Source of the DNA: Eubacterium sp.
Lineage (GTDB): Bacteria; Bacillota; Clostridia; Lachnospirales; Lachnospiraceae
Assembly (NCBI GenBank): GCA_017965495.1
Contig: JAGCPW010000034.1
Span: 1 to 49,700 of the forward strand
Direction of reading: 5' to 3'
DNA: 49,700 nucleotides
Made by a program: the position numbers and the translations under genes. Under the pieces are notes generated by a model. That model had not been told where the DNA came from and did no database searches. It saw only the letters and a program-made list of their open reading frames with translations. Of this stretch, positions 1 to 49,700 are shown piece by piece (the first letter of the stretch is position 1; each line of letters begins with the position of its first letter).

Positions 1-1644
1 AAAAATTTTATAGAGCAGATTATTGATAAAGATTTAGAAGAAGGTAGATTTGACCATGTTCAAACTAGATTCCCACCAGAACCAAATGGATATCTTCACA
101 TTGGTCATGCAAAATCTATTCTTTTAAACTATGGAATAGCCGAAGAGTATAATGGTAAATTCAATCTTCGTTTTGATGATACAAACCCAGCCAAAGAGGA
201 TGAGGAGTTTGTAGATTCTATCAAAAACGATGTTAAATGGCTTGGAGTAGATTGGGAAGATAGATTATTCTATTCATCTAATTACTTTGACCAGATGTAT
301 GAAGCTGCAGTTAAACTTATCAAAAAGGGTAAGGCTTATGTATGTGATTTGACTGCCGATGAGATTAGAGAATCTCGTGGTTGGGCTGATGAGCCTGGCA
401 AAGAAAGTCCATACAGAGATAGAACTGTGGAAGAAAACCTTGATTTGTTTGAAAGAATGAAGAACGGTGAGTTTGCCGATGGCGAAAAGGTTCTTCGTGC
501 AAAAATAGATATGGCATCTCCTAATATGAATATGAGAGATCCAGTTATATATCGTGTAGCGCATCTTACACACCATAACACTGGTGATAAGTGGTGCATT
601 TACCCAATGTATGACTTCGCACATCCTATTGAGGATGCTATTGAAGGAATTAGCCATTCAATTTGTACATTAGAGTTTGAAGATCACAGACCTTTGTATG
701 ATTGGGTAGTTAATGAGTTAGAATATGACCAACCACCTCGTCAGGTAGAGTTTGCTAAACTTTATCTTACAAATGTGGTTACTGGTAAAAGATATATTAA
801 GCAGTTAGTGGAAGAAGGAATAGTGGACGGATGGGATGATCCAAGACTTGTTTCTATCGCAGCACTTAGACGTAGAGGTTACACACCAGAAGCAATAAAG
901 ATGTTTGTTGACCTTTGTGGTGTATCAAAGAGTAACAGTTCTGTGGATTATGCTATGCTTGAGTACTGTATTCGTGAGGACTTAAATCTTAAGAAACCTC
1001 GTTATATGGCAGTGCTTGATCCTGTTAAGGTGATTATTGACAATTATCCTGATGATGAAGAGGAATGGTTGGATGCTCCTAACAATGTGAAGAATGAGGA
1101 ACTCGGTTCTCGTAAGATTCCATTTAGCAAGGAACTTTACATTGAAAGAGCTGACTTTATGGAGGACCCTCCAAAGAAATACTTCAGACTATTCCCTGGA
1201 AATGAAGTTAGACTAATGAATGCATACTTTGTTAAGTGTGTTGATTATAAAAAAGATGAGACCGGCAAAGTAACTGAAATTCATGTTACATATGATCCTG
1301 AGACAAAGTCAGGTTCCGGATTTACTGGAAGAAAAGTAAAGGGAACTATTCATTGGGTATCAGCTAAACATGCTGTGAAAGCAGAAGCAAGACTATATGA
1401 GAATATAGTGGATGAAGAAAAAGGCGTTTACAATGAAGACGGTTCACTTAATTTAAATCCTAATTCACTTGAGGTTCTAGATAACTGTTATATAGAACCT
1501 GCATTGGCTGAAGTGGAATCAGAAGATAAATTCCAGTTTATGAGAAATGGATTCTTTGTGGCAGACATGCATGACCATTCAAAAGATAAACCTGTATTTA
1601 ACAGAATAGTATCATTAAAGAGTTCATTCAAATTACCAAAATAA
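1..1644 (+). CDS. glnS: Glutaminyl-tRNA synthetase, 5' end cut by window
   Basis: Class I aminoacyl-tRNA synthetase that charges tRNA-Gln with glutamine in the cytoplasm. The frame is open from base 1 and 547 residues are visible. By comparison with the known E. coli protein only about ten N-terminal residues lie outside the window. The ATP-binding HIGH signature is in the segment [15 protein letters not shown] (residues 25-39). The tRNA-binding part follows, with GWDDPRL and [11 protein letters not shown], and the anticodon-binding beta-barrels fill the last 200 residues. The second class I motif (KMSKS, MSKR in E. coli) reads TGKR here (about base 780). I believe this is a variant seen in clostridial enzymes, but I could not check. 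It ends at a hairpin terminator shared with the convergent gene. Assignment is firm. Confidence 0.96.
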
Positions 1645-1652
1645 AGCAATAA

Positions 1653-1682
1653 AAAAGAACTTCCATAAACGGAAGTTCTTTT
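1653..1682. terminator. Bidirectional terminator between glnS and the convergent gene
   Basis: Perfect 12-bp stem (AAAAGAACTTCC at 1653-1664 with GGAAGTTCTTTT at 1671-1682) around the loop ATAAAC. A-runs and T-runs flank it on both sides, so it can stop glnS on the + strand and the helical protein gene on the - strand. Confidence 0.9.
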
Positions 1683-1698
1683 TTTAAAAGTTAAAGAA

Positions 1699-2313
1699 TT
1701 AAATATCGCTAAGTTCGTCTTCCATAAAGTCAATGCCTTCGTCTTTCTTAACCTTAGGGATATCAACATCCTCAGTAGTAGCAGCTTCTGGCTCACCCTT
1801 TGGATTATCGAAATCATCAAAGTCTTCAGTTGAAGGATTAACTTTTTCTTTGACAGCATCTTTAGCGTCAGCTACAGTTTCTTTTACTTTAGCCTTTGCA
1901 TTTTCAATCTTTTCTTCGCCAATTGCTTCGATCGCTTTATCCTTGGCATCAGATGCTACGCTAGAAGCTCTCATAGCTGTCTCTTTAACTTTACCTTTAG
2001 CGTTTTCATAGTTTTCTTTAATCTTTTCAGCTTTTTCTTCGCCAATCTTTTCAGTAACCTGTCCTACAGCTTCATCATATTTATCAATGATTTTATCGGC
2101 TACTTGATCAGCAGTCTGCTTTGCTTTTTTAGTATTAAAAGAGATTTTTATTTTATCGCCTGTTTGTTTGTAATCAAAGTATTTCTCATTACTTAAATCT
2201 TCAAACACTTCATCATCTTTTCTAGTCTCTCTACGGTTTTTAACATAAAGCACACTACCAACAGTAGCACCCACTACAGCGGCAGTACCAACTAACTTAT
2301 TAAAAAATCCCAT
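1699..2313 (-). CDS. Membrane-anchored amphipathic (LEA/apolipoprotein-like) helical protein
   Basis: Function not recognised. The start chosen is the ATG at 2313, because GGGAGG lies seven bases upstream; a longer reading from 2346 has no such site. The 204-residue product begins MGFFNKLVGTAAVVGATVG, a short hydrophobic segment that could anchor it in the membrane (about residues 5-22). Residues 60-160 are a long run of Lys/Glu/Ala-rich helix with near-repeats such as KIGEEKAEKIKENYENAKGK and AIGEEKIENAKAKVKE. These resemble the 11-residue repeats of LEA and apolipoprotein-like proteins. The tail is acidic and probably disordered (STEDFDDFDNPK and onward). Similar YtxH-type proteins are general-stress or envelope proteins in Firmicutes, but that link is an inference from composition. 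Confidence 0.75.
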   Translation of the reverse strand: MGFFNKLVGTAAVVGATVGSVLYVKNRRETRKDDEVFEDLSNEKYFDYKQTGDKIKISFNTKKAKQTADQVADKIIDKYDEAVGQVTEKIGEEKAEKIKENYENAKGKVKETAMRASSVASDAKDKAIEAIGEEKIENAKAKVKETVADAKDAVKEKVNPSTEDFDDFDNPKGEPEAATTEDVDIPKVKKDEGIDFMEDELSDI

Positions 2314-2344
2314 AATAAATCCTCCCAATAATAATCTTAAATTC

Positions 2345-2373
2345 ATTATAATACTTATCGAAAATAAAGAAAA
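2345..2373 (-). promoter_or_regulatory. Likely promoter of the amphipathic protein gene
   Basis: On the - strand TATAAT (2350..2345) has TTTTCT 17 bases upstream (2373..2368). The -10 is perfect and the -35 is weak. It lies back to back with the + strand promoter of the glycosylase gene. Confidence 0.45.
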
Positions 2374-2381
2374 GACTATAA

Positions 2382-2410
2382 TTGTAAAAGTTTTGTGAAT
2401 TTGTTAATAT
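2382..2410 (+). promoter_or_regulatory. Likely promoter of the DNA glycosylase gene, leaderless arrangement
   Basis: TTGTAA (2382-2387), a 17-base spacer and TAATAT (2405-2410) preceded by TG (extended -10). The next start codon, ATG at 2418, is seven bases after the -10, about where transcription should begin. No Shine-Dalgarno is present. An alternative TATAAT at 2377-2382 would give a short leader instead. Confidence 0.5.
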
Positions 2411-2417
2411 GTTCTCT

Positions 2418-3308
2418 ATGAAAATTAGAAAGAAAAAAGAAAATATAATAATTGAAGAAGTAAAAGATTTTCTTTTGTCGCAGACTCTTGAGTGCGGTCA
2501 ATGCTTTAGATTTGAAAAGTTGAGCGATGAGGAGTATGTGGTTGTTGCAAATAATAAATTGCTTCGCATTAAGCAGGAGAAAGACACCCTTACTTTTTAT
2601 AACACATCAAAAGAAGATGTAGTGGAATTTTGGATTCACTATTTTGACTTGGACCGAGATTACAAGCAAATTAAAAACTTCTTAAGACGTAAAGATGAGA
2701 AACTTCGACCTATTATCAAAGATAAATGGGGAATTAGAATTCTAAACCAAGACTTTCACGAGACACTTATTTCTTTTATCATTTCTCAGAACAAACAAAT
2801 CCCTCATATCAAGCAACTAGTTGAAAACTTGAGCAATACTTATGGGAAGTACCTAGGAACTATTGAAGGCAAGAAGTATTATGCTTTTCCTACTATAAAT
2901 AAGTTGGGTTCTTTGACGGAGAAACAGTGGCGCGATTTAAAGGTTGGATTTAGGGCTCCGTATTTAATGGATGCATCAGTTATGCTTTCAAAGAGAAGGT
3001 TAAAGGTCAACTCATTTTTTGAATATGGAAATCGCATGGATGAAAAATATGCAAGAAGTATTTTGACTAGCATAAAAGGTGTCGGAGACAAAGTAGCCAA
3101 CTGCGTAATGCTATTTTCGCTTGGATACACAGACGCATTCCCAATAGATGTCTGGATCAAAAGAATTATGGAAGAAATCTATTTTGGCGGAAAAGACACC
3201 GACAAAGAAACAATAGCCGAATTTGCAAAGAAACAGTATGGCAAATATGGTGGATATGCACAGCAATATTTGTTTATGTATGGACGAGATAATAATCTTG
3301 GCAAGTAA
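2418..3308 (+). CDS. ogg: OGG1-type 8-oxoguanine DNA glycosylase / AP lyase
   Basis: Base-excision repair enzyme that removes 8-oxoguanine and nicks the abasic site. The N-terminal OGG_N domain contains LECGQCFRF, typical of the family. The helix-hairpin-helix GPD core carries the catalytic lysine in KGVGDKVANC (Lys about residue 225) and the essential aspartate in FPIDVW, 19 residues later. QQYLFMYGRD near the C-terminus matches the family's last helix. An upstream ATG at 2409 overlaps the predicted -10 box, so I prefer ATG at 2418 (MKIRKKK), giving 296 residues. Neither start has a Shine-Dalgarno. It is divergent from the amphipathic protein gene and ends in a strong terminator. Confidence 0.9.
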   Translation: MKIRKKKENIIIEEVKDFLLSQTLECGQCFRFEKLSDEEYVVVANNKLLRIKQEKDTLTFYNTSKEDVVEFWIHYFDLDRDYKQIKNFLRRKDEKLRPIIKDKWGIRILNQDFHETLISFIISQNKQIPHIKQLVENLSNTYGKYLGTIEGKKYYAFPTINKLGSLTEKQWRDLKVGFRAPYLMDASVMLSKRRLKVNSFFEYGNRMDEKYARSILTSIKGVGDKVANCVMLFSLGYTDAFPIDVWIKRIMEEIYFGGKDTDKETIAEFAKKQYGKYGGYAQQYLFMYGRDNNLGK

Positions 3309-3362
3309 AAAATCAATAGGGAACTCACTGGAAAAGTCGTTCGTATCCCTATTGATTTTTCT
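3307..3362 (+). terminator. Terminator of the glycosylase gene
   Basis: A 15-bp stem pairs AAAATCAATAGGGA (from 3308) with TCCCTATTGATTTT (from 3346), followed by a T-run. The loop is long (about 24 bases) and may fold further. Confidence 0.8.
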
Positions 3363-3391
3363 TTGAAAATAACAATTAAAAGTGTTATTAT
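3363..3391 (+). promoter_or_regulatory. groESL promoter (housekeeping type)
   Basis: TTGAAA (3363-3368), a 17-base spacer and TATTAT (3386-3391). No CIRCE inverted repeat (TTAGCACTC / GAGTGCTAA) is present between here and groES, so HrcA control at this site is not apparent. Confidence 0.75.
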
Positions 3392-3427
3392 ATTGAATAG
3401 TTTTGACATATCAATGGAGGTATAAAT

Positions 3428-5345
<1,918 letters not shown>

Positions 5346-5377
5346 CGCGTTCAAAAGGGCAGTTATTCTAAAAATAG

Positions 5378-5423
5378 AAAAAAAGAGAGATTTGAAAATA
5401 AATTTTCGAATCTCTCTTTTTTT
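5378..5423 (+). terminator. Terminator of groESL
   Basis: About 22-bp stem (AAAAAAAGAGAGATTTGAAA from 5378 with the complementary arm ending 5423, one G-T pair), a very short loop and a T-rich tail. Confidence 0.9.
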
Positions 5424-5430
5424 ATTTTTT

Positions 5431-5476
5431 ATCATATCGCGAATGCGCGATATGATAGATTTTGCGAAGCAAAATC
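5431..5476. repeat. Two adjacent perfect hairpins downstream of groEL
   Basis: The first is ATCATATCGCG / CGCGATATGAT (11-bp stem, loop AATG, 5431-5456). The second is GATTTTGC / GCAAAATC with loop GAA (5458-5476), giving the core GCGAAGC, known as an unusually stable DNA mini-hairpin. They lie just after the groESL terminator and belong to no gene. The region 5346-5615 has no coding sequence I can support. It could be a dispersed palindromic element, but there is no second copy in this window. Confidence 0.7.
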
Positions 5477-5534
5477 AGAATAACTCTGTATATATTTTGG
5501 CCCATATTTTCAACATAATGTACCTATATAATCA

Positions 5535-5563
5535 TTGTGTATAAAATATCTATTTGATATAAT
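5535..5563 (+). promoter_or_regulatory. Promoter of the secreted beta-helix protein gene
   Basis: TTGTGT (5535-5540), 17 bases, then perfect TATAAT (5558-5563). A leader of about 45 bases follows, with AAAGGAG before the ATG at 5616. Confidence 0.8.
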
Positions 5564-5615
5564 CAAAATTAGATTACGTGCGGAAGTTGAAGAAATTTAA
5601 TAAAGGAGATTTTTT

Positions 5616-8195
5616 ATGTTTAGAAAAGTGAGAAATCAGGTTTTATCTAGTATCGTTGTTGTAGCAATGGTATTTAGTTTAATGCCTGTATTACAAGCAC
5701 AAGAAGCTAAAGCAGATGCTCAGTTTGATGTTCATGTTTCAGTTAATGGAGCAGGAACAGCTGCTATTTCTTGTACAGAAATTGAAGGTGCTGAGTACGA
5801 GTTATATCGAGCTGATAGTAGATTTGCTAATTTTGAAAAAATACAGACATTTGATACTAATATATTCTTTTATGGAAATTACAAAGATTATTACTTTTAT
5901 GTAAGTGCTGTAAAGGATGGACAGGAAGTAGCAAAATCTAGAATTTTCTCAGAGGAAATTGAGAAGTTTGGATATAACACTTATATCTTTGAATCATCTG
6001 ACCCTATGAACAAAATTCAAGATGTAATTGATACCGCATATAAAAATTCAGAGTCAGGTCAGTTTAGATCAGAGAGATATGCGTTTATGTTTAAACCAAG
6101 TGAAACAGAGTATGATGTTACTACAAAGGTAGGTTTCTATACTCAAGTAGCAGGACTTGGTTTAGTTCCTGATGAAGTTAAGATTAAACAGATTCAATGT
6201 TTGGCTGAATGGATGAAGGGTAGAAAATATGATGGAAGCATCAACTATAATGCGCTATGTAACTTCTGGCGTTCAGTAGAAAATGTTTCTTCAGATTACA
6301 GACTATCAACATGGGCTGTTTCTCAAGCTACATCTATGAGAAAAGTTCACTTAACAAATAGTATGAACCTACACGAAGAAGGTGGATATGCCAGTGGTGG
6401 ATTCTTAGCTGACTCTAAGATTGGTGGATTCATTTCATGTGGTTCACAGCAGCAATGGTTATCAAGAAATATTGAAACTAACGCTGGTGGAAAACAAACT
6501 AAATGGAATTACCAGGCTGCAGTTTGGAACAGTGTTTTAGTTGGTTCAAAAACTGAGCATACAGCAAGTGATTGGCCTCGTGGAACAAGCACAGTTGTAG
6601 AAAAGACTCCAAAGATTGCAGAGAGACCTTACCTTGCATATACAGAAGATGATTACAGACTAATTGTTCCTGCAGTTAAGGAAAATACACAAGGTGTATC
6701 ATGGGATGATTATGAAGTAGGAAGAGATTATTATACAATCCCATCAAGAAGATACTATGTAGCAAAACCTACAGATACAGCTGATGATATTAATGCAGCT
6801 ATCGCAAACGATGATGTAAGTGCTTTGATCTTATCTCCTGGTATATATAATCTAGATAAATCAATTAATATTGATAAAGAAGGTTTTGTAGTATTGGGTC
6901 TTGGATATGCAACACTTAAACCAACAGAAGGAAATGAGTGTATGCATGTAACTAACGTTAAGGGTGTTCGTTTGGCCGGTATCTTATTTGACGCAGGCAG
7001 AAAGAAATCACCTGACTTGTTAACAGTTGGTAATGAAAAGAATGATACAGATAATTCTGACAATCCTACAATTATCAGTGACTGCTTCTTTAGAGTAGGT
7101 GGCGCTGACGATGCTAACTGCCAGGTTGAAAATTGTGTAGAGATCAATCAGAATGACGTAATTACAGATAACTTCTGGGTATGGAGAGCTGACCACGGAC
7201 ATGGTGTTGGCTGGTATAAGAATACAGCTGACAATGGTGTAACATTTAACGGTGACAATATTACTGCATATGGATTGATGGTTGAGCACTTCCAGAAATA
7301 CCAGACTATTTGGAATGGTAACGGCGGAAGAACTTATATGTACCAGAGTGAGTTGCCATACGATATTCCAAGTCAAAAAGAATGGAACGCACCAGGCTCA
7401 TACGGATATACAGATTACTATGTAAATCCAAAAGTTGATACACACGAAGGATACGGAATTGGTATCTACTCATGTTATCAAGCTGCTCAGTGTTGGCTAA
7501 AATCAGCAGTTGAGTGTCCAAAGAAACCTGGAGTTACATTTGAAAATGTATGTACATACAGTTTAGTTGGTAACGGTGGTATTGATAAGGTTATTAATGA
7601 TGCTGGTTACGCTGTAATCGCTTCAAGTGATATGGCTAAGATTATTTCATACAAGAACGGTGTAGCTAAGGCCGACAAAGAAGGCGACGCTGCTAGAAAG
7701 ATGATCTGGAGTTGTGATTACGATTCTTGGATCGAGAATCAAACATATACAGGAAAAGAAGTTAAGCCTATTAAACCATTGAAGTATTACGGCATAGCTC
7801 TAAGACCTGGTATTGATTACACAATGACTTACAAGAACAACGTAAAGATTGGTAAAGCAGCTATTTACATTAAAGGTCTTGGAAACTTTAAAGAAAGCGA
7901 CTATATAACATTTAAGATTGTTCCTGGCAAGACAAAGATTACAAAAGCTAAAGGTTCAAAGAAGAAGATTAAACTTAAATGGAAAAAGGTTAAAGGCGCT
8001 GGCGGATATGAAGTTCAATGGTCTAAAAAGAAGAGCTTCAGCGGCAAGAAAGTAAAGAAAGTTAAGAAACTTAAATATACTATCAAGCGCAAAGACAAAA
8101 AGCGTAAGAAATATTACGTAAGAATACGTGCTTACAAGAAAGTTGGCAAGAAGTATTATTACGGTAAATATTCTAAGAAAAAGAAAGTTAAATAA
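5616..8195 (+). CDS. Secreted right-handed beta-helix protein with lysine-rich Fn3-like C-terminus
   Basis: An exported 859-residue protein. A signal peptide (MFRKVRNQVLSSIVVVAMVF and on) probably ends near residue 28-34. Residues 35-130 look like a small beta-sandwich. A central part (about 380-680) has beta-helix features with short strands and turns (TDTADDINAAIANDDVSAL, VLGLGYATLKP, NGDNITAYGLMVEHFQKY). WRADHGHGVGW (about 523) and THEGYGIGIYSCY (about 609) recall actinobacterial proteins often labelled adenylyl cyclase or coagulation factor 5/8-type; those labels are not functional evidence. The fold suggests polysaccharide binding or cleavage, but I see no catalytic residues I can name. 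Residues 771-859 form an Fn3-like domain with 38 lysines in 89 residues, probably for holding the protein on the anionic cell wall (inference). It has its own promoter and terminator. Confidence 0.82.
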   Translation: MFRKVRNQVLSSIVVVAMVFSLMPVLQAQEAKADAQFDVHVSVNGAGTAAISCTEIEGAEYELYRADSRFANFEKIQTFDTNIFFYGNYKDYYFYVSAVKDGQEVAKSRIFSEEIEKFGYNTYIFESSDPMNKIQDVIDTAYKNSESGQFRSERYAFMFKPSETEYDVTTKVGFYTQVAGLGLVPDEVKIKQIQCLAEWMKGRKYDGSINYNALCNFWRSVENVSSDYRLSTWAVSQATSMRKVHLTNSMNLHEEGGYASGGFLADSKIGGFISCGSQQQWLSRNIETNAGGKQTKWNYQAAVWNSVLVGSKTEHTASDWPRGTSTVVEKTPKIAERPYLAYTEDDYRLIVPAVKENTQGVSWDDYEVGRDYYTIPSRRYYVAKPTDTADDINAAIANDDVSALILSPGIYNLDKSINIDKEGFVVLGLGYATLKPTEGNECMHVTNVKGVRLAGILFDAGRKKSPDLLTVGNEKNDTDNSDNPTIISDCFFRVGGADDANCQVENCVEINQNDVITDNFWVWRADHGHGVGWYKNTADNGVTFNGDNITAYGLMVEHFQKYQTIWNGNGGRTYMYQSELPYDIPSQKEWNAPGSYGYTDYYVNPKVDTHEGYGIGIYSCYQAAQCWLKSAVECPKKPGVTFENVCTYSLVGNGGIDKVINDAGYAVIASSDMAKIISYKNGVAKADKEGDAARKMIWSCDYDSWIENQTYTGKEVKPIKPLKYYGIALRPGIDYTMTYKNNVKIGKAAIYIKGLGNFKESDYITFKIVPGKTKITKAKGSKKKIKLKWKKVKGAGGYEVQWSKKKSFSGKKVKKVKKLKYTIKRKDKKRKKYYVRIRAYKKVGKKYYYGKYSKKKKVK

Positions 8196-8211
8196 TTAAA
8201 TTTAACCAAGT

Positions 8212-8251
8212 AAAAGCAATAGGGTTCTCGCTAGAGCCCTATTGTTTTTTG
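8212..8251 (+). terminator. Terminator of the beta-helix protein gene
   Basis: CAATAGGGTTC (8217-8227) pairs with GAGCCCTATTG (8234-8244) with one G-T pair, followed by six Ts. Confidence 0.88.
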
Positions 8252-8283
8252 TTTGCATAATAATACAGTTTTACATTACTTTA

Positions 8284-8292
8284 TGGTAGAAT
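8284..8292 (+). promoter_or_regulatory. Possible extended -10 promoter of recG
   Basis: TGGTAGAAT is an extended -10 box with no convincing -35. It ends nine bases before the recG ATG, so the leader would be zero to three bases long, and there is no Shine-Dalgarno. Confidence 0.45.
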
Positions 8293-8301
8293 ATTTATCG
8301 T

Positions 8302-10326
8302 ATGGAACTTAAGACTATTAAGGGAATAGGAGAGAAAACTGAAAAGGCTTTTAATAGAGCTGGTGTGTTCAGAGCAGAGGATCTAATAGACTATTATCCT
8401 CGTTATTATGATACATACGAAGCTCCAGTTTTGGTCCGAGATTTAGATACAGATAGAACACAAGCAGTCTTTGGAACGGTTGCTCGTGATACTGTCGTTA
8501 GACGAGTTAAAAACTTAACACTAACCGAAGCATTTATTAGAGATGCCAATGGCGATGCTATTAAATGCGTTTGGTTTAATGCGCCATATCTAAAAAATCA
8601 ACTTACACTAGGCGCAACTTTTGTGTTTAGAGGCTTTGTCAAAGAACTTAGACAGGCTCTAGTGATTGACCAGCCTAAGATGTTTAAACAAGACGAATAC
8701 AATAAAAAGATGGGTGAGATGCAACCAGTCTATCCATTAGTTCGTGGCCTAACTAATAATATAGTTACAAAGGCTGTTCGAGATACATTAGAACAAATCT
8801 CAAAACCTGAGTTTTTGCCTCAGTCTATTAGAGATAAATATGATTTGCTAGATGTTAAAGATGCGGTAAAGCAAATTCATTTCCCAAAGAATACAGAAGA
8901 GTTTCAGATTGCAAGAAAGCGATTTGTATTTGAAGAGTTTTTTAGATTTATAAATAACTTGCAAAGCTTAAAGGCAGAAAATGAAAAACAAAAAAATGCG
9001 CATGTAATTAATGATTATAGTGTGGCAGAAGAATTGATTAACAACTTGCCGTATGATCTAACTAAAGCGCAAGTAAATGTTTGGAATGAAATAAAGAAAG
9101 ATATGTCATCAGACGGCGTGATGAATAGACTTGTTCAAGGTGATGTAGGTTCTGGAAAAACTATTGTTGCTATATTAGGACTGCTTAGTGTAGCAGTTAA
9201 TGGTTATCAAGGCGCCATTATGGCTCCAACAGAAGTTTTGGCTAAGCAGCATTACGAGGGAATGCTTGAATTGTTTGATGAGAATGACATTGATCTAAAT
9301 GTTGTGATGCTTACAGGCTCTATGACAGCAAAAGAGAAGCGTGAAGTATATGAAGTGATAGAGTCTGGAAAAGCAAATATAATTGTGGGAACACATGCTT
9401 TAATTCAAGAGGCAGTTAATTATAAAGATTTGGCGCTAGTGGTTACTGATGAGCAACATAGGTTCGGTGTTCGCCAAAGAGAGGCGATATCTCATAAAGG
9501 AGAAAACCCTCATGTGCTTGTTATGAGTGCCACACCTATTCCAAGAACACTTGCTATTATTATGTATGGTGATTTGGACATTTCTATTATTGATGAGATG
9601 CCAGCAGGTAGACTTTCGATTGGTAATGCTTTAGTTGATACATCATACAGACCAAATGCTTATGACTTTATTGAAAAGCAAGTGCAAGCTGGAAGGCAAG
9701 CATATATCATTTGTCCAACTGTAGAATACAGTGAGGCGGTGGAAGGTGAAAATGTAATCGAGTATGCAGAAAAGCTTGAGAAGATTTTCCCACCAAGTAT
9801 TAAAGTTGCATATCTTCACGGCAGAATGAAAAATGATGAGAAAAACGAGATAATGGATAAGTTTGCTGCAAACGAGATTCAAGTTCTTGTTTCAACTACT
9901 GTAGTAGAGGTGGGAGTAAATGTTCCAAACGCTACGGTTATGATGGTGGAAAATGCTGAGAGATTTGGTTTGGCGCAGCTTCATCAACTACGAGGACGTG
10001 TTGGAAGAGGTAGTGAGCAGTCATATTGTATATTTGTAGATGGAAGCAAAGATAAAGCTAAGAAGGAAAGACTTCAGGTTTTGTGTAATTCAAATGACGG
10101 TTTTAAGATAGCAAATGAAGATTTGAAACTACGTGGACCTGGCGATTTCTTTGGCGTAAGACAAAGTGGTGATTATGAGTTTAGAATGGGCGATATTTTA
10201 AATGACGCTGATGTCTTGAAACAAGCGGCAGATAGTTATAAAATGCTTATGGAAGGTGACCTTCCTTTAACAGATAAAGAGAAAAAAATACTAGAAGAAG
10301 ATACAGTTAAAGATTTTAATCTTTAG
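8302..10326 (+). CDS. recG: ATP-dependent DNA helicase RecG
   Basis: Reverses stalled replication forks and branch-migrates Holliday junctions in the cytoplasm. The 674 residues match the usual length. An N-terminal wedge/OB domain (about 1-150) precedes two helicase lobes. The Walker A motif is GDVGSGKT (280-287), the DEAH-type box reads DEQH (383-386), SATPIPRT is motif III, and QLRGRVGRG is motif VI. The C-terminus carries the RecG motif region LKLRGPGDFFGVRQSG. The start has no Shine-Dalgarno and may be leaderless. ddl follows after 16 bases, so recG appears to head a recG-ddl-murF transcript. Confidence 0.97.
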   Translation: MELKTIKGIGEKTEKAFNRAGVFRAEDLIDYYPRYYDTYEAPVLVRDLDTDRTQAVFGTVARDTVVRRVKNLTLTEAFIRDANGDAIKCVWFNAPYLKNQLTLGATFVFRGFVKELRQALVIDQPKMFKQDEYNKKMGEMQPVYPLVRGLTNNIVTKAVRDTLEQISKPEFLPQSIRDKYDLLDVKDAVKQIHFPKNTEEFQIARKRFVFEEFFRFINNLQSLKAENEKQKNAHVINDYSVAEELINNLPYDLTKAQVNVWNEIKKDMSSDGVMNRLVQGDVGSGKTIVAILGLLSVAVNGYQGAIMAPTEVLAKQHYEGMLELFDENDIDLNVVMLTGSMTAKEKREVYEVIESGKANIIVGTHALIQEAVNYKDLALVVTDEQHRFGVRQREAISHKGENPHVLVMSATPIPRTLAIIMYGDLDISIIDEMPAGRLSIGNALVDTSYRPNAYDFIEKQVQAGRQAYIICPTVEYSEAVEGENVIEYAEKLEKIFPPSIKVAYLHGRMKNDEKNEIMDKFAANEIQVLVSTTVVEVGVNVPNATVMMVENAERFGLAQLHQLRGRVGRGSEQSYCIFVDGSKDKAKKERLQVLCNSNDGFKIANEDLKLRGPGDFFGVRQSGDYEFRMGDILNDADVLKQAADSYKMLMEGDLPLTDKEKKILEEDTVKDFNL

Positions 10327-10342
10327 ACAGAATGGAGTAGTT

Positions 10343-11383
10343 ATGAACATAGCAGTTCTTTGTGGCGGACTAAGTACAGAAAGAGAAATATCAATAAAAT
10401 CAGGATACAATGTGTGCAAGGCTCTAAGGAGTAAAGGGCACAATGCTGTTTTAGTGGATCCATATTATAACAGTAATGATGCAAACATTTTTGAAAAAGC
10501 TGAGGCTGATTACGATATCGATGTGGAAAGATATAAACTTGATTCTTTGACAGGAGATATTTATTCATACGAGATTAAAGGTCGTCCATATTTTAAATCG
10601 AATGTTTTGTTTATTCTAGAGCAGGCAGATATTGTGTTTAATGGTTTACATGGAAGATATGGCGAAGATGGAATGGTGCAAGCTGTTCTTGATTTGCACG
10701 CTATTAAATATACAGGTTCAAATCACGTGGCTAGTGCACTTGGCATGGACAAAGGTTTAACTAAGCAGATTTTTAAAGGTAAGGGTGTTCCTACACCTGA
10801 GAGTGTTTGGTTGCAAGAAGGCGATGATTACGACCTTGATAAGATTGGAATGGATTTTCCACTTGTTGTTAAGGCTACCAATGGTGGCTCAAGTGTGGGA
10901 GTTTATATTGTTAACAATGAAGAGGAATACAAAGACGCAATTTTTGAGTGTTACAAAATAGATGATTCTGTTTTGATTGAAGAGTTTATAGACGGAAGAG
11001 AATTCTCTGTAGGTGTAGTGGGAGATGAGGTTTTTCCGGTAGTTGAAATTATTCCAAAAGATGGTTGGTATGATTACACTAACAAATACGAGCCAGGTGC
11101 TACTGAAGAAATATGTCCTGCAGACATCACTACTGAACAAACTATTAAAATGCAAACTATAGCTAAAGAAGCTTGTGACGTATTAGGATGCGAAGTATAT
11201 GCTAGAGCGGACATTATTATGACTGAGAATGATGATATGTATTGTTTAGAGGTCAATACTTTGCCAGGTATGACTGAAACTAGTTTGGTTCCAAGAGAAG
11301 CAGAGAGTTTAGGAATTAGTTTTGCAGATCTTTGCGAGAGAATTATCGAATTATCATTTAAGAAATACGAGGACAAAGAATGA
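10343..11383 (+). CDS. ddl: D-alanine--D-alanine ligase
   Basis: Joins two D-alanines using ATP, supplying the end of the peptidoglycan stem peptide. The next gene (murF) uses this dipeptide. The protein has 346 residues with an ATP-grasp fold. The N-terminal domain contains NIAVLCGGLSTEREIS; HGRYGEDGMVQ follows near residue 100; the ATP-binding part includes PLVVKATNGGSSVGV; and the metal-binding residues are in LEVNTLPGMTETSLVP. The loop WYDYTNKYEPGAT keeps the tyrosine pattern expected of D-Ala-D-Ala rather than D-Ala-D-lactate ligases, so vancomycin-type resistance is not predicted. Its TGA overlaps the murF ATG (ATGA). Confidence 0.97.
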   Translation: MNIAVLCGGLSTEREISIKSGYNVCKALRSKGHNAVLVDPYYNSNDANIFEKAEADYDIDVERYKLDSLTGDIYSYEIKGRPYFKSNVLFILEQADIVFNGLHGRYGEDGMVQAVLDLHAIKYTGSNHVASALGMDKGLTKQIFKGKGVPTPESVWLQEGDDYDLDKIGMDFPLVVKATNGGSSVGVYIVNNEEEYKDAIFECYKIDDSVLIEEFIDGREFSVGVVGDEVFPVVEIIPKDGWYDYTNKYEPGATEEICPADITTEQTIKMQTIAKEACDVLGCEVYARADIIMTENDDMYCLEVNTLPGMTETSLVPREAESLGISFADLCERIIELSFKKYEDKE

Positions 11384-12726
11384 GAAACTTATCTTTAAGA
11401 AACATCGCTAGAGCTACTAGCGGAGAGTACTTTGGTCCAGAAGAATTGCTAGACCAAGTAGTATCCGGCGTAGACAAAGACAGTAGAGAAATAAAAGAAG
11501 GCTATCTATACATTCCTTTTGTGGGAGCGAGAGTAGATGGTCATGATTTTATTGCGGACGTTTTTGAAAAAGGTGCGCTTTGTACTTTGTCTGAGAAAAA
11601 GTTAGACATTGAACAGCCTTATATTTTGGTTGAAAACAGTGGACAGGCGCTTAAAGATATTGCTGAGTTTTATAGAGAGCAATTAGACTGTCAGATTATT
11701 GGTATTACTGGTAGTGTTGGAAAAACTAGTACTAAAGAAATTATTGCATCAGTTCTATCAGAAAAGTTTAATGTTCTTAAAACTGAGGGCAATTTTAATA
11801 ACGAGATTGGAATGCCACTTACTCTTCTTAAGATTCGTGAAGAACATGAGATTGCTGTTGTTGAAATGGGAATCAGTTTCTTTGACGAGATGAGAAGACT
11901 TTCAAAAGTTTCCAAACCTGATGTTTGTGTGATCACAAATATTGGAACTTGTCATTTAGAAAACCTTAATGACAGAGATGGTGTACTTAAAGCAAAGACA
12001 GAGATGTTTGAAAATGCTAAGCCTAACTGTCTTACAGTTTTAAATGGAGATGATGATAAACTTGCCACTATAGAAGAAGTGAATGGAAGAGAGCCAGTGT
12101 TCTATGGTTTAGAGTCTGATAGAAATATTACAGCATATAATATTGAGCCAGATGGAATGAAGGGTACCAACTGTACTATCAAATATAATGATTTTGAATT
12201 TGATACATATATCCCAATTCCAGGTCTACATATGATTCATAATGCACTTGCAGCTACATGCGTTGGTGTTCACTTTGGAATGAGTCTAGAAGAGATAGAT
12301 CAAGGAATTAGGAATCTTAAAGCCATTGGCGGGAGAAATAATATTTTTGAGAATCATGGAATTACCATCATAGATGATTGCTATAATGCGAATCCAATGT
12401 CTATGAAGGCATCTATTGATGTACTTAATAATTCGAGCGGAAGAAAAGTTGCTATACTTGGCGACATGTTTGAACTGGGAAAAGATGAAGCAGCACTTCA
12501 CAGAGAAGTGGGCGAGTTTATAAATACTAAAGATATTGATTTAGTTATTTGTATCGGAAAACTTGCCAAGAATATTGCTGATGCAGTAACTAATGCAAAA
12601 GTATTATACTTTGAGACTAAGAATGAATTTAATCCAGACGAGATCTTAACTGAAGGTGATACAGTTTTGGTTAAGGCTTCAAACGGAATGAAGTTTAAAG
12701 AGATAGTAGAGAAACTATCAGAATAA
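11380..12726 (+). CDS. murF: UDP-MurNAc-tripeptide--D-Ala-D-Ala ligase MurF
   Basis: Last cytoplasmic amino-acid addition in peptidoglycan precursor synthesis: attaches D-Ala-D-Ala to UDP-MurNAc-tripeptide with ATP. It is a 448-residue Mur ligase. The N-terminal substrate domain contains SGVDKDSREIKEGYLYIPF, the central ATPase domain contains GITGSVGKTSTKE (P-loop, about residues 108-120) and EMGIS, and the C-terminal domain begins around IDDCYNANPMSMKASID. The start overlaps ddl by four bases, which suggests translational coupling. Ddl makes the substrate MurF consumes, so this pairing is functional. A gene for an exported protein follows after 12 bases. Confidence 0.97.
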   Translation: MRNLSLRNIARATSGEYFGPEELLDQVVSGVDKDSREIKEGYLYIPFVGARVDGHDFIADVFEKGALCTLSEKKLDIEQPYILVENSGQALKDIAEFYREQLDCQIIGITGSVGKTSTKEIIASVLSEKFNVLKTEGNFNNEIGMPLTLLKIREEHEIAVVEMGISFFDEMRRLSKVSKPDVCVITNIGTCHLENLNDRDGVLKAKTEMFENAKPNCLTVLNGDDDKLATIEEVNGREPVFYGLESDRNITAYNIEPDGMKGTNCTIKYNDFEFDTYIPIPGLHMIHNALAATCVGVHFGMSLEEIDQGIRNLKAIGGRNNIFENHGITIIDDCYNANPMSMKASIDVLNNSSGRKVAILGDMFELGKDEAALHREVGEFINTKDIDLVICIGKLAKNIADAVTNAKVLYFETKNEFNPDEILTEGDTVLVKASNGMKFKEIVEKLSE

Positions 12727-12738
12727 AGGAGAATGAGT

Positions 12739-13542
12739 ATGGTTAAAAGAATAGTTGCGTGCCTACTTGTTTTAACACTTGTCTTTACAAGTGTTAATTT
12801 GTATGAGGTGCAAGCCAAGAAGAAACCAAAACTAAATAAGAAACAAGTTTTGGTGAGAATGGGTACTCCAGTTAAACTTAAAGTTAAAAACACAAAGAAG
12901 AAAATTAAGTGGAAGACATCCAACAAAAAGATTGCTACAGTTTCTAAAAAAGGTGTAGTCAAAGGTAAAGACGCCGGCAAATGTGTAATCACAGCCAAAG
13001 TCGGAAAGAAGAAACTTAAATGTAAAGTTTCAGTAGCTAATAAAGTAGCAAAATCTACCAGTGCTAAAACAATTGCTGCCGTTGCTAAAAAGATAAAAGC
13101 TAAAGGGACTTATGATTCAGATTCTAAGTCCTATAGATATGTTCAAAGGTTAGTGGATAATAATCGCTTATTCATAGTTAGTTTGAAATATTATCCAAAT
13201 ACTAATCATTTAGAACAGGAGATTATCTTTAATGATCAATCTCTTAAGTTGAACTTTCATGTGGGTGATAAAAGAAAATGTATTTTTGAATATGGTGACC
13301 CTGTAGTGGGATATCATGTAAAAGGAAATTGGGATGCAAACAAAGTAAGTGATGGAGCATATGCTATTTCTATAACAGAGGCAAATATTCCAGAGCAATA
13401 CTATGAGATGGCTAAGTCTCAGTTATATCCATATTTGGATCAATCTATTAATTTCTTTGATCAAGTAATGAAAACTTTAAAAACAAAAATATATTCAGAA
13501 AGCTTTGGATTCAATTATCCAAAGAGCAAATATTTCGATTAA
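12739..13542 (+). CDS. Secreted lysine-rich protein with bacterial Ig-like (BIG2) domain
   Basis: An exported 267-residue protein of unknown function. Two in-frame ATGs lie close together (12733 and 12739). AAAGGAG at 12725-12731 is seven bases from the second but only one from the first, so I use 12739. The signal peptide (MVKRIVACLLVLTLVFTSVN) likely ends at VQA before KKKPK. Residues 27-100 resemble a BIG2-type fold (VKLKVKNTKKKIKWKTSNKK, then IATVSKKGVVKGKDAGKCVI) with an extreme lysine content. The rest is a mixed alpha/beta region I do not recognise. It sits in the recG-ddl-murF transcript, directly before a lipoprotein gene, so it may be made alongside cell-wall enzymes. Confidence 0.8.
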   Translation: MVKRIVACLLVLTLVFTSVNLYEVQAKKKPKLNKKQVLVRMGTPVKLKVKNTKKKIKWKTSNKKIATVSKKGVVKGKDAGKCVITAKVGKKKLKCKVSVANKVAKSTSAKTIAAVAKKIKAKGTYDSDSKSYRYVQRLVDNNRLFIVSLKYYPNTNHLEQEIIFNDQSLKLNFHVGDKRKCIFEYGDPVVGYHVKGNWDANKVSDGAYAISITEANIPEQYYEMAKSQLYPYLDQSINFFDQVMKTLKTKIYSESFGFNYPKSKYFD

Positions 13543-13567
13543 TTAAAATGTGTGTGAGGTAAGAAAT

Positions 13568-15025
13568 ATGAAAAAGAAAGTAGGCATAGTTTTATTAACT
13601 ATGGTCATTGCTCTGTGCGTAGTAGCTTTGGCTGGTTGTGGTAAAACTAAAAGATCAGGAACAGCATTAAAGTGGGCATATGATGACCTAAACAAATTAG
13701 CTAAAAAGAACGAGAAAGTTGATGTTAAATACATCAAGAAACTAGACCAGTTAAATATCACCATTGAATCATATGGTGATCCAAACAAAGTATTTAAGAC
13801 ATTAAACAAAGATATTAAAAACCAAGATGTTGGAATATTATACTTTGGCGGATATTATAGTTTAGATGCCGAAGACAAAACTGTTGTTTTGAAACAAATC
13901 GGAAAGCTACAATGTAAATCTATAAAAGTTTTAGGTTTAGATGATATGTTTTATGAATATTCCGAACGTAGCTGGATGGATATATTGCCAAAAGTAGATA
14001 CACTTTATACTGATAAATGTGAATACTTTAAAAACTATGATGCCGCATCTAAACAAAAACTAGCAACTGTTAAAAAACTATGGTTGAAAGATACGTTGTT
14101 TGATGACATTAACGTCTTTAGTGGACTAGAAGAACTAGCTATTGATGCAGTGATAGAAGAATACGATGATAGGATTAGTACTGATACTATTATGGATGTA
14201 AATTATACCACTCCGCATATGACAGAGCCTGCCACTAACAAAGAAGGTGTAACTAAAAAACCAGTAGAACCATATAGAGATACATATTTGTTTAATCACG
14301 GTGTATATGCAGTTGATAATATAATGCGTCTTGCAAAACTACCTAAATTATCAAAACTTACAATTGCGCCTACATTTGAAAAATATAACTTAGATGGCTA
14401 TGGTGCTGATTATATATTTGCGATAAGTAACGTCAGAAATGACATAATGGTTAATGAGCCAAAACAAAAAATATCTGATGACAAATATCTAAAAATAGAT
14501 GATCTAGTGAATCAATACTCAAATCTTATCGAGGGCTCGAGAGAAGCTACAGTAAATCAGTTTATTTCTAATGACTTGAAAGGCAATTATAAAAAGGCTA
14601 AAAAGTTTAAAGTTAAGAAAGGACATCCTAAACTAAAAGATAAGGCTGTTGTTTATAAGGTTTCTCCTTATGTGGCAAATTTTGCTACAAAAAAGAAGTA
14701 CTACGACAACGGATCCATTCAAACAAAGAAAGATTTAGGCGGTTCTATTAGAACACCTGAAAGAGCTGGTGATTATAGATATTTTGTATATGTATATCCA
14801 GTTTATAAATACTATGGTAAGTACGATAAAGGAACAAAGGCTTACTCTGAGACATATTACATTCAGGTTTCAGACATGAAGAAAAAGGTTACTTACAAAC
14901 CTATCAAAGTTGCGACTGCTAAACCTGAAAAGAAAATATCTTATTCCGGTTCTATACCAAAGAAACATTCAGGTACAGTAAAAGAAAAGAAGATTGAAAA
15001 AGCAATTAAAAAGTTAGCTAAATAA
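13568..15025 (+). CDS. Lysine-rich lipoprotein with leucine-rich-repeat-like region
   Basis: Function not recognised. A reading from 13550 exists, but GAGGTAAGAAAT directly before the ATG at 13568 sets the start at MKKKVGIVLL. The signal ends in a lipobox, ALAGC, so the mature protein should be lipid-anchored outside the membrane (485 residues in all). Residues 90-200 have irregular Leu/Ile spacing (KSIKVLGLDDM, TVKKLWLKD, SGLEELAID), suggestive of a leucine-rich repeat. The C-terminal 150 residues are rich in Lys and Tyr (KGHPKLKDKAVVYKVSPYV) and end KKIEKAIKKLAK. It is the last gene of the recG transcript and closes at a bidirectional terminator. Confidence 0.78.
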   Translation: MKKKVGIVLLTMVIALCVVALAGCGKTKRSGTALKWAYDDLNKLAKKNEKVDVKYIKKLDQLNITIESYGDPNKVFKTLNKDIKNQDVGILYFGGYYSLDAEDKTVVLKQIGKLQCKSIKVLGLDDMFYEYSERSWMDILPKVDTLYTDKCEYFKNYDAASKQKLATVKKLWLKDTLFDDINVFSGLEELAIDAVIEEYDDRISTDTIMDVNYTTPHMTEPATNKEGVTKKPVEPYRDTYLFNHGVYAVDNIMRLAKLPKLSKLTIAPTFEKYNLDGYGADYIFAISNVRNDIMVNEPKQKISDDKYLKIDDLVNQYSNLIEGSREATVNQFISNDLKGNYKKAKKFKVKKGHPKLKDKAVVYKVSPYVANFATKKKYYDNGSIQTKKDLGGSIRTPERAGDYRYFVYVYPVYKYYGKYDKGTKAYSETYYIQVSDMKKKVTYKPIKVATAKPEKKISYSGSIPKKHSGTVKEKKIEKAIKKLAK

Positions 15026-15026
15026 A

Positions 15027-15053
15027 AAAAGCGAGGCATTTAGCCTCGCTTTT
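15027..15053. terminator. Bidirectional terminator between two exported-protein genes
   Basis: AAAAGCGAGGC (15027-15037) pairs perfectly with GCCTCGCTTTT (15043-15053), loop ATTTA. A- and T-runs on either side allow it to act in both directions. Confidence 0.92.
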
Positions 15054-15056
15054 GAT

Positions 15057-15803
15057 TTATTTAATTTTAATTGAAAAGTCACCGCCTGAGATTGATGTCC
15101 ATCTTACAAATTTAATATAGTATGTTCCCTTTTTCATTTTGTTTTTAACTGAATTAGTGAAAGCCGCGGAATATAATTTCATTTTTGAATGGCCATTTAT
15201 TCTAGTGGTAGTAAGTTTCTTTTTGCCCTTATAGAAAATCACTTCTAGATTTCCTTGGATGTCTTTTCCTTTAATTATGAATTTTGCTTTTCTAGCTTTT
15301 TTAAATTTAATCTTAAACCAAGAAGCTTTTTTCTGACCATTTGCAACCATGCCTACTTTTTCTTTCTTAAGTTTTAATTTGGTTGCTTTTTTCTTCTTTA
15401 TGTTTTTATCAGATATTTTTTTAGTGGATAGTTTAAGAGTATATTTTCTTACAGAATCTGTGTGATACCACATATAAAATTTATATGTAGTTCCTTTTCT
15501 GACTGACCATACAAATTTACGTGGATCACCTTTTCCTGTTCCATAAATCTTATCTGAAATAGAATTACCCTTTGCATCCTCCAAAGTGATAGGACCTGGA
15601 TCCTCGCTAAATGTCATAGTAAGTTTGCCGCTTTTAGTTGCTTTGTATTGATAAGTCATATAATAGCCTTTTACATTAATGTTGTTTGTTCCATCTTTGA
15701 TGACAACCGTGCTGTTGTTTTCGCCATCAGCAAAAATAGCTGAGCCAAAAAGAGTAACAGTTAACATCATAGTGGCGATGATAATACTTAATAATCTTTT
15801 CAT
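15057..15803 (-). CDS. Secreted lysine-rich protein with two PPC-like beta domains
   Basis: An exported protein of 248 residues. GGAGG lies nine bases before the ATG at 15803. The signal peptide (MKRLLSIIIATMMLTVTLF and on) likely ends at IFA before DGEN. The mature part looks like two beta-sandwiches of similar design, each ending in a Tyr-rich strand (TTYKFYMWYHTDSVRKYTLK, and GTYYIKFVRWTSISGGDFS). This resembles bacterial pre-peptidase C-terminal domains, which bind other proteins or glycans; I did not confirm it by search. The central linker (KNIKKKKATKLKLKKEK) is very basic. It converges on the lipoprotein gene and is transcribed from a -10 TATAAT at 15838..15833 with a weak -35. Confidence 0.78.
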   Translation of the reverse strand: MKRLLSIIIATMMLTVTLFGSAIFADGENNSTVVIKDGTNNINVKGYYMTYQYKATKSGKLTMTFSEDPGPITLEDAKGNSISDKIYGTGKGDPRKFVWSVRKGTTYKFYMWYHTDSVRKYTLKLSTKKISDKNIKKKKATKLKLKKEKVGMVANGQKKASWFKIKFKKARKAKFIIKGKDIQGNLEVIFYKGKKKLTTTRINGHSKMKLYSAAFTNSVKNKMKKGTYYIKFVRWTSISGGDFSIKIK

Positions 15804-15844
15804 ATTAAATCCTCCGTTCCTAAACTAATTTAATTATATAATAT

Positions 15845-16924
15845 TTATAAACTTTTTAAAAACTCTTTTATATATTCAGTCAAGTTATCATCATTTAAAT
15901 CTGAAATTCTGATAAACTCATATTTTGAATTGTATTCTGATCTAAATACATATTTAAAATCTCCAAAAGCAGTAACAAAGGAGTCGCTAACGTTTTCGTA
16001 GCAGTTAGATGCCTTAGCTTGCTCACGGTAATTCTTATCTACAAATTGAGATACTGATTTATGAATAGCTTTATCTTCTTCAGGAAGATAGTAGTAGTCT
16101 TTGTAATTATTAAAGAAAAGTTTTAGATTATCTTCTAATATTTTTATTTTTAACTGGCATTTGTTTTCTTTAATCTTTATCGAGTACGAATTAGTGTTTT
16201 GAGTGATATCAATAGCGCTAAGAGGCTTATCAGATAGAATATTAACCACCAATTCCTTCTTGTCATTTCCATTCATATCTTTATATTCAGAAATGTTCCA
16301 ATCTGAAATCTTAAAATCACCATTAAAGAAATCACATAGGTTTAGTAGTTCTGTAATCTTTCCCATATACAAAACATCTTCCCTATTGTGAAGAAGTAGA
16401 GGGTAGATTAGTTTTTGGTCTTTAGTTCGAACATACTCTTTATAAACTTCCACCAACTCACCACCAGAGAATGGATCTGTACGCTTAATACCAACAGCTT
16501 CCTCTAGAGTTTTTTGTTTCATATTTGGAAGATTTAAAACATTTTTAAGTGATGAAATGTCTTTATAAATATCAACACTTTTAAGTCTGTCTAAATCCAA
16601 ATCAATATTATAGTTATCAGCCCTATCATTAACGAAAGGAATATCAAAACTGTTACCATTAAAGTGAATTAAGCAGTCATAGTCTTTGATGAACTTCTGA
16701 AATGCCATAATGACATTAGCTTCGTCATTATAGTTATCAGCAAACCACTGAGCATACATCCATTTTCCCTCGTCAAAATACATTGCTCCAATCAAATAAA
16801 TAGAGCAATATTTTCTAGAAAGCCCAGTAGTTTCTATGTCAAAATACAAGATTTTTTCTTTGTCGGCAAACTTTTCTATCGGGTAATCGACAGTAATTTT
16901 TGCCTCATCTTTTATCACTAACAT
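15845..16924 (-). CDS. YprB-type DEDD 3'-5' exonuclease (RNase H-like)
   Basis: Probable nucleic-acid exonuclease. The RNase H-like domain holds the DEDD residues: FDIETTGL (D and E, about residues 29-31 from this start), IHFNGNSFDIPF (second D) and the late HNREDVLYM (final D). In known enzymes these bind two metal ions. It matches the B. subtilis YprB type (RNase_H_2). The last 150 residues have no family I recognise. An upstream TTG at 16954 is possible, but the ATG at 16924 (MLVIKDEAK) is preferred. It has no Shine-Dalgarno, and an extended -10 (TGTTATAAT) ends seven bases before it. Substrate unknown; roles in DNA or RNA turnover are both possible. Confidence 0.85.
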   Translation of the reverse strand: MLVIKDEAKITVDYPIEKFADKEKILYFDIETTGLSRKYCSIYLIGAMYFDEGKWMYAQWFADNYNDEANVIMAFQKFIKDYDCLIHFNGNSFDIPFVNDRADNYNIDLDLDRLKSVDIYKDISSLKNVLNLPNMKQKTLEEAVGIKRTDPFSGGELVEVYKEYVRTKDQKLIYPLLLHNREDVLYMGKITELLNLCDFFNGDFKISDWNISEYKDMNGNDKKELVVNILSDKPLSAIDITQNTNSYSIKIKENKCQLKIKILEDNLKLFFNNYKDYYYLPEEDKAIHKSVSQFVDKNYREQAKASNCYENVSDSFVTAFGDFKYVFRSEYNSKYEFIRISDLNDDNLTEYIKEFLKSL

Positions 16925-16931
16925 ATGAAAA

Positions 16932-16940
16932 ATTATAACA
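16932..16940 (-). promoter_or_regulatory. Extended -10 promoter of the exonuclease gene
   Basis: TGTTATAAT read on the - strand, ending at 16932. Seven bases later is the ATG at 16924, so the transcript may begin at or next to the start codon. No good -35 is visible. Confidence 0.5.
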
Positions 16941-16969
16941 TAATTAAAACCCAAATTAGTAGTAATTAG

Positions 16970-16978
16970 TGCTATAAT
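16970..16978 (+). promoter_or_regulatory. Extended -10 promoter of the ldh-rnf operon
   Basis: TGCTATAAT, an extended -10 with a perfect TATAAT and no clear -35. It leaves a leader of about 28 bases with AAGGAG before the start at 17013. Confidence 0.6.
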
Positions 16979-17012
16979 ATTAAAAGATTGTGCAAAAAGG
17001 AGATTGAAATAA

Positions 17013-18128
17013 ATGGCAGAGACAAGACCATATGTAGATTGGAATTTGATGAACGATTTTATGATAGACGTTTTTGAAAAGTACGGTGTTCCAAGAGAGG
17101 ACGCTGCTATTTGTGCTGACGTTTTACTTGAGAGTGATAGACGTGGTATCGAGAGCCATGGATGTAACAGATTTAAACCAATCTATTTAGATAGAATTAA
17201 AAATGGAACTTTGCTTCCAAAGACTGAGGTGGAGGTAGTCAAAGAGACACCTACCACAGTAGTTATAGATGCTCATGATGGAATGGGAATGGTTGCTAGC
17301 CATAAGATGATGGAGATGCTTATTGAAAAGGCTAAGACATACGGAATGGCTGGAGGAACTATTTACAATTCCACTCATTATGGTATTGCAGGATATTGGA
17401 CTACTATGGCTGAGAAGGAAGGCTTGATTGGAATTTCTGGAACTAATGCTAGACCATCAGTTGCACCTACTTTTGGCGTAGAGCCTATGATGGGAACTAA
17501 CCCTATGACATTTACTATGCCTACAGATGAGGACTTTCCATTTAACTTTGACTGTGCTACATGTATAGTTCAAAACGGAAAGATTGAATTTTATGAGAGA
17601 AGTGGAAAAGACACACCAGCAGGTTGTGTTGTAAATAAAGATGGTGAGACTATGACAGACTCTAGCAAAATCCTAAAAGACATGCGTGCAGGTAATGCAG
17701 CATTGTTGCCGCTTGGTGGTTTAGGAGAAGAGACCGCCGGCTACAAAGGATATGGCTTTACTACAATAGTTGAAATTCTTTCAAGTGCTTTGGCGGGTGG
17801 ACCATTTATGAAAGATCTAAATGGTGTGGATGAAGAAGGAAATCCAAGAATGTATAAGCTGGGACATTTCTTCTTTGTTATTAATCCGGAGTTCTTTATG
17901 GGCTTGGATACATTTAAGAAAACTTCTGGTGATATTTTAAGAGGCTTAAGAGCATCTGAGAAAGCACCAGGACAAGATAGAATTTATACAGCTGGCGAGA
18001 AAGAGCACGATGCTTGGATTGAAAGAAAAGATAAAGGTGTGCCAGTGGGCGAATCTATCCAAAAAGAATTGATTGAATTAAGAGATACTTTGGGACTTGA
18101 TAAATATCATTTCCCATTTGAGGATTAA
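17013..18128 (+). CDS. Ldh-family (malate/L-lactate/ureidoglycolate-type) NAD(P)H-dependent oxidoreductase
   Basis: Reduces a 2-keto acid or oxidises the matching 2-hydroxy acid with NAD(P). The 371 residues match the MDH2/Ldh_2 family, which is unrelated to the classic Rossmann-fold lactate dehydrogenases. The substrate-site segments are RGIESHGCNRF (residues 44-54) and NSTHYGIAGYW (119-129), whose His122 is the expected catalytic base. Substrate cannot be told from sequence; malate, lactate, sulfolactate and ureidoglycolate enzymes share this fold. It lies only two bases before rnfC, so it is probably cotranscribed with the Rnf complex. This suggests exchange of NADH between its substrate and the ferredoxin pool (inference). 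Confidence 0.88.
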   Translation: MAETRPYVDWNLMNDFMIDVFEKYGVPREDAAICADVLLESDRRGIESHGCNRFKPIYLDRIKNGTLLPKTEVEVVKETPTTVVIDAHDGMGMVASHKMMEMLIEKAKTYGMAGGTIYNSTHYGIAGYWTTMAEKEGLIGISGTNARPSVAPTFGVEPMMGTNPMTFTMPTDEDFPFNFDCATCIVQNGKIEFYERSGKDTPAGCVVNKDGETMTDSSKILKDMRAGNAALLPLGGLGEETAGYKGYGFTTIVEILSSALAGGPFMKDLNGVDEEGNPRMYKLGHFFFVINPEFFMGLDTFKKTSGDILRGLRASEKAPGQDRIYTAGEKEHDAWIERKDKGVPVGESIQKELIELRDTLGLDKYHFPFED

Positions 18129-18130
18129 GA

Positions 18131-19486
18131 ATGTTTAATAAGACACTAAGTTTTAAAAACAAAATAGGTTTTATAAAAACTTTTTCTGGTGGAGTTCATC
18201 CAGCAGAAGGTAAAGACATGTCCAAAGAACTTCCAGTAAGAAAAGTTTTTCCAAAGGATGAAGTTGTTATACCTTGTTCTATGCATATTGGCGCGCCTGC
18301 CAAACCAATAGTGGAAGTGGGCGAGCGTGTTTTGCTTGGACAAAAGATTGCTGAGGCTAGCAGCTTTATTTCTGCTAACGTTCATTCTAGTGTTTCAGGA
18401 ACAGTTAAAGCAATTGAAGATAGAGAACTAGTGGGCGGAAGCAAAGGTCTATGTATCGTTATTGAAAATGATAAGCAGATGGATAGATTCGAGTATGAGA
18501 CTTCAGATTCTCCTTGGAGTAAGGAATATATTAGAGAAGCTGTAAAAGATTGTGGTGTTGTAGGAATGGGCGGAGCTTGTTTTCCTACACACGTTAAGAT
18601 TACACCTAAAGATGATGAGGCTATAGATCACGTAATCATCAATGCATGTGAGTGTGAGCCATACATCACAGCGGATTATAGAAGAATGATTGAAAACCCT
18701 GAAGAAATGCTCGAGGGTCTTAAAATTATGCTTACATTATTTCCTAATGCAAAGGGATATATTGCTATAGAAGATAACAAACAAGATTGTATTGACTTGT
18801 TTGAAAAACTAACTGCTTCAGAAGAATTGATAGAAGTAGTTCCAATGAAGACAAAATACCCACAAGGTTCTGAGCGTCATGTTATTTATGCAATAAATAA
18901 ACGCAAGATGAACTCATCTATGTTGCCTGCGGATGTGGGCTGCATCGTTGACAATGTGGATACTGTATACAACATTTATCAAGCAGTTAAATTCCATAAA
19001 CCTTTGACTAGTAGAATTATCACAGTTTCAGGTGATGGTTTCTATCAACCATGTAACCTAGAAGTATCTATTGGTATGAGTTACCAAGAAGTGATAGATG
19101 AAATGGATGGAATGGTTGAAGACACTAAGAAAGTAATAGCTGGTGGTCCAATGATGGGTCAAGCTATGTACAACCTTAATGTTCCAATTGTAAAAGGTTC
19201 ATCATCTCTACTTGCATTTATGGAAGATGATTATGATCAGGCGCCAAAGACTAACTGTATGAATTGTGGAATGTGCGTAAGAGTATGTCCACAAAAGTTA
19301 GTGTGTGCTAATTTGGCGAAGATGGCAGAAGCAGATAATATGGAAGATTTTGTCAAATACTATGGAATGGAATGTATCGAATGTGGTACATGCAATTATA
19401 TTTGCCCAGCTAAACGCAATTTGACTCAGTCTATTAAGACTATGAAGCAAAAGGTAATTGCTAAACGAAAGGGGGAGAAGAAATAA
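18131..19486 (+). CDS. rnfC: Rnf complex subunit RnfC
   Basis: Peripheral NADH-side subunit of the ferredoxin:NAD oxidoreductase that pumps Na+ or H+ across the membrane. The protein has 451 residues. An N-terminal barrel-sandwich part (HPAEGKDMSKELPVRKVFPK) is followed by the flavin/NADH-binding core (GMGGACFPTHVK, then INACECEPYITADY) and an SLBB region. Two 4Fe-4S sites lie near the C-terminus: CMNCGMCVRVCP (about 372-383) and CIECGTCNYICP (about 415-426). The start is preceded by GAGGATTAAGA. Its stop overlaps rnfD by one base (TAATG). Confidence 0.97.
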   Translation: MFNKTLSFKNKIGFIKTFSGGVHPAEGKDMSKELPVRKVFPKDEVVIPCSMHIGAPAKPIVEVGERVLLGQKIAEASSFISANVHSSVSGTVKAIEDRELVGGSKGLCIVIENDKQMDRFEYETSDSPWSKEYIREAVKDCGVVGMGGACFPTHVKITPKDDEAIDHVIINACECEPYITADYRRMIENPEEMLEGLKIMLTLFPNAKGYIAIEDNKQDCIDLFEKLTASEELIEVVPMKTKYPQGSERHVIYAINKRKMNSSMLPADVGCIVDNVDTVYNIYQAVKFHKPLTSRIITVSGDGFYQPCNLEVSIGMSYQEVIDEMDGMVEDTKKVIAGGPMMGQAMYNLNVPIVKGSSSLLAFMEDDYDQAPKTNCMNCGMCVRVCPQKLVCANLAKMAEADNMEDFVKYYGMECIECGTCNYICPAKRNLTQSIKTMKQKVIAKRKGEKK

Positions 19487-20466
19487 TGTTTAACGTTTCA
19501 TCGAACCCTCATGTGAAGGATAAAATAACTACACAAAAAGTAATGTTGTATGTAATTATTGCATTACTTCCTACCACATTGTTTGGAGTATTTAACTTCA
19601 CAAGTATGTTTGGAATCAGTTACGGTATTCGAACAATCGTATTGATTTTACTTTGTGTAACCACTTGTGTTGTTTCAGAATATTTGTTTAATAAAATTAC
19701 AAAGAGACCTAACACAGTAGGAGATTTGAGTGCGATAGTAACAGGTATGATACTAGCCCTTAACCTTCCAGTTACATTGCCTTTCTGGATGGCGATGGTA
19801 GGCTCAGCATTTGCGATAGTAATCGTTAAGATGGTGTTTGGGGGCTTAGGTCAAAACTTTATGAACCCTGCACTTGGTGCAAGATGTTTCTTGGTGCTTT
19901 CATTTGCAGGACCTATGAACATGTTCTTCCCAGCAAATGTTCCTGGTGTGGACGCTGTTACATCAGCCACACCTCTCACACAAATCAAACAGACTGGTGA
20001 GACAGCTACTAGTCTATTTGATATGTTTATTGGAAGACATTCAGGAACCATTGGAGAAACTAGTATAGTGGCTCTTCTAATTGGTGCAATATTCTTGCTT
20101 GTAGTTAAGATTATTGATCTTAGAATCCCGCTTACATATATCATTTCATTTGCAATATTTATTATGCTATTTAATCAGTCCACAGATATGACATATCTCG
20201 CTAAAGAGATTTGTGGTGGTGGATTAGTATTTGGTGCGTTCTTTATGGCAACAGATTATTCTACATCGCCTATCACAAAGAATGGAAAGATTGTTTATGG
20301 TATTTGTCTTGGACTTTTAACTGCGATACTCAGAACGTTTGGTTCAACAGCAGAGGGAGTATCTTTTGCCATAATTATTTGTAACTTGTTAGTTCCAATG
20401 ATTGAAAAGATTACTTACCCTAAAGCCTTTGGCATAGTTAAGAAATCATCAAAGGAGGGCAAATAA
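19486..20466 (+). CDS. rnfD: Rnf complex membrane subunit RnfD
   Basis: Integral membrane subunit with covalently bound FMN. Its 326 residues include about eight to ten hydrophobic segments. The flavinylation motif, DAVTSAT (156-162), fits the ApbE recognition pattern, with Thr162 as the expected FMN site. Other family landmarks are GGLGQNFMNPALGARCF (119-135) and ATDYSTSP in the late membrane part. The start codon is embedded in the rnfC stop, so the two are translationally coupled; GGGGGAG is the Shine-Dalgarno. rnfG follows with no gap. Confidence 0.97.
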   Translation: MFNVSSNPHVKDKITTQKVMLYVIIALLPTTLFGVFNFTSMFGISYGIRTIVLILLCVTTCVVSEYLFNKITKRPNTVGDLSAIVTGMILALNLPVTLPFWMAMVGSAFAIVIVKMVFGGLGQNFMNPALGARCFLVLSFAGPMNMFFPANVPGVDAVTSATPLTQIKQTGETATSLFDMFIGRHSGTIGETSIVALLIGAIFLLVVKIIDLRIPLTYIISFAIFIMLFNQSTDMTYLAKEICGGGLVFGAFFMATDYSTSPITKNGKIVYGICLGLLTAILRTFGSTAEGVSFAIIICNLLVPMIEKITYPKAFGIVKKSSKEGK

Positions 20467-21111
20467 ATGAGTAGAATTATTAAAGATGTTTTGATTTTGT
20501 TTGCAATTACTTTGGTGGCTGGACTTGCTTTGGGCGCAGTTTACAATTTCACTTCAGACGCTAGAGATGAACAAATAGAGAAGACACTAAACGAGGCGTA
20601 TAATACTGTAATGCCTGGAGTTGAATCTACTAAAGAAATAAAAGTAGATAATAAGATGAATAAGCATATTGCAGATGAGGTGAACAGTAAAGAAAAAGAA
20701 CTCAACTACAAACCTTACAATCCTTTTAAAGCGAATATAGAAAGTGTGCTTCTAGCTAAAAATAAAGATGGAAAAGAATTAGGATATATCATAACTGTCA
20801 CAGATGAGGAAGCTTATGATGGTTCTTTAACTATGACTGTGGGAGTTGATATGAATGGAAGCGTTAAAGGTATTGCCTTCCTAGATCTTAATGAGACTCC
20901 TGGTCTTGGTATGAAAGCCCAGGAAGATTCTTTCCTAAAACAATACTACGGCAAAGATGTTAAGTTCTTTACTTACGTTAAAGAAAACTCCGAAGATGAT
21001 AGCCAGGTAGATGCTATCAGTTCAGCCACCATTACAACCAACGCCGTAACACATGGAGTAGATGCATGTTTGATCTTGGCAGATCACTTAGGAGGTGAGA
21101 GTCATGAATAA
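20467..21111 (+). CDS. rnfG: Rnf complex FMN-binding subunit RnfG
   Basis: Membrane-anchored, outward-facing subunit with covalent FMN. An N-terminal membrane segment (residues 5-26) is followed by the FMN-binding domain. The flavinylation motif is DAISSATITT (182-191), with the threonine of SSAT (about 188) as the likely attachment point. FLDLNETPGLGMKAQED (138-154) is the conserved segment that holds the cofactor. AAGGAGG lies upstream, within the end of rnfD. It overlaps rnfE by eight bases. The 214-residue length is normal. Confidence 0.96.
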   Translation: MSRIIKDVLILFAITLVAGLALGAVYNFTSDARDEQIEKTLNEAYNTVMPGVESTKEIKVDNKMNKHIADEVNSKEKELNYKPYNPFKANIESVLLAKNKDGKELGYIITVTDEEAYDGSLTMTVGVDMNGSVKGIAFLDLNETPGLGMKAQEDSFLKQYYGKDVKFFTYVKENSEDDSQVDAISSATITTNAVTHGVDACLILADHLGGESHE

Positions 21112-21793
21112 ATATGTTGAAAGACTACACAACGGAATACTAAAAGAGAATCCAACATTTATCTTGATTCTCGGAATGTGTCCAACGCTAGCTGTTACAA
21201 CATCTTTGGTTAACGGCTTTGGAATGGGCATTAGTACTTTGTTTGTTCTTGTAATGTCAAACATTGTTATTTCTATGCTCAGAAAAATCATCCCAGACAA
21301 AGTAAGAGTACCTGCGTTTATAGTAGTAGTGGCAAGTTTTGTGACAATTCTTCAATTTGTTTTGCAGGCTTATTTACCTACACTTAACAAAGCACTTGGA
21401 ATCTATATTCCACTTATCGTTGTTAACTGTATTATCTTGGGTCGTGCAGAAAGTTACGCATCTAAGAACAGTGTAGGATTATCATTCTTTGACGGAGTAG
21501 GTATGGGTATCGGATTTACATTTGCCCTAACTTTGCTTGGCGCTTTCAGAGAAATCTTGGGAGCAGGAACAATACTTGGATTCAACATTCCTCATTGGGA
21601 TGGAATTAATATATTTGTAATGGCGCCTGGAGCATTCTTTGTTCTAGCTGTTATTATTGCAGTTCAAAACTATATAAGAGTTAAGCATGGTAAGAAACCG
21701 CGTCAAATGAAGTGCATGCAAGGATGTGCTGGATGTAGTGGATGTGGTAACGACTATGACAACTGCGAAAAAGAAGAAAAGGAGGAGATTTAA
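21104..21793 (+). CDS. rnfE: Rnf complex membrane subunit RnfE, with Cys-rich tail
   Basis: Membrane subunit of Rnf; RnfA and RnfE are related and probably form the ion and electron path through the membrane. A GTG at 21095 lies inside the Shine-Dalgarno (GGAGGTG), so I take the ATG at 21104 (MNKYVERLHNG), giving 229 residues. Six membrane segments are apparent, with GMCPTLAVTTSLVNGFGMG near the start and the matching NCIILGRAESYASKN later. The C-terminus adds a short Cys-rich piece, CMQGCAGCSGCGNDYDNC (about 204-221), that could hold an Fe-S cluster or metal; similar tails may exist in related clostridia. Confidence 0.94.
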   Translation: MNKYVERLHNGILKENPTFILILGMCPTLAVTTSLVNGFGMGISTLFVLVMSNIVISMLRKIIPDKVRVPAFIVVVASFVTILQFVLQAYLPTLNKALGIYIPLIVVNCIILGRAESYASKNSVGLSFFDGVGMGIGFTFALTLLGAFREILGAGTILGFNIPHWDGINIFVMAPGAFFVLAVIIAVQNYIRVKHGKKPRQMKCMQGCAGCSGCGNDYDNCEKEEKEEI

Positions 21794-22369
21794 ATGAGTA
21801 GTTTATTATTAATTGCTCTTGGAGCAGCGCTTGTAAATAATGTTGTGCTAAGCCAGTTCTTAGGTCTTTGTCCTTTTATCGGTGTATCTAAAAAGACTAA
21901 CACCGCAGCTGGAATGGGTGGAGCGGTTATTTTTGTAATTATGATTGCTTCAGCTGTTACATATGGAATTTACTATGGAATACTTTTGCCATTTAATGTT
22001 GAGTATTTAGTAACTATAGTTTTCATTTTAGTAATTGCTGCGTTGGTTCAGCTAGTTGAAATGATCTTAAAGAAATTCATCAAGCCTCTATATAGAGCGC
22101 TCGGTGTTTACTTGCCACTAATCACTACCAACTGTGCAGTGCTTGGTGTTGCAATTTCTAACATAGATAAAAAATACAGTTTTGTAGAGAGTATGTTTTG
22201 TTCATTTGGAACGGCTATCGGATTCTTGATTGCAATTGTAATCCTAGCAGGAATTCGCGAGAAATCTGAAAACAACAATGTTCCAAATGCATTTAAAGGA
22301 ACGCCTATGGTTCTAGTGGCATCTGGTTTGATGGCCATTGCATTCTCTGGCTTTACAGGATTAATTTAG
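21794..22369 (+). CDS. rnfA: Rnf complex membrane subunit RnfA
   Basis: Six-helix membrane subunit, partner of RnfE. The 191 residues match the family closely. Motifs include NNVVLSQFLGLCPFIGVSKK (residues 15-34) and LPLITTNCAVLGVA in the middle. The paired cysteines in these half-repeats (LCPF and TNCAV) are known in RnfA/RnfE and related Nqr subunits to bind a membrane Fe-S centre. The start follows directly on the rnfE stop, with GGAGGAG upstream. rnfB begins nine bases after its end. Confidence 0.97.
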   Translation: MSSLLLIALGAALVNNVVLSQFLGLCPFIGVSKKTNTAAGMGGAVIFVIMIASAVTYGIYYGILLPFNVEYLVTIVFILVIAALVQLVEMILKKFIKPLYRALGVYLPLITTNCAVLGVAISNIDKKYSFVESMFCSFGTAIGFLIAIVILAGIREKSENNNVPNAFKGTPMVLVASGLMAIAFSGFTGLI

Positions 22370-22378
22370 GAAGTATAT

Positions 22379-23188
22379 ATGATTGGTTTAAGTACAATTC
22401 AAGGAATCCTCCTAGCGGTCGCAATAGTAGGTGGAGTCGGATTAATAATAGGAATAGTTCTTGGTATAGCAGGGAAAGTTTTCTCTGTGGAAGTAGATGA
22501 AAAAGAAACTGCTATTCGTGATGCGCTTCCAGGTAACAACTGTGGTGGTTGTGGATACCCGGGTTGTGATGGTTTAGCAAAGGCTATAGCCGAAGGCAAA
22601 GCAGGAGTGGCTGACTGTCCAGTGGGCGGAGCACCTTGCGCCAAAGCGATAGCTGAGATTATGGGCGTGGAAGCAAATGTCGTTAAGAAAGTGGCAGTAG
22701 TTCACTGCAACGGCGATTGTGAGAAATCTAAAGATAAATATAATTACTACGGCAATGAGTCTTGCGTGGATGCAGTAAGTATTCCAGGCGCAGGCGCCAA
22801 AGCATGTGACTATGGATGTCTAGGACTTGGCAGTTGTGTTAAGGTTTGCGAATTTGATGCTATTCATATTGAAAATGGAATAGCCGTAGTAGATAGAGAT
22901 AAGTGTAAGGCATGTGGAATGTGTGCAAAGACTTGTCCTAAAGGTTTAATTACAATAGAGAATTTTGACTCAGCATATTTTGTAAAATGCAAGTCTAAAG
23001 AAAAAGGAAAGCCAGTAATGGATGCTTGCGAAGTAGGATGTATTGGATGTTCACTTTGCGAAAAGACCTGTAACTTTGATGCGATAGAAATGGTTGATAA
23101 CCTAGCAGTTATAGATCAAGAAAAATGTAAGAAGTGCGGACTGTGCGCACAGAAGTGCCCAAGGAAAACGATTGAAAAAGTTAACTAA
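22379..23188 (+). CDS. rnfB: Rnf complex ferredoxin-like subunit RnfB
   Basis: Electron-entry subunit that accepts electrons from reduced ferredoxin. An N-terminal membrane helix (residues 5-30) is followed by NNCGGCGYPGCDGLAKAI, the typical Fe-S motif of RnfB. Several 4Fe-4S segments follow: CDYGCLGLGSCVKVC, CKACGMCAKTCPKG, CIGCSLCEKTC and CKKCGLCAQKCP. The Cys count fits about five or more clusters. At 269 residues the length is normal. It is the last gene of the operon; its stop codon is inside the 5' arm of a perfect 15-bp terminator. Confidence 0.97.
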   Translation: MIGLSTIQGILLAVAIVGGVGLIIGIVLGIAGKVFSVEVDEKETAIRDALPGNNCGGCGYPGCDGLAKAIAEGKAGVADCPVGGAPCAKAIAEIMGVEANVVKKVAVVHCNGDCEKSKDKYNYYGNESCVDAVSIPGAGAKACDYGCLGLGSCVKVCEFDAIHIENGIAVVDRDKCKACGMCAKTCPKGLITIENFDSAYFVKCKSKEKGKPVMDACEVGCIGCSLCEKTCNFDAIEMVDNLAVIDQEKCKKCGLCAQKCPRKTIEKVN

Positions 23189-23220
23189 AAAAGAATCTCT
23201 CATAAGAGAGATTCTTTTTT
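23187..23220. terminator. Terminator of the rnf operon (bidirectional)
   Basis: Perfect 15-bp stem, AAAAAAGAATCTCTC (23187-23201) with its complement (23206-23220), loop ATAA. The T-run on each strand suits both rnfB and the convergent apbE. Confidence 0.94.
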
Positions 23221-23238
23221 ATATCATTAAGTAATCTA

Positions 23239-24243
23239 TTATTTTAAACTTATTTCTTTGCCTTCTTGTATGAGTCCATCTGTTAAGTGAAGAGTGTTGT
23301 TTTTATCAATAAACACAGCTTCCACACCATCAGTGGAATTAGCTAACGCTAATCCTTTTTCAAGACCCATAACCATAAATCCTGTGCTAAGCGCATCAGC
23401 GGCAGTAGCATCTTTTGAAATAACTGTAACTGAATTCAAATCATTATCTACTGGTTTACCAGTTTTTGGATCCATTATGTGAGAATAAATCTTTCCGTCT
23501 TTCTTTTTATATCTTTGATAAATTCCAGCTGTAATAACAGATGTGTCTTTAGCTTTAACAGTTGCAATCAACTTGCCGTGACTAAATGGTTTTTCAATTC
23601 CTACCTTAAATGGCTTGCCTTTTTTAGAGCCAATCGCATAAATGTTTCCGCCCAAATCAATAATAGCAGATTTAATCTTCATAGTTTTTAGAGACTCAAC
23701 AAGCTTGTCTGCGACAAATCCTTTGGCGATAGCGCCTAAATCAATAGAACCACCACCTGTTAAACGAGCACTGTTACCATTTAAACTAAGTTGTCTATAA
23801 TTAACTTTTGCTAATTCTTGTTTTATTTTTTCATCTGAAGGTACGTTGAAATGATTTGTGTTAACACCCCATAGTTCAACGATAGGAGAAATAGTAATAT
23901 CAAATGCGCCGCTTGTCTTATCTCCAAGTTCAATAGATCGTTTCAAAACATCGTAATTGTCATTTTTAGCTATTTTATGCTTTATGCTATTAAAATTACG
24001 AATAAAACTATTAGGTATATATTTGTCAAAACTATAATTGTACTTAGTACATGCTGTTTTAATATTGCGCTGAATATTATCGTATTCTGCAGATGTTTTG
24101 TTATCGTAAATAGTAACAGAACACAATGTGTCAAAGGACCTAAATGAGGTCTTATATGGCTCATTTCCGCTGTTAAAGCAGCCACATAAACATAAACATA
24201 TCAATGTAGTAATTATTGATAATAAACTGATTTTTCTCTTCAT
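23239..24243 (-). CDS. apbE: FAD:protein FMN transferase ApbE (lipoprotein)
   Basis: Attaches FMN through a phosphoester bond to threonine in target proteins, using FAD. The natural targets here are RnfD (DAVTSAT) and RnfG (DAISSAT), encoded next door. The signal peptide ends in LCGC (Cys22), so it is a lipoprotein on the outside of the membrane, where the RnfG flavin domain also sits. Family motifs are GGGSIDLGAIAKGFVADK (about 166-183), YSHIMDPKTGKPV and the metal-binding DATAADALSTGFMVMG. AGGAG precedes the ATG at 24243. The gene converges on rnfB. Confidence 0.95.
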   Translation of the reverse strand: MKRKISLLSIITTLICLCLCGCFNSGNEPYKTSFRSFDTLCSVTIYDNKTSAEYDNIQRNIKTACTKYNYSFDKYIPNSFIRNFNSIKHKIAKNDNYDVLKRSIELGDKTSGAFDITISPIVELWGVNTNHFNVPSDEKIKQELAKVNYRQLSLNGNSARLTGGGSIDLGAIAKGFVADKLVESLKTMKIKSAIIDLGGNIYAIGSKKGKPFKVGIEKPFSHGKLIATVKAKDTSVITAGIYQRYKKKDGKIYSHIMDPKTGKPVDNDLNSVTVISKDATAADALSTGFMVMGLEKGLALANSTDGVEAVFIDKNNTLHLTDGLIQEGKEISLK

Positions 24244-24295
24244 TTTGAGCTCCTAAAATGCCTATTTGTATATATAATAACACAATAAAATAAGT

Positions 24296-24324
24296 TTGTA
24301 TTCACATATTTAATATAGTATAAT
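24296..24324 (+). promoter_or_regulatory. Promoter of the NusG_II-Gx-ruvAB operon
   Basis: TTGTAT (24296-24301), 17 bases, TATAAT (24319-24324). The leader is about 50 bases and contains a short inverted repeat, ATTCG...CGAAT. Confidence 0.78.
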
Positions 24325-24380
24325 TAGCAAGGGTAAACATTCGTTCTAATCGAATAGAATTGGGTGTAAATCGGATATTT

Positions 24381-24770
24381 ATGGACAAAAAAAGTATTCT
24401 GAAAAGTCGAAAGAAAGAAATAATTGCAGTTTTGATATTAGTCATTATTGCAATCATTTCATTTGTTTGTATAAAGATCTTTGCTGAAGGCGAGGGTAAA
24501 TATGTAAAAGTCTATGTTAATGAAAAACTAACTAAGACTTTTGACATAACAAAGGATAGAGAATACTTTATCGAGACTAAATTAGGATATAATCTTTTGA
24601 TTATAAAAAAAGAAAAGGCTCGCATTTTAGATGCGGACTGTCCTAATAAAATATGCGTAGACAAAGGTTACATATCAAAGAATGGTGAATCTATCATTTG
24701 TCTGCCTCATAAAGTTGTAGTTACAGTAGAATCAAATGAACAGCCTAATGTGGATGCTGTAGCGGATTGA
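24381..24770 (+). CDS. NusG domain II-containing membrane-anchored protein
   Basis: A small protein with an N-terminal membrane helix (residues 14-35) and an outward NusG_II-like beta domain. The domain contains ILDADCPNKICVDKGYISKN and SIICLPHKVVV. The pattern CPNKICV...CLPHKVVV is what I associate with this family, often encoded with the Gx membrane protein and with ApbE or Rnf genes in Firmicutes. The start at 24381 (MDKKSILK) is preferred over an upstream TTG at 24360. The molecular role of the family is not established; a link to flavin or redox chemistry outside the cell is inferred from the neighbours. The Gx-family gene follows eight bases later. Confidence 0.85.
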   Translation: MDKKSILKSRKKEIIAVLILVIIAIISFVCIKIFAEGEGKYVKVYVNEKLTKTFDITKDREYFIETKLGYNLLIIKKEKARILDADCPNKICVDKGYISKNGESIICLPHKVVVTVESNEQPNVDAVAD

Positions 24771-24778
24771 GGTGTGAT

Positions 24779-25285
24779 ATGGTAAGAAAGATTTCAGTTA
24801 TTTCGTTGTTTAGCGCATTTGCTATATTAGCCTCATATATAGAAACGTTTATTCCGTCTATTGGTATTCCTGGAGTAAAGTTGGGGCTAGCTAATATAAT
24901 GGTAGTCTTGGCATTGTTTTTATTAGATTCTGAGAGTGCAATTATAATAGACGTAGTTAGAATAGTTATTGTTGGATTATTGTTTGGAAATATATTTAGC
25001 ATTTCATTTGCACTGGCTGGAGCATTTGTTAGCCTAACAGTAATGATTATTTTGAGAAAAGTATTTGATTTTTCAATCATTACAGTTTCGATATTTGGCG
25101 GATTCTTCCACAATGTAGGGCAAATAATTGTAGCATTTATACTAGTTGATAGTTATAGTGTGTTTGGATATTTGCCGGTGTTGTTAATAACAGGAATAAT
25201 CACAGGTTTAATTATCGGAATTTTAGCGAAAATATTATACGAGCGTACAAGTATGCTTTGTAAGAAAATACTAAAAGATTATTAG
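24779..25285 (+). CDS. Gx-family membrane protein (heptaprenyl diphosphate synthase component I family)
   Basis: An integral membrane protein of 168 residues with five or six hydrophobic helices. ATG at 24779 follows GAGGTGTGAT; an in-frame TTG 12 bases earlier lacks that spacing. Family features include the start MVRKISVISLFSAFAILASY, FIPSIGIPGVKLGLANIMV and GGFFHNVGQIIVAF. It belongs to the family called Gx transporter or heptaprenyl diphosphate synthase component I, which resembles the small substrate-binding subunits of vitamin importers. The substrate is unknown. It is paired with the NusG_II gene, and both precede ruvAB. Confidence 0.85.
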   Translation: MVRKISVISLFSAFAILASYIETFIPSIGIPGVKLGLANIMVVLALFLLDSESAIIIDVVRIVIVGLLFGNIFSISFALAGAFVSLTVMIILRKVFDFSIITVSIFGGFFHNVGQIIVAFILVDSYSVFGYLPVLLITGIITGLIIGILAKILYERTSMLCKKILKDY

Positions 25286-25293
25286 GAGTAGAT

Positions 25294-25881
25294 ATGATTT
25301 CATATGTGTCTGGAATAGTTGAATATGTAGATACAGAAAAAGTGGTTGTGGATAACAACGGCATTGGAATCTCTGTGTTTATGACTAATGATGATTTAAG
25401 TGTCATTGGTGAAGGTGAAGAGGTTAAACTCCACACTTACTTTAATGTGAAAGAAGATGCTATGCAATTATATGGTTTTCTAAATAGAGAAAATCTTGAG
25501 ATGTTTAAACTTCTTTTGACAGTTAACAAGGTTGGACCAAAGATTGCTTTGGGAATACTTTCTACATGCCCAGGTGATATGCTTAAAATGTCAATTGTCA
25601 GTGGTGATTCTAAAACTATTGCAAGTTCACCAGGTGTGGGTGCAAAAACTGCTGAGCGCATCGTTCTTGAACTAAAGGATAAGATTGAAATAGAAGGTGT
25701 GGAGGACTTTGTACCAGAAAACAGTTCTGCTGAAAGTTCACTATCAAATGATGTGGTAGATGCACTAGTGGAATTAGGATATTCAAAATCAGAAGCTATA
25801 TCTGCTGTCAAACGTATTGAAATGGCAGAAGATATGAGCGTGGAAGATATGTTAAAGGAAGCTTTAATGCTAATTGGTTAA
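25294..25881 (+). CDS. ruvA: Holliday junction branch-migration protein RuvA
   Basis: Tetrameric protein that holds the four-way junction flat for RuvB. The 195 residues show the OB-fold N-terminal domain (MISYVSGIVEYVDTEKVVVD), two helix-hairpin-helix motifs (LLTVNKVGPKIALGILS and IASSPGVGAKTAERIVLELK), and a short C-terminal domain (DALVELGYSKSEAISAV) that contacts RuvB. TAGGAG precedes the ATG. ruvB follows 12 bases after, the usual order in Firmicutes. Confidence 0.97.
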   Translation: MISYVSGIVEYVDTEKVVVDNNGIGISVFMTNDDLSVIGEGEEVKLHTYFNVKEDAMQLYGFLNRENLEMFKLLLTVNKVGPKIALGILSTCPGDMLKMSIVSGDSKTIASSPGVGAKTAERIVLELKDKIEIEGVEDFVPENSSAESSLSNDVVDALVELGYSKSEAISAVKRIEMAEDMSVEDMLKEALMLIG

Positions 25882-25893
25882 AGGAATTTGATT

Positions 25894-26895
25894 ATGTCAG
25901 ATAAGAGAGTTATTAAAACTGAAGTCACTGCTGAAGATAAAGCGGTGGAGAAAGGCTTAAGACCACAAAATCTAGATGATTATGTGGGTCAAGAAGCTAT
26001 AAAAGAGAAAATTAAGGTTTATATCGAGGCTGCAAAGAATCGAAATGAGCCTCTTGATCACGTGTTATTTTATGGTCCTCCAGGCCTTGGAAAGACTACT
26101 TTGGCACTCATAATTGCATTACAAATGGGGGTTAACATTAAAGTAACAAGTGGACCGGCTATTGAGAAGCCAGGAGAGATGGCAGCCATCTTAAATGGAC
26201 TTCAAGAGAACGATATTTTGTTTGTCGATGAGATTCATAGACTTAACAGACAGGTGGAAGAGGTTTTATATCCAGCTATGGAAGACTATTCAATCGACAT
26301 TATGATTGGAAAAGGCCAAGGAGCTAGATCTATAAGACTTGATCTTCCAAAGTTCACATTAATAGGAGCGACTACTAGAGCAGGCTTACTAACAGCTCCT
26401 TTGAGAGATAGATTTGGAGTTATAGATAAACTTGAATTTTACTCGGTAGATGAACTTAAAGAAATCATTATTAAATCGGCAGATAGACTTGATGTACAGA
26501 TTGATGAAGAAGGTGCTTTGGAATTAGCTAGAAGATCTCGTGGAACACCTAGACTTGCAAATAGACTACTCAAAAGAGTTAGAGATTTTGCCCAAGTCAA
26601 ATATGACGGAGTTATCACTAAAGAAGTGGCTAACGATGCACTTGATAAGCTGGACGTAGATAAATCTGGACTCGACAAAGGAGATAGAACAATACTTGAA
26701 ACTATCATCATGAAATTTGGCGGAGGCCCAGTGGGAATCGACTCTATAGCAGCGGCCATAGGCGAAGATTCCGGAACACTTGAAGATGTGTATGAACCAT
26801 ACTTAATTCAGAACGGATTTATCCAAAGAACTAAGAGCGGAAGGGTTGCTACAGACCTTGCATACAAACATCTTGGTATTGAAAAAGAACAGTAA
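25894..26895 (+). CDS. ruvB: Holliday junction branch-migration ATPase RuvB
   Basis: Hexameric AAA+ motor that drives branch migration with RuvA. The 333-residue form begins at the ATG at 25894; an in-frame TTG at 25888 would overlap the spacing of AAAGGA. The Walker A motif is GPPGLGKT (61-68), Walker B contains DEIH (112-115), and the sensor segment is [18 protein letters not shown]. The C-terminal winged helix ([16 protein letters not shown]) binds DNA. RecU, the nuclease that cuts the junction, is encoded at 47.9 kb. Confidence 0.98.
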
Positions 26896-26907
26896 AATTG
26901 CTATATT
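26879..26907 (+). promoter_or_regulatory. Promoter for the exported protein gene, inside the ruvB end
   Basis: TTGAAA (26879-26884), 17 bases, TATATT (26902-26907). It starts within the last codons of ruvB, so the next gene can be transcribed by itself. Confidence 0.65.
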
Positions 26908-26945
26908 TATATGTAGCGAATTTAAAAGAAAAGGAGATTTTTAAA

Positions 26946-28115
26946 ATGAAAAGAATTATTTCTATCGTACTAACTTTAACATTAGTATTAGGTATGTCAG
27001 GCATCATTATGGCTCAGACACCTGGTACAGATGTATCAGCAGGTAGAGGTTGGGGATCTTACTCAATCCACGGAAATAATGCTGAAGACAAAGGTGAGTG
27101 GGAAAAGAGCTTGCAGACAGCTAAACCACCTCAGAAATGGGTTACAGATTCATCTCTTGAAGCTGTAAAGAAGAGCGGAATTGATGCTTACTACACATAT
27201 GGTGAATGTGCTAAATTCAAGAGCTCAAAAGCTGACGGATATGTTCTTGACGTAACAAGTACTGGTTGGAGTGCTAACTACAATCCAATGACAGGTAAAG
27301 TTGTTCAGTCTAACCCTTGGGGTGTTACAACTACTAAGGTAGTTCCTGTTGATAGAGGACGTTTCTACACAGTTGCTTTCAAGATTAAGAGTACATTACA
27401 GAACGAAATCACAATCTGTAATGATACTACTGTAGTGGAAGTTGGCGGAAAGAAACTTCACTATACAAAGGGTACTGGCAAGTATAATTACACTAAACAC
27501 TTCCACATTAAAGCATATGACAACACTGATCCGGATGGAGCTGCTCTAGCAGTTCAGAGCATTTCAGCTACATATGCTGGCAAGAGTGTTTTAGCTAAAA
27601 CTAAAGATTTCAATAACCTAATTGGTGTTGATAGCAGAAATACTGATTATGTAAATGTTACTATGACTGTATTAGTTCCTAATGATAAAGCTGATTATCA
27701 GAAGAAAGCTAAATCACCTACAATGGGTATCAAGATGGCATATGGTGCTTTCTTGAAAGAATATGCTGATGAGAACAACATGAAGGGTGAAATTGAAGTA
27801 AAAGACTTCAAGGTTACTGCTGGTAATGTTGCAGCTACAGCTGGTAAAGCTAAAGTTAAATCAGTTAAGGCAGCTAAGAAGAAATTAACAGTTAAGTATA
27901 AAGCTTCAGGCGCTAAGAAGTACCAGGTACAGGTAGCTCTTAAGAAGAACTTCAAGAAGGGTCTTAAGAAGAAAACTACTACTAAGACTAAATGGACTTT
28001 CAAGGGCCTAAAGAAAAAGAAAAAATACTATGTAAGAGTTAGAGGCGCTAAGAGCTATAACGGAACTTACATTTGGGGCAAATGGTCTAAAGTTAAGAAG
28101 AAAAAGACTAAATAA
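26946..28115 (+). CDS. Secreted protein with lysine-rich Fn3-like C-terminal domain
   Basis: An exported 389-residue protein of unknown function. The start is the ATG at 26946 after AAGGAG; a longer reading from 26898 has none. The signal peptide (MKRIISIVLTLTLVLGMSG and on) likely ends at IMA before QTPG. Residues 35-295 look like a beta-sandwich, perhaps carbohydrate-binding (FYTVAFKIKSTLQNEITIC is typical in style), but I cannot name it. The last 90 residues form an Fn3-like domain with 34 lysines, two arginines and no acidic residue, similar to the C-terminus of the protein at 5616. Both end in the same pattern: YYVR-R..K.....YGKWSK-like, then a lysine run. Codon use leans on AAG here, suggesting high expression. 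Confidence 0.82.
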   Translation: MKRIISIVLTLTLVLGMSGIIMAQTPGTDVSAGRGWGSYSIHGNNAEDKGEWEKSLQTAKPPQKWVTDSSLEAVKKSGIDAYYTYGECAKFKSSKADGYVLDVTSTGWSANYNPMTGKVVQSNPWGVTTTKVVPVDRGRFYTVAFKIKSTLQNEITICNDTTVVEVGGKKLHYTKGTGKYNYTKHFHIKAYDNTDPDGAALAVQSISATYAGKSVLAKTKDFNNLIGVDSRNTDYVNVTMTVLVPNDKADYQKKAKSPTMGIKMAYGAFLKEYADENNMKGEIEVKDFKVTAGNVAATAGKAKVKSVKAAKKKLTVKYKASGAKKYQVQVALKKNFKKGLKKKTTTKTKWTFKGLKKKKKYYVRVRGAKSYNGTYIWGKWSKVKKKKTK

Positions 28116-28117
28116 TA

Positions 28118-28126
28118 TGCTATAAT
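28118..28126 (+). promoter_or_regulatory. Extended -10 promoter of zapA
   Basis: TGCTATAAT, identical to the extended -10 of the ldh-rnf operon. A leader of about 30 bases contains AAAAGGAG. Confidence 0.6.
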
Positions 28127-28160
28127 AGACTAGCTATTTTGCTAAAAGGAGTAATTAATT

Positions 28161-28550
28161 ATGTCGTCAAAAAATTATATTGATGTGGTCATCGATGGTA
28201 AGATTTACAATATCGGTGGTTTCGAAAGCGAGGCTTATCTACAAAAAGTAGCTTCATACATCAATAATATGATTTTAGAATTTAAGAAAAATGAAGATTT
28301 CAGAATGCAGAAGCCAGATATGCAACGCATTCTTCTTGAAATCAACATTGCTAACGATTACTTCAAGGCAAAGAAACAAGCAGATCTATTAGAAGATGAT
28401 TTAAGTATCAAGGAAAAAGAAGTGTATGATTTGAAGCATGAGTTAATCCTGTCAGATGCCAAGGCACAGACAGCTACTGATGAATTAGAAAGTGCACTGG
28501 AAAAGATTAAAGAGCTTGAGAAAGAAATCATCAGATTACAATCCAAATAA
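28161..28550 (+). CDS. zapA: Cell division protein ZapA
   Basis: Binds FtsZ and bundles its filaments at midcell. The 129 residues consist of an N-terminal ZapA domain (YIDVVIDGKIYNIGGFESEA, then YLQKVASYINNMI) and a long coiled coil (about residues 65-129; KKQADLLEDDLSIKEKE and ELESALEKIKELEKEII). Length is somewhat greater than the B. subtilis form because of the coil. The start follows AAAAGGAG by eleven bases. It has its own promoter and terminator, but lies just before the wall-synthesis genes ftsW/rodA and PBP, fitting a division neighbourhood. Confidence 0.93.
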   Translation: MSSKNYIDVVIDGKIYNIGGFESEAYLQKVASYINNMILEFKKNEDFRMQKPDMQRILLEINIANDYFKAKKQADLLEDDLSIKEKEVYDLKHELILSDAKAQTATDELESALEKIKELEKEIIRLQSK

Positions 28551-28557
28551 ATAATTA

Positions 28558-28590
28558 TAAACGATCAGGCTTAACGGCCTGGTCGTTTTT
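28558..28590 (+). terminator. Terminator of zapA
   Basis: ACGATCAGGC (28561-28570) pairs with GCCTGGTCGT (28577-28586), one G-T pair, and is followed by five Ts. Confidence 0.88.
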
Positions 28591-28634
28591 AACATTCTAA
28601 CGATACTTTAATAATAAAAATATAGGTTATAAAC

Positions 28635-30788
28635 ATGAAAAGAGACATAGAACTCTTAGCACCAGCTGGTTCATATGATATTGCGATAGCCGCTATCAAT
28701 GCAGGAGCAGATGCAATATACTTGGGCGGAGAAAACTTTGGTGCAAGAGCTAATGCAGAAAATCTAAATACTGATGAAATAATTGATGTTTTAAACTATG
28801 CGCATCTTAATGGTCGTAAAGTATATCTTACAATCAATACACTTCTTAAAAACAAAGAGATTAAAAATGATCTCTATGATTTTGTGCGTCCTTTATATGA
28901 GAATGGATTAGACAGTGTGATAGTCCAAGATATTGGAGTATTGTTATTTATTAAAAAGCATTTTCCTGATCTTAAGATTCATGCAAGCACACAGATGACG
29001 ATAAGTGGAAAAGAAACTGTAAAGTGGCTAAAAGATTTAGGAGCTGGGCGTGTAGTTTTACCAAGAGAGTTATCGATAGATGAAATTAAAGATCTTAAAG
29101 GAACTGATATTGAAATAGAATCATTTGTGCATGGAGCACTTTGTTATTGTTACTCTGGACAATGTTTGCTAAGTAGTTTTATTGGTGGACGTAGTGGAAA
29201 CAGAGGAAGATGTGCTCAGCCTTGTAGATTGCCTTATGATGTGATTTACGATGGCATGTTAATTAATGATGCAGATGAAAAATATATACTTAGTCCAAAA
29301 GATATTTGTGCTTTATATTTGCTACCAGACATTATTGATTCTGGTGTTACTTCTTTAAAGATAGAAGGACGAATGAAAAAGAAAGAGTATGTCTGTGGCG
29401 TTGTAAGTATTTATAGAAAATACTTAGATATGATTTTGAATGGCGAAAAGTTTGAAGTGGAAGAATCTGATATCAAACTTTTGATGGACTTGTTTAACAG
29501 ACATGGTTTTAATGAAAGTTATTATTACACAAAGAATGGTAGAGATATGATTTCTCTCAAAGAACCTGCTTTTAGAGAAGAGAACAGAGAGTTTACAGAT
29601 TACTTACGTGAGAAGTACTCTAATAAAACTTTAATGAAACCTTTGTATATTAATGTTAAATGTAAGGTGGGAGAACCTTTTGAAATCTCTGGAGAAGTGG
29701 ATGGTGAAGAAATAGTGGTTAGTGGCTCTGATGTGGAAGAAGCTCAAAATATGCCGCTAGAATTAGAAACTTTAAACAAACATGTTAACAAGACTGGAAA
29801 TACTGATTTTGTATTTGAAGACATTGAGTATGATATGGATGATAACACTTTCTTGCCAGTGTCAGAAATTAATGATATTAGAAGAAAGTATTTAGATTTA
29901 GCATATGAAAAATCATTAGCTAAGTTTAAAAGAGAGTGTGAAGAGATAGAAGAGACAGAAATTGCTAAAGAAGAAGTTGATAGTGAACAAAGGTTAATTA
30001 CAGTTTCAGTCTCATCGTTTGATCAATTGAAAGAGACTTTGTCTAGGGATTTTGTAGACAGAGTGTATATAGATTTAAATTTATTCCCATTGGATGATGT
30101 TGAAAATGGAATAGAATTAGTAAGAGAAAAGAATGTTAGTGTTTATATTGCACTTCCATATGTTGCAAGAAAAGACGATATTAAAATAATCAAAGACAAT
30201 TATTTGAAGATAATTAAAGAGGCGGACGGAGTACTTGTCAGAAATATTGAACAGTATTTCTTCCTCAAAGATTTAGTAGATATAGACTTTGTTTTTGATT
30301 ATAATGTGTATGTATGGAATGACGAGACTAAAAACTATTACGATAGTTTAGAAATCACATCTACAGTTCCAGTTGAACTAAATGAAGCTGAACTGTTAGA
30401 ACGCGGAGTAAAAGACGAAGAGTTTATTGCATACGGATTTATTCCAATGATGATAAGTGCAAACTGCGCATTTAAGACATTGGATAGATGTGAAAAGAAA
30501 AATGATAGATACGCACTTAGCGATAAGATAAATAACGAATTTGTAGTTAGATGTAATTGTTCACATTGCTACAATGTAATGTATAACTGCAATGCCACAT
30601 CTTTGTTTAAGTATAAGGATGATATTGAAAAACTAAATCCAAAATCAATTAGAATTTCATTTACTAACGAGAGTGCAAAACTCAGCTCACAAGTATTAGA
30701 TTTGACTGAGAGAGCTTTTGTGGCAGGCGAATTGGTGGAGGATTTACCAAATACTACAAGAGGACATTTTAAACGCGGAGTTCTTTAA
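28635..30788 (+). CDS. U32 peptidase-family protein (RlhA/TrhP-like RNA hydroxylase candidate)
   Basis: Members of this family were named collagenase-like peptidases, but several (E. coli RlhA, TrhP) are now known to hydroxylate cytidine in 23S rRNA or uridine in tRNA. The N-terminal half is a barrel starting ELLAPAGSYDIAIAAINAGA. The Cys-bearing family core is FVHGALCYCYSGQCLLSS with RGRCAQPCR, about 170-200, where an Fe-S cluster is expected. Then come KIEGRMKKKEYVCGVV and an insert with LFNRHGFN. A later Cys group (RCNCSHCYNVMYNC) lies near 660. The end, TRGHFKRGVL, is typical. The protein has 717 residues. The start has only a weak Shine-Dalgarno (AGG). Its stop overlaps the next gene by one base (TAATG), so it is coupled to wall genes. 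Target RNA unknown. Confidence 0.88.
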   Translation: MKRDIELLAPAGSYDIAIAAINAGADAIYLGGENFGARANAENLNTDEIIDVLNYAHLNGRKVYLTINTLLKNKEIKNDLYDFVRPLYENGLDSVIVQDIGVLLFIKKHFPDLKIHASTQMTISGKETVKWLKDLGAGRVVLPRELSIDEIKDLKGTDIEIESFVHGALCYCYSGQCLLSSFIGGRSGNRGRCAQPCRLPYDVIYDGMLINDADEKYILSPKDICALYLLPDIIDSGVTSLKIEGRMKKKEYVCGVVSIYRKYLDMILNGEKFEVEESDIKLLMDLFNRHGFNESYYYTKNGRDMISLKEPAFREENREFTDYLREKYSNKTLMKPLYINVKCKVGEPFEISGEVDGEEIVVSGSDVEEAQNMPLELETLNKHVNKTGNTDFVFEDIEYDMDDNTFLPVSEINDIRRKYLDLAYEKSLAKFKRECEEIEETEIAKEEVDSEQRLITVSVSSFDQLKETLSRDFVDRVYIDLNLFPLDDVENGIELVREKNVSVYIALPYVARKDDIKIIKDNYLKIIKEADGVLVRNIEQYFFLKDLVDIDFVFDYNVYVWNDETKNYYDSLEITSTVPVELNEAELLERGVKDEEFIAYGFIPMMISANCAFKTLDRCEKKNDRYALSDKINNEFVVRCNCSHCYNVMYNCNATSLFKYKDDIEKLNPKSIRISFTNESAKLSSQVLDLTERAFVAGELVEDLPNTTRGHFKRGVL

Positions 30789-32200
30789 TGGAGACCTATT
30801 TAATCACAGTAAGTAAATACTTATTTATTGCTCTTATGTTGTTTTACACATGGGAGTGTTTTAGTGCGCTCAGAAGTAAGAACCCAATCAAGCAAGCAGG
30901 AATTTATCAAAGACAAAACGGAGTAATCTTTTTAGTCTATTTGATTGGTATGGCTATGGTCTTTATGTTTGAAAAAGATGTGCCACAGATCAATGTAATC
31001 ATTTTAGGTGGAGCACAGCTTTGTTTCTTGATTATTGTACTTGGTGTTTTCCCTGTAATTTATTCTAATATTAATAAAGCGATTCTAAGTAATATGTGTA
31101 TGTTGCTGACGATTGGTTTTATTATTTTAGCAAGACTTGATTATCAAGGTAGTATTACACAGTTTATTATTGTGGCTGTTGTTTCATTGCTATCTTTGAT
31201 TGTGCCATATATGATGCAGAAAGAAGATTTTCTAAAGAAACTTACATGGGTTTATTGCCTGGTGGGTGCTGCATTATTGATTATAGTTTTAGGCCTCGGT
31301 GTCATTAGTAGAGGTGCTAAACTTTCTATGGAGATTGGTGGATTCACATTCCAACCATCAGAGTTTGTAAAAATACTATTTGTTTTCTTTATGGCGGGAT
31401 TCTTAGCCAAATCTACAGAGTTTAAACATATTGTGATATCAGCAGTATTAGCGGCTGTGTTTGTTGGACTATTAGTTTTGTCCACAGACTTGGGAAGTGC
31501 TCTAATATTCTTTATGACATACTTGTTTATGCTTTATGTGGCAACAAAGAAAGCAAGATATTTATTCTTAGGATTTGGCGGAATGTCGGTGGCATCTGTC
31601 ATAGCGTACTTTTTATTCTCGCACGTTCAGACTCGTGTGGAAGCTTGGCAAGATCCATGGAGCATTATCGACGGCAAAGGATACCAAATTACACAATCAT
31701 TGTTTGCTCTAGCTAATGGTGGATTTACTGGAACAGGTCTTTATCAAGGTCAACCTACTGATATTCCGGTAGTAAAGAAAGACTTTGTCTTCTCGGCTAT
31801 AGGTGAAGAGTTTGGTGGTATCTTTGCTATGTTATTAATTTTAGTTTGTTTGACATGTTTTATCGCATTTTTGATTACTGCGATGAAACAGTTGTCATTA
31901 TTTAATAGATTGATTTGTATTGGACTAGGAATTCAGTACGCAGTTCAAGTTATTTTGACTGTAGGTGGAGCAATTAAGATGATTCCATCTACAGGTGTTA
32001 CTTTGCCGCTAATTAGTTATGGTGGTAGTTCAATACTTAGCACGTTATTTGTCTTTGCAATAATCCAAGGATTGGCAATAGTGGGTACAAATAATGAAGA
32101 ACTTCATATGGGTAAAAAATATGAAGATGATAAAGACACACAAAAAGTGAAAAAGAGGAGAAAGAAAATTGAGCAGACGCAAGAACTCCCAAAGCTCTAA
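30788..32200 (+). CDS. FtsW/RodA/SpoVE-family peptidoglycan glycosyltransferase
   Basis: SEDS polymerase that joins lipid II into glycan strands in the membrane. It has 470 residues with more than ten membrane segments. The first 100 residues form extra helices compared with E. coli RodA. The catalytic aspartate is in STDLGSALIFF (about residue 233), followed by VEAWQDPWSIIDGKGYQITQ and KKDFVFSAIGEEFG, then GVTLPLISYGGSSI, all typical of the family. The start (TAATG) is coupled to the U32 gene. The end overlaps the PBP gene by 32 bases, as expected for a polymerase/transpeptidase pair. I cannot tell whether it serves division, elongation or sporulation. Confidence 0.95.
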   Translation: METYLITVSKYLFIALMLFYTWECFSALRSKNPIKQAGIYQRQNGVIFLVYLIGMAMVFMFEKDVPQINVIILGGAQLCFLIIVLGVFPVIYSNINKAILSNMCMLLTIGFIILARLDYQGSITQFIIVAVVSLLSLIVPYMMQKEDFLKKLTWVYCLVGAALLIIVLGLGVISRGAKLSMEIGGFTFQPSEFVKILFVFFMAGFLAKSTEFKHIVISAVLAAVFVGLLVLSTDLGSALIFFMTYLFMLYVATKKARYLFLGFGGMSVASVIAYFLFSHVQTRVEAWQDPWSIIDGKGYQITQSLFALANGGFTGTGLYQGQPTDIPVVKKDFVFSAIGEEFGGIFAMLLILVCLTCFIAFLITAMKQLSLFNRLICIGLGIQYAVQVILTVGGAIKMIPSTGVTLPLISYGGSSILSTLFVFAIIQGLAIVGTNNEELHMGKKYEDDKDTQKVKKRRKKIEQTQELPKL

Positions 32201-33608
32201 GAGCGAAAAGAGAAAATTGAATAAGCAGACTTGGGTAGTAACATTGTTCTTCTCAATCATTTTCTTCTTTATGATTGGATACTATGTTTACTTTATTGTG
32301 GCTGACAGTCAAGAGGTTGCTAGTAACAGCTATAATAAGAGAGTAGATGATAGACAAGAGAAGATTCAAAGAGGAACCATTTATGCTAGTAATGGTGAAA
32401 TACTAGCTTATTCTGATCCTGGTTCTACAGGAAATAAGAATAGACATTACCCATACGGAAAAACTTTTGCACATGTGGTTGGTATCTCTACACATGGAAA
32501 GTCAGGACTCGAAAAATCTTGCAATTACGATTTGCTTTCCACACGTGATACACCTTTCCAGGAAATCATTAATGACTTCCAAGGCAAAAAGGAAAAAGGT
32601 GCAGATGTATATTCTACATTAAAAGTTAAACTTCAAAAGAATTGTTACAATGCTCTAGGTGATAGAAAAGGCGCTGTGTTTGCGATGAATCCAAAGACAG
32701 GTGCTGTTTTGGCGTGCGCGTCAAGACCATCATATAATCCAGAGACTATCGACGATATTTGGAAGAAACTGGCGAAAGATTCAAAAGATTCAAGACTAGT
32801 TAACAGAGGTACTCAAGGTAAGTACACACCAGGTTCTATATTCAAAACATTTACTGCCTTAGAATTTATGAAAGAAGACAGTGATTATAAGGACTTTAAA
32901 TACAATTGTCATGGATATACAAATGTAGGCAAAGATAAGATTCACTGTTTTGACGGAAAAGCTCATTACAATGTAAATCTAAGAGATGCTTATGCATATT
33001 CTTGTAACTCAGCATTTGCCACTATAGGCAGAGACTTAAATATGCGAAAGTTCAGAAACACTTGTGAGACTGCATTGTTTAACAAAGATTTGCCGTTAGA
33101 CATTGAATCAACTCAGAGCAAATTTAATTTAGATTCTGACTCTAGTGAGTGGGATATTGCATCTACATCTATTGGACAGGGAACTACCACAGTTTCACCA
33201 GCTCATATGTGTATGGTGGCTTCAGCCATTTACAATAAGGGTGTTTTGATGAAGCCTTACTTGGTAGATTCAGTTATTAATAGTTATGATGTTATTGTAA
33301 AAACCACTGAGCCAGATGAATATAAAGAAATAATTCCTGAAGATGAAGCCAAGAAGCTAAAGAGCTATATGAGAAGCGTTTGCAAGTACGGTACAGCCAA
33401 TATGATGGCGTATTCATCATATAAAGCCTACGGCAAAACAGGTACAGCTGAACTTAACAGCGACGATGATATTAACTCATGGTTTATGGGCTTCGCCAAA
33501 AAAGGTAAAAAGAAAATTGCTATTGCAGTTTGTTTAGAAGATATTAAACAAGGTTCGGGATCAGCTACAAGTGTAGCCAAAGAAATCTTTGACTCATACT
33601 TCAACTAA
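32169..33608 (+). CDS. Class B penicillin-binding protein (transpeptidase)
   Basis: Cross-links peptidoglycan on the outer side of the membrane. It has 479 residues. One membrane helix (about residues 22-46) is followed by a short pedestal and the transpeptidase domain. The active-site motifs are SIFK (SxxK; YTPGSIFKTF), SCN (YSCNSAF, the SxN motif) and KTG (YGKTGTAEL). The start is TTG at 32169, preceded by GAGGAG at a good distance; there is no nearby ATG. It is short compared with PBP2/FtsI types and resembles the PbpA-like proteins of clostridia. It overlaps the SEDS gene by 32 bases and is likely its partner. Confidence 0.93.
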   Translation: MSRRKNSQSSKSEKRKLNKQTWVVTLFFSIIFFFMIGYYVYFIVADSQEVASNSYNKRVDDRQEKIQRGTIYASNGEILAYSDPGSTGNKNRHYPYGKTFAHVVGISTHGKSGLEKSCNYDLLSTRDTPFQEIINDFQGKKEKGADVYSTLKVKLQKNCYNALGDRKGAVFAMNPKTGAVLACASRPSYNPETIDDIWKKLAKDSKDSRLVNRGTQGKYTPGSIFKTFTALEFMKEDSDYKDFKYNCHGYTNVGKDKIHCFDGKAHYNVNLRDAYAYSCNSAFATIGRDLNMRKFRNTCETALFNKDLPLDIESTQSKFNLDSDSSEWDIASTSIGQGTTTVSPAHMCMVASAIYNKGVLMKPYLVDSVINSYDVIVKTTEPDEYKEIIPEDEAKKLKSYMRSVCKYGTANMMAYSSYKAYGKTGTAELNSDDDINSWFMGFAKKGKKKIAIAVCLEDIKQGSGSATSVAKEIFDSYFN

Positions 33609-33612
33609 CTCG

Positions 33613-33641
33613 TTGAAATAAGAAATATAATAGTATATACT
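33613..33641 (+). promoter_or_regulatory. Promoter of the Nudix gene
   Basis: TTGAAA (33613-33618), 17 bases, TATACT (33636-33641), directly after the PBP stop. Confidence 0.75.
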
Positions 33642-33656
33642 TAAAACGAATAATGG

Positions 33657-33675
33657 TAAGGTTATACTAACCTTG
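33657..33675. promoter_or_regulatory. Palindrome resembling a DtxR/IdeR iron box
   Basis: AAGGTTATACTAACCTT is a 7-bp perfect inverted repeat with a three-base centre. It matches the known IdeR/DtxR consensus (TTAGGTTAGSCTAACCTAA) at 14 of 19 positions as I align it. It starts about nine bases after the expected transcription start and ends five bases before AGGAGG, so it could be an operator or a small leader hairpin. Confidence 0.5.
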
Positions 33676-33690
33676 GTACAGGAGGTTGCT

Positions 33691-34122
33691 ATGCAGAAGG
33701 CAGTCAGCTGTGGCGGGGTAGTTATATTTCGTGGAAAGATATTACTGTTATATAAGAATATTAAGAATAGGTACGAGGGGTGGGTATTACCCAAAGGTAC
33801 CGTAGAAGAAGGCGAAAGTCATGAACAGACAGCCTTAAGAGAAGTACACGAAGAAGCCGGAGTTAAGGCTAAAGTGCTTAATTACATAGGAAAGACCGAG
33901 TATTCCTTTACAGTTCCAAGTGATACTGTAGAAAAAGAAGTACACTGGTATTTGATGACGGCAAATAACTATTATAGCAAGCCACAGAAAGAAGAGTATT
34001 TCTTTCATTCTGGTTACTATAGGTATATTGAGGCATATCATTTGCTTAAGTTTCCAAATGAAAGAGCTATGTTGGAGAAAGCTTACAAGATGTATCAAGA
34101 CATTAAAAAGAAATCCAAATAG
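33691..34122 (+). CDS. Nudix hydrolase
   Basis: Hydrolyses a nucleoside diphosphate linked to another group. The complete Nudix box runs from residue 36 to 58: G(x5)E(x7)REV.EEAGV, in KGTVEEGESHEQTALREVHE and onward. WVLPKG before it is typical of MutT/AP4A-type members. Substrate cannot be predicted. The ATG at 33691 follows AGGAGG by five bases; an in-frame TTG at 33673 would sit in the palindrome. It has 143 residues. It is a single-gene transcript with its own promoter and a perfect 13-bp terminator right after the stop. A DtxR-like palindrome in its leader hints at metal control. Confidence 0.92.
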   Translation: MQKAVSCGGVVIFRGKILLLYKNIKNRYEGWVLPKGTVEEGESHEQTALREVHEEAGVKAKVLNYIGKTEYSFTVPSDTVEKEVHWYLMTANNYYSKPQKEEYFFHSGYYRYIEAYHLLKFPNERAMLEKAYKMYQDIKKKSK

Positions 34123-34124
34123 TT

Positions 34125-34154
34125 AAAAGAGACAGGCTTACGCCTGTCTCTTTT
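34125..34154 (+). terminator. Terminator after the Nudix gene, just upstream of queH
   Basis: AAAAGAGACAGGC (34125-34137) with its perfect complement (34142-34154), loop TTAC. Only 13 bases separate it from the queH ATG, and these hold the ribosome site. Confidence 0.92.
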
Positions 34155-34167
34155 AAAAAGGAGAGGT

Positions 34168-34770
34168 ATGAATTACCAAAAGAAATTAGATGAATTAATT
34201 GAAAAACTTCAAAAAGAAAATGCAAAACCCACATTGCTTTTGCATGCTTGTTGTGCGCCTTGCAGTAGTTACTGTTTAGAGTATTTGTCGAAGACTTTTG
34301 ACATTACTGTTTTGTTTTATAACCCTAACATCGAGAGCGAGTTAGAGTTTAATAAGCGTGTAGATGAATTAATAAGATTTATTGATGAGTGTAGATCTAT
34401 AGAGGGTGTAAATTTAGAAATTTTAGACTACGATAATTCTGAGTTTTATGATGCAGTTCAAGGCATGGAAGATGCTAAAGAAGGCGGAGCAAGATGTTTT
34501 AAATGCTATGAATTAAGACTTAGAAAAACAGCAGAATATGCTAAAGAACACGATTTTGAATATATAACAACCACGCTTACAATAAGTCCACACAAGAATT
34601 CCGAGAAAATCAATGAGATTGGACTTAGAGTGGCTGAAGAATATGGTTTGAAGTATTTGCTATCAGATTTTAAAAAGAACGATGGCTTTAAAAGGTCAAT
34701 TGAATTGTCTAAAGAGTATGATTTGTATAGACAAAGTTTTTGTGGATGTGAGTTTTCTAAAAGGGATTAG
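34168..34770 (+). CDS. queH: Epoxyqueuosine reductase QueH
   Basis: Last step of queuosine tRNA modification: reduces epoxyqueuosine in tRNA to queuosine. QueH is the non-cobalamin type, using an Fe-S cluster. The 200 residues include all the family cysteines: HACCAPCSSYC (residues 26-36), RCFKCYELR in the middle, and FCGCEFS near the C-terminus. TTLTISPHKN is also characteristic. Good Shine-Dalgarno (AAGGAGAGGT). It lies so close behind the Nudix terminator that no promoter fits between, so expression may depend on read-through. No other queuosine genes are in the window. Confidence 0.94.
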   Translation: MNYQKKLDELIEKLQKENAKPTLLLHACCAPCSSYCLEYLSKTFDITVLFYNPNIESELEFNKRVDELIRFIDECRSIEGVNLEILDYDNSEFYDAVQGMEDAKEGGARCFKCYELRLRKTAEYAKEHDFEYITTTLTISPHKNSEKINEIGLRVAEEYGLKYLLSDFKKNDGFKRSIELSKEYDLYRQSFCGCEFSKRD

Positions 34771-34790
34771 TTCGTTGCACTAACCCTTTT
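34759..34790 (+). terminator. Terminator of queH
   Basis: AAAAGGGATTAG (34759-34770) pairs with CTAACCCTTTT (34780-34790) with one bulged A; the stop codon is inside the 5' arm. Confidence 0.75.
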
Positions 34791-34803
34791 AATATGATAT
34801 ATT
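34775..34803 (+). promoter_or_regulatory. Promoter of the zinc-ribbon protein gene
   Basis: TTGCAC (34775-34780), 17 bases, TATATT (34798-34803). The -35 lies in the queH terminator loop. Leader of about 26 bases with AAGGAG. Confidence 0.6.
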
Positions 34804-34835
34804 TTTTATGATATTTTGAAGGAGAAAAAACTATC

Positions 34836-36431
34836 ATGATTTGTCCTAATTGTGGAAAAGAATGTACAGAAGATGAATATTTTTGTCGTAAATGCGGTAC
34901 AAAAGTAGGCAATTTTCAGTTCGTTTCAAACAATGAAGAAAAAGTTCAAGATGATTACTCGGAGACGAGTGGTTTTAATAATATTGTCGGAGGAATTCCT
35001 GAAAAGGAAATGCCAGAAGATGACCTAGGAAAGACGATTGACACTAGTCACATTTTGGATAACGAAGAAGTGACAGCTAGTTTTAAAGACCCAAGTAAAG
35101 AAAAACCTATTGAACTAGGTTCTGTGGATGATGACTTTGGAATGATTGACGATGATGATCAAGATGCAGGAAAGAACTATGAATCATCAAGCGTGGAGGG
35201 TGTTAAGCCTGAAAAGAAAAAGAAGACTAAGCTCATTGTCATTTGCGTGCTTGCGGCTGTTCTTGTGGCTATACTTGGAACTATAGGCGTTATTTATGCT
35301 ACAAAAACATCTAAGTTTAATAAGTTCTACAGTGCTGGTACTGTGCTTTATAATCAAAAGAATTATTCTGATGCTAGAACTCAGTACATTCAAGCTGCTA
35401 GTAATGCATTCACATCAGGACAAAAGATTAAAGCATACAAAATGGTTTATGCCACAGATGAGATGTTAGGTGGTTACGACAAAGAAGAAATTGCTTACAT
35501 GGAAGCATTAGTGGATTTGGACGATGATAATATTGAGTTTTACAAAAACTTGATAATTCTATATCAGAACAATGGACTTGATTCAAAGATTGGTGAATTG
35601 ATTTCATCAGCACCAAAGGATATACAAGATAAACTAAAAGACTTTGACGGAACTATTCCTACGGTTAACTATCCAGAAGGTAAGTATGCAAAGCCATTAG
35701 AAATAGAACTTTCAGCTACTGATGGTGTAAAGATTTACTATACACTTGATGGATCAAAAGTAGAGGATAGTCAAACACGTAAAGAGTATAAGAAACCATT
35801 CATGCTAAGCGATGAAGGTCAGTACAATTTGCGTGCTGCATCTAAGTCAAAGAACGGCAAATTTAGTAAAGAGTTCCAAGGCAAATATGAATTAGATTTT
35901 GGTAGTGTAAAAGAGCCAAGTGTGAATCTAGATAGTGGAAAGTATACTGAACAAAAGAAAATCAAGGTTACTTGCGATCCAGGTTGTACTATATACTATA
36001 CAAAAGATGGAACTACACCTACAGAAAAGTCAAAGAAATATAAGAAAGCTATAAAGATGCCTAAGGGTACTAGCTTATATTACTTTGTGGCGGTTAATAA
36101 AGATGGAATATCTAGTGGTGTGATAACAAGAGCCTATGATTACTCTCCAGACTTTAGTTTTAGTTATGATGAGGCTTTAAATGCTTTATCGTCTAACTTA
36201 GTTTCGAATAATATATTTGAGAGTAAAGATGGAACATTTAAAAATAAAAATATTGGATATTTAAATTATAAATCTGTTGAAGAGATGGATGGCGCATTCT
36301 ATTACGTAATTCAAGTTGAGATATGTGATAAGAATGGCAAGACTAAATCCACATCGTATTACGGAGTATCTACAGATTCTGGACATGTAGAAAAGGTTAA
36401 TAGGTCCGGAGGCAAGTATTCGATTGAATAA
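34836..36431 (+). CDS. Zinc-ribbon membrane protein with chitobiase-type C-terminal repeats
   Basis: A 531-residue protein that crosses the membrane once. A zinc ribbon lies at the N-terminus (C3, C6, C17, C20 in CPNCGKECTEDEYFCRKCG). An acidic, probably disordered linker follows (residues 30-120). The membrane helix is about residues 131-152 (LIVICVLAAVLVAILGTIG). The outer part starts with a TPR-like helical region (YNQKNYSDARTQYIQAAS). Then come two beta domains of the chitobiase C-terminal type (GVKIYYTLDGSKVEDSQT, and GCTIYYTKDGTTPTEKSKKY), and a final domain I do not recognise. Such proteins are common and uncharacterised in clostridia; an envelope sensing or scaffold role is a guess. 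Zinc inside and sugar-binding-like repeats outside is consistent with signalling. Confidence 0.82.
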   Translation: MICPNCGKECTEDEYFCRKCGTKVGNFQFVSNNEEKVQDDYSETSGFNNIVGGIPEKEMPEDDLGKTIDTSHILDNEEVTASFKDPSKEKPIELGSVDDDFGMIDDDDQDAGKNYESSSVEGVKPEKKKKTKLIVICVLAAVLVAILGTIGVIYATKTSKFNKFYSAGTVLYNQKNYSDARTQYIQAASNAFTSGQKIKAYKMVYATDEMLGGYDKEEIAYMEALVDLDDDNIEFYKNLIILYQNNGLDSKIGELISSAPKDIQDKLKDFDGTIPTVNYPEGKYAKPLEIELSATDGVKIYYTLDGSKVEDSQTRKEYKKPFMLSDEGQYNLRAASKSKNGKFSKEFQGKYELDFGSVKEPSVNLDSGKYTEQKKIKVTCDPGCTIYYTKDGTTPTEKSKKYKKAIKMPKGTSLYYFVAVNKDGISSGVITRAYDYSPDFSFSYDEALNALSSNLVSNNIFESKDGTFKNKNIGYLNYKSVEEMDGAFYYVIQVEICDKNGKTKSTSYYGVSTDSGHVEKVNRSGGKYSIE

Positions 36432-36435
36432 GATT

Positions 36436-36464
36436 AAAATGACGGGTTTTTACCCGTCATTTTT
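36436..36464 (+). terminator. Terminator of the zinc-ribbon protein gene
   Basis: AAAATGACGGGT (36436-36447) with ACCCGTCATTTT (36452-36463), loop TTTT, then a T-run. Confidence 0.9.
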
Positions 36465-36468
36465 GTAT

Positions 36469-36498
36469 AAAAAAAGCTCCTATTTCTAGGAGCTTTTT
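36469..36498. terminator. Terminator of tRNA-Leu (minus strand)
   Basis: AAAAAGCTCCTA (36471-36482) with TAGGAGCTTTTT (36487-36498), loop TTTC. Read on the - strand it begins two bases after the tRNA end and is followed by seven Ts. Confidence 0.9.
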
Positions 36499-36499
36499 G

Positions 36500-36583
36500 T
36501 GCAGGTGGAGGGACTTGAACCCTCATGCCCCGAAGGGCGCTGGATTTTGAATCCAGTGCGTCTGCCAATTCCGCCACACCTGC
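36500..36583 (-). tRNA. tRNA-Leu (anticodon CAA)
   Basis: A class II tRNA of about 84 nt. The acceptor stem is GCAGGTG / CACCTGC. The anticodon stem CTGGA / TCCAG encloses the loop TTCAAAA, giving anticodon CAA (bases 36549..36547), which reads the Leu codon UUG. A long variable arm (CGCCCTTCGGGGCA) and the T loop (GGTTCAAGTCC) are present. CCA is not encoded; after the discriminator the genome reads CA then an A-run. It is transcribed from a near-consensus promoter. Confidence 0.95.
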
Positions 36584-36594
36584 CAGCGAGATAA

Positions 36595-36623
36595 ATTCTA
36601 TCATTTTACGAGTATGTTGTCAA
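36595..36623 (-). promoter_or_regulatory. tRNA-Leu promoter
   Basis: On the - strand a perfect TTGACA (36623..36618), 17 bases, then TAGAAT (36600..36595). This is the strongest housekeeping promoter in the window. Confidence 0.9.
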
Positions 36624-36636
36624 ATATGTTTTATAT

Positions 36637-36666
36637 GCCGTATTTTCTTTAAAATACGGCTTTTTT
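36637..36666 (+). terminator. Terminator-like hairpin with no obvious upstream + strand gene
   Basis: GCCGTATTTT (36637-36646) with AAAATACGGC (36651-36660), loop CTTT, then six Ts. It is oriented for the + strand, but upstream on that strand lie only the previous terminators and the antisense of tRNA-Leu. The 316-base gap 36432-36747 otherwise holds the two terminators, the tRNA and its promoter. Confidence 0.75.
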
Positions 36667-36703
36667 ATTGCTATATCGCATAGAATTTAAGGGTGATTTG
36701 GGG

Positions 36704-36709
36704 TATAAT
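36704..36709 (+). promoter_or_regulatory. Likely -10 box of the copper ATPase-polA operon
   Basis: Perfect TATAAT; the hexamer 17 bases upstream is TAGAAT, a poor -35. Leader of about 32 bases with CGGAG. I see no clear CsoR or CopY operator. Confidence 0.45.
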
Positions 36710-36747
36710 ATAACGGAGTATGTAACTATATAATTCGGAGACAAACA

Positions 36748-38616
36748 ATGAAATTTAGCGTATCAGGAATGGGCTGCGCAGCGTGTGTAAACAGGGTGGA
36801 AAATGCAGTCAAAAATGTTGATGGTGTTACATCTGTAGATGTAAGTCTTCTTACCAATTCTATGGAGGTAGAAGGCAGTTTTTCTAATGCAGATGTTATC
36901 CAGGCAGTAAAAGATGCGGGTTATAAAGCTGATTATCTAGAAGAAGGTAAAAGCATTATTACAGAAGAAAAACACCAGATGTCAAAAGAGACTAAAACTA
37001 TTCTTATTAAGCTTATTGTTTCAATATGTTTGCTAGTTCCTTTAATGGTTGTCTCTATGGGCAACATGTTTTTAAAAGTAACGGACAATTACGTTTTGAT
37101 AGTTGCGATTGAAATAATTTTATCTTTTGCAATTATCTTGATTAACTATAAATATTTCGTTAACGGTTTTAAATCTATTATCCATATGTTTGGAACAATG
37201 GATTTGCTAGTGGCTTTAGGATCTGGAATTACATTTATTTATTCAACTGTAATTGCTATAAAAATTTTCAAAGACCCAAGTCAAGGCGAGCATATGATTC
37301 ACAGTATTTATTTTGAATCAGCCGCTATGATTTTAGTTTTTATAACACTTGGAAAGTTCTTGGAATCTTACGCCAAAGGAAGAACCACTGGCACTATTAA
37401 AGAACTAATCCATCTTGCTCCAAAGACTGCCATTATAGAAGTTAATGGAGAGCAAAAAGAAGTATCTATAACAGAGATTAAGACAGGTGATATTTTCATA
37501 GTTGAACCTGGTAAGAATATTCCAGTAGACGGAGTGATTGTTCATGGCTTAAGTAAAGTGGATGAATCTATGCTTACAGGAGAGTCTGAATTTGTAAATA
37601 AACAGATTGATTCTAAAGTTTATGCTGGAACTAAAAATCACGAGAGACTTATTAAGTGTAGGGCTACAGAAGTAGGTACAGATACTACGCTTGCTAAGAT
37701 TATAGATATGGTAAGCAAAGCTTCGTCATCTAAAGCGCCTATTGCAAGAATTGCAGATAAAGTGGCATCAGTATTTGTTCCAGTCATTTTAGGAATTGCA
37801 GTTATTACATTTATTGTTTGGATGATAGTTTCTAAAGATTTTGAGCAGGCATTAAACTTCGCATTATCTGTAATTGTTATTTCTTGCCCTTGTGCATTAG
37901 GACTTGCTACACCAGTTGCCATTATGGTTGGAAATGGAGTGGCTGCTAGTGTAGGAGCATTATTTAAAAATGCAACAGCACTTGAGATGTCAGGTAAGGC
38001 TAAAAATATTATGCTTGATAAAACTGGAACTATCACTAAAGGTGATGCGCTTTCTGATGTTATAAGAGAAGACAGTGCACAAGCTATCAAAGAATTCAAA
38101 GATATGAATTTATCTGTAACTATGTTATCCGGCGACAAAGAAGAAACAGCCAAATTCTTTGCCGAAGAAGCTGGAGTGGATGATTATGTATCTGAGATGA
38201 AAGCAGATCAAAAAGAAACTGAAGTGGCGAAGAGACTAGATAGCGGAGTAACTGTGATGGTGGGCGATGGTATCAATGATGCACCAGCACTTACAAGAGC
38301 AGATGTGGGAGTAGCCATAGGTTCTGGTACAGATGTGGCAATTGAGTCTGCAGATGTAGTTATAGTTAATGACTCGCTAATGACAGTTTCAAAAGCAATT
38401 AAGATTAGTAAGTTAGTAATTAAAAATATAAAACAGAATTTATTCTGGGCATTTATTTACAATATCATTTGTATTCCAGTGGCAGCTGGAGTTTTCTTCC
38501 AAGCATTTGGCTGGAAACTTACTCCGATGATCGGAGCCTTATGTATGAGTGTATCAAGTGTGTTTGTGATTCTAAATGCTTTAAGACTAAATCTTTTAAA
38601 GAAAAGGTATAAGTAA
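36748..38616 (+). CDS. copA: Copper-type P1B ATPase lacking the nucleotide-binding domain
   Basis: By family this is a Cu+ exporter. Present: one heavy-metal domain with GMGCAAC (residues 7-13), membrane helices, the actuator TGES (277-280), the membrane metal site CPC (380-382), the phosphorylation site DKTGT (Asp424), the hinge GDGINDAP (506-513) and the final helices. Absent: about 110-130 residues between DKTGTITKG (424-432) and the following ALSDVIREDSAQAIKEF (434-450). In full-length CopA this interval is the N-domain with the SEHP motif that binds ATP; here the two flanks are joined in frame. Total length is 622 residues, against roughly 740-800 usual. It may be non-pumping, or a distinct form. 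polA starts on the next base after its stop. Confidence 0.88.
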   Translation: MKFSVSGMGCAACVNRVENAVKNVDGVTSVDVSLLTNSMEVEGSFSNADVIQAVKDAGYKADYLEEGKSIITEEKHQMSKETKTILIKLIVSICLLVPLMVVSMGNMFLKVTDNYVLIVAIEIILSFAIILINYKYFVNGFKSIIHMFGTMDLLVALGSGITFIYSTVIAIKIFKDPSQGEHMIHSIYFESAAMILVFITLGKFLESYAKGRTTGTIKELIHLAPKTAIIEVNGEQKEVSITEIKTGDIFIVEPGKNIPVDGVIVHGLSKVDESMLTGESEFVNKQIDSKVYAGTKNHERLIKCRATEVGTDTTLAKIIDMVSKASSSKAPIARIADKVASVFVPVILGIAVITFIVWMIVSKDFEQALNFALSVIVISCPCALGLATPVAIMVGNGVAASVGALFKNATALEMSGKAKNIMLDKTGTITKGDALSDVIREDSAQAIKEFKDMNLSVTMLSGDKEETAKFFAEEAGVDDYVSEMKADQKETEVAKRLDSGVTVMVGDGINDAPALTRADVGVAIGSGTDVAIESADVVIVNDSLMTVSKAIKISKLVIKNIKQNLFWAFIYNIICIPVAAGVFFQAFGWKLTPMIGALCMSVSSVFVILNALRLNLLKKRYK

Positions 38617-41301
38617 ATGAAAAAGTTAGTATTGATTGACGGACATAGTATTTTGAACAGGGCTTTTTATGGAGTACCTGTATTTACCAATTCAAAAGGA
38701 GTTCACACTAATGCAGTGTATGGATTCCTTAATATTATGTTTAAAATTATTGAACTTCAGAATCCAGATTATTTTGCAGTGGCTTTTGATGTTCATGCTC
38801 CGACATTTAGACATAAGATGTTTGACGATTACAAGGGCACTAGAAAACCTATGCTTCCAGAGTTAAAGGAGCAAGTTCCTTTGATTAAAGAATTGCTTGG
38901 AAAGATGGATATTAAAACTTTGGAACTTGAAGGTTACGAGGCTGATGATATTTTAGGAACAATGGCTGGCCGTGGTGAGAAAGAAGGCTTAGAAGTATCT
39001 GTTATTTCAGGAGATAGAGACTTACTTCAACTAGCTACAGACAAAGTTCAAATTTGTATTCCAAAAACTTCAAAGGGTCAAACTACCGTTGAATATTACA
39101 ATGCAGATGCTGTTAAAGAAAAGTATCATGTTACACCTGCAGAGTTTATTGATGTAAAAGCTTTGATGGGTGATTCATCTGATAATATTCCTGGAGTTCC
39201 TGGTATTGGTGAAAAGGGAGCTACCAATATTATTTCTGAGTTTGGTTCAATTGAAAATGCAAAAGATCACGCAGAAGAAATATCTAACACAAGAAATAAA
39301 AATGCATTTATTGAAAATTATGAACTTGCAGTTCTAAGTAAAGAACTTGCCACTATTGATACTGATTGTCCGGTTGATGCTAAAGTATCAGAGTGTGAGT
39401 TTGGAGATATCTACACCAAAGAAGCTCTTGATATGGTGAAAGAACTCGAGATGAAGAGTATGATATCTCGTTTTGAGAATGTGGATAGCGCTAATGATTT
39501 TGAAGAGAACTTCCAAGTAGTTAGCGATGCTAAAGAGATAGATAAACTTTTTAGCGAGGCAAAGAAGGCAGATAAGATTGGTCTATTTATTTATGAGACA
39601 GATAAGTTAGAAGGACTAGGACTTTGCTTTGGAGATGAGGCATATTATATTAAAACATCTGCAGCTAAGTCAGATGAGAGTTTGGATGATATTTATTCTA
39701 GATTCACTGGTGAAGCAGAAGAATCATCTGAAAGTGATATAAAAACAAAAATCAAAGAACTAGTTCAAACTAAGAAACTAGTTAACAACGATGTTAAGAA
39801 ATATAATAAATATTTAGAAGCAACAAAAGATGATGAAGTGTTTGATGCATCTCTTGCAGCATACCTTCTAAATCCTTTGGCTAACTCTTATGAGTACGAT
39901 GATATAGCAAAGGATTATCTTGGATTATTGCTTCCTGCAGAGGAAGAGATTTTCCCTAAGACCAAGAAGGATGAAACTCCAAGTAGAGAGATAGAAGACA
40001 ATGTTAAGCGTTTTGTTTGTATGAATGCTTATGTTTTATACAACGCAAAAGATAAGTTAGAAGAAGCTTTAAAAGATACTGAGATGTATGATGTTTACAA
40101 AGATATTGAAGTTCCTTTGTCTTTTGCGCTTTATGATATGGAACAAGTTGGCATTCATGTGGATGGAGATGCGCTAAAAGAATACAGCAAAACTCTGCAG
40201 AGTAAGATTTCTGAAATGGAAAAAGAGATTTATGAAGAGGCTGGACATGAGTTTAACATTAACTCGCCTAAACAGCTCGGTGGAATCCTGTTTGGTGAGA
40301 TGGAACTTCCAGGTGGAAAGAAAACTAAGACTGGTTATTCCACATCGGCACAGGTTCTAGAAAAGTTAGAACCAGACTATCCATTTGTTAGAAAGATTTT
40401 AGATTATAGACAATTAACAAAACTAAACAGCACTTATGCTGAAGGTTTGCAAAATTATATAAGTGAAGACGGAAGAATTCATGGAACATTTAATCAGACT
40501 GTAACGGCTACAGGTAGAATTAGTTCAACAGATCCTAACCTTCAAAACATACCTGTTCGTATGGAAATGGGAAGAGAAATTAGAAAAGTATTTGTACCAA
40601 AGGATGGTTGTGTGTTTGTGGATGCAGACTATTCACAAATTGAACTTAGAATCCTAGCAAGTATATCTGATGATAAAAACTTGATTGATGCTTATAAGAA
40701 TTCAAAAGATATTCACGCATCCACAGCTGCACTAGTTTTTGGTGTGAAAGAAGATGAAGTGACTCCGCTCCAAAGAAGAAATGCTAAAGCAGTTAACTTT
40801 GGAATCGTTTATGGTATTAGTTCGTTTGGACTTAGCCAAGATTTATCAATTAGTAAAAAGGAAGCACAGCAATATATAGAAGATTACTTCAAGAGTTATC
40901 CTGGAGTTAAAAAATATCTGGATGAGTCTGTTGAGTTTGCAAAAGAAAATGGATATGCACTCACACTTTATAATAGACGTCGTCCTATACCTGAACTTAA
41001 AGCTGGAAACTTTATTCAGAAACAATTTGGCGAGCGCGCTGCTATGAATTCACCAATTCAAGGTACGGCTGCAGACATTATGAAAATTGCAATGAATAAA
41101 GTGGCTGCAGAGATTAAGGAAAAAGACTTAAAGTCAAAGATTGTTCTTCAGATTCATGATGAGCTTTTGATTGAGGCTTATGAAGATGAAGTGGAAGTAG
41201 TAAAAGAATTGCTTAAGAGAAATATGGAAGAGGCAGCATCACTTAAAGTTCCGTTGGATGTGGATGTAAACACAGGCACTAACTGGAACGATGCGCACTA
41301 A
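38617..41301 (+). CDS. polA: DNA polymerase I
   Basis: Fills gaps and removes primers during replication and repair. The 894 residues have three parts. The 5'-3' exonuclease is at the start (VLIDGHSILNRAFYG, GYEADDILGTMA, MGDSSDNIPGVPGIGEKGA). The middle domain corresponds to the proofreading exonuclease, but the first catalytic motif (DTE) reads IYE in LFIYETDKLEG, so proofreading is probably lost, as in Bst-type enzymes. The polymerase domain carries motifs A (DADYSQIELRIL, about 669), B (RRNAKAVNFGIVYG, about 720) and C (QIHDELLIEA, about 845). It begins with no gap after the copper ATPase, using AAAGG as Shine-Dalgarno, and coaE follows nine bases after it. Confidence 0.97.
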   Translation: MKKLVLIDGHSILNRAFYGVPVFTNSKGVHTNAVYGFLNIMFKIIELQNPDYFAVAFDVHAPTFRHKMFDDYKGTRKPMLPELKEQVPLIKELLGKMDIKTLELEGYEADDILGTMAGRGEKEGLEVSVISGDRDLLQLATDKVQICIPKTSKGQTTVEYYNADAVKEKYHVTPAEFIDVKALMGDSSDNIPGVPGIGEKGATNIISEFGSIENAKDHAEEISNTRNKNAFIENYELAVLSKELATIDTDCPVDAKVSECEFGDIYTKEALDMVKELEMKSMISRFENVDSANDFEENFQVVSDAKEIDKLFSEAKKADKIGLFIYETDKLEGLGLCFGDEAYYIKTSAAKSDESLDDIYSRFTGEAEESSESDIKTKIKELVQTKKLVNNDVKKYNKYLEATKDDEVFDASLAAYLLNPLANSYEYDDIAKDYLGLLLPAEEEIFPKTKKDETPSREIEDNVKRFVCMNAYVLYNAKDKLEEALKDTEMYDVYKDIEVPLSFALYDMEQVGIHVDGDALKEYSKTLQSKISEMEKEIYEEAGHEFNINSPKQLGGILFGEMELPGGKKTKTGYSTSAQVLEKLEPDYPFVRKILDYRQLTKLNSTYAEGLQNYISEDGRIHGTFNQTVTATGRISSTDPNLQNIPVRMEMGREIRKVFVPKDGCVFVDADYSQIELRILASISDDKNLIDAYKNSKDIHASTAALVFGVKEDEVTPLQRRNAKAVNFGIVYGISSFGLSQDLSISKKEAQQYIEDYFKSYPGVKKYLDESVEFAKENGYALTLYNRRRPIPELKAGNFIQKQFGERAAMNSPIQGTAADIMKIAMNKVAAEIKEKDLKSKIVLQIHDELLIEAYEDEVEVVKELLKRNMEEAASLKVPLDVDVNTGTNWNDAH

Positions 41302-41310
41302 GGAGTAAAT

Positions 41311-41889
41311 ATGGTTATTGGAGTAATGGGCGGAATAGGCTCAGGAAAATCAGAAGTATTAAATTATATGGAGACTAAGCACAACGCTGTCATTATTGAG
41401 GCCGACAAAGTAGCACACGACATTTTGCTTAACGATGAGAATGTTAAGAGTCAGGCTAAGAAAATGTTCCCAGATGCATTTGACGGAGATGAACTTAATA
41501 CTGACAAGATGGCTGATATTGTGTTTAATGATCCAAATAAACTTGAGGCGTTAAATGAACTTACACATCCGCCTACTATCAATGCAATTATTGATCAGAT
41601 TACAAAAGCAAAGACAAAGTATGTGGTAGTGGAATCTGCGCTATTCCTAGGAGAGGAAGTAGCGGACTTAACTGATGAACTCTGGTTCATTTACTGCGAT
41701 AAAAAAGAAAGAATTAATCGCTTAGTTAAAACTAGAGGTTATTCAAAAGAAAAAGCAGTTGCTATTATTGCTAATCAACCTAATGATGAAGATTACAATT
41801 CCGCAGCTGATGAATTTATTGACAATACAGGAAGTTTCGATAAAACAATTGAACAAGTAGACTTCGCATTGTCAACAATGGAGTGCTAA
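41311..41889 (+). CDS. coaE: Dephospho-CoA kinase
   Basis: Last step of coenzyme A synthesis: phosphorylates the ribose 3'-OH of dephospho-CoA with ATP. The P-loop is GGIGSGKS (residues 7-14). EADKVAHDILLND and the lid KTRGYSKEKAVAIIANQ are typical. The ribosome site is AAGGAG. It follows polA, a common pairing in Firmicutes. The next gene starts three bases after its end. The 192-residue length is normal. Confidence 0.95.
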   Translation: MVIGVMGGIGSGKSEVLNYMETKHNAVIIEADKVAHDILLNDENVKSQAKKMFPDAFDGDELNTDKMADIVFNDPNKLEALNELTHPPTINAIIDQITKAKTKYVVVESALFLGEEVADLTDELWFIYCDKKERINRLVKTRGYSKEKAVAIIANQPNDEDYNSAADEFIDNTGSFDKTIEQVDFALSTMEC

Positions 41890-41892
41890 TTA

Positions 41893-43650
41893 ATGATACG
41901 AACTATTGCTAGACAGATAAAACAGTATAAGCTAGCTTCAGTGCTAACATCTTTTGGTATGTTAGCAGAAGTGGTGGTGGAAAACTTTATTCCATTATTG
42001 ATGGCTGTAATTATTGATTCCATAAACGATAAAAACATGGAAAAGATAGGAACAACATCCATCATAATGGTTCTTTTAGCTGCAGCTGGATTGTTTACTG
42101 GTGGAATGGGTGCTGTTTTTGGCGCGAAAGCCTCATCTGGACTAGCAAGAAACTTAAGAAAAGCAATGTATGAGAAAATTCAAACTTTCTCATTTTCAAA
42201 TATTGATAAATTTTCAACATCAGGCCTAGTTACTAGAATGACTACTGATGTTACAAATGTACAAAACTCATATCAGATGATTCTTAGAATGTGCGTAAGA
42301 GCACCGGCTAGTATGATTGTGGCTATTGCTCTTGCATTTACTGTTTCACCAAAGATGGCATCTATTTATGTGGTGGCAGTATTAGTTCTAGGTTGTATTA
42401 TTGCAATTATTAGTTTTAGAGCGCACAAATATTTTAAGCAAGTGTTTGAACGCTATGATGATTTAAATGAGAGTGTACAAGAAAATGTTACTGCTATGCG
42501 TGTGGTAAAAGCATATGTGCGTGAAGACTACGAGAAAGGTAAGTTTGGAAAAGCTAGTTATAACATTTACAAAATGTTTGTAAAAGCTGAGACCATTGTT
42601 TCGTTCAACTTCCCGGCTATGCAGGCTACTATGTATGCATGTATTATCGCAATTAGTTGGCTTGGAGCACATTTAATTATTCAGAGTGGAAACACAACAT
42701 TTACTACAGGTAATTTAACTTCGCTTTTGGCATACTGTATGAATATTTTGATGAGTTTAATGATGTTATCATTTGTTCTAGTAATGATTACAATCAGTGC
42801 AGCTAGTGGACATAGAATAGCGGAAGTATTAAATGAAGAGCCTGATATCACAAACGGTGAAGATCCACTATATGTTATTCCAAACGGATCTATCGATTTT
42901 AAAGATGTAGTGTTTAGATATAACGCAAATAGTGAGAAGCCTGTTTTAGATAATATTAATATACATATTGATTCTGGTGAGACTATTGGAATTATGGGTG
43001 GTACAGGTAGTGCCAAGTCTTCGTTCGTTAACTTGATTCCTAGACTTTATGATGTGGAGTCTGGTGAAGTGTTAGTGGGCGAAAGAAATGTAAAAGATTA
43101 TGATTTAGAGACTCTTCGTGAAAAGGTGAGTGTAGTTCTTCAAAAGAATGTATTGTTTAGTGGAACTATTATGGAAAACCTTAAGTGGGGCGATGAGAAT
43201 GCCAGCGATGAAGAGTGTATAGAAGCTGCTAAACTTGCATGTGCTCATGAGTTTGTTATGGAGCGAGAAAAAGGTTATGACACAATGATTGAGCAAGGTG
43301 GCGCCAATGTTTCTGGTGGTCAGCGTCAAAGACTTTGTATCGCTAGAGCTTTAATTAAAAAACCTAAGATTTTGATATTAGATGATAGTACAAGTGCTGT
43401 TGATACTTTGACAGATAGCACTATTAGAAAAGCGTTTAAGGAAAATATTCCTGAAACTACAAAACTTATTATTGCACAAAGAATCTCATCTATTAAAGAT
43501 GCAGATAGAATCATTGTTTTAGATGATGGAAAAATAAATGGAGTAGGAACTCACGAAGAATTACTTGAAAGTAATGATATTTATCGTGAGGTTTATGAAC
43601 AACAGACTAACGACAATGCCGACTTCGATAAGGAAGGAGGCGATGAGTAA
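41893..43650 (+). CDS. Heterodimeric ABC exporter subunit with degenerate ATPase site
   Basis: A half-transporter: six membrane helices (residues 1-310) fused to an ATPase domain (about 335-575). Several catalytic residues are changed. The Walker A is GGTGSAKSS (about 369); the Walker B glutamate is Asp (LILDDSTSAVD); and the switch histidine is Gln (IIAQRISS). The signature VSGGQRQR is intact. In TM287/288, BmrCD and LmrCD-type exporters one subunit carries such a non-hydrolysing site while its own signature completes the active site of the partner. The partner is the next gene, whose start overlaps this stop (TAATG). Substrate unknown; drugs or lipids are typical. Confidence 0.93.
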   Translation: MIRTIARQIKQYKLASVLTSFGMLAEVVVENFIPLLMAVIIDSINDKNMEKIGTTSIIMVLLAAAGLFTGGMGAVFGAKASSGLARNLRKAMYEKIQTFSFSNIDKFSTSGLVTRMTTDVTNVQNSYQMILRMCVRAPASMIVAIALAFTVSPKMASIYVVAVLVLGCIIAIISFRAHKYFKQVFERYDDLNESVQENVTAMRVVKAYVREDYEKGKFGKASYNIYKMFVKAETIVSFNFPAMQATMYACIIAISWLGAHLIIQSGNTTFTTGNLTSLLAYCMNILMSLMMLSFVLVMITISAASGHRIAEVLNEEPDITNGEDPLYVIPNGSIDFKDVVFRYNANSEKPVLDNINIHIDSGETIGIMGGTGSAKSSFVNLIPRLYDVESGEVLVGERNVKDYDLETLREKVSVVLQKNVLFSGTIMENLKWGDENASDEECIEAAKLACAHEFVMEREKGYDTMIEQGGANVSGGQRQRLCIARALIKKPKILILDDSTSAVDTLTDSTIRKAFKENIPETTKLIIAQRISSIKDADRIIVLDDGKINGVGTHEELLESNDIYREVYEQQTNDNADFDKEGGDE

Positions 43651-45569
43651 TGGCTAAAAAACCAAAAGAGATCAAAGGATTTAGAGGAAGAGCCCAAGGT
43701 CCAAGAGTAAAAATAGATCATCCATTTAAAATACTTAGAAGAATCATTGCCTTTGTGGCAGAAAACTATAAGTTCAGAATGATTGCTGTTGTATGTTGTG
43801 TACTTATAAGTATTTTTGCAAATCTTCAAGGAACATACTTTACTAAAAACTTAATAGATGATTACATTATGCCTATGCTTAAAAACCATAGTACTGATTT
43901 TGAGCCATTGTTACAGGCGATTCTTAAAGTGTCAGTCTTTTACTTGATTGGTATTTGTGCGGCACTATCACAAGCGTTAATTATGGTTTATATCACACAA
44001 GGAACTATGAAGAAACTTCGTGATACTATGTTTAACCATATGCAAGATTTGCCTATCAAATATTTTGATACACATACATACGGCGACATAATGTCAATGT
44101 ACACTAATGACGTGGATGCATTAAGACAGTTAATCAGTCAAGGTATCCCTCAGATATTTGAGAGTATAATATCTATTGTTTCAACATTTGCATTTATGAT
44201 GATACTTAGCATTCCATTGTCCTTGGTAGCTTTGGTTATGGTAGGCATTACATTATTTGTAACTAAAGTTATTACTAAGAGATCTGGTAAGTACTTTGCC
44301 GAACAACAAAATGACCTTGGTACTGTAAACGGCTATATCGAGGAAATGGTTTCTGGACAAAAAGTAGTTAAAGTATTTAACCACGAAGAAAAAGCAATAG
44401 AAGATTTCAACGTAATAAATGATGAATTATTAAATTCTGCATATAACGCAAATAAGTATGCAAATATTACAGGCCCTATCAACGGACAACTTGCAAATAT
44501 GAGTTATGTTATTTGTGCGTTAGTTGGTGGCTTACTTGCTATTAACAATCCACTTGGACTTGGAATGTCTATTGGTTCTTTAGTAAGTTTCCTAACTTAC
44601 AATAAACAATTCTCAAGACCTATTAACCAAATCACTATGCAGATAAATGCAGTTATGATGGCATTAGCTGGTGGACAGAGAATATTCAAACTTCTTGATG
44701 AAGAAAAAGAAGTGGATGATGGATATGTCGAATTAGTAAATGCTAAAAAAGATGCTAATGGAGAGATAGTTGAATGCAGTGAACATACAGGTTTATGGGC
44801 TTGGAAGCATTATCACAAAGATTCAGACACTACTACATACCGCGAGTTAAAAGGTGAGATGGTATTAGATGGTGTGGACTTTGGATATGTCGAGGATAAG
44901 ATAGTTCTTCATGACATTAAGATGTATGCAAAGGCTGGCGAGAAGATTGCATTTGTAGGTTCAACTGGTGCAGGCAAAACTACAATTACAAACTTGATTA
45001 ACCGCTTCTATGATATCCAAGATGGAAAGATTAGATTTGACGATATAAACATTAATAAGATAAAGAAAAAGGATTTGCGTCGTTCACTCGGAATGGTGCT
45101 TCAAGACACTCATCTATTTACTGGAACAGTAATGGAAAATATTAGATATGGTAATCTTGATGCATCTGATGAAGATGTTATTAATGCAGCTAAGCTTGCA
45201 AATGCGGATGGATTTATTAGACAGCTTTCTGATGGATATGACACTATGCTTAAATCTGCAGGCGCATCACTTAGTCAGGGACAAAGACAGTTGCTTGCAA
45301 TAGCAAGAGCTGCCATAGCAGATCCGCCAGCACTTATTTTGGACGAGGCTACATCAAGTATTGATACAAGAACTGAGCGAGTAGTTCAAGAAGGTATGGA
45401 TGCTTTGATGAAAGGAAGAACCACATTCGTTATCGCTCACAGACTTTCTACCATCAAGAACAGTGATTGTATAATGGTAATGGAAAAAGGAAGAATAATT
45501 GAGCGAGGTAGTCATGATGAATTAATGGCTGCGAAGGGAACTTACTATAAATTGCAAACTGGAGCATAG
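43650..45569 (+). CDS. Heterodimeric ABC exporter subunit with catalytic ATPase site
   Basis: Partner half-transporter of 639 residues: six membrane helices (about 25-350), a 50-residue insert before the ATPase domain, and the nucleotide-binding domain. Walker A is GSTGAGKTT (about 437), Walker B LILDEATSSID with the catalytic Glu, and the switch His is kept (VIAHRLST). The signature is LSQGQRQ, altered from LSGGQ. This is the expected reciprocal arrangement with the upstream subunit: its Walker motifs pair with the normal signature there. The N-terminus (KPKEIKGFRGRAQGPR) is basic and cytoplasmic. A DUF3737 gene follows in the same direction. Confidence 0.94.
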   Translation: MAKKPKEIKGFRGRAQGPRVKIDHPFKILRRIIAFVAENYKFRMIAVVCCVLISIFANLQGTYFTKNLIDDYIMPMLKNHSTDFEPLLQAILKVSVFYLIGICAALSQALIMVYITQGTMKKLRDTMFNHMQDLPIKYFDTHTYGDIMSMYTNDVDALRQLISQGIPQIFESIISIVSTFAFMMILSIPLSLVALVMVGITLFVTKVITKRSGKYFAEQQNDLGTVNGYIEEMVSGQKVVKVFNHEEKAIEDFNVINDELLNSAYNANKYANITGPINGQLANMSYVICALVGGLLAINNPLGLGMSIGSLVSFLTYNKQFSRPINQITMQINAVMMALAGGQRIFKLLDEEKEVDDGYVELVNAKKDANGEIVECSEHTGLWAWKHYHKDSDTTTYRELKGEMVLDGVDFGYVEDKIVLHDIKMYAKAGEKIAFVGSTGAGKTTITNLINRFYDIQDGKIRFDDININKIKKKDLRRSLGMVLQDTHLFTGTVMENIRYGNLDASDEDVINAAKLANADGFIRQLSDGYDTMLKSAGASLSQGQRQLLAIARAAIADPPALILDEATSSIDTRTERVVQEGMDALMKGRTTFVIAHRLSTIKNSDCIMVMEKGRIIERGSHDELMAAKGTYYKLQTGA

Positions 45570-45609
45570 ACTCTTAAATAAATTAACTAAATAAGGAAAA
45601 GTGACTAAC

Positions 45610-46443
45610 ATGAAAACGTATAAGAATGAGCAACACGATGAAGAGAGAGCATTATACGGTTTGGACGGACTTGAGATTATAAATTGCAAGTTTGATGGAC
45701 CTGCTGATGGCGAAAGTGCTATGAAGGAAGCAAAGAATATTGAGGCAAAAGATTGTTATTTCAATTTGCGATATCCTTTCTGGCACAATGACAATGTTTT
45801 AGTTGAAGACTGCGAACTAACAGAGCTTTGTAGAGCAGCATTTTGGTATTCTAATAACATTAAGATTCAGAATACTAAGATGCATGGAATTAAAGCAGTT
45901 CGCGAGTGCAGTAATATTGAAATAAATAATTGTGATGTTAAATCACCAGAGTTTGGCTGGGACAATGAAAATATTACTGCTAAAGACTCTAGTTTCGATG
46001 CTGAATATTTTATGATGAGATCTAAGAATCTTGAGTTTGATAAAGTTTCAATGACTGGCAAATATTCATTCCAATATATCGAAGATTCGACATTTACTAA
46101 TTGTAACTTTGACACAAAAGATGCCTTTTGGCATGCAAAGAATATATTAGTTAAAGACTGTTATGTAAAAGGTGAATACCTTGCTTGGTACTGTGAAAAT
46201 GTAACTTTTGAAAACTGTACTATTGAAGGAACTCAGCCACTTTGTTATTGCAAGAACTTAAAATTAATTAATTGCAAAATGATTAACACTGATCTTTCTT
46301 TTGAAAAGTCAGATGTTAATGCTGAGATTACAACAGAAGTTGATAGCATTAAGAATCCAAAAAGTGGAATTATTAAAGTTCCAAGTGTTAAAGAAATAAT
46401 TATAGATGACCCAGAAGCAAAGGGTGAAATTATAGTCGAATAG
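45610..46443 (+). CDS. DUF3737 family right-handed beta-helix protein
   Basis: A 277-residue protein made of pentapeptide-like or parallel beta-helix turns rich in Asn, Cys and aromatic residues (NIEAKDCYFNLRYPFWHND, NNIKIQNTKMHGIKAVREC, NVTFENCTIEGTQPLCYC). This matches DUF3737, a family of unknown function common in gut Firmicutes. No signal peptide, so it should be cytoplasmic. GTG at 45601 is three bases from AAGGA, so I prefer the ATG at 45610. It probably ends the copper ATPase-polA-ABC transcript and is closed by a terminator. Some relatives are annotated as hydrogenase-related, which I would not rely on. Confidence 0.88.
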   Translation: MKTYKNEQHDEERALYGLDGLEIINCKFDGPADGESAMKEAKNIEAKDCYFNLRYPFWHNDNVLVEDCELTELCRAAFWYSNNIKIQNTKMHGIKAVRECSNIEINNCDVKSPEFGWDNENITAKDSSFDAEYFMMRSKNLEFDKVSMTGKYSFQYIEDSTFTNCNFDTKDAFWHAKNILVKDCYVKGEYLAWYCENVTFENCTIEGTQPLCYCKNLKLINCKMINTDLSFEKSDVNAEITTEVDSIKNPKSGIIKVPSVKEIIIDDPEAKGEIIVE

Positions 46444-46445
46444 TT

Positions 46446-46475
46446 TAAAGAGCATTCTATTATGAATGCTCTTTA
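46446..46475 (+). terminator. Terminator after the DUF3737 gene
   Basis: TAAAGAGCATTC (46446-46457) with GAATGCTCTTTA (46464-46475), six-base loop; weak T-run. Confidence 0.75.
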
Positions 46476-46477
46476 TA

Positions 46478-46486
46478 TGTTATAAT
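46478..46486 (+). promoter_or_regulatory. Extended -10 promoter of the small membrane protein gene
   Basis: TGTTATAAT, the third extended -10 of this kind in the window. No -35 visible. A leader of about 40 bases has AGGAGG before the ATG. Confidence 0.6.
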
Positions 46487-46532
46487 TACTATCAGAACAT
46501 ATCGGAATTAATAAATATAGGAGGAAGAATTT

Positions 46533-46817
46533 ATGAAAAATTCAATTGCTGGAATTGTTTTTCTAGTAGGTGTAGTAGTAATGGTAGTTTGGGGCCAAGT
46601 CGGACATGCTTGGAATATTAGTTGGGTTGCAGCTTTTGTAGGTGTAATTGGATCCTCAATTGTGAAATTAGCTTTTAACGCTAAAGAAGAATCTGATGCA
46701 AAGAAACAACAAAACCAACAAGCAGCAACACCACAACCAACAGCAGAGGCTACTCCGGTAGAGCCAACAGTTGAAGAAGCAACTACAGAAGAAACTACGG
46801 ATACAACAGTAGAATAA
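46533..46817 (+). CDS. Small two-helix membrane protein with Thr/Pro/Glu-rich tail
   Basis: Function not recognised. The 94 residues contain two hydrophobic segments (about 5-20, IAGIVFLVGVVVMVVWG, and 28-45, WVAAFVGVIGSSIVKLAF). A Gln-rich stretch (KKQQNQQAATPQP) and a low-complexity acidic tail (PTVEEATTEETTDTTVE) follow. Strong Shine-Dalgarno (AGGAGG) six to eight bases upstream and its own promoter. It is followed by a hairpin, so it is probably a single-gene unit. The tail resembles disordered linkers. Confidence 0.75.
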   Translation: MKNSIAGIVFLVGVVVMVVWGQVGHAWNISWVAAFVGVIGSSIVKLAFNAKEESDAKKQQNQQAATPQPTAEATPVEPTVEEATTEETTDTTVE

Positions 46818-46824
46818 TTTTAAA

Positions 46825-46850
46825 TAGAGCGAAGATTATTCTTCGCTCTA
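46825..46850 (+). terminator. Hairpin between the small membrane protein and pseudouridine synthase genes
   Basis: TAGAGCGAAGA (46825-46835) with TCTTCGCTCTA (46840-46850), loop TTAT. There is no T-run; the 3' arm runs into TATAAT (46849-46854), the possible -10 of the next gene. Confidence 0.6.
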
Positions 46851-46860
46851 TAATTGTGTT

Positions 46861-47817
46861 ATGCAAGAAGTAAAGATTGGAAAAAATGAAGCAGGACAGA
46901 GACTTGATAAGTTTTTATTCAAGTTTTTCAAAGAAGCTGGAAGTGGCTTCATTTTTAAGCAACTTAGAAAAAAGAATATTGTTTTAAATGACAAGAAAGC
47001 TACTGGCAAAGAATTACTTGAACTTGATGATAGTGTGAAGATTTATATGAAGGATGAAACTATTGCTAAGTTTAAGGGTGACAGTAGTTTTAAGAAGACA
47101 TCTTCAGACATAGATATAGTTTATGAAGATGAAAATGTCATCATTGTTAATAAACCAGCTGGAGTTTTATCTCAGAAGGCTGATGATAATGATGTTTCAT
47201 TGAATGAAATGATTATTTCTTATTTACTTGAGAATCAAAGTTTAACAGAAGAAGAACTACAGACTTTCAAACCAGGAATTTGTAATAGACTTGATAGAAA
47301 CACAAGCGGACTAGTGGTGGCTGGAAAGACACTTAAAGGACTTCAAGTGATGTCTGAAGTAATTAAAGAAAGAGCTGTGGATAAATACTATTTAACAGTG
47401 GTAGATGGTATACTAGATGAAGGACTGGAGTTAGACGGATATCTATTAAAAGATGAAAAGACTAACAAAGTTTCTATTTCCAAATCTGATAATGGTGGAG
47501 ATGAAATTAAGACATCTTTAGAACCAATTGATTTTGGCGAAGGTGTAACCATTCTTGAAGTTAAACTTATCACTGGAAAGACTCACCAAATTAGAGCACA
47601 TCTTGCAAGTATTGGTCATCCTATTATTGGAGATAGAAAATACGGCAACGAAAAGACTAATAAGAAATACCCAAAGATTAAGAACCAATTACTTCATGCG
47701 TGGATTTTGAAGTTTAATGATTTGCCAGAAGGTTTTGACGAGCTTGAAGGCAAAAGAATAATGGCGGATTACCCAAGTGAGTTTAATCAGTTTATGGATG
47801 ACGTAGAAGAATTTTAG
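46861..47817 (+). CDS. RluA-family pseudouridine synthase
   Basis: Converts uridine to pseudouridine in rRNA or tRNA. The 318 residues have an N-terminal S4 RNA-binding domain (GQRLDKFLFKFFKEA and LRKKNIVLNDKKATGKEL, to about residue 65). A catalytic domain follows with the invariant aspartate in RLDRNTSGLVVAGK (Asp about 145). LITGKTHQIRAHLASIGHPI near the C-terminus is the family's second conserved segment. It resembles RluC/RluD types; the exact site cannot be read from sequence. The start has no Shine-Dalgarno, and TATAAT ends six bases before the ATG. Its last base joins a 16S-like segment in the recU leader. Confidence 0.93.
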   Translation: MQEVKIGKNEAGQRLDKFLFKFFKEAGSGFIFKQLRKKNIVLNDKKATGKELLELDDSVKIYMKDETIAKFKGDSSFKKTSSDIDIVYEDENVIIVNKPAGVLSQKADDNDVSLNEMIISYLLENQSLTEEELQTFKPGICNRLDRNTSGLVVAGKTLKGLQVMSEVIKERAVDKYYLTVVDGILDEGLELDGYLLKDEKTNKVSISKSDNGGDEIKTSLEPIDFGEGVTILEVKLITGKTHQIRAHLASIGHPIIGDRKYGNEKTNKKYPKIKNQLLHAWILKFNDLPEGFDELEGKRIMADYPSEFNQFMDDVEEF

Positions 47818-47841
47818 TTATCCGGAATTACTGGGTGTAAA
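47817..47841 (+). other. 25-base segment matching conserved 16S rRNA sequence
   Basis: From the stop codon's last G (47817) to 47841 the sequence is GTTATCC followed by GGAATTACTGGGTGTAAA. By memory this is identical to clostridial 16S rRNA at about E. coli positions 550-574, just after the 530 loop. The following AAAGGAGTATA even resembles the next 16S bases with changes. It lies in the leader of recU, just before the ribosome site. Confidence 0.7.
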
Positions 47842-47852
47842 AAGGAGTATAA

Positions 47853-48386
47853 ATGGGACACTGGAGTTCTAAAGGCTTGCGTGGAAGCACTTTAGAGGAA
47901 ATGATTAATAGCACAAACGATAAGTATCGAGAGCAGGGGTTGGCTTTGATTCAAAAAATACCAACGCCTATTACTCCTGTGGAAATAGACCAGAAGTCTA
48001 GGCATATAACAAAAGCATATTTTGAAAAGCAAAGTACAGTAGACTATATCGGAACAGTTCAAGGTATTCCGGTTTGCTTTGATGCCAAAGAGTGCGGAAA
48101 AGATACTTATCCTTTGATGAATATACATGAACATCAAGTTCAGTTTATGAAAGACTTTGAAGCGCAAGGTGGAATTGCGTTTATCGTTTTAATGTTTACA
48201 CATAAAAACGAGATCTATTATTTACCTTTTAAAGATGTTTTAGCTTTTTATGAGCGTGGTGAAAATGGCGGAAGAAAAAGCTTTACATATGACGAGATCG
48301 ACAAGTCATATTTGATTAGTCAGTCGTCAGGTGTTCTAGTTCATTATCTAGAACAATTGCAGAAAGACTTAACATCAAGAGATTAA
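47853..48386 (+). CDS. recU: Holliday junction resolvase RecU
   Basis: Cuts four-way DNA junctions; the Firmicute counterpart of RuvC, working with RuvAB (24.8-26.9 kb). The 177 residues match the family: N-terminal GLRGSTLEEMINSTNDKYRE, catalytic acidic residues in STVDYIGTVQGIPVCFDAKE (Asp, Asp/Glu and Lys of the PD-(D/E)XK type), and HEHQVQFMKDFEAQGGIAF. The usual N-terminal stalk is short. AAAAAGGAG precedes the ATG by seven bases. The pseudouridine synthase gene ends 35 bases upstream. Confidence 0.95.
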   Translation: MGHWSSKGLRGSTLEEMINSTNDKYREQGLALIQKIPTPITPVEIDQKSRHITKAYFEKQSTVDYIGTVQGIPVCFDAKECGKDTYPLMNIHEHQVQFMKDFEAQGGIAFIVLMFTHKNEIYYLPFKDVLAFYERGENGGRKSFTYDEIDKSYLISQSSGVLVHYLEQLQKDLTSRD

Positions 48387-48434
48387 CGTATATAGCGATA
48401 GACAAAAATTATAATTATATAATTAGGAGTTTAT

Positions 48435-49700
48435 ATGGCTAAAAAATTAGCGAAAAGAGGAAACATGAACGACAGAATGGAAGTCGTTCTAAATAAGTTT
48501 AGTTCTAGGATGACATCATACCCGCCAGGTATGTGTCCTTTGGTTATGTACAGATCTATTCTTCAAATGTCTATGAACCAAAGTTGTGGAAAGTGTATTC
48601 CATGTAGAGATGGTTTGGTGGAAGCTGAACGTATGCTTGATGATATTTTGACTGGAAAAGCTACTGAGAACACTCTAAAAGAATTAAAGGATCTTTGCAC
48701 AATGATTTCGCAAACTGCTGATTGTGCAGTGGGCGTGGTTGCTGCTAACACTGTGTTAGACAGCATGAAAGAATTCAAAGATGAATATGAGAGTCATATT
48801 AAGCATAGGCTTTGTGTGGAGAATGTAGTTCAAACAGTTCCTTGTCTGACTCTTTGTCCTGCCAATGTAGATGTGCCAGGTTATGTTTCATTAATTCATA
48901 ACCATGATTATGCTGGTGCAATCAATATGATTAGAAAGAAGAATCCTTTCCCAACAGCTTGTGCATATGTGTGCGAGCATCCTTGTGAGAAGAGATGTAG
49001 AAGAAGTATTGTAGATCAGCCTATCAATATAAGAGGTCTAAAAAAATATGCAGTAGACCAAATAGCTGCTGATAAAGTAGAGACTCCAAAAGCAAATGTA
49101 TCTACCGGCAAAGAAATTGGAATAGTAGGTGGTGGACCTACAGGTTTAACTGCTGCATACTTTTTGGCGATGATGGGTCACAAAGTAGTGGTTTACGATG
49201 AGCACGAGAAACTTGGTGGAATGTTAAGATATGGTATTCCAGAGTATCGTCTTCCAAAGGAAAGGTTGGATGAAGATATCAATGCCATCTTAAAGTCTGG
49301 AGATATTGAAGTATGTCTTAACACAAAAGTAGGTAAAGATATTTCAATTGAAGAACTTAAGGAAAAATATGATGCTTTGTATTTGGGTCTAGGTGCTCAA
49401 ATAGGTAACAGAATGCCAATTGATAATGCAGAATCTAAAAATGTTATTCCGGCAGCTGATTTTTTACAAAATATTGCTAATGGTGATAAGCCAGATTTAA
49501 CAGATAAAGATGTTGTTCTAATTGGTGGTGGAAATGTTTCTATGGATGCTGCAAGAACTGCTGTTAGACTTGGTGCAAAGACTGTAAATGTTTTCACAAG
49601 AAAAAGAGATGATTACACAGCATTAGAAAGTGAAATAGAAAGCGCCAAAGAAGAAGGCGTTAGATTTAGAACACTTTTAAGTTTCTTACACCTTGAAGAA
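48435..49700 (+). CDS. NuoF Fe-S domain / GltD-like flavin oxidoreductase, 3' end cut by window
   Basis: The reading frame is open to the window end, showing 422 residues. The N-terminus (about 1-115) resembles the C-terminal 4Fe-4S domain of NADH dehydrogenase subunit NuoF: SCGKCIPCRDGLVEAERML (C51, C54, C57) and a fourth cysteine in TADCAVG (C97). Next comes the GltD/glutamate synthase small-subunit Fe-S part (CLTLCPANVDVPGYVSL, then CAYVCEHPCEKRCRR). An FAD-binding motif (GIVGGGPTGLTAAYF, about 228) and an NAD(P)-binding motif (VVLIGGGNVSMDAARTAV, about 357) follow. Such proteins, related to NfnB/StnB-type electron-bifurcating subunits, often precede Fe-Fe hydrogenase or formate dehydrogenase genes; the partner would lie beyond the window. 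AGGAG sets the ATG start. Confidence 0.9.
   Translation, partial: MAKKLAKRGNMNDRMEVVLNKFSSRMTSYPPGMCPLVMYRSILQMSMNQSCGKCIPCRDGLVEAERMLDDILTGKATENTLKELKDLCTMISQTADCAVGVVAANTVLDSMKEFKDEYESHIKHRLCVENVVQTVPCLTLCPANVDVPGYVSLIHNHDYAGAINMIRKKNPFPTACAYVCEHPCEKRCRRSIVDQPINIRGLKKYAVDQIAADKVETPKANVSTGKEIGIVGGGPTGLTAAYFLAMMGHKVVVYDEHEKLGGMLRYGIPEYRLPKERLDEDINAILKSGDIEVCLNTKVGKDISIEELKEKYDALYLGLGAQIGNRMPIDNAESKNVIPAADFLQNIANGDKPDLTDKDVVLIGGGNVSMDAARTAVRLGAKTVNVFTRKRDDYTALESEIESAKEEGVRFRTLLSFLHLEE

What the first reader, a model, noticed from the sequence alone, without database searches (positions are those of the whole stretch)
38014..38060. P1B copper ATPase with its nucleotide-binding domain missing in frame
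The protein keeps the metal-binding domain, actuator (TGES), CPC, DKTGT, GDGINDAP and all membrane parts, but DKTGTITKG is joined directly to ALSDVIREDSAQAI. In known CopA proteins more than 100 residues lie between these, forming the N-domain with the SEHP motif that binds ATP. The reading frame is intact and the flanking motifs are well kept, so this is not simple decay. It may be a recent in-frame deletion, a non-pumping copper sensor or buffer, or a family that takes its nucleotide site from another protein. It sits at the head of an operon with polA.
Basis: partly seen in the sequence, partly recalled or inferred. Interest (0 to 1): 0.75.

Follow-up and report, generated by a model that had tools for sequence, protein, structure and literature searches.

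The report
Copper pumps without ATP-binding domain
This copper-pump protein has lost the whole domain that normally grips its fuel, ATP, yet natural selection still preserves its catalytic parts, and the same loss has happened several times in other bacteria, many of them from animal guts, usually with the same change in the active site, which suggests pumps that run in an undescribed way.

Summary
The window's P1B-1 copper ATPase homologue (36748-38616 +, 622 aa) lacks the whole N domain (about 115 residues, with SEHP) in frame. It is no assembly error: 6 of 23 genomes of the genus, window included, carry the same form (dN/dS 0.04-0.10), at the copA-polA locus where full-length CopA lies in 11 of 13 congeners. 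The domain was lost in place and the gene stays constrained. A pattern scan of one genome per species (84,980) found 34 N-less loci in four phyla by record title, zinc-type pumps among them. Trees reject a single origin (AU p about 1e-6; at least 6 changes on supported branches). N-less proteins share a remodelled motif II, SGD[K/R] for TGDN (Ser 41/42 against 1/67; basic 38/42 against 4/67), and keep every catalytic Asp, Lys and Glu examined. No clear stand-alone N domain was found in 19 N-less genomes, with a profile of limited sensitivity. Best reading: still a phosphorylation-driven metal exporter whose P domain takes phosphate without an N domain, perhaps from acetyl phosphate; pumping and donor are unproven. 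Nine searches of open-access papers listed no such protein.

The parts
36748..38616 (+). N-domain-less P1B-1 (CopA-like) gene, 622 aa
36754..36927 (+). HMA metal-binding domain with GMGCAAC (aa 3-60)
   Evidence: PF00403, E 2.8e-16
37576..37587 (+). TGES of the actuator domain (aa 277-280); Gly and Glu kept in 42 of 42 N-less rows
37885..37893 (+). CPC of the transport site (aa 380-382)
38017..38031 (+). DKTGT phosphorylation motif (aa 424-428)
38041..38046 (+). Junction G432/D433 where about 115 codons of the N domain are absent compared with full-length CopA of the genus
38128..38139 (+). SGDK, remodelled HAD motif II (aa 461-464; TGDN in 48 of 67 full-length rows)
38212..38214 (+). Lys489, HAD motif III lysine (label recalled), kept in 42 of 42 N-less rows
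38263..38280 (+). GDGIND, HAD motif IV (aa 506-511)
38458..38463 (+). YN (aa 571-572), Cu(I)-site signature of the second-last transmembrane region (label recalled)
38545..38559 (+). MSVSS (aa 600-604), Cu(I)-site signature of the last transmembrane region (label recalled)

Best explanation
The protein descends from an ordinary CopA (P1B-1 Cu(I) ATPase) at the copA-polA locus. Its whole ATP-binding N domain was removed in frame in the ancestor of a subclade of the genus (genomes of 1.4-1.7 Mb), and it now works without it. It most likely remains a phosphorylation-driven Cu(I) exporter. Asp424 is phosphorylated, the actuator loop with Glu279 drives dephosphorylation, and CPC with the YN and MxxSS residues carries copper. 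The phosphoryl donor no longer needs an adenine-binding domain: the open, cap-less P domain takes phosphate directly, either from a small high-energy donor such as acetyl phosphate or from ATP held only by its phosphates. The changed motif II (SGD-K/R) helps to hold that donor. Shown by calls: loss in place, purifying selection, retained catalytic and metal residues, repeated independent loss, parallel change of motif II, metal-gene neighbours at some N-less loci elsewhere (none in the window's clade), no clear separate N domain. Inferred: that it turns over, that it pumps, and what the donor is.
For: Residues: D424, T426, T428, G462, D463, K489, D507, N510, D511, G278, E279, C380 and P381 are invariant in 42 of 42 N-less rows; C382 in 41 of 42. 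The global search pattern forced DKTGT, GD and GDG[IV]ND, but not E279, K489, CPC or the residues flanking GD. dN/dS is 0.04-0.10 over the gene, 0.03-0.11 in the P domain and 0.01-0.05 in the A domain, in 5 of the 15 possible pairs (highest sub-region values 0.17 in HMA and 0.135 in the P core). The N domain was lost at least 6 times on starred branches (10 changes on the best tree), and one clade is rejected with AU p 1.0e-6, or 2.4e-6 with zinc-type and divergent rows left out. Ser at motif II follows the loss in 5.8 of 6 independent pairs and Lys/Arg in 4.7 of 6. Columns 461, 466 and 464 best separate 16 N-less groups, which I drew by hand from the tree, from 67 full-length rows. 20 of 31 N-less genomes show no full-length CopA-like match, nor do 9 of 9 in the Prevotella family sample of 81. 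13 of 43 loci have an HMA, ArsR or cation-efflux gene within one ORF. No clear stand-alone N domain.
Against: No biochemistry exists. Acetate kinase is present in 44 of 45 N-less genomes but also in 58 of 60 genomes of the window's own kin (52 of 54 without the six N-less ones), so its presence does not favour acetyl phosphate. PTA matches are absent from 3 of 45 genomes and below the cut-off in 1 more. The sign test for Lys/Arg has median p 0.0625, and column 466 is not significant. Four of 42 N-less rows lack the basic residue (SGDT, SGDV, SGDN, SGDQ), and four full-length rows have one (L038 SGDK; L039, L086, L087 TGDR); Lys at this place also occurs, by recall, in P4 flippases. N-less clades sit on long branches, which may mean relaxed constraint at some time and which the tree program flags as a source of false joins. 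11 of 31 N-less genomes also hold a full-length CopA. One of the 34 loci (L049) has an in-frame TGA upstream of DKTGT, so at least one copy may be decaying. The window's own clade has no metal-gene neighbour.
Confidence: 0.5

Rival explanations
1. It no longer pumps: it is a copper-gated facilitator, sensor or buffer, and the P and A domains are kept for structural or regulatory reasons, for instance phosphorylation from inorganic phosphate that needs no N domain.
For: The canonical ATP site is gone; in 11 of 31 genomes a full-length CopA is also present; long stem branches.
Against: Catalytic Asp, Lys and Glu residues that matter for phosphoryl transfer are invariant in 42 of 42 rows, with dN/dS of 0.01-0.11 in the A and P domains. 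Motif II is remodelled in parallel rather than eroded. In 20 of 31 genomes no full-length CopA-like match was seen; in two of these (G070, G077) the N-less copy is not clearly copper-type.
Confidence: 0.27
2. ATP remains the fuel, but with the N domain or a substitute supplied in trans by another protein.
For: P-type ATPases are expected to need ATP held by an N domain (family knowledge). The N-domain profile is not fully sensitive: it missed the N domain of a full-length zinc-type ORF in G078.
Against: The profile found nothing in G000 and, in 19 N-less genomes searched of 45, only N domains inside zinc-type P1B ORFs of 593-756 aa, plus a 223-aa P-type fragment in G084 and a marginal match (E 0.028) in G075; G061, G065, G074, G078, G087 and G090 gave none. 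Apart from HMA proteins, no neighbour family was shared by more than three loci outside the window's genus.
Confidence: 0.06
3. The phosphoryl donor is a phosphoprotein, as for cap-less HAD enzymes that act on macromolecules.
For: Loss of the cap-like N domain leaves an open C0-type HAD active site (general HAD knowledge, recalled).
Against: No conserved partner gene next to the N-less genes was seen. Not tested otherwise.
Confidence: 0.08
4. Assembly error, pseudogene or chance deletion without meaning.
For: The window's own genome is a 97-contig draft, and many relatives are MAGs. L049 is interrupted by a TGA.
Against: Same junction in 6 separate assemblies, strong purifying selection, and 34 loci in the species collection, 31 of them outside the window's genus, three with record titles that read as isolates (Prevotella sp. 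P5-50, Prevotella sp. tc2-28, Geosporobacter subterraneus DSM 17957).
Confidence: 0.02

Closest known systems
CopA, P1B-1 Cu(I)-transporting ATPase (NCBIfam TIGR01511; solved relatives 3rfu, 3j09, 7si3)
   Same: HMA domain, TGES, CPC, DKTGT, GDGINDAP, YN and MxxSS; nested among CopA sequences of its own genus and in the same copA-polA location
   Different: No N domain, no SEHP; motif II SGDK instead of TGDN; no adenine-binding site
ZntA/CadA-type P1B-2 Zn/Cd ATPases (subtype label recalled)
   Same: Four N-less rows (L047, L057, L066, L072) have K and D in place of the Cu(I) residues; L047 and L057 follow an ArsR regulator
   Different: Different metal-site residues; separate losses on the tree
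Cap-less (C0) HAD phosphatases and phosphotransferases (recalled)
   Same: HAD domain with four motifs and an open active site
   Different: Here fused to a membrane transporter with an actuator domain

Membership tests
P-type ATPase superfamily | DKTGT phosphorylation motif and HAD motifs II-IV | tested here: met
   motif II is SGDK rather than TGDN
P-type ATPase superfamily | Actuator domain with TGE | tested here: met
P-type ATPase superfamily | Nucleotide-binding (N) domain between DKTGT and the rest of the P domain | tested here: not met
   spacing 82 aa against 194-215
P1B ATPase | SEHP and glycine motifs of the N domain | tested here: not met
P1B-1 Cu(I) ATPase | CPC, YN and MxxSS metal-site residues | tested here: met
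P1B-1 Cu(I) ATPase | Descent from CopA | tested here: met
   careful tree: set of 9 genus CopA and 6 N-less rows at 98/96; polA downstream in 6 of 6 N-less and 11 of 13 full-length loci of the genus
P1B-1 Cu(I) ATPase | Eight transmembrane helices | tested here: inconclusive
P1B-1 Cu(I) ATPase | ATP-driven Cu(I) export | not testable with these tools
   needs biochemistry
Two-component pump with an N domain in trans | Separate N-domain protein in the genome | tested here: not met
   19 of 45 N-less genomes; limited by profile sensitivity and draft genomes

The most novel reading that the evidence does not exclude
These are P-type metal pumps that have left ATP behind: the P domain is charged directly by acetyl phosphate (or another small acyl phosphate), so gut anaerobes export copper and zinc with a fermentation intermediate. 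SGD-K/R is the mark of this fuel switch and arose repeatedly when the N domain was discarded.
Probability: 0.25. Interest if true: 0.95.

Novelty: new variant of a known kind. Interest (0 to 1): 0.8.

Why it matters
The N domain is the part that makes a P-type ATPase an ATPase. Its repeated loss, with the catalytic core under strong selection in the clade tested and the same active-site change in most lineages, means either that the N domain is dispensable for pumping or that these transporters use another energy source. Either answer would alter the textbook definition of the family. The proteins are small, some come from organisms whose record titles read as isolates, and one short motif (SGDK against TGDN) makes the question directly testable.

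Tried and rejected
Assembly error or pseudogene: rejected for the window's clade. Single origin of all N-less pumps: rejected by AU tests; in the 43-row tree, the window clade with five other N-less rows is rejected (p 0.00027), with L091 and L092 alone it is borderline (p 0.0505). N domain in trans: not found in 19 of 45 N-less genomes; the profile missed one N domain known to be there (G078). Acetate kinase or phosphotransacetylase as a marker: not discriminating (44 of 45 and 42 of 45 N-less genomes, 41 over the cut-off for the latter; controls 9 and 10 of 14; acetate kinase 58 of 60 in the window's kin, six of them N-less). Linkage to acyl-phosphate genes: acetate- or butyrate-kinase-like or PTA/PTB-like genes lie on the same contig as an N-less or N-short pump in G086, G069, G067 and G075, kilobases away; treated as coincidence, not tested statistically. 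Large compensating insertion within the core (from the first transmembrane part to 90 columns before the alignment end): none of 15 aa or more in 41 of 42 rows, one of 15 aa in L047. Structure model: not available. The spacing gap (nothing between 96 and 187 aa in 146 ORFs) is not absolute: a zinc-type ORF in G075 has 109 aa.

Literature: nine searches, five of them worded for a missing N domain, listed no N-domain-less P-type ATPase. Long lists were shown only in part (20 of 2,681, 10 of 171). Of one review (PMC10654040) I saw only the passages found by term search, of all others only listings. Subscription papers and preprints are not held.

Rows dropped: the 109-row set left out duplicates of the same gene, ORFs under 480 aa (L073; L049 was too short to enter) and L095 with spacing 243 aa. 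The Cu-only test left out 11 rows: zinc-type, two divergent N-less rows (L110, L149) and the long-branch full-length L133. dN/dS was computed for 5 of 15 pairs. The global scan read only GAT for the phosphorylated Asp and two 30-base gap ranges, so 34 is a lower bound. Only 8 neighbour proteins plus one window protein were scanned with Pfam.

Full report
What is there. The ORF at 36748-38616 (+) encodes 622 aa. It has an HMA domain (aa 3-60), an actuator region with TGES, CPC at aa 380-382, DKTGT at 424-428, SGDK at 461-464, GDGIND at 506-511, and the Cu(I)-type YN and MSVSS residues. Pfam sees only profile positions 97-191 of the Hydrolase model after the E1-E2 domain. From DKTGT to GDGIND there are 82 residues, against 194-215 in the 23 full-length CopA proteins L014-L036; about 115 codons, the whole N domain with SEHP, are absent.

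It is real and shared. In the genus (23 genomes held, the window's included) 6 carry a complete 622-aa N-less copA with the same junction, the five others 82-90% identical to the window; 1 carries a fragment (77%) whose contig ends before the junction, 13 carry full-length CopA, and 3 gave no CopA match. Pairwise dN/dS in 5 of 15 pairs is 0.04-0.10 over the gene, 0.03-0.11 in the P domain and 0.01-0.05 in the A domain; dS is near or above 1 in four of the five pairs, so those ratios are rough.

It was lost in place. polA follows copA in 6 of 6 N-less loci and in 11 of 13 full-length loci of the genus; in the other two (G015, G017) the fetched flank is only about 300 bases. In a careful tree of 43 rows, built without the N-domain, motif II and HMA columns, the N-less clade (100/100) lies among 12 of the 13 full-length CopA rows of the genus (99/96; 98/96 for the closest set of 15 rows), on a long stem of 1.48 changes per column. 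The thirteenth genus row, L036, is long-branched and falls outside, but holding all together is not rejected (AU p 0.285).

It is not alone. A degenerate pattern for DKTGT, GD and GDG[IV]ND at N-less spacing, with the Asp codon fixed as GAT, gave 34 stretches in the collection of one genome per species (84,980 species); 3 of them are from the window's genus. In all 34 the frame runs open from DKTGT to GDG[IV]ND with a spacing of 73-93 aa; one (L049) has an in-frame TGA upstream, and several are cut by the ends of the fetched stretch. Record titles name Lachnospiraceae, Oscillospiraceae/Ruminococcaceae, Mogibacterium, Acidaminococcaceae, Phascolarctobacterium, Geosporobacter, Prevotella, Muribaculaceae, Coriobacteriia, Candidatus Ancillula, another actinomycete and Verrucomicrobia. 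Eleven of 34 titles name an animal or a gut site outright; seven more do so if 'Lapin' and 'RUG' mean rabbit and rumen genome, as I recall. In a sample of 81 genomes from the family of one Prevotella, 9 (that one included) have an N-less CopA and 37 a full-length one, with no overlap in the listed matches. Of the 31 genomes behind the global loci outside the genus, 20 show no full-length CopA-like match and 11 do; these are drafts. In two of the 20 (G070, G077) the N-less copy is not clearly copper-type. Among the 11, the N-less copy is a short HMA-less form, a zinc-type form or a divergent one.

It arose repeatedly. In a 109-row tree (42 N-less, 67 full-length; N-domain, motif II and HMA columns left out) the N-less state needs 10 changes, at least 6 of them forced by branches with SH-aLRT of 95 or more. 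Holding all N-less rows together is rejected (AU p 1.0e-6), also with zinc-type and divergent rows left out (8 changes, p 2.4e-6). The program warns that several N-less rows have long branches whose joins may be false. Of the 42 N-less rows 35 have the full Cu(I) residues, 4 are zinc-type (L047, L057, L066, L072), 1 is cut before them, and 2 are divergent. One genome (G075) has an N-less CopA and also a zinc-type pump with a shortened N region (spacing 109, TGDR).

The same active-site change goes with it. At motif II, Ser replaces Thr in 41 of 42 N-less rows (1 of 67 full-length), and the residue after SGD is Lys or Arg in 38 of 42 (4 of 67). When 16 N-less groups, drawn by hand from the tree, are compared with the full-length rows over the well-filled columns, the three most distinct are 461 (S in 15 groups), 466 (E in 11) and 464 (K or R in 13). 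On starred branches, Ser follows the loss in 5.8 of 6 independent pairs (median p 0.031), Lys/Arg in 4.7 of 6 (median p 0.0625), and acidic 466 in 3.6 of 6 (median p 0.25). The motif II columns were not used to build the tree, and the residues beside GD were not required by the search pattern.

Context. Of 43 N-less loci whose neighbouring ORFs were listed (some with short flanks), 10 have an adjacent ORF in one BLAST cluster of HMA proteins: six small CopZ-like ones just upstream (L071, L075, L142, L143, L146, L148) and four with HMA plus DsbD_2 just downstream (L059, L065, L068, L073). Two zinc-type genes follow an ArsR regulator (L047, L057), L077 has a cation-efflux gene upstream, and three Prevotella loci share an AraC-type gene two ORFs upstream (Pfam was run on four members of the HMA cluster and one of the AraC cluster only). 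The other shared neighbours are the copA-polA surroundings of the window's genus and clusters of two or three loci, one of them, an aminotransferase by its look, spanning Prevotella and Lachnospiraceae. The window's clade has no metal-gene neighbour. An N-domain profile, run on 19 of the 45 N-less genomes and one full-length control, found no clear stand-alone N domain: hits lie in zinc-type ORFs, apart from a 223-aa P-type fragment in G084 and a marginal hit in G075. It missed the N domain of a full-length zinc-type ORF in G078, so it is not fully sensitive. G000 gave none; its own zinc-type gene is cut by a contig end.

How it probably works. The residues for phosphorylation (D424, K489, D507), for holding phosphate (motif II) and for dephosphorylation (E279) are invariant or conservatively changed in 42 of 42 rows, and the metal site is kept in most. 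This argues for a working phosphorylation cycle. Known P-type pumps can be phosphorylated by acetyl phosphate and by Pi without using the adenine site (general knowledge, not from a call). A cap-less P domain with a new basic residue next to motif II is what one would expect for a small or loosely held phosphoryl donor. Acetyl phosphate is the most economical guess for fermenting anaerobes, but acetate kinase is as common in the window's kin (58 of 60 genomes, 52 of 54 without the six N-less ones) as in N-less genomes (44 of 45), so the genomes do not decide it. Pumping itself is inferred.

Known or not. Nine searches of the open-access library listed no report of P-type ATPases without an N domain (some lists shown in part). 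Passages of a 2023 review found by term search do not mention such a form (PMC10654040). This does not cover subscription papers or preprints. I file the protein as a derived variant of P1B-1 ATPases: the defining N domain was tested for and is not there, so it cannot be called an ordinary member.

Noticed in passing
L161:863-2740 (G075:C25): Second P1B pump of a genome that already has an N-less CopA: zinc-type by its look, follows an ORF that looks ArsR-like (not scanned), DKTGT to GDGIND 109 aa with a short linker and no SEHP, motif TGDR.
   Followed up: partly
L056, L059, L061, L065, L068, L073: Short HMA-less N-less pumps (about 550 aa where complete) in Oscillospiraceae/Ruminococcaceae and Mogibacterium. 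Their genomes also hold a full-length CopA, and four of the loci are followed by an HMA protein of the DsbD_2 cluster.
   Followed up: partly
L049 (G062:C109): N-less short pump interrupted by an in-frame TGA upstream of DKTGT; possible decay or sequence error. Not mended.
   Followed up: no
L162:10914-12806 (Geosporobacter subterraneus): Very divergent N-less P-type protein with CPK in place of CPC, one 117-aa ORF away from a 1059-aa full-length P-type ATPase ORF.
   Followed up: no
L038 (G009:C12): A full-length zinc-type P1B that keeps its N domain but has SGDK at motif II; a possible intermediate or control.
   Followed up: no
window 38614-38620: The copA stop codon is directly followed by the polA start codon. 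The copA-polA order is kept in the genus whether or not copA has its N domain, which may mean translational coupling.
   Followed up: partly
window 36436-36660: tRNA-Leu (caa) on the minus strand (36499-36583) between two terminator-like hairpins; the one at 36637-36660 ends about 90 bases before copA.
   Followed up: no
window 34836-36431: Upstream protein with an N-terminal zinc ribbon and chitobiase C-terminal / Fn3-associated domains.
   Followed up: no
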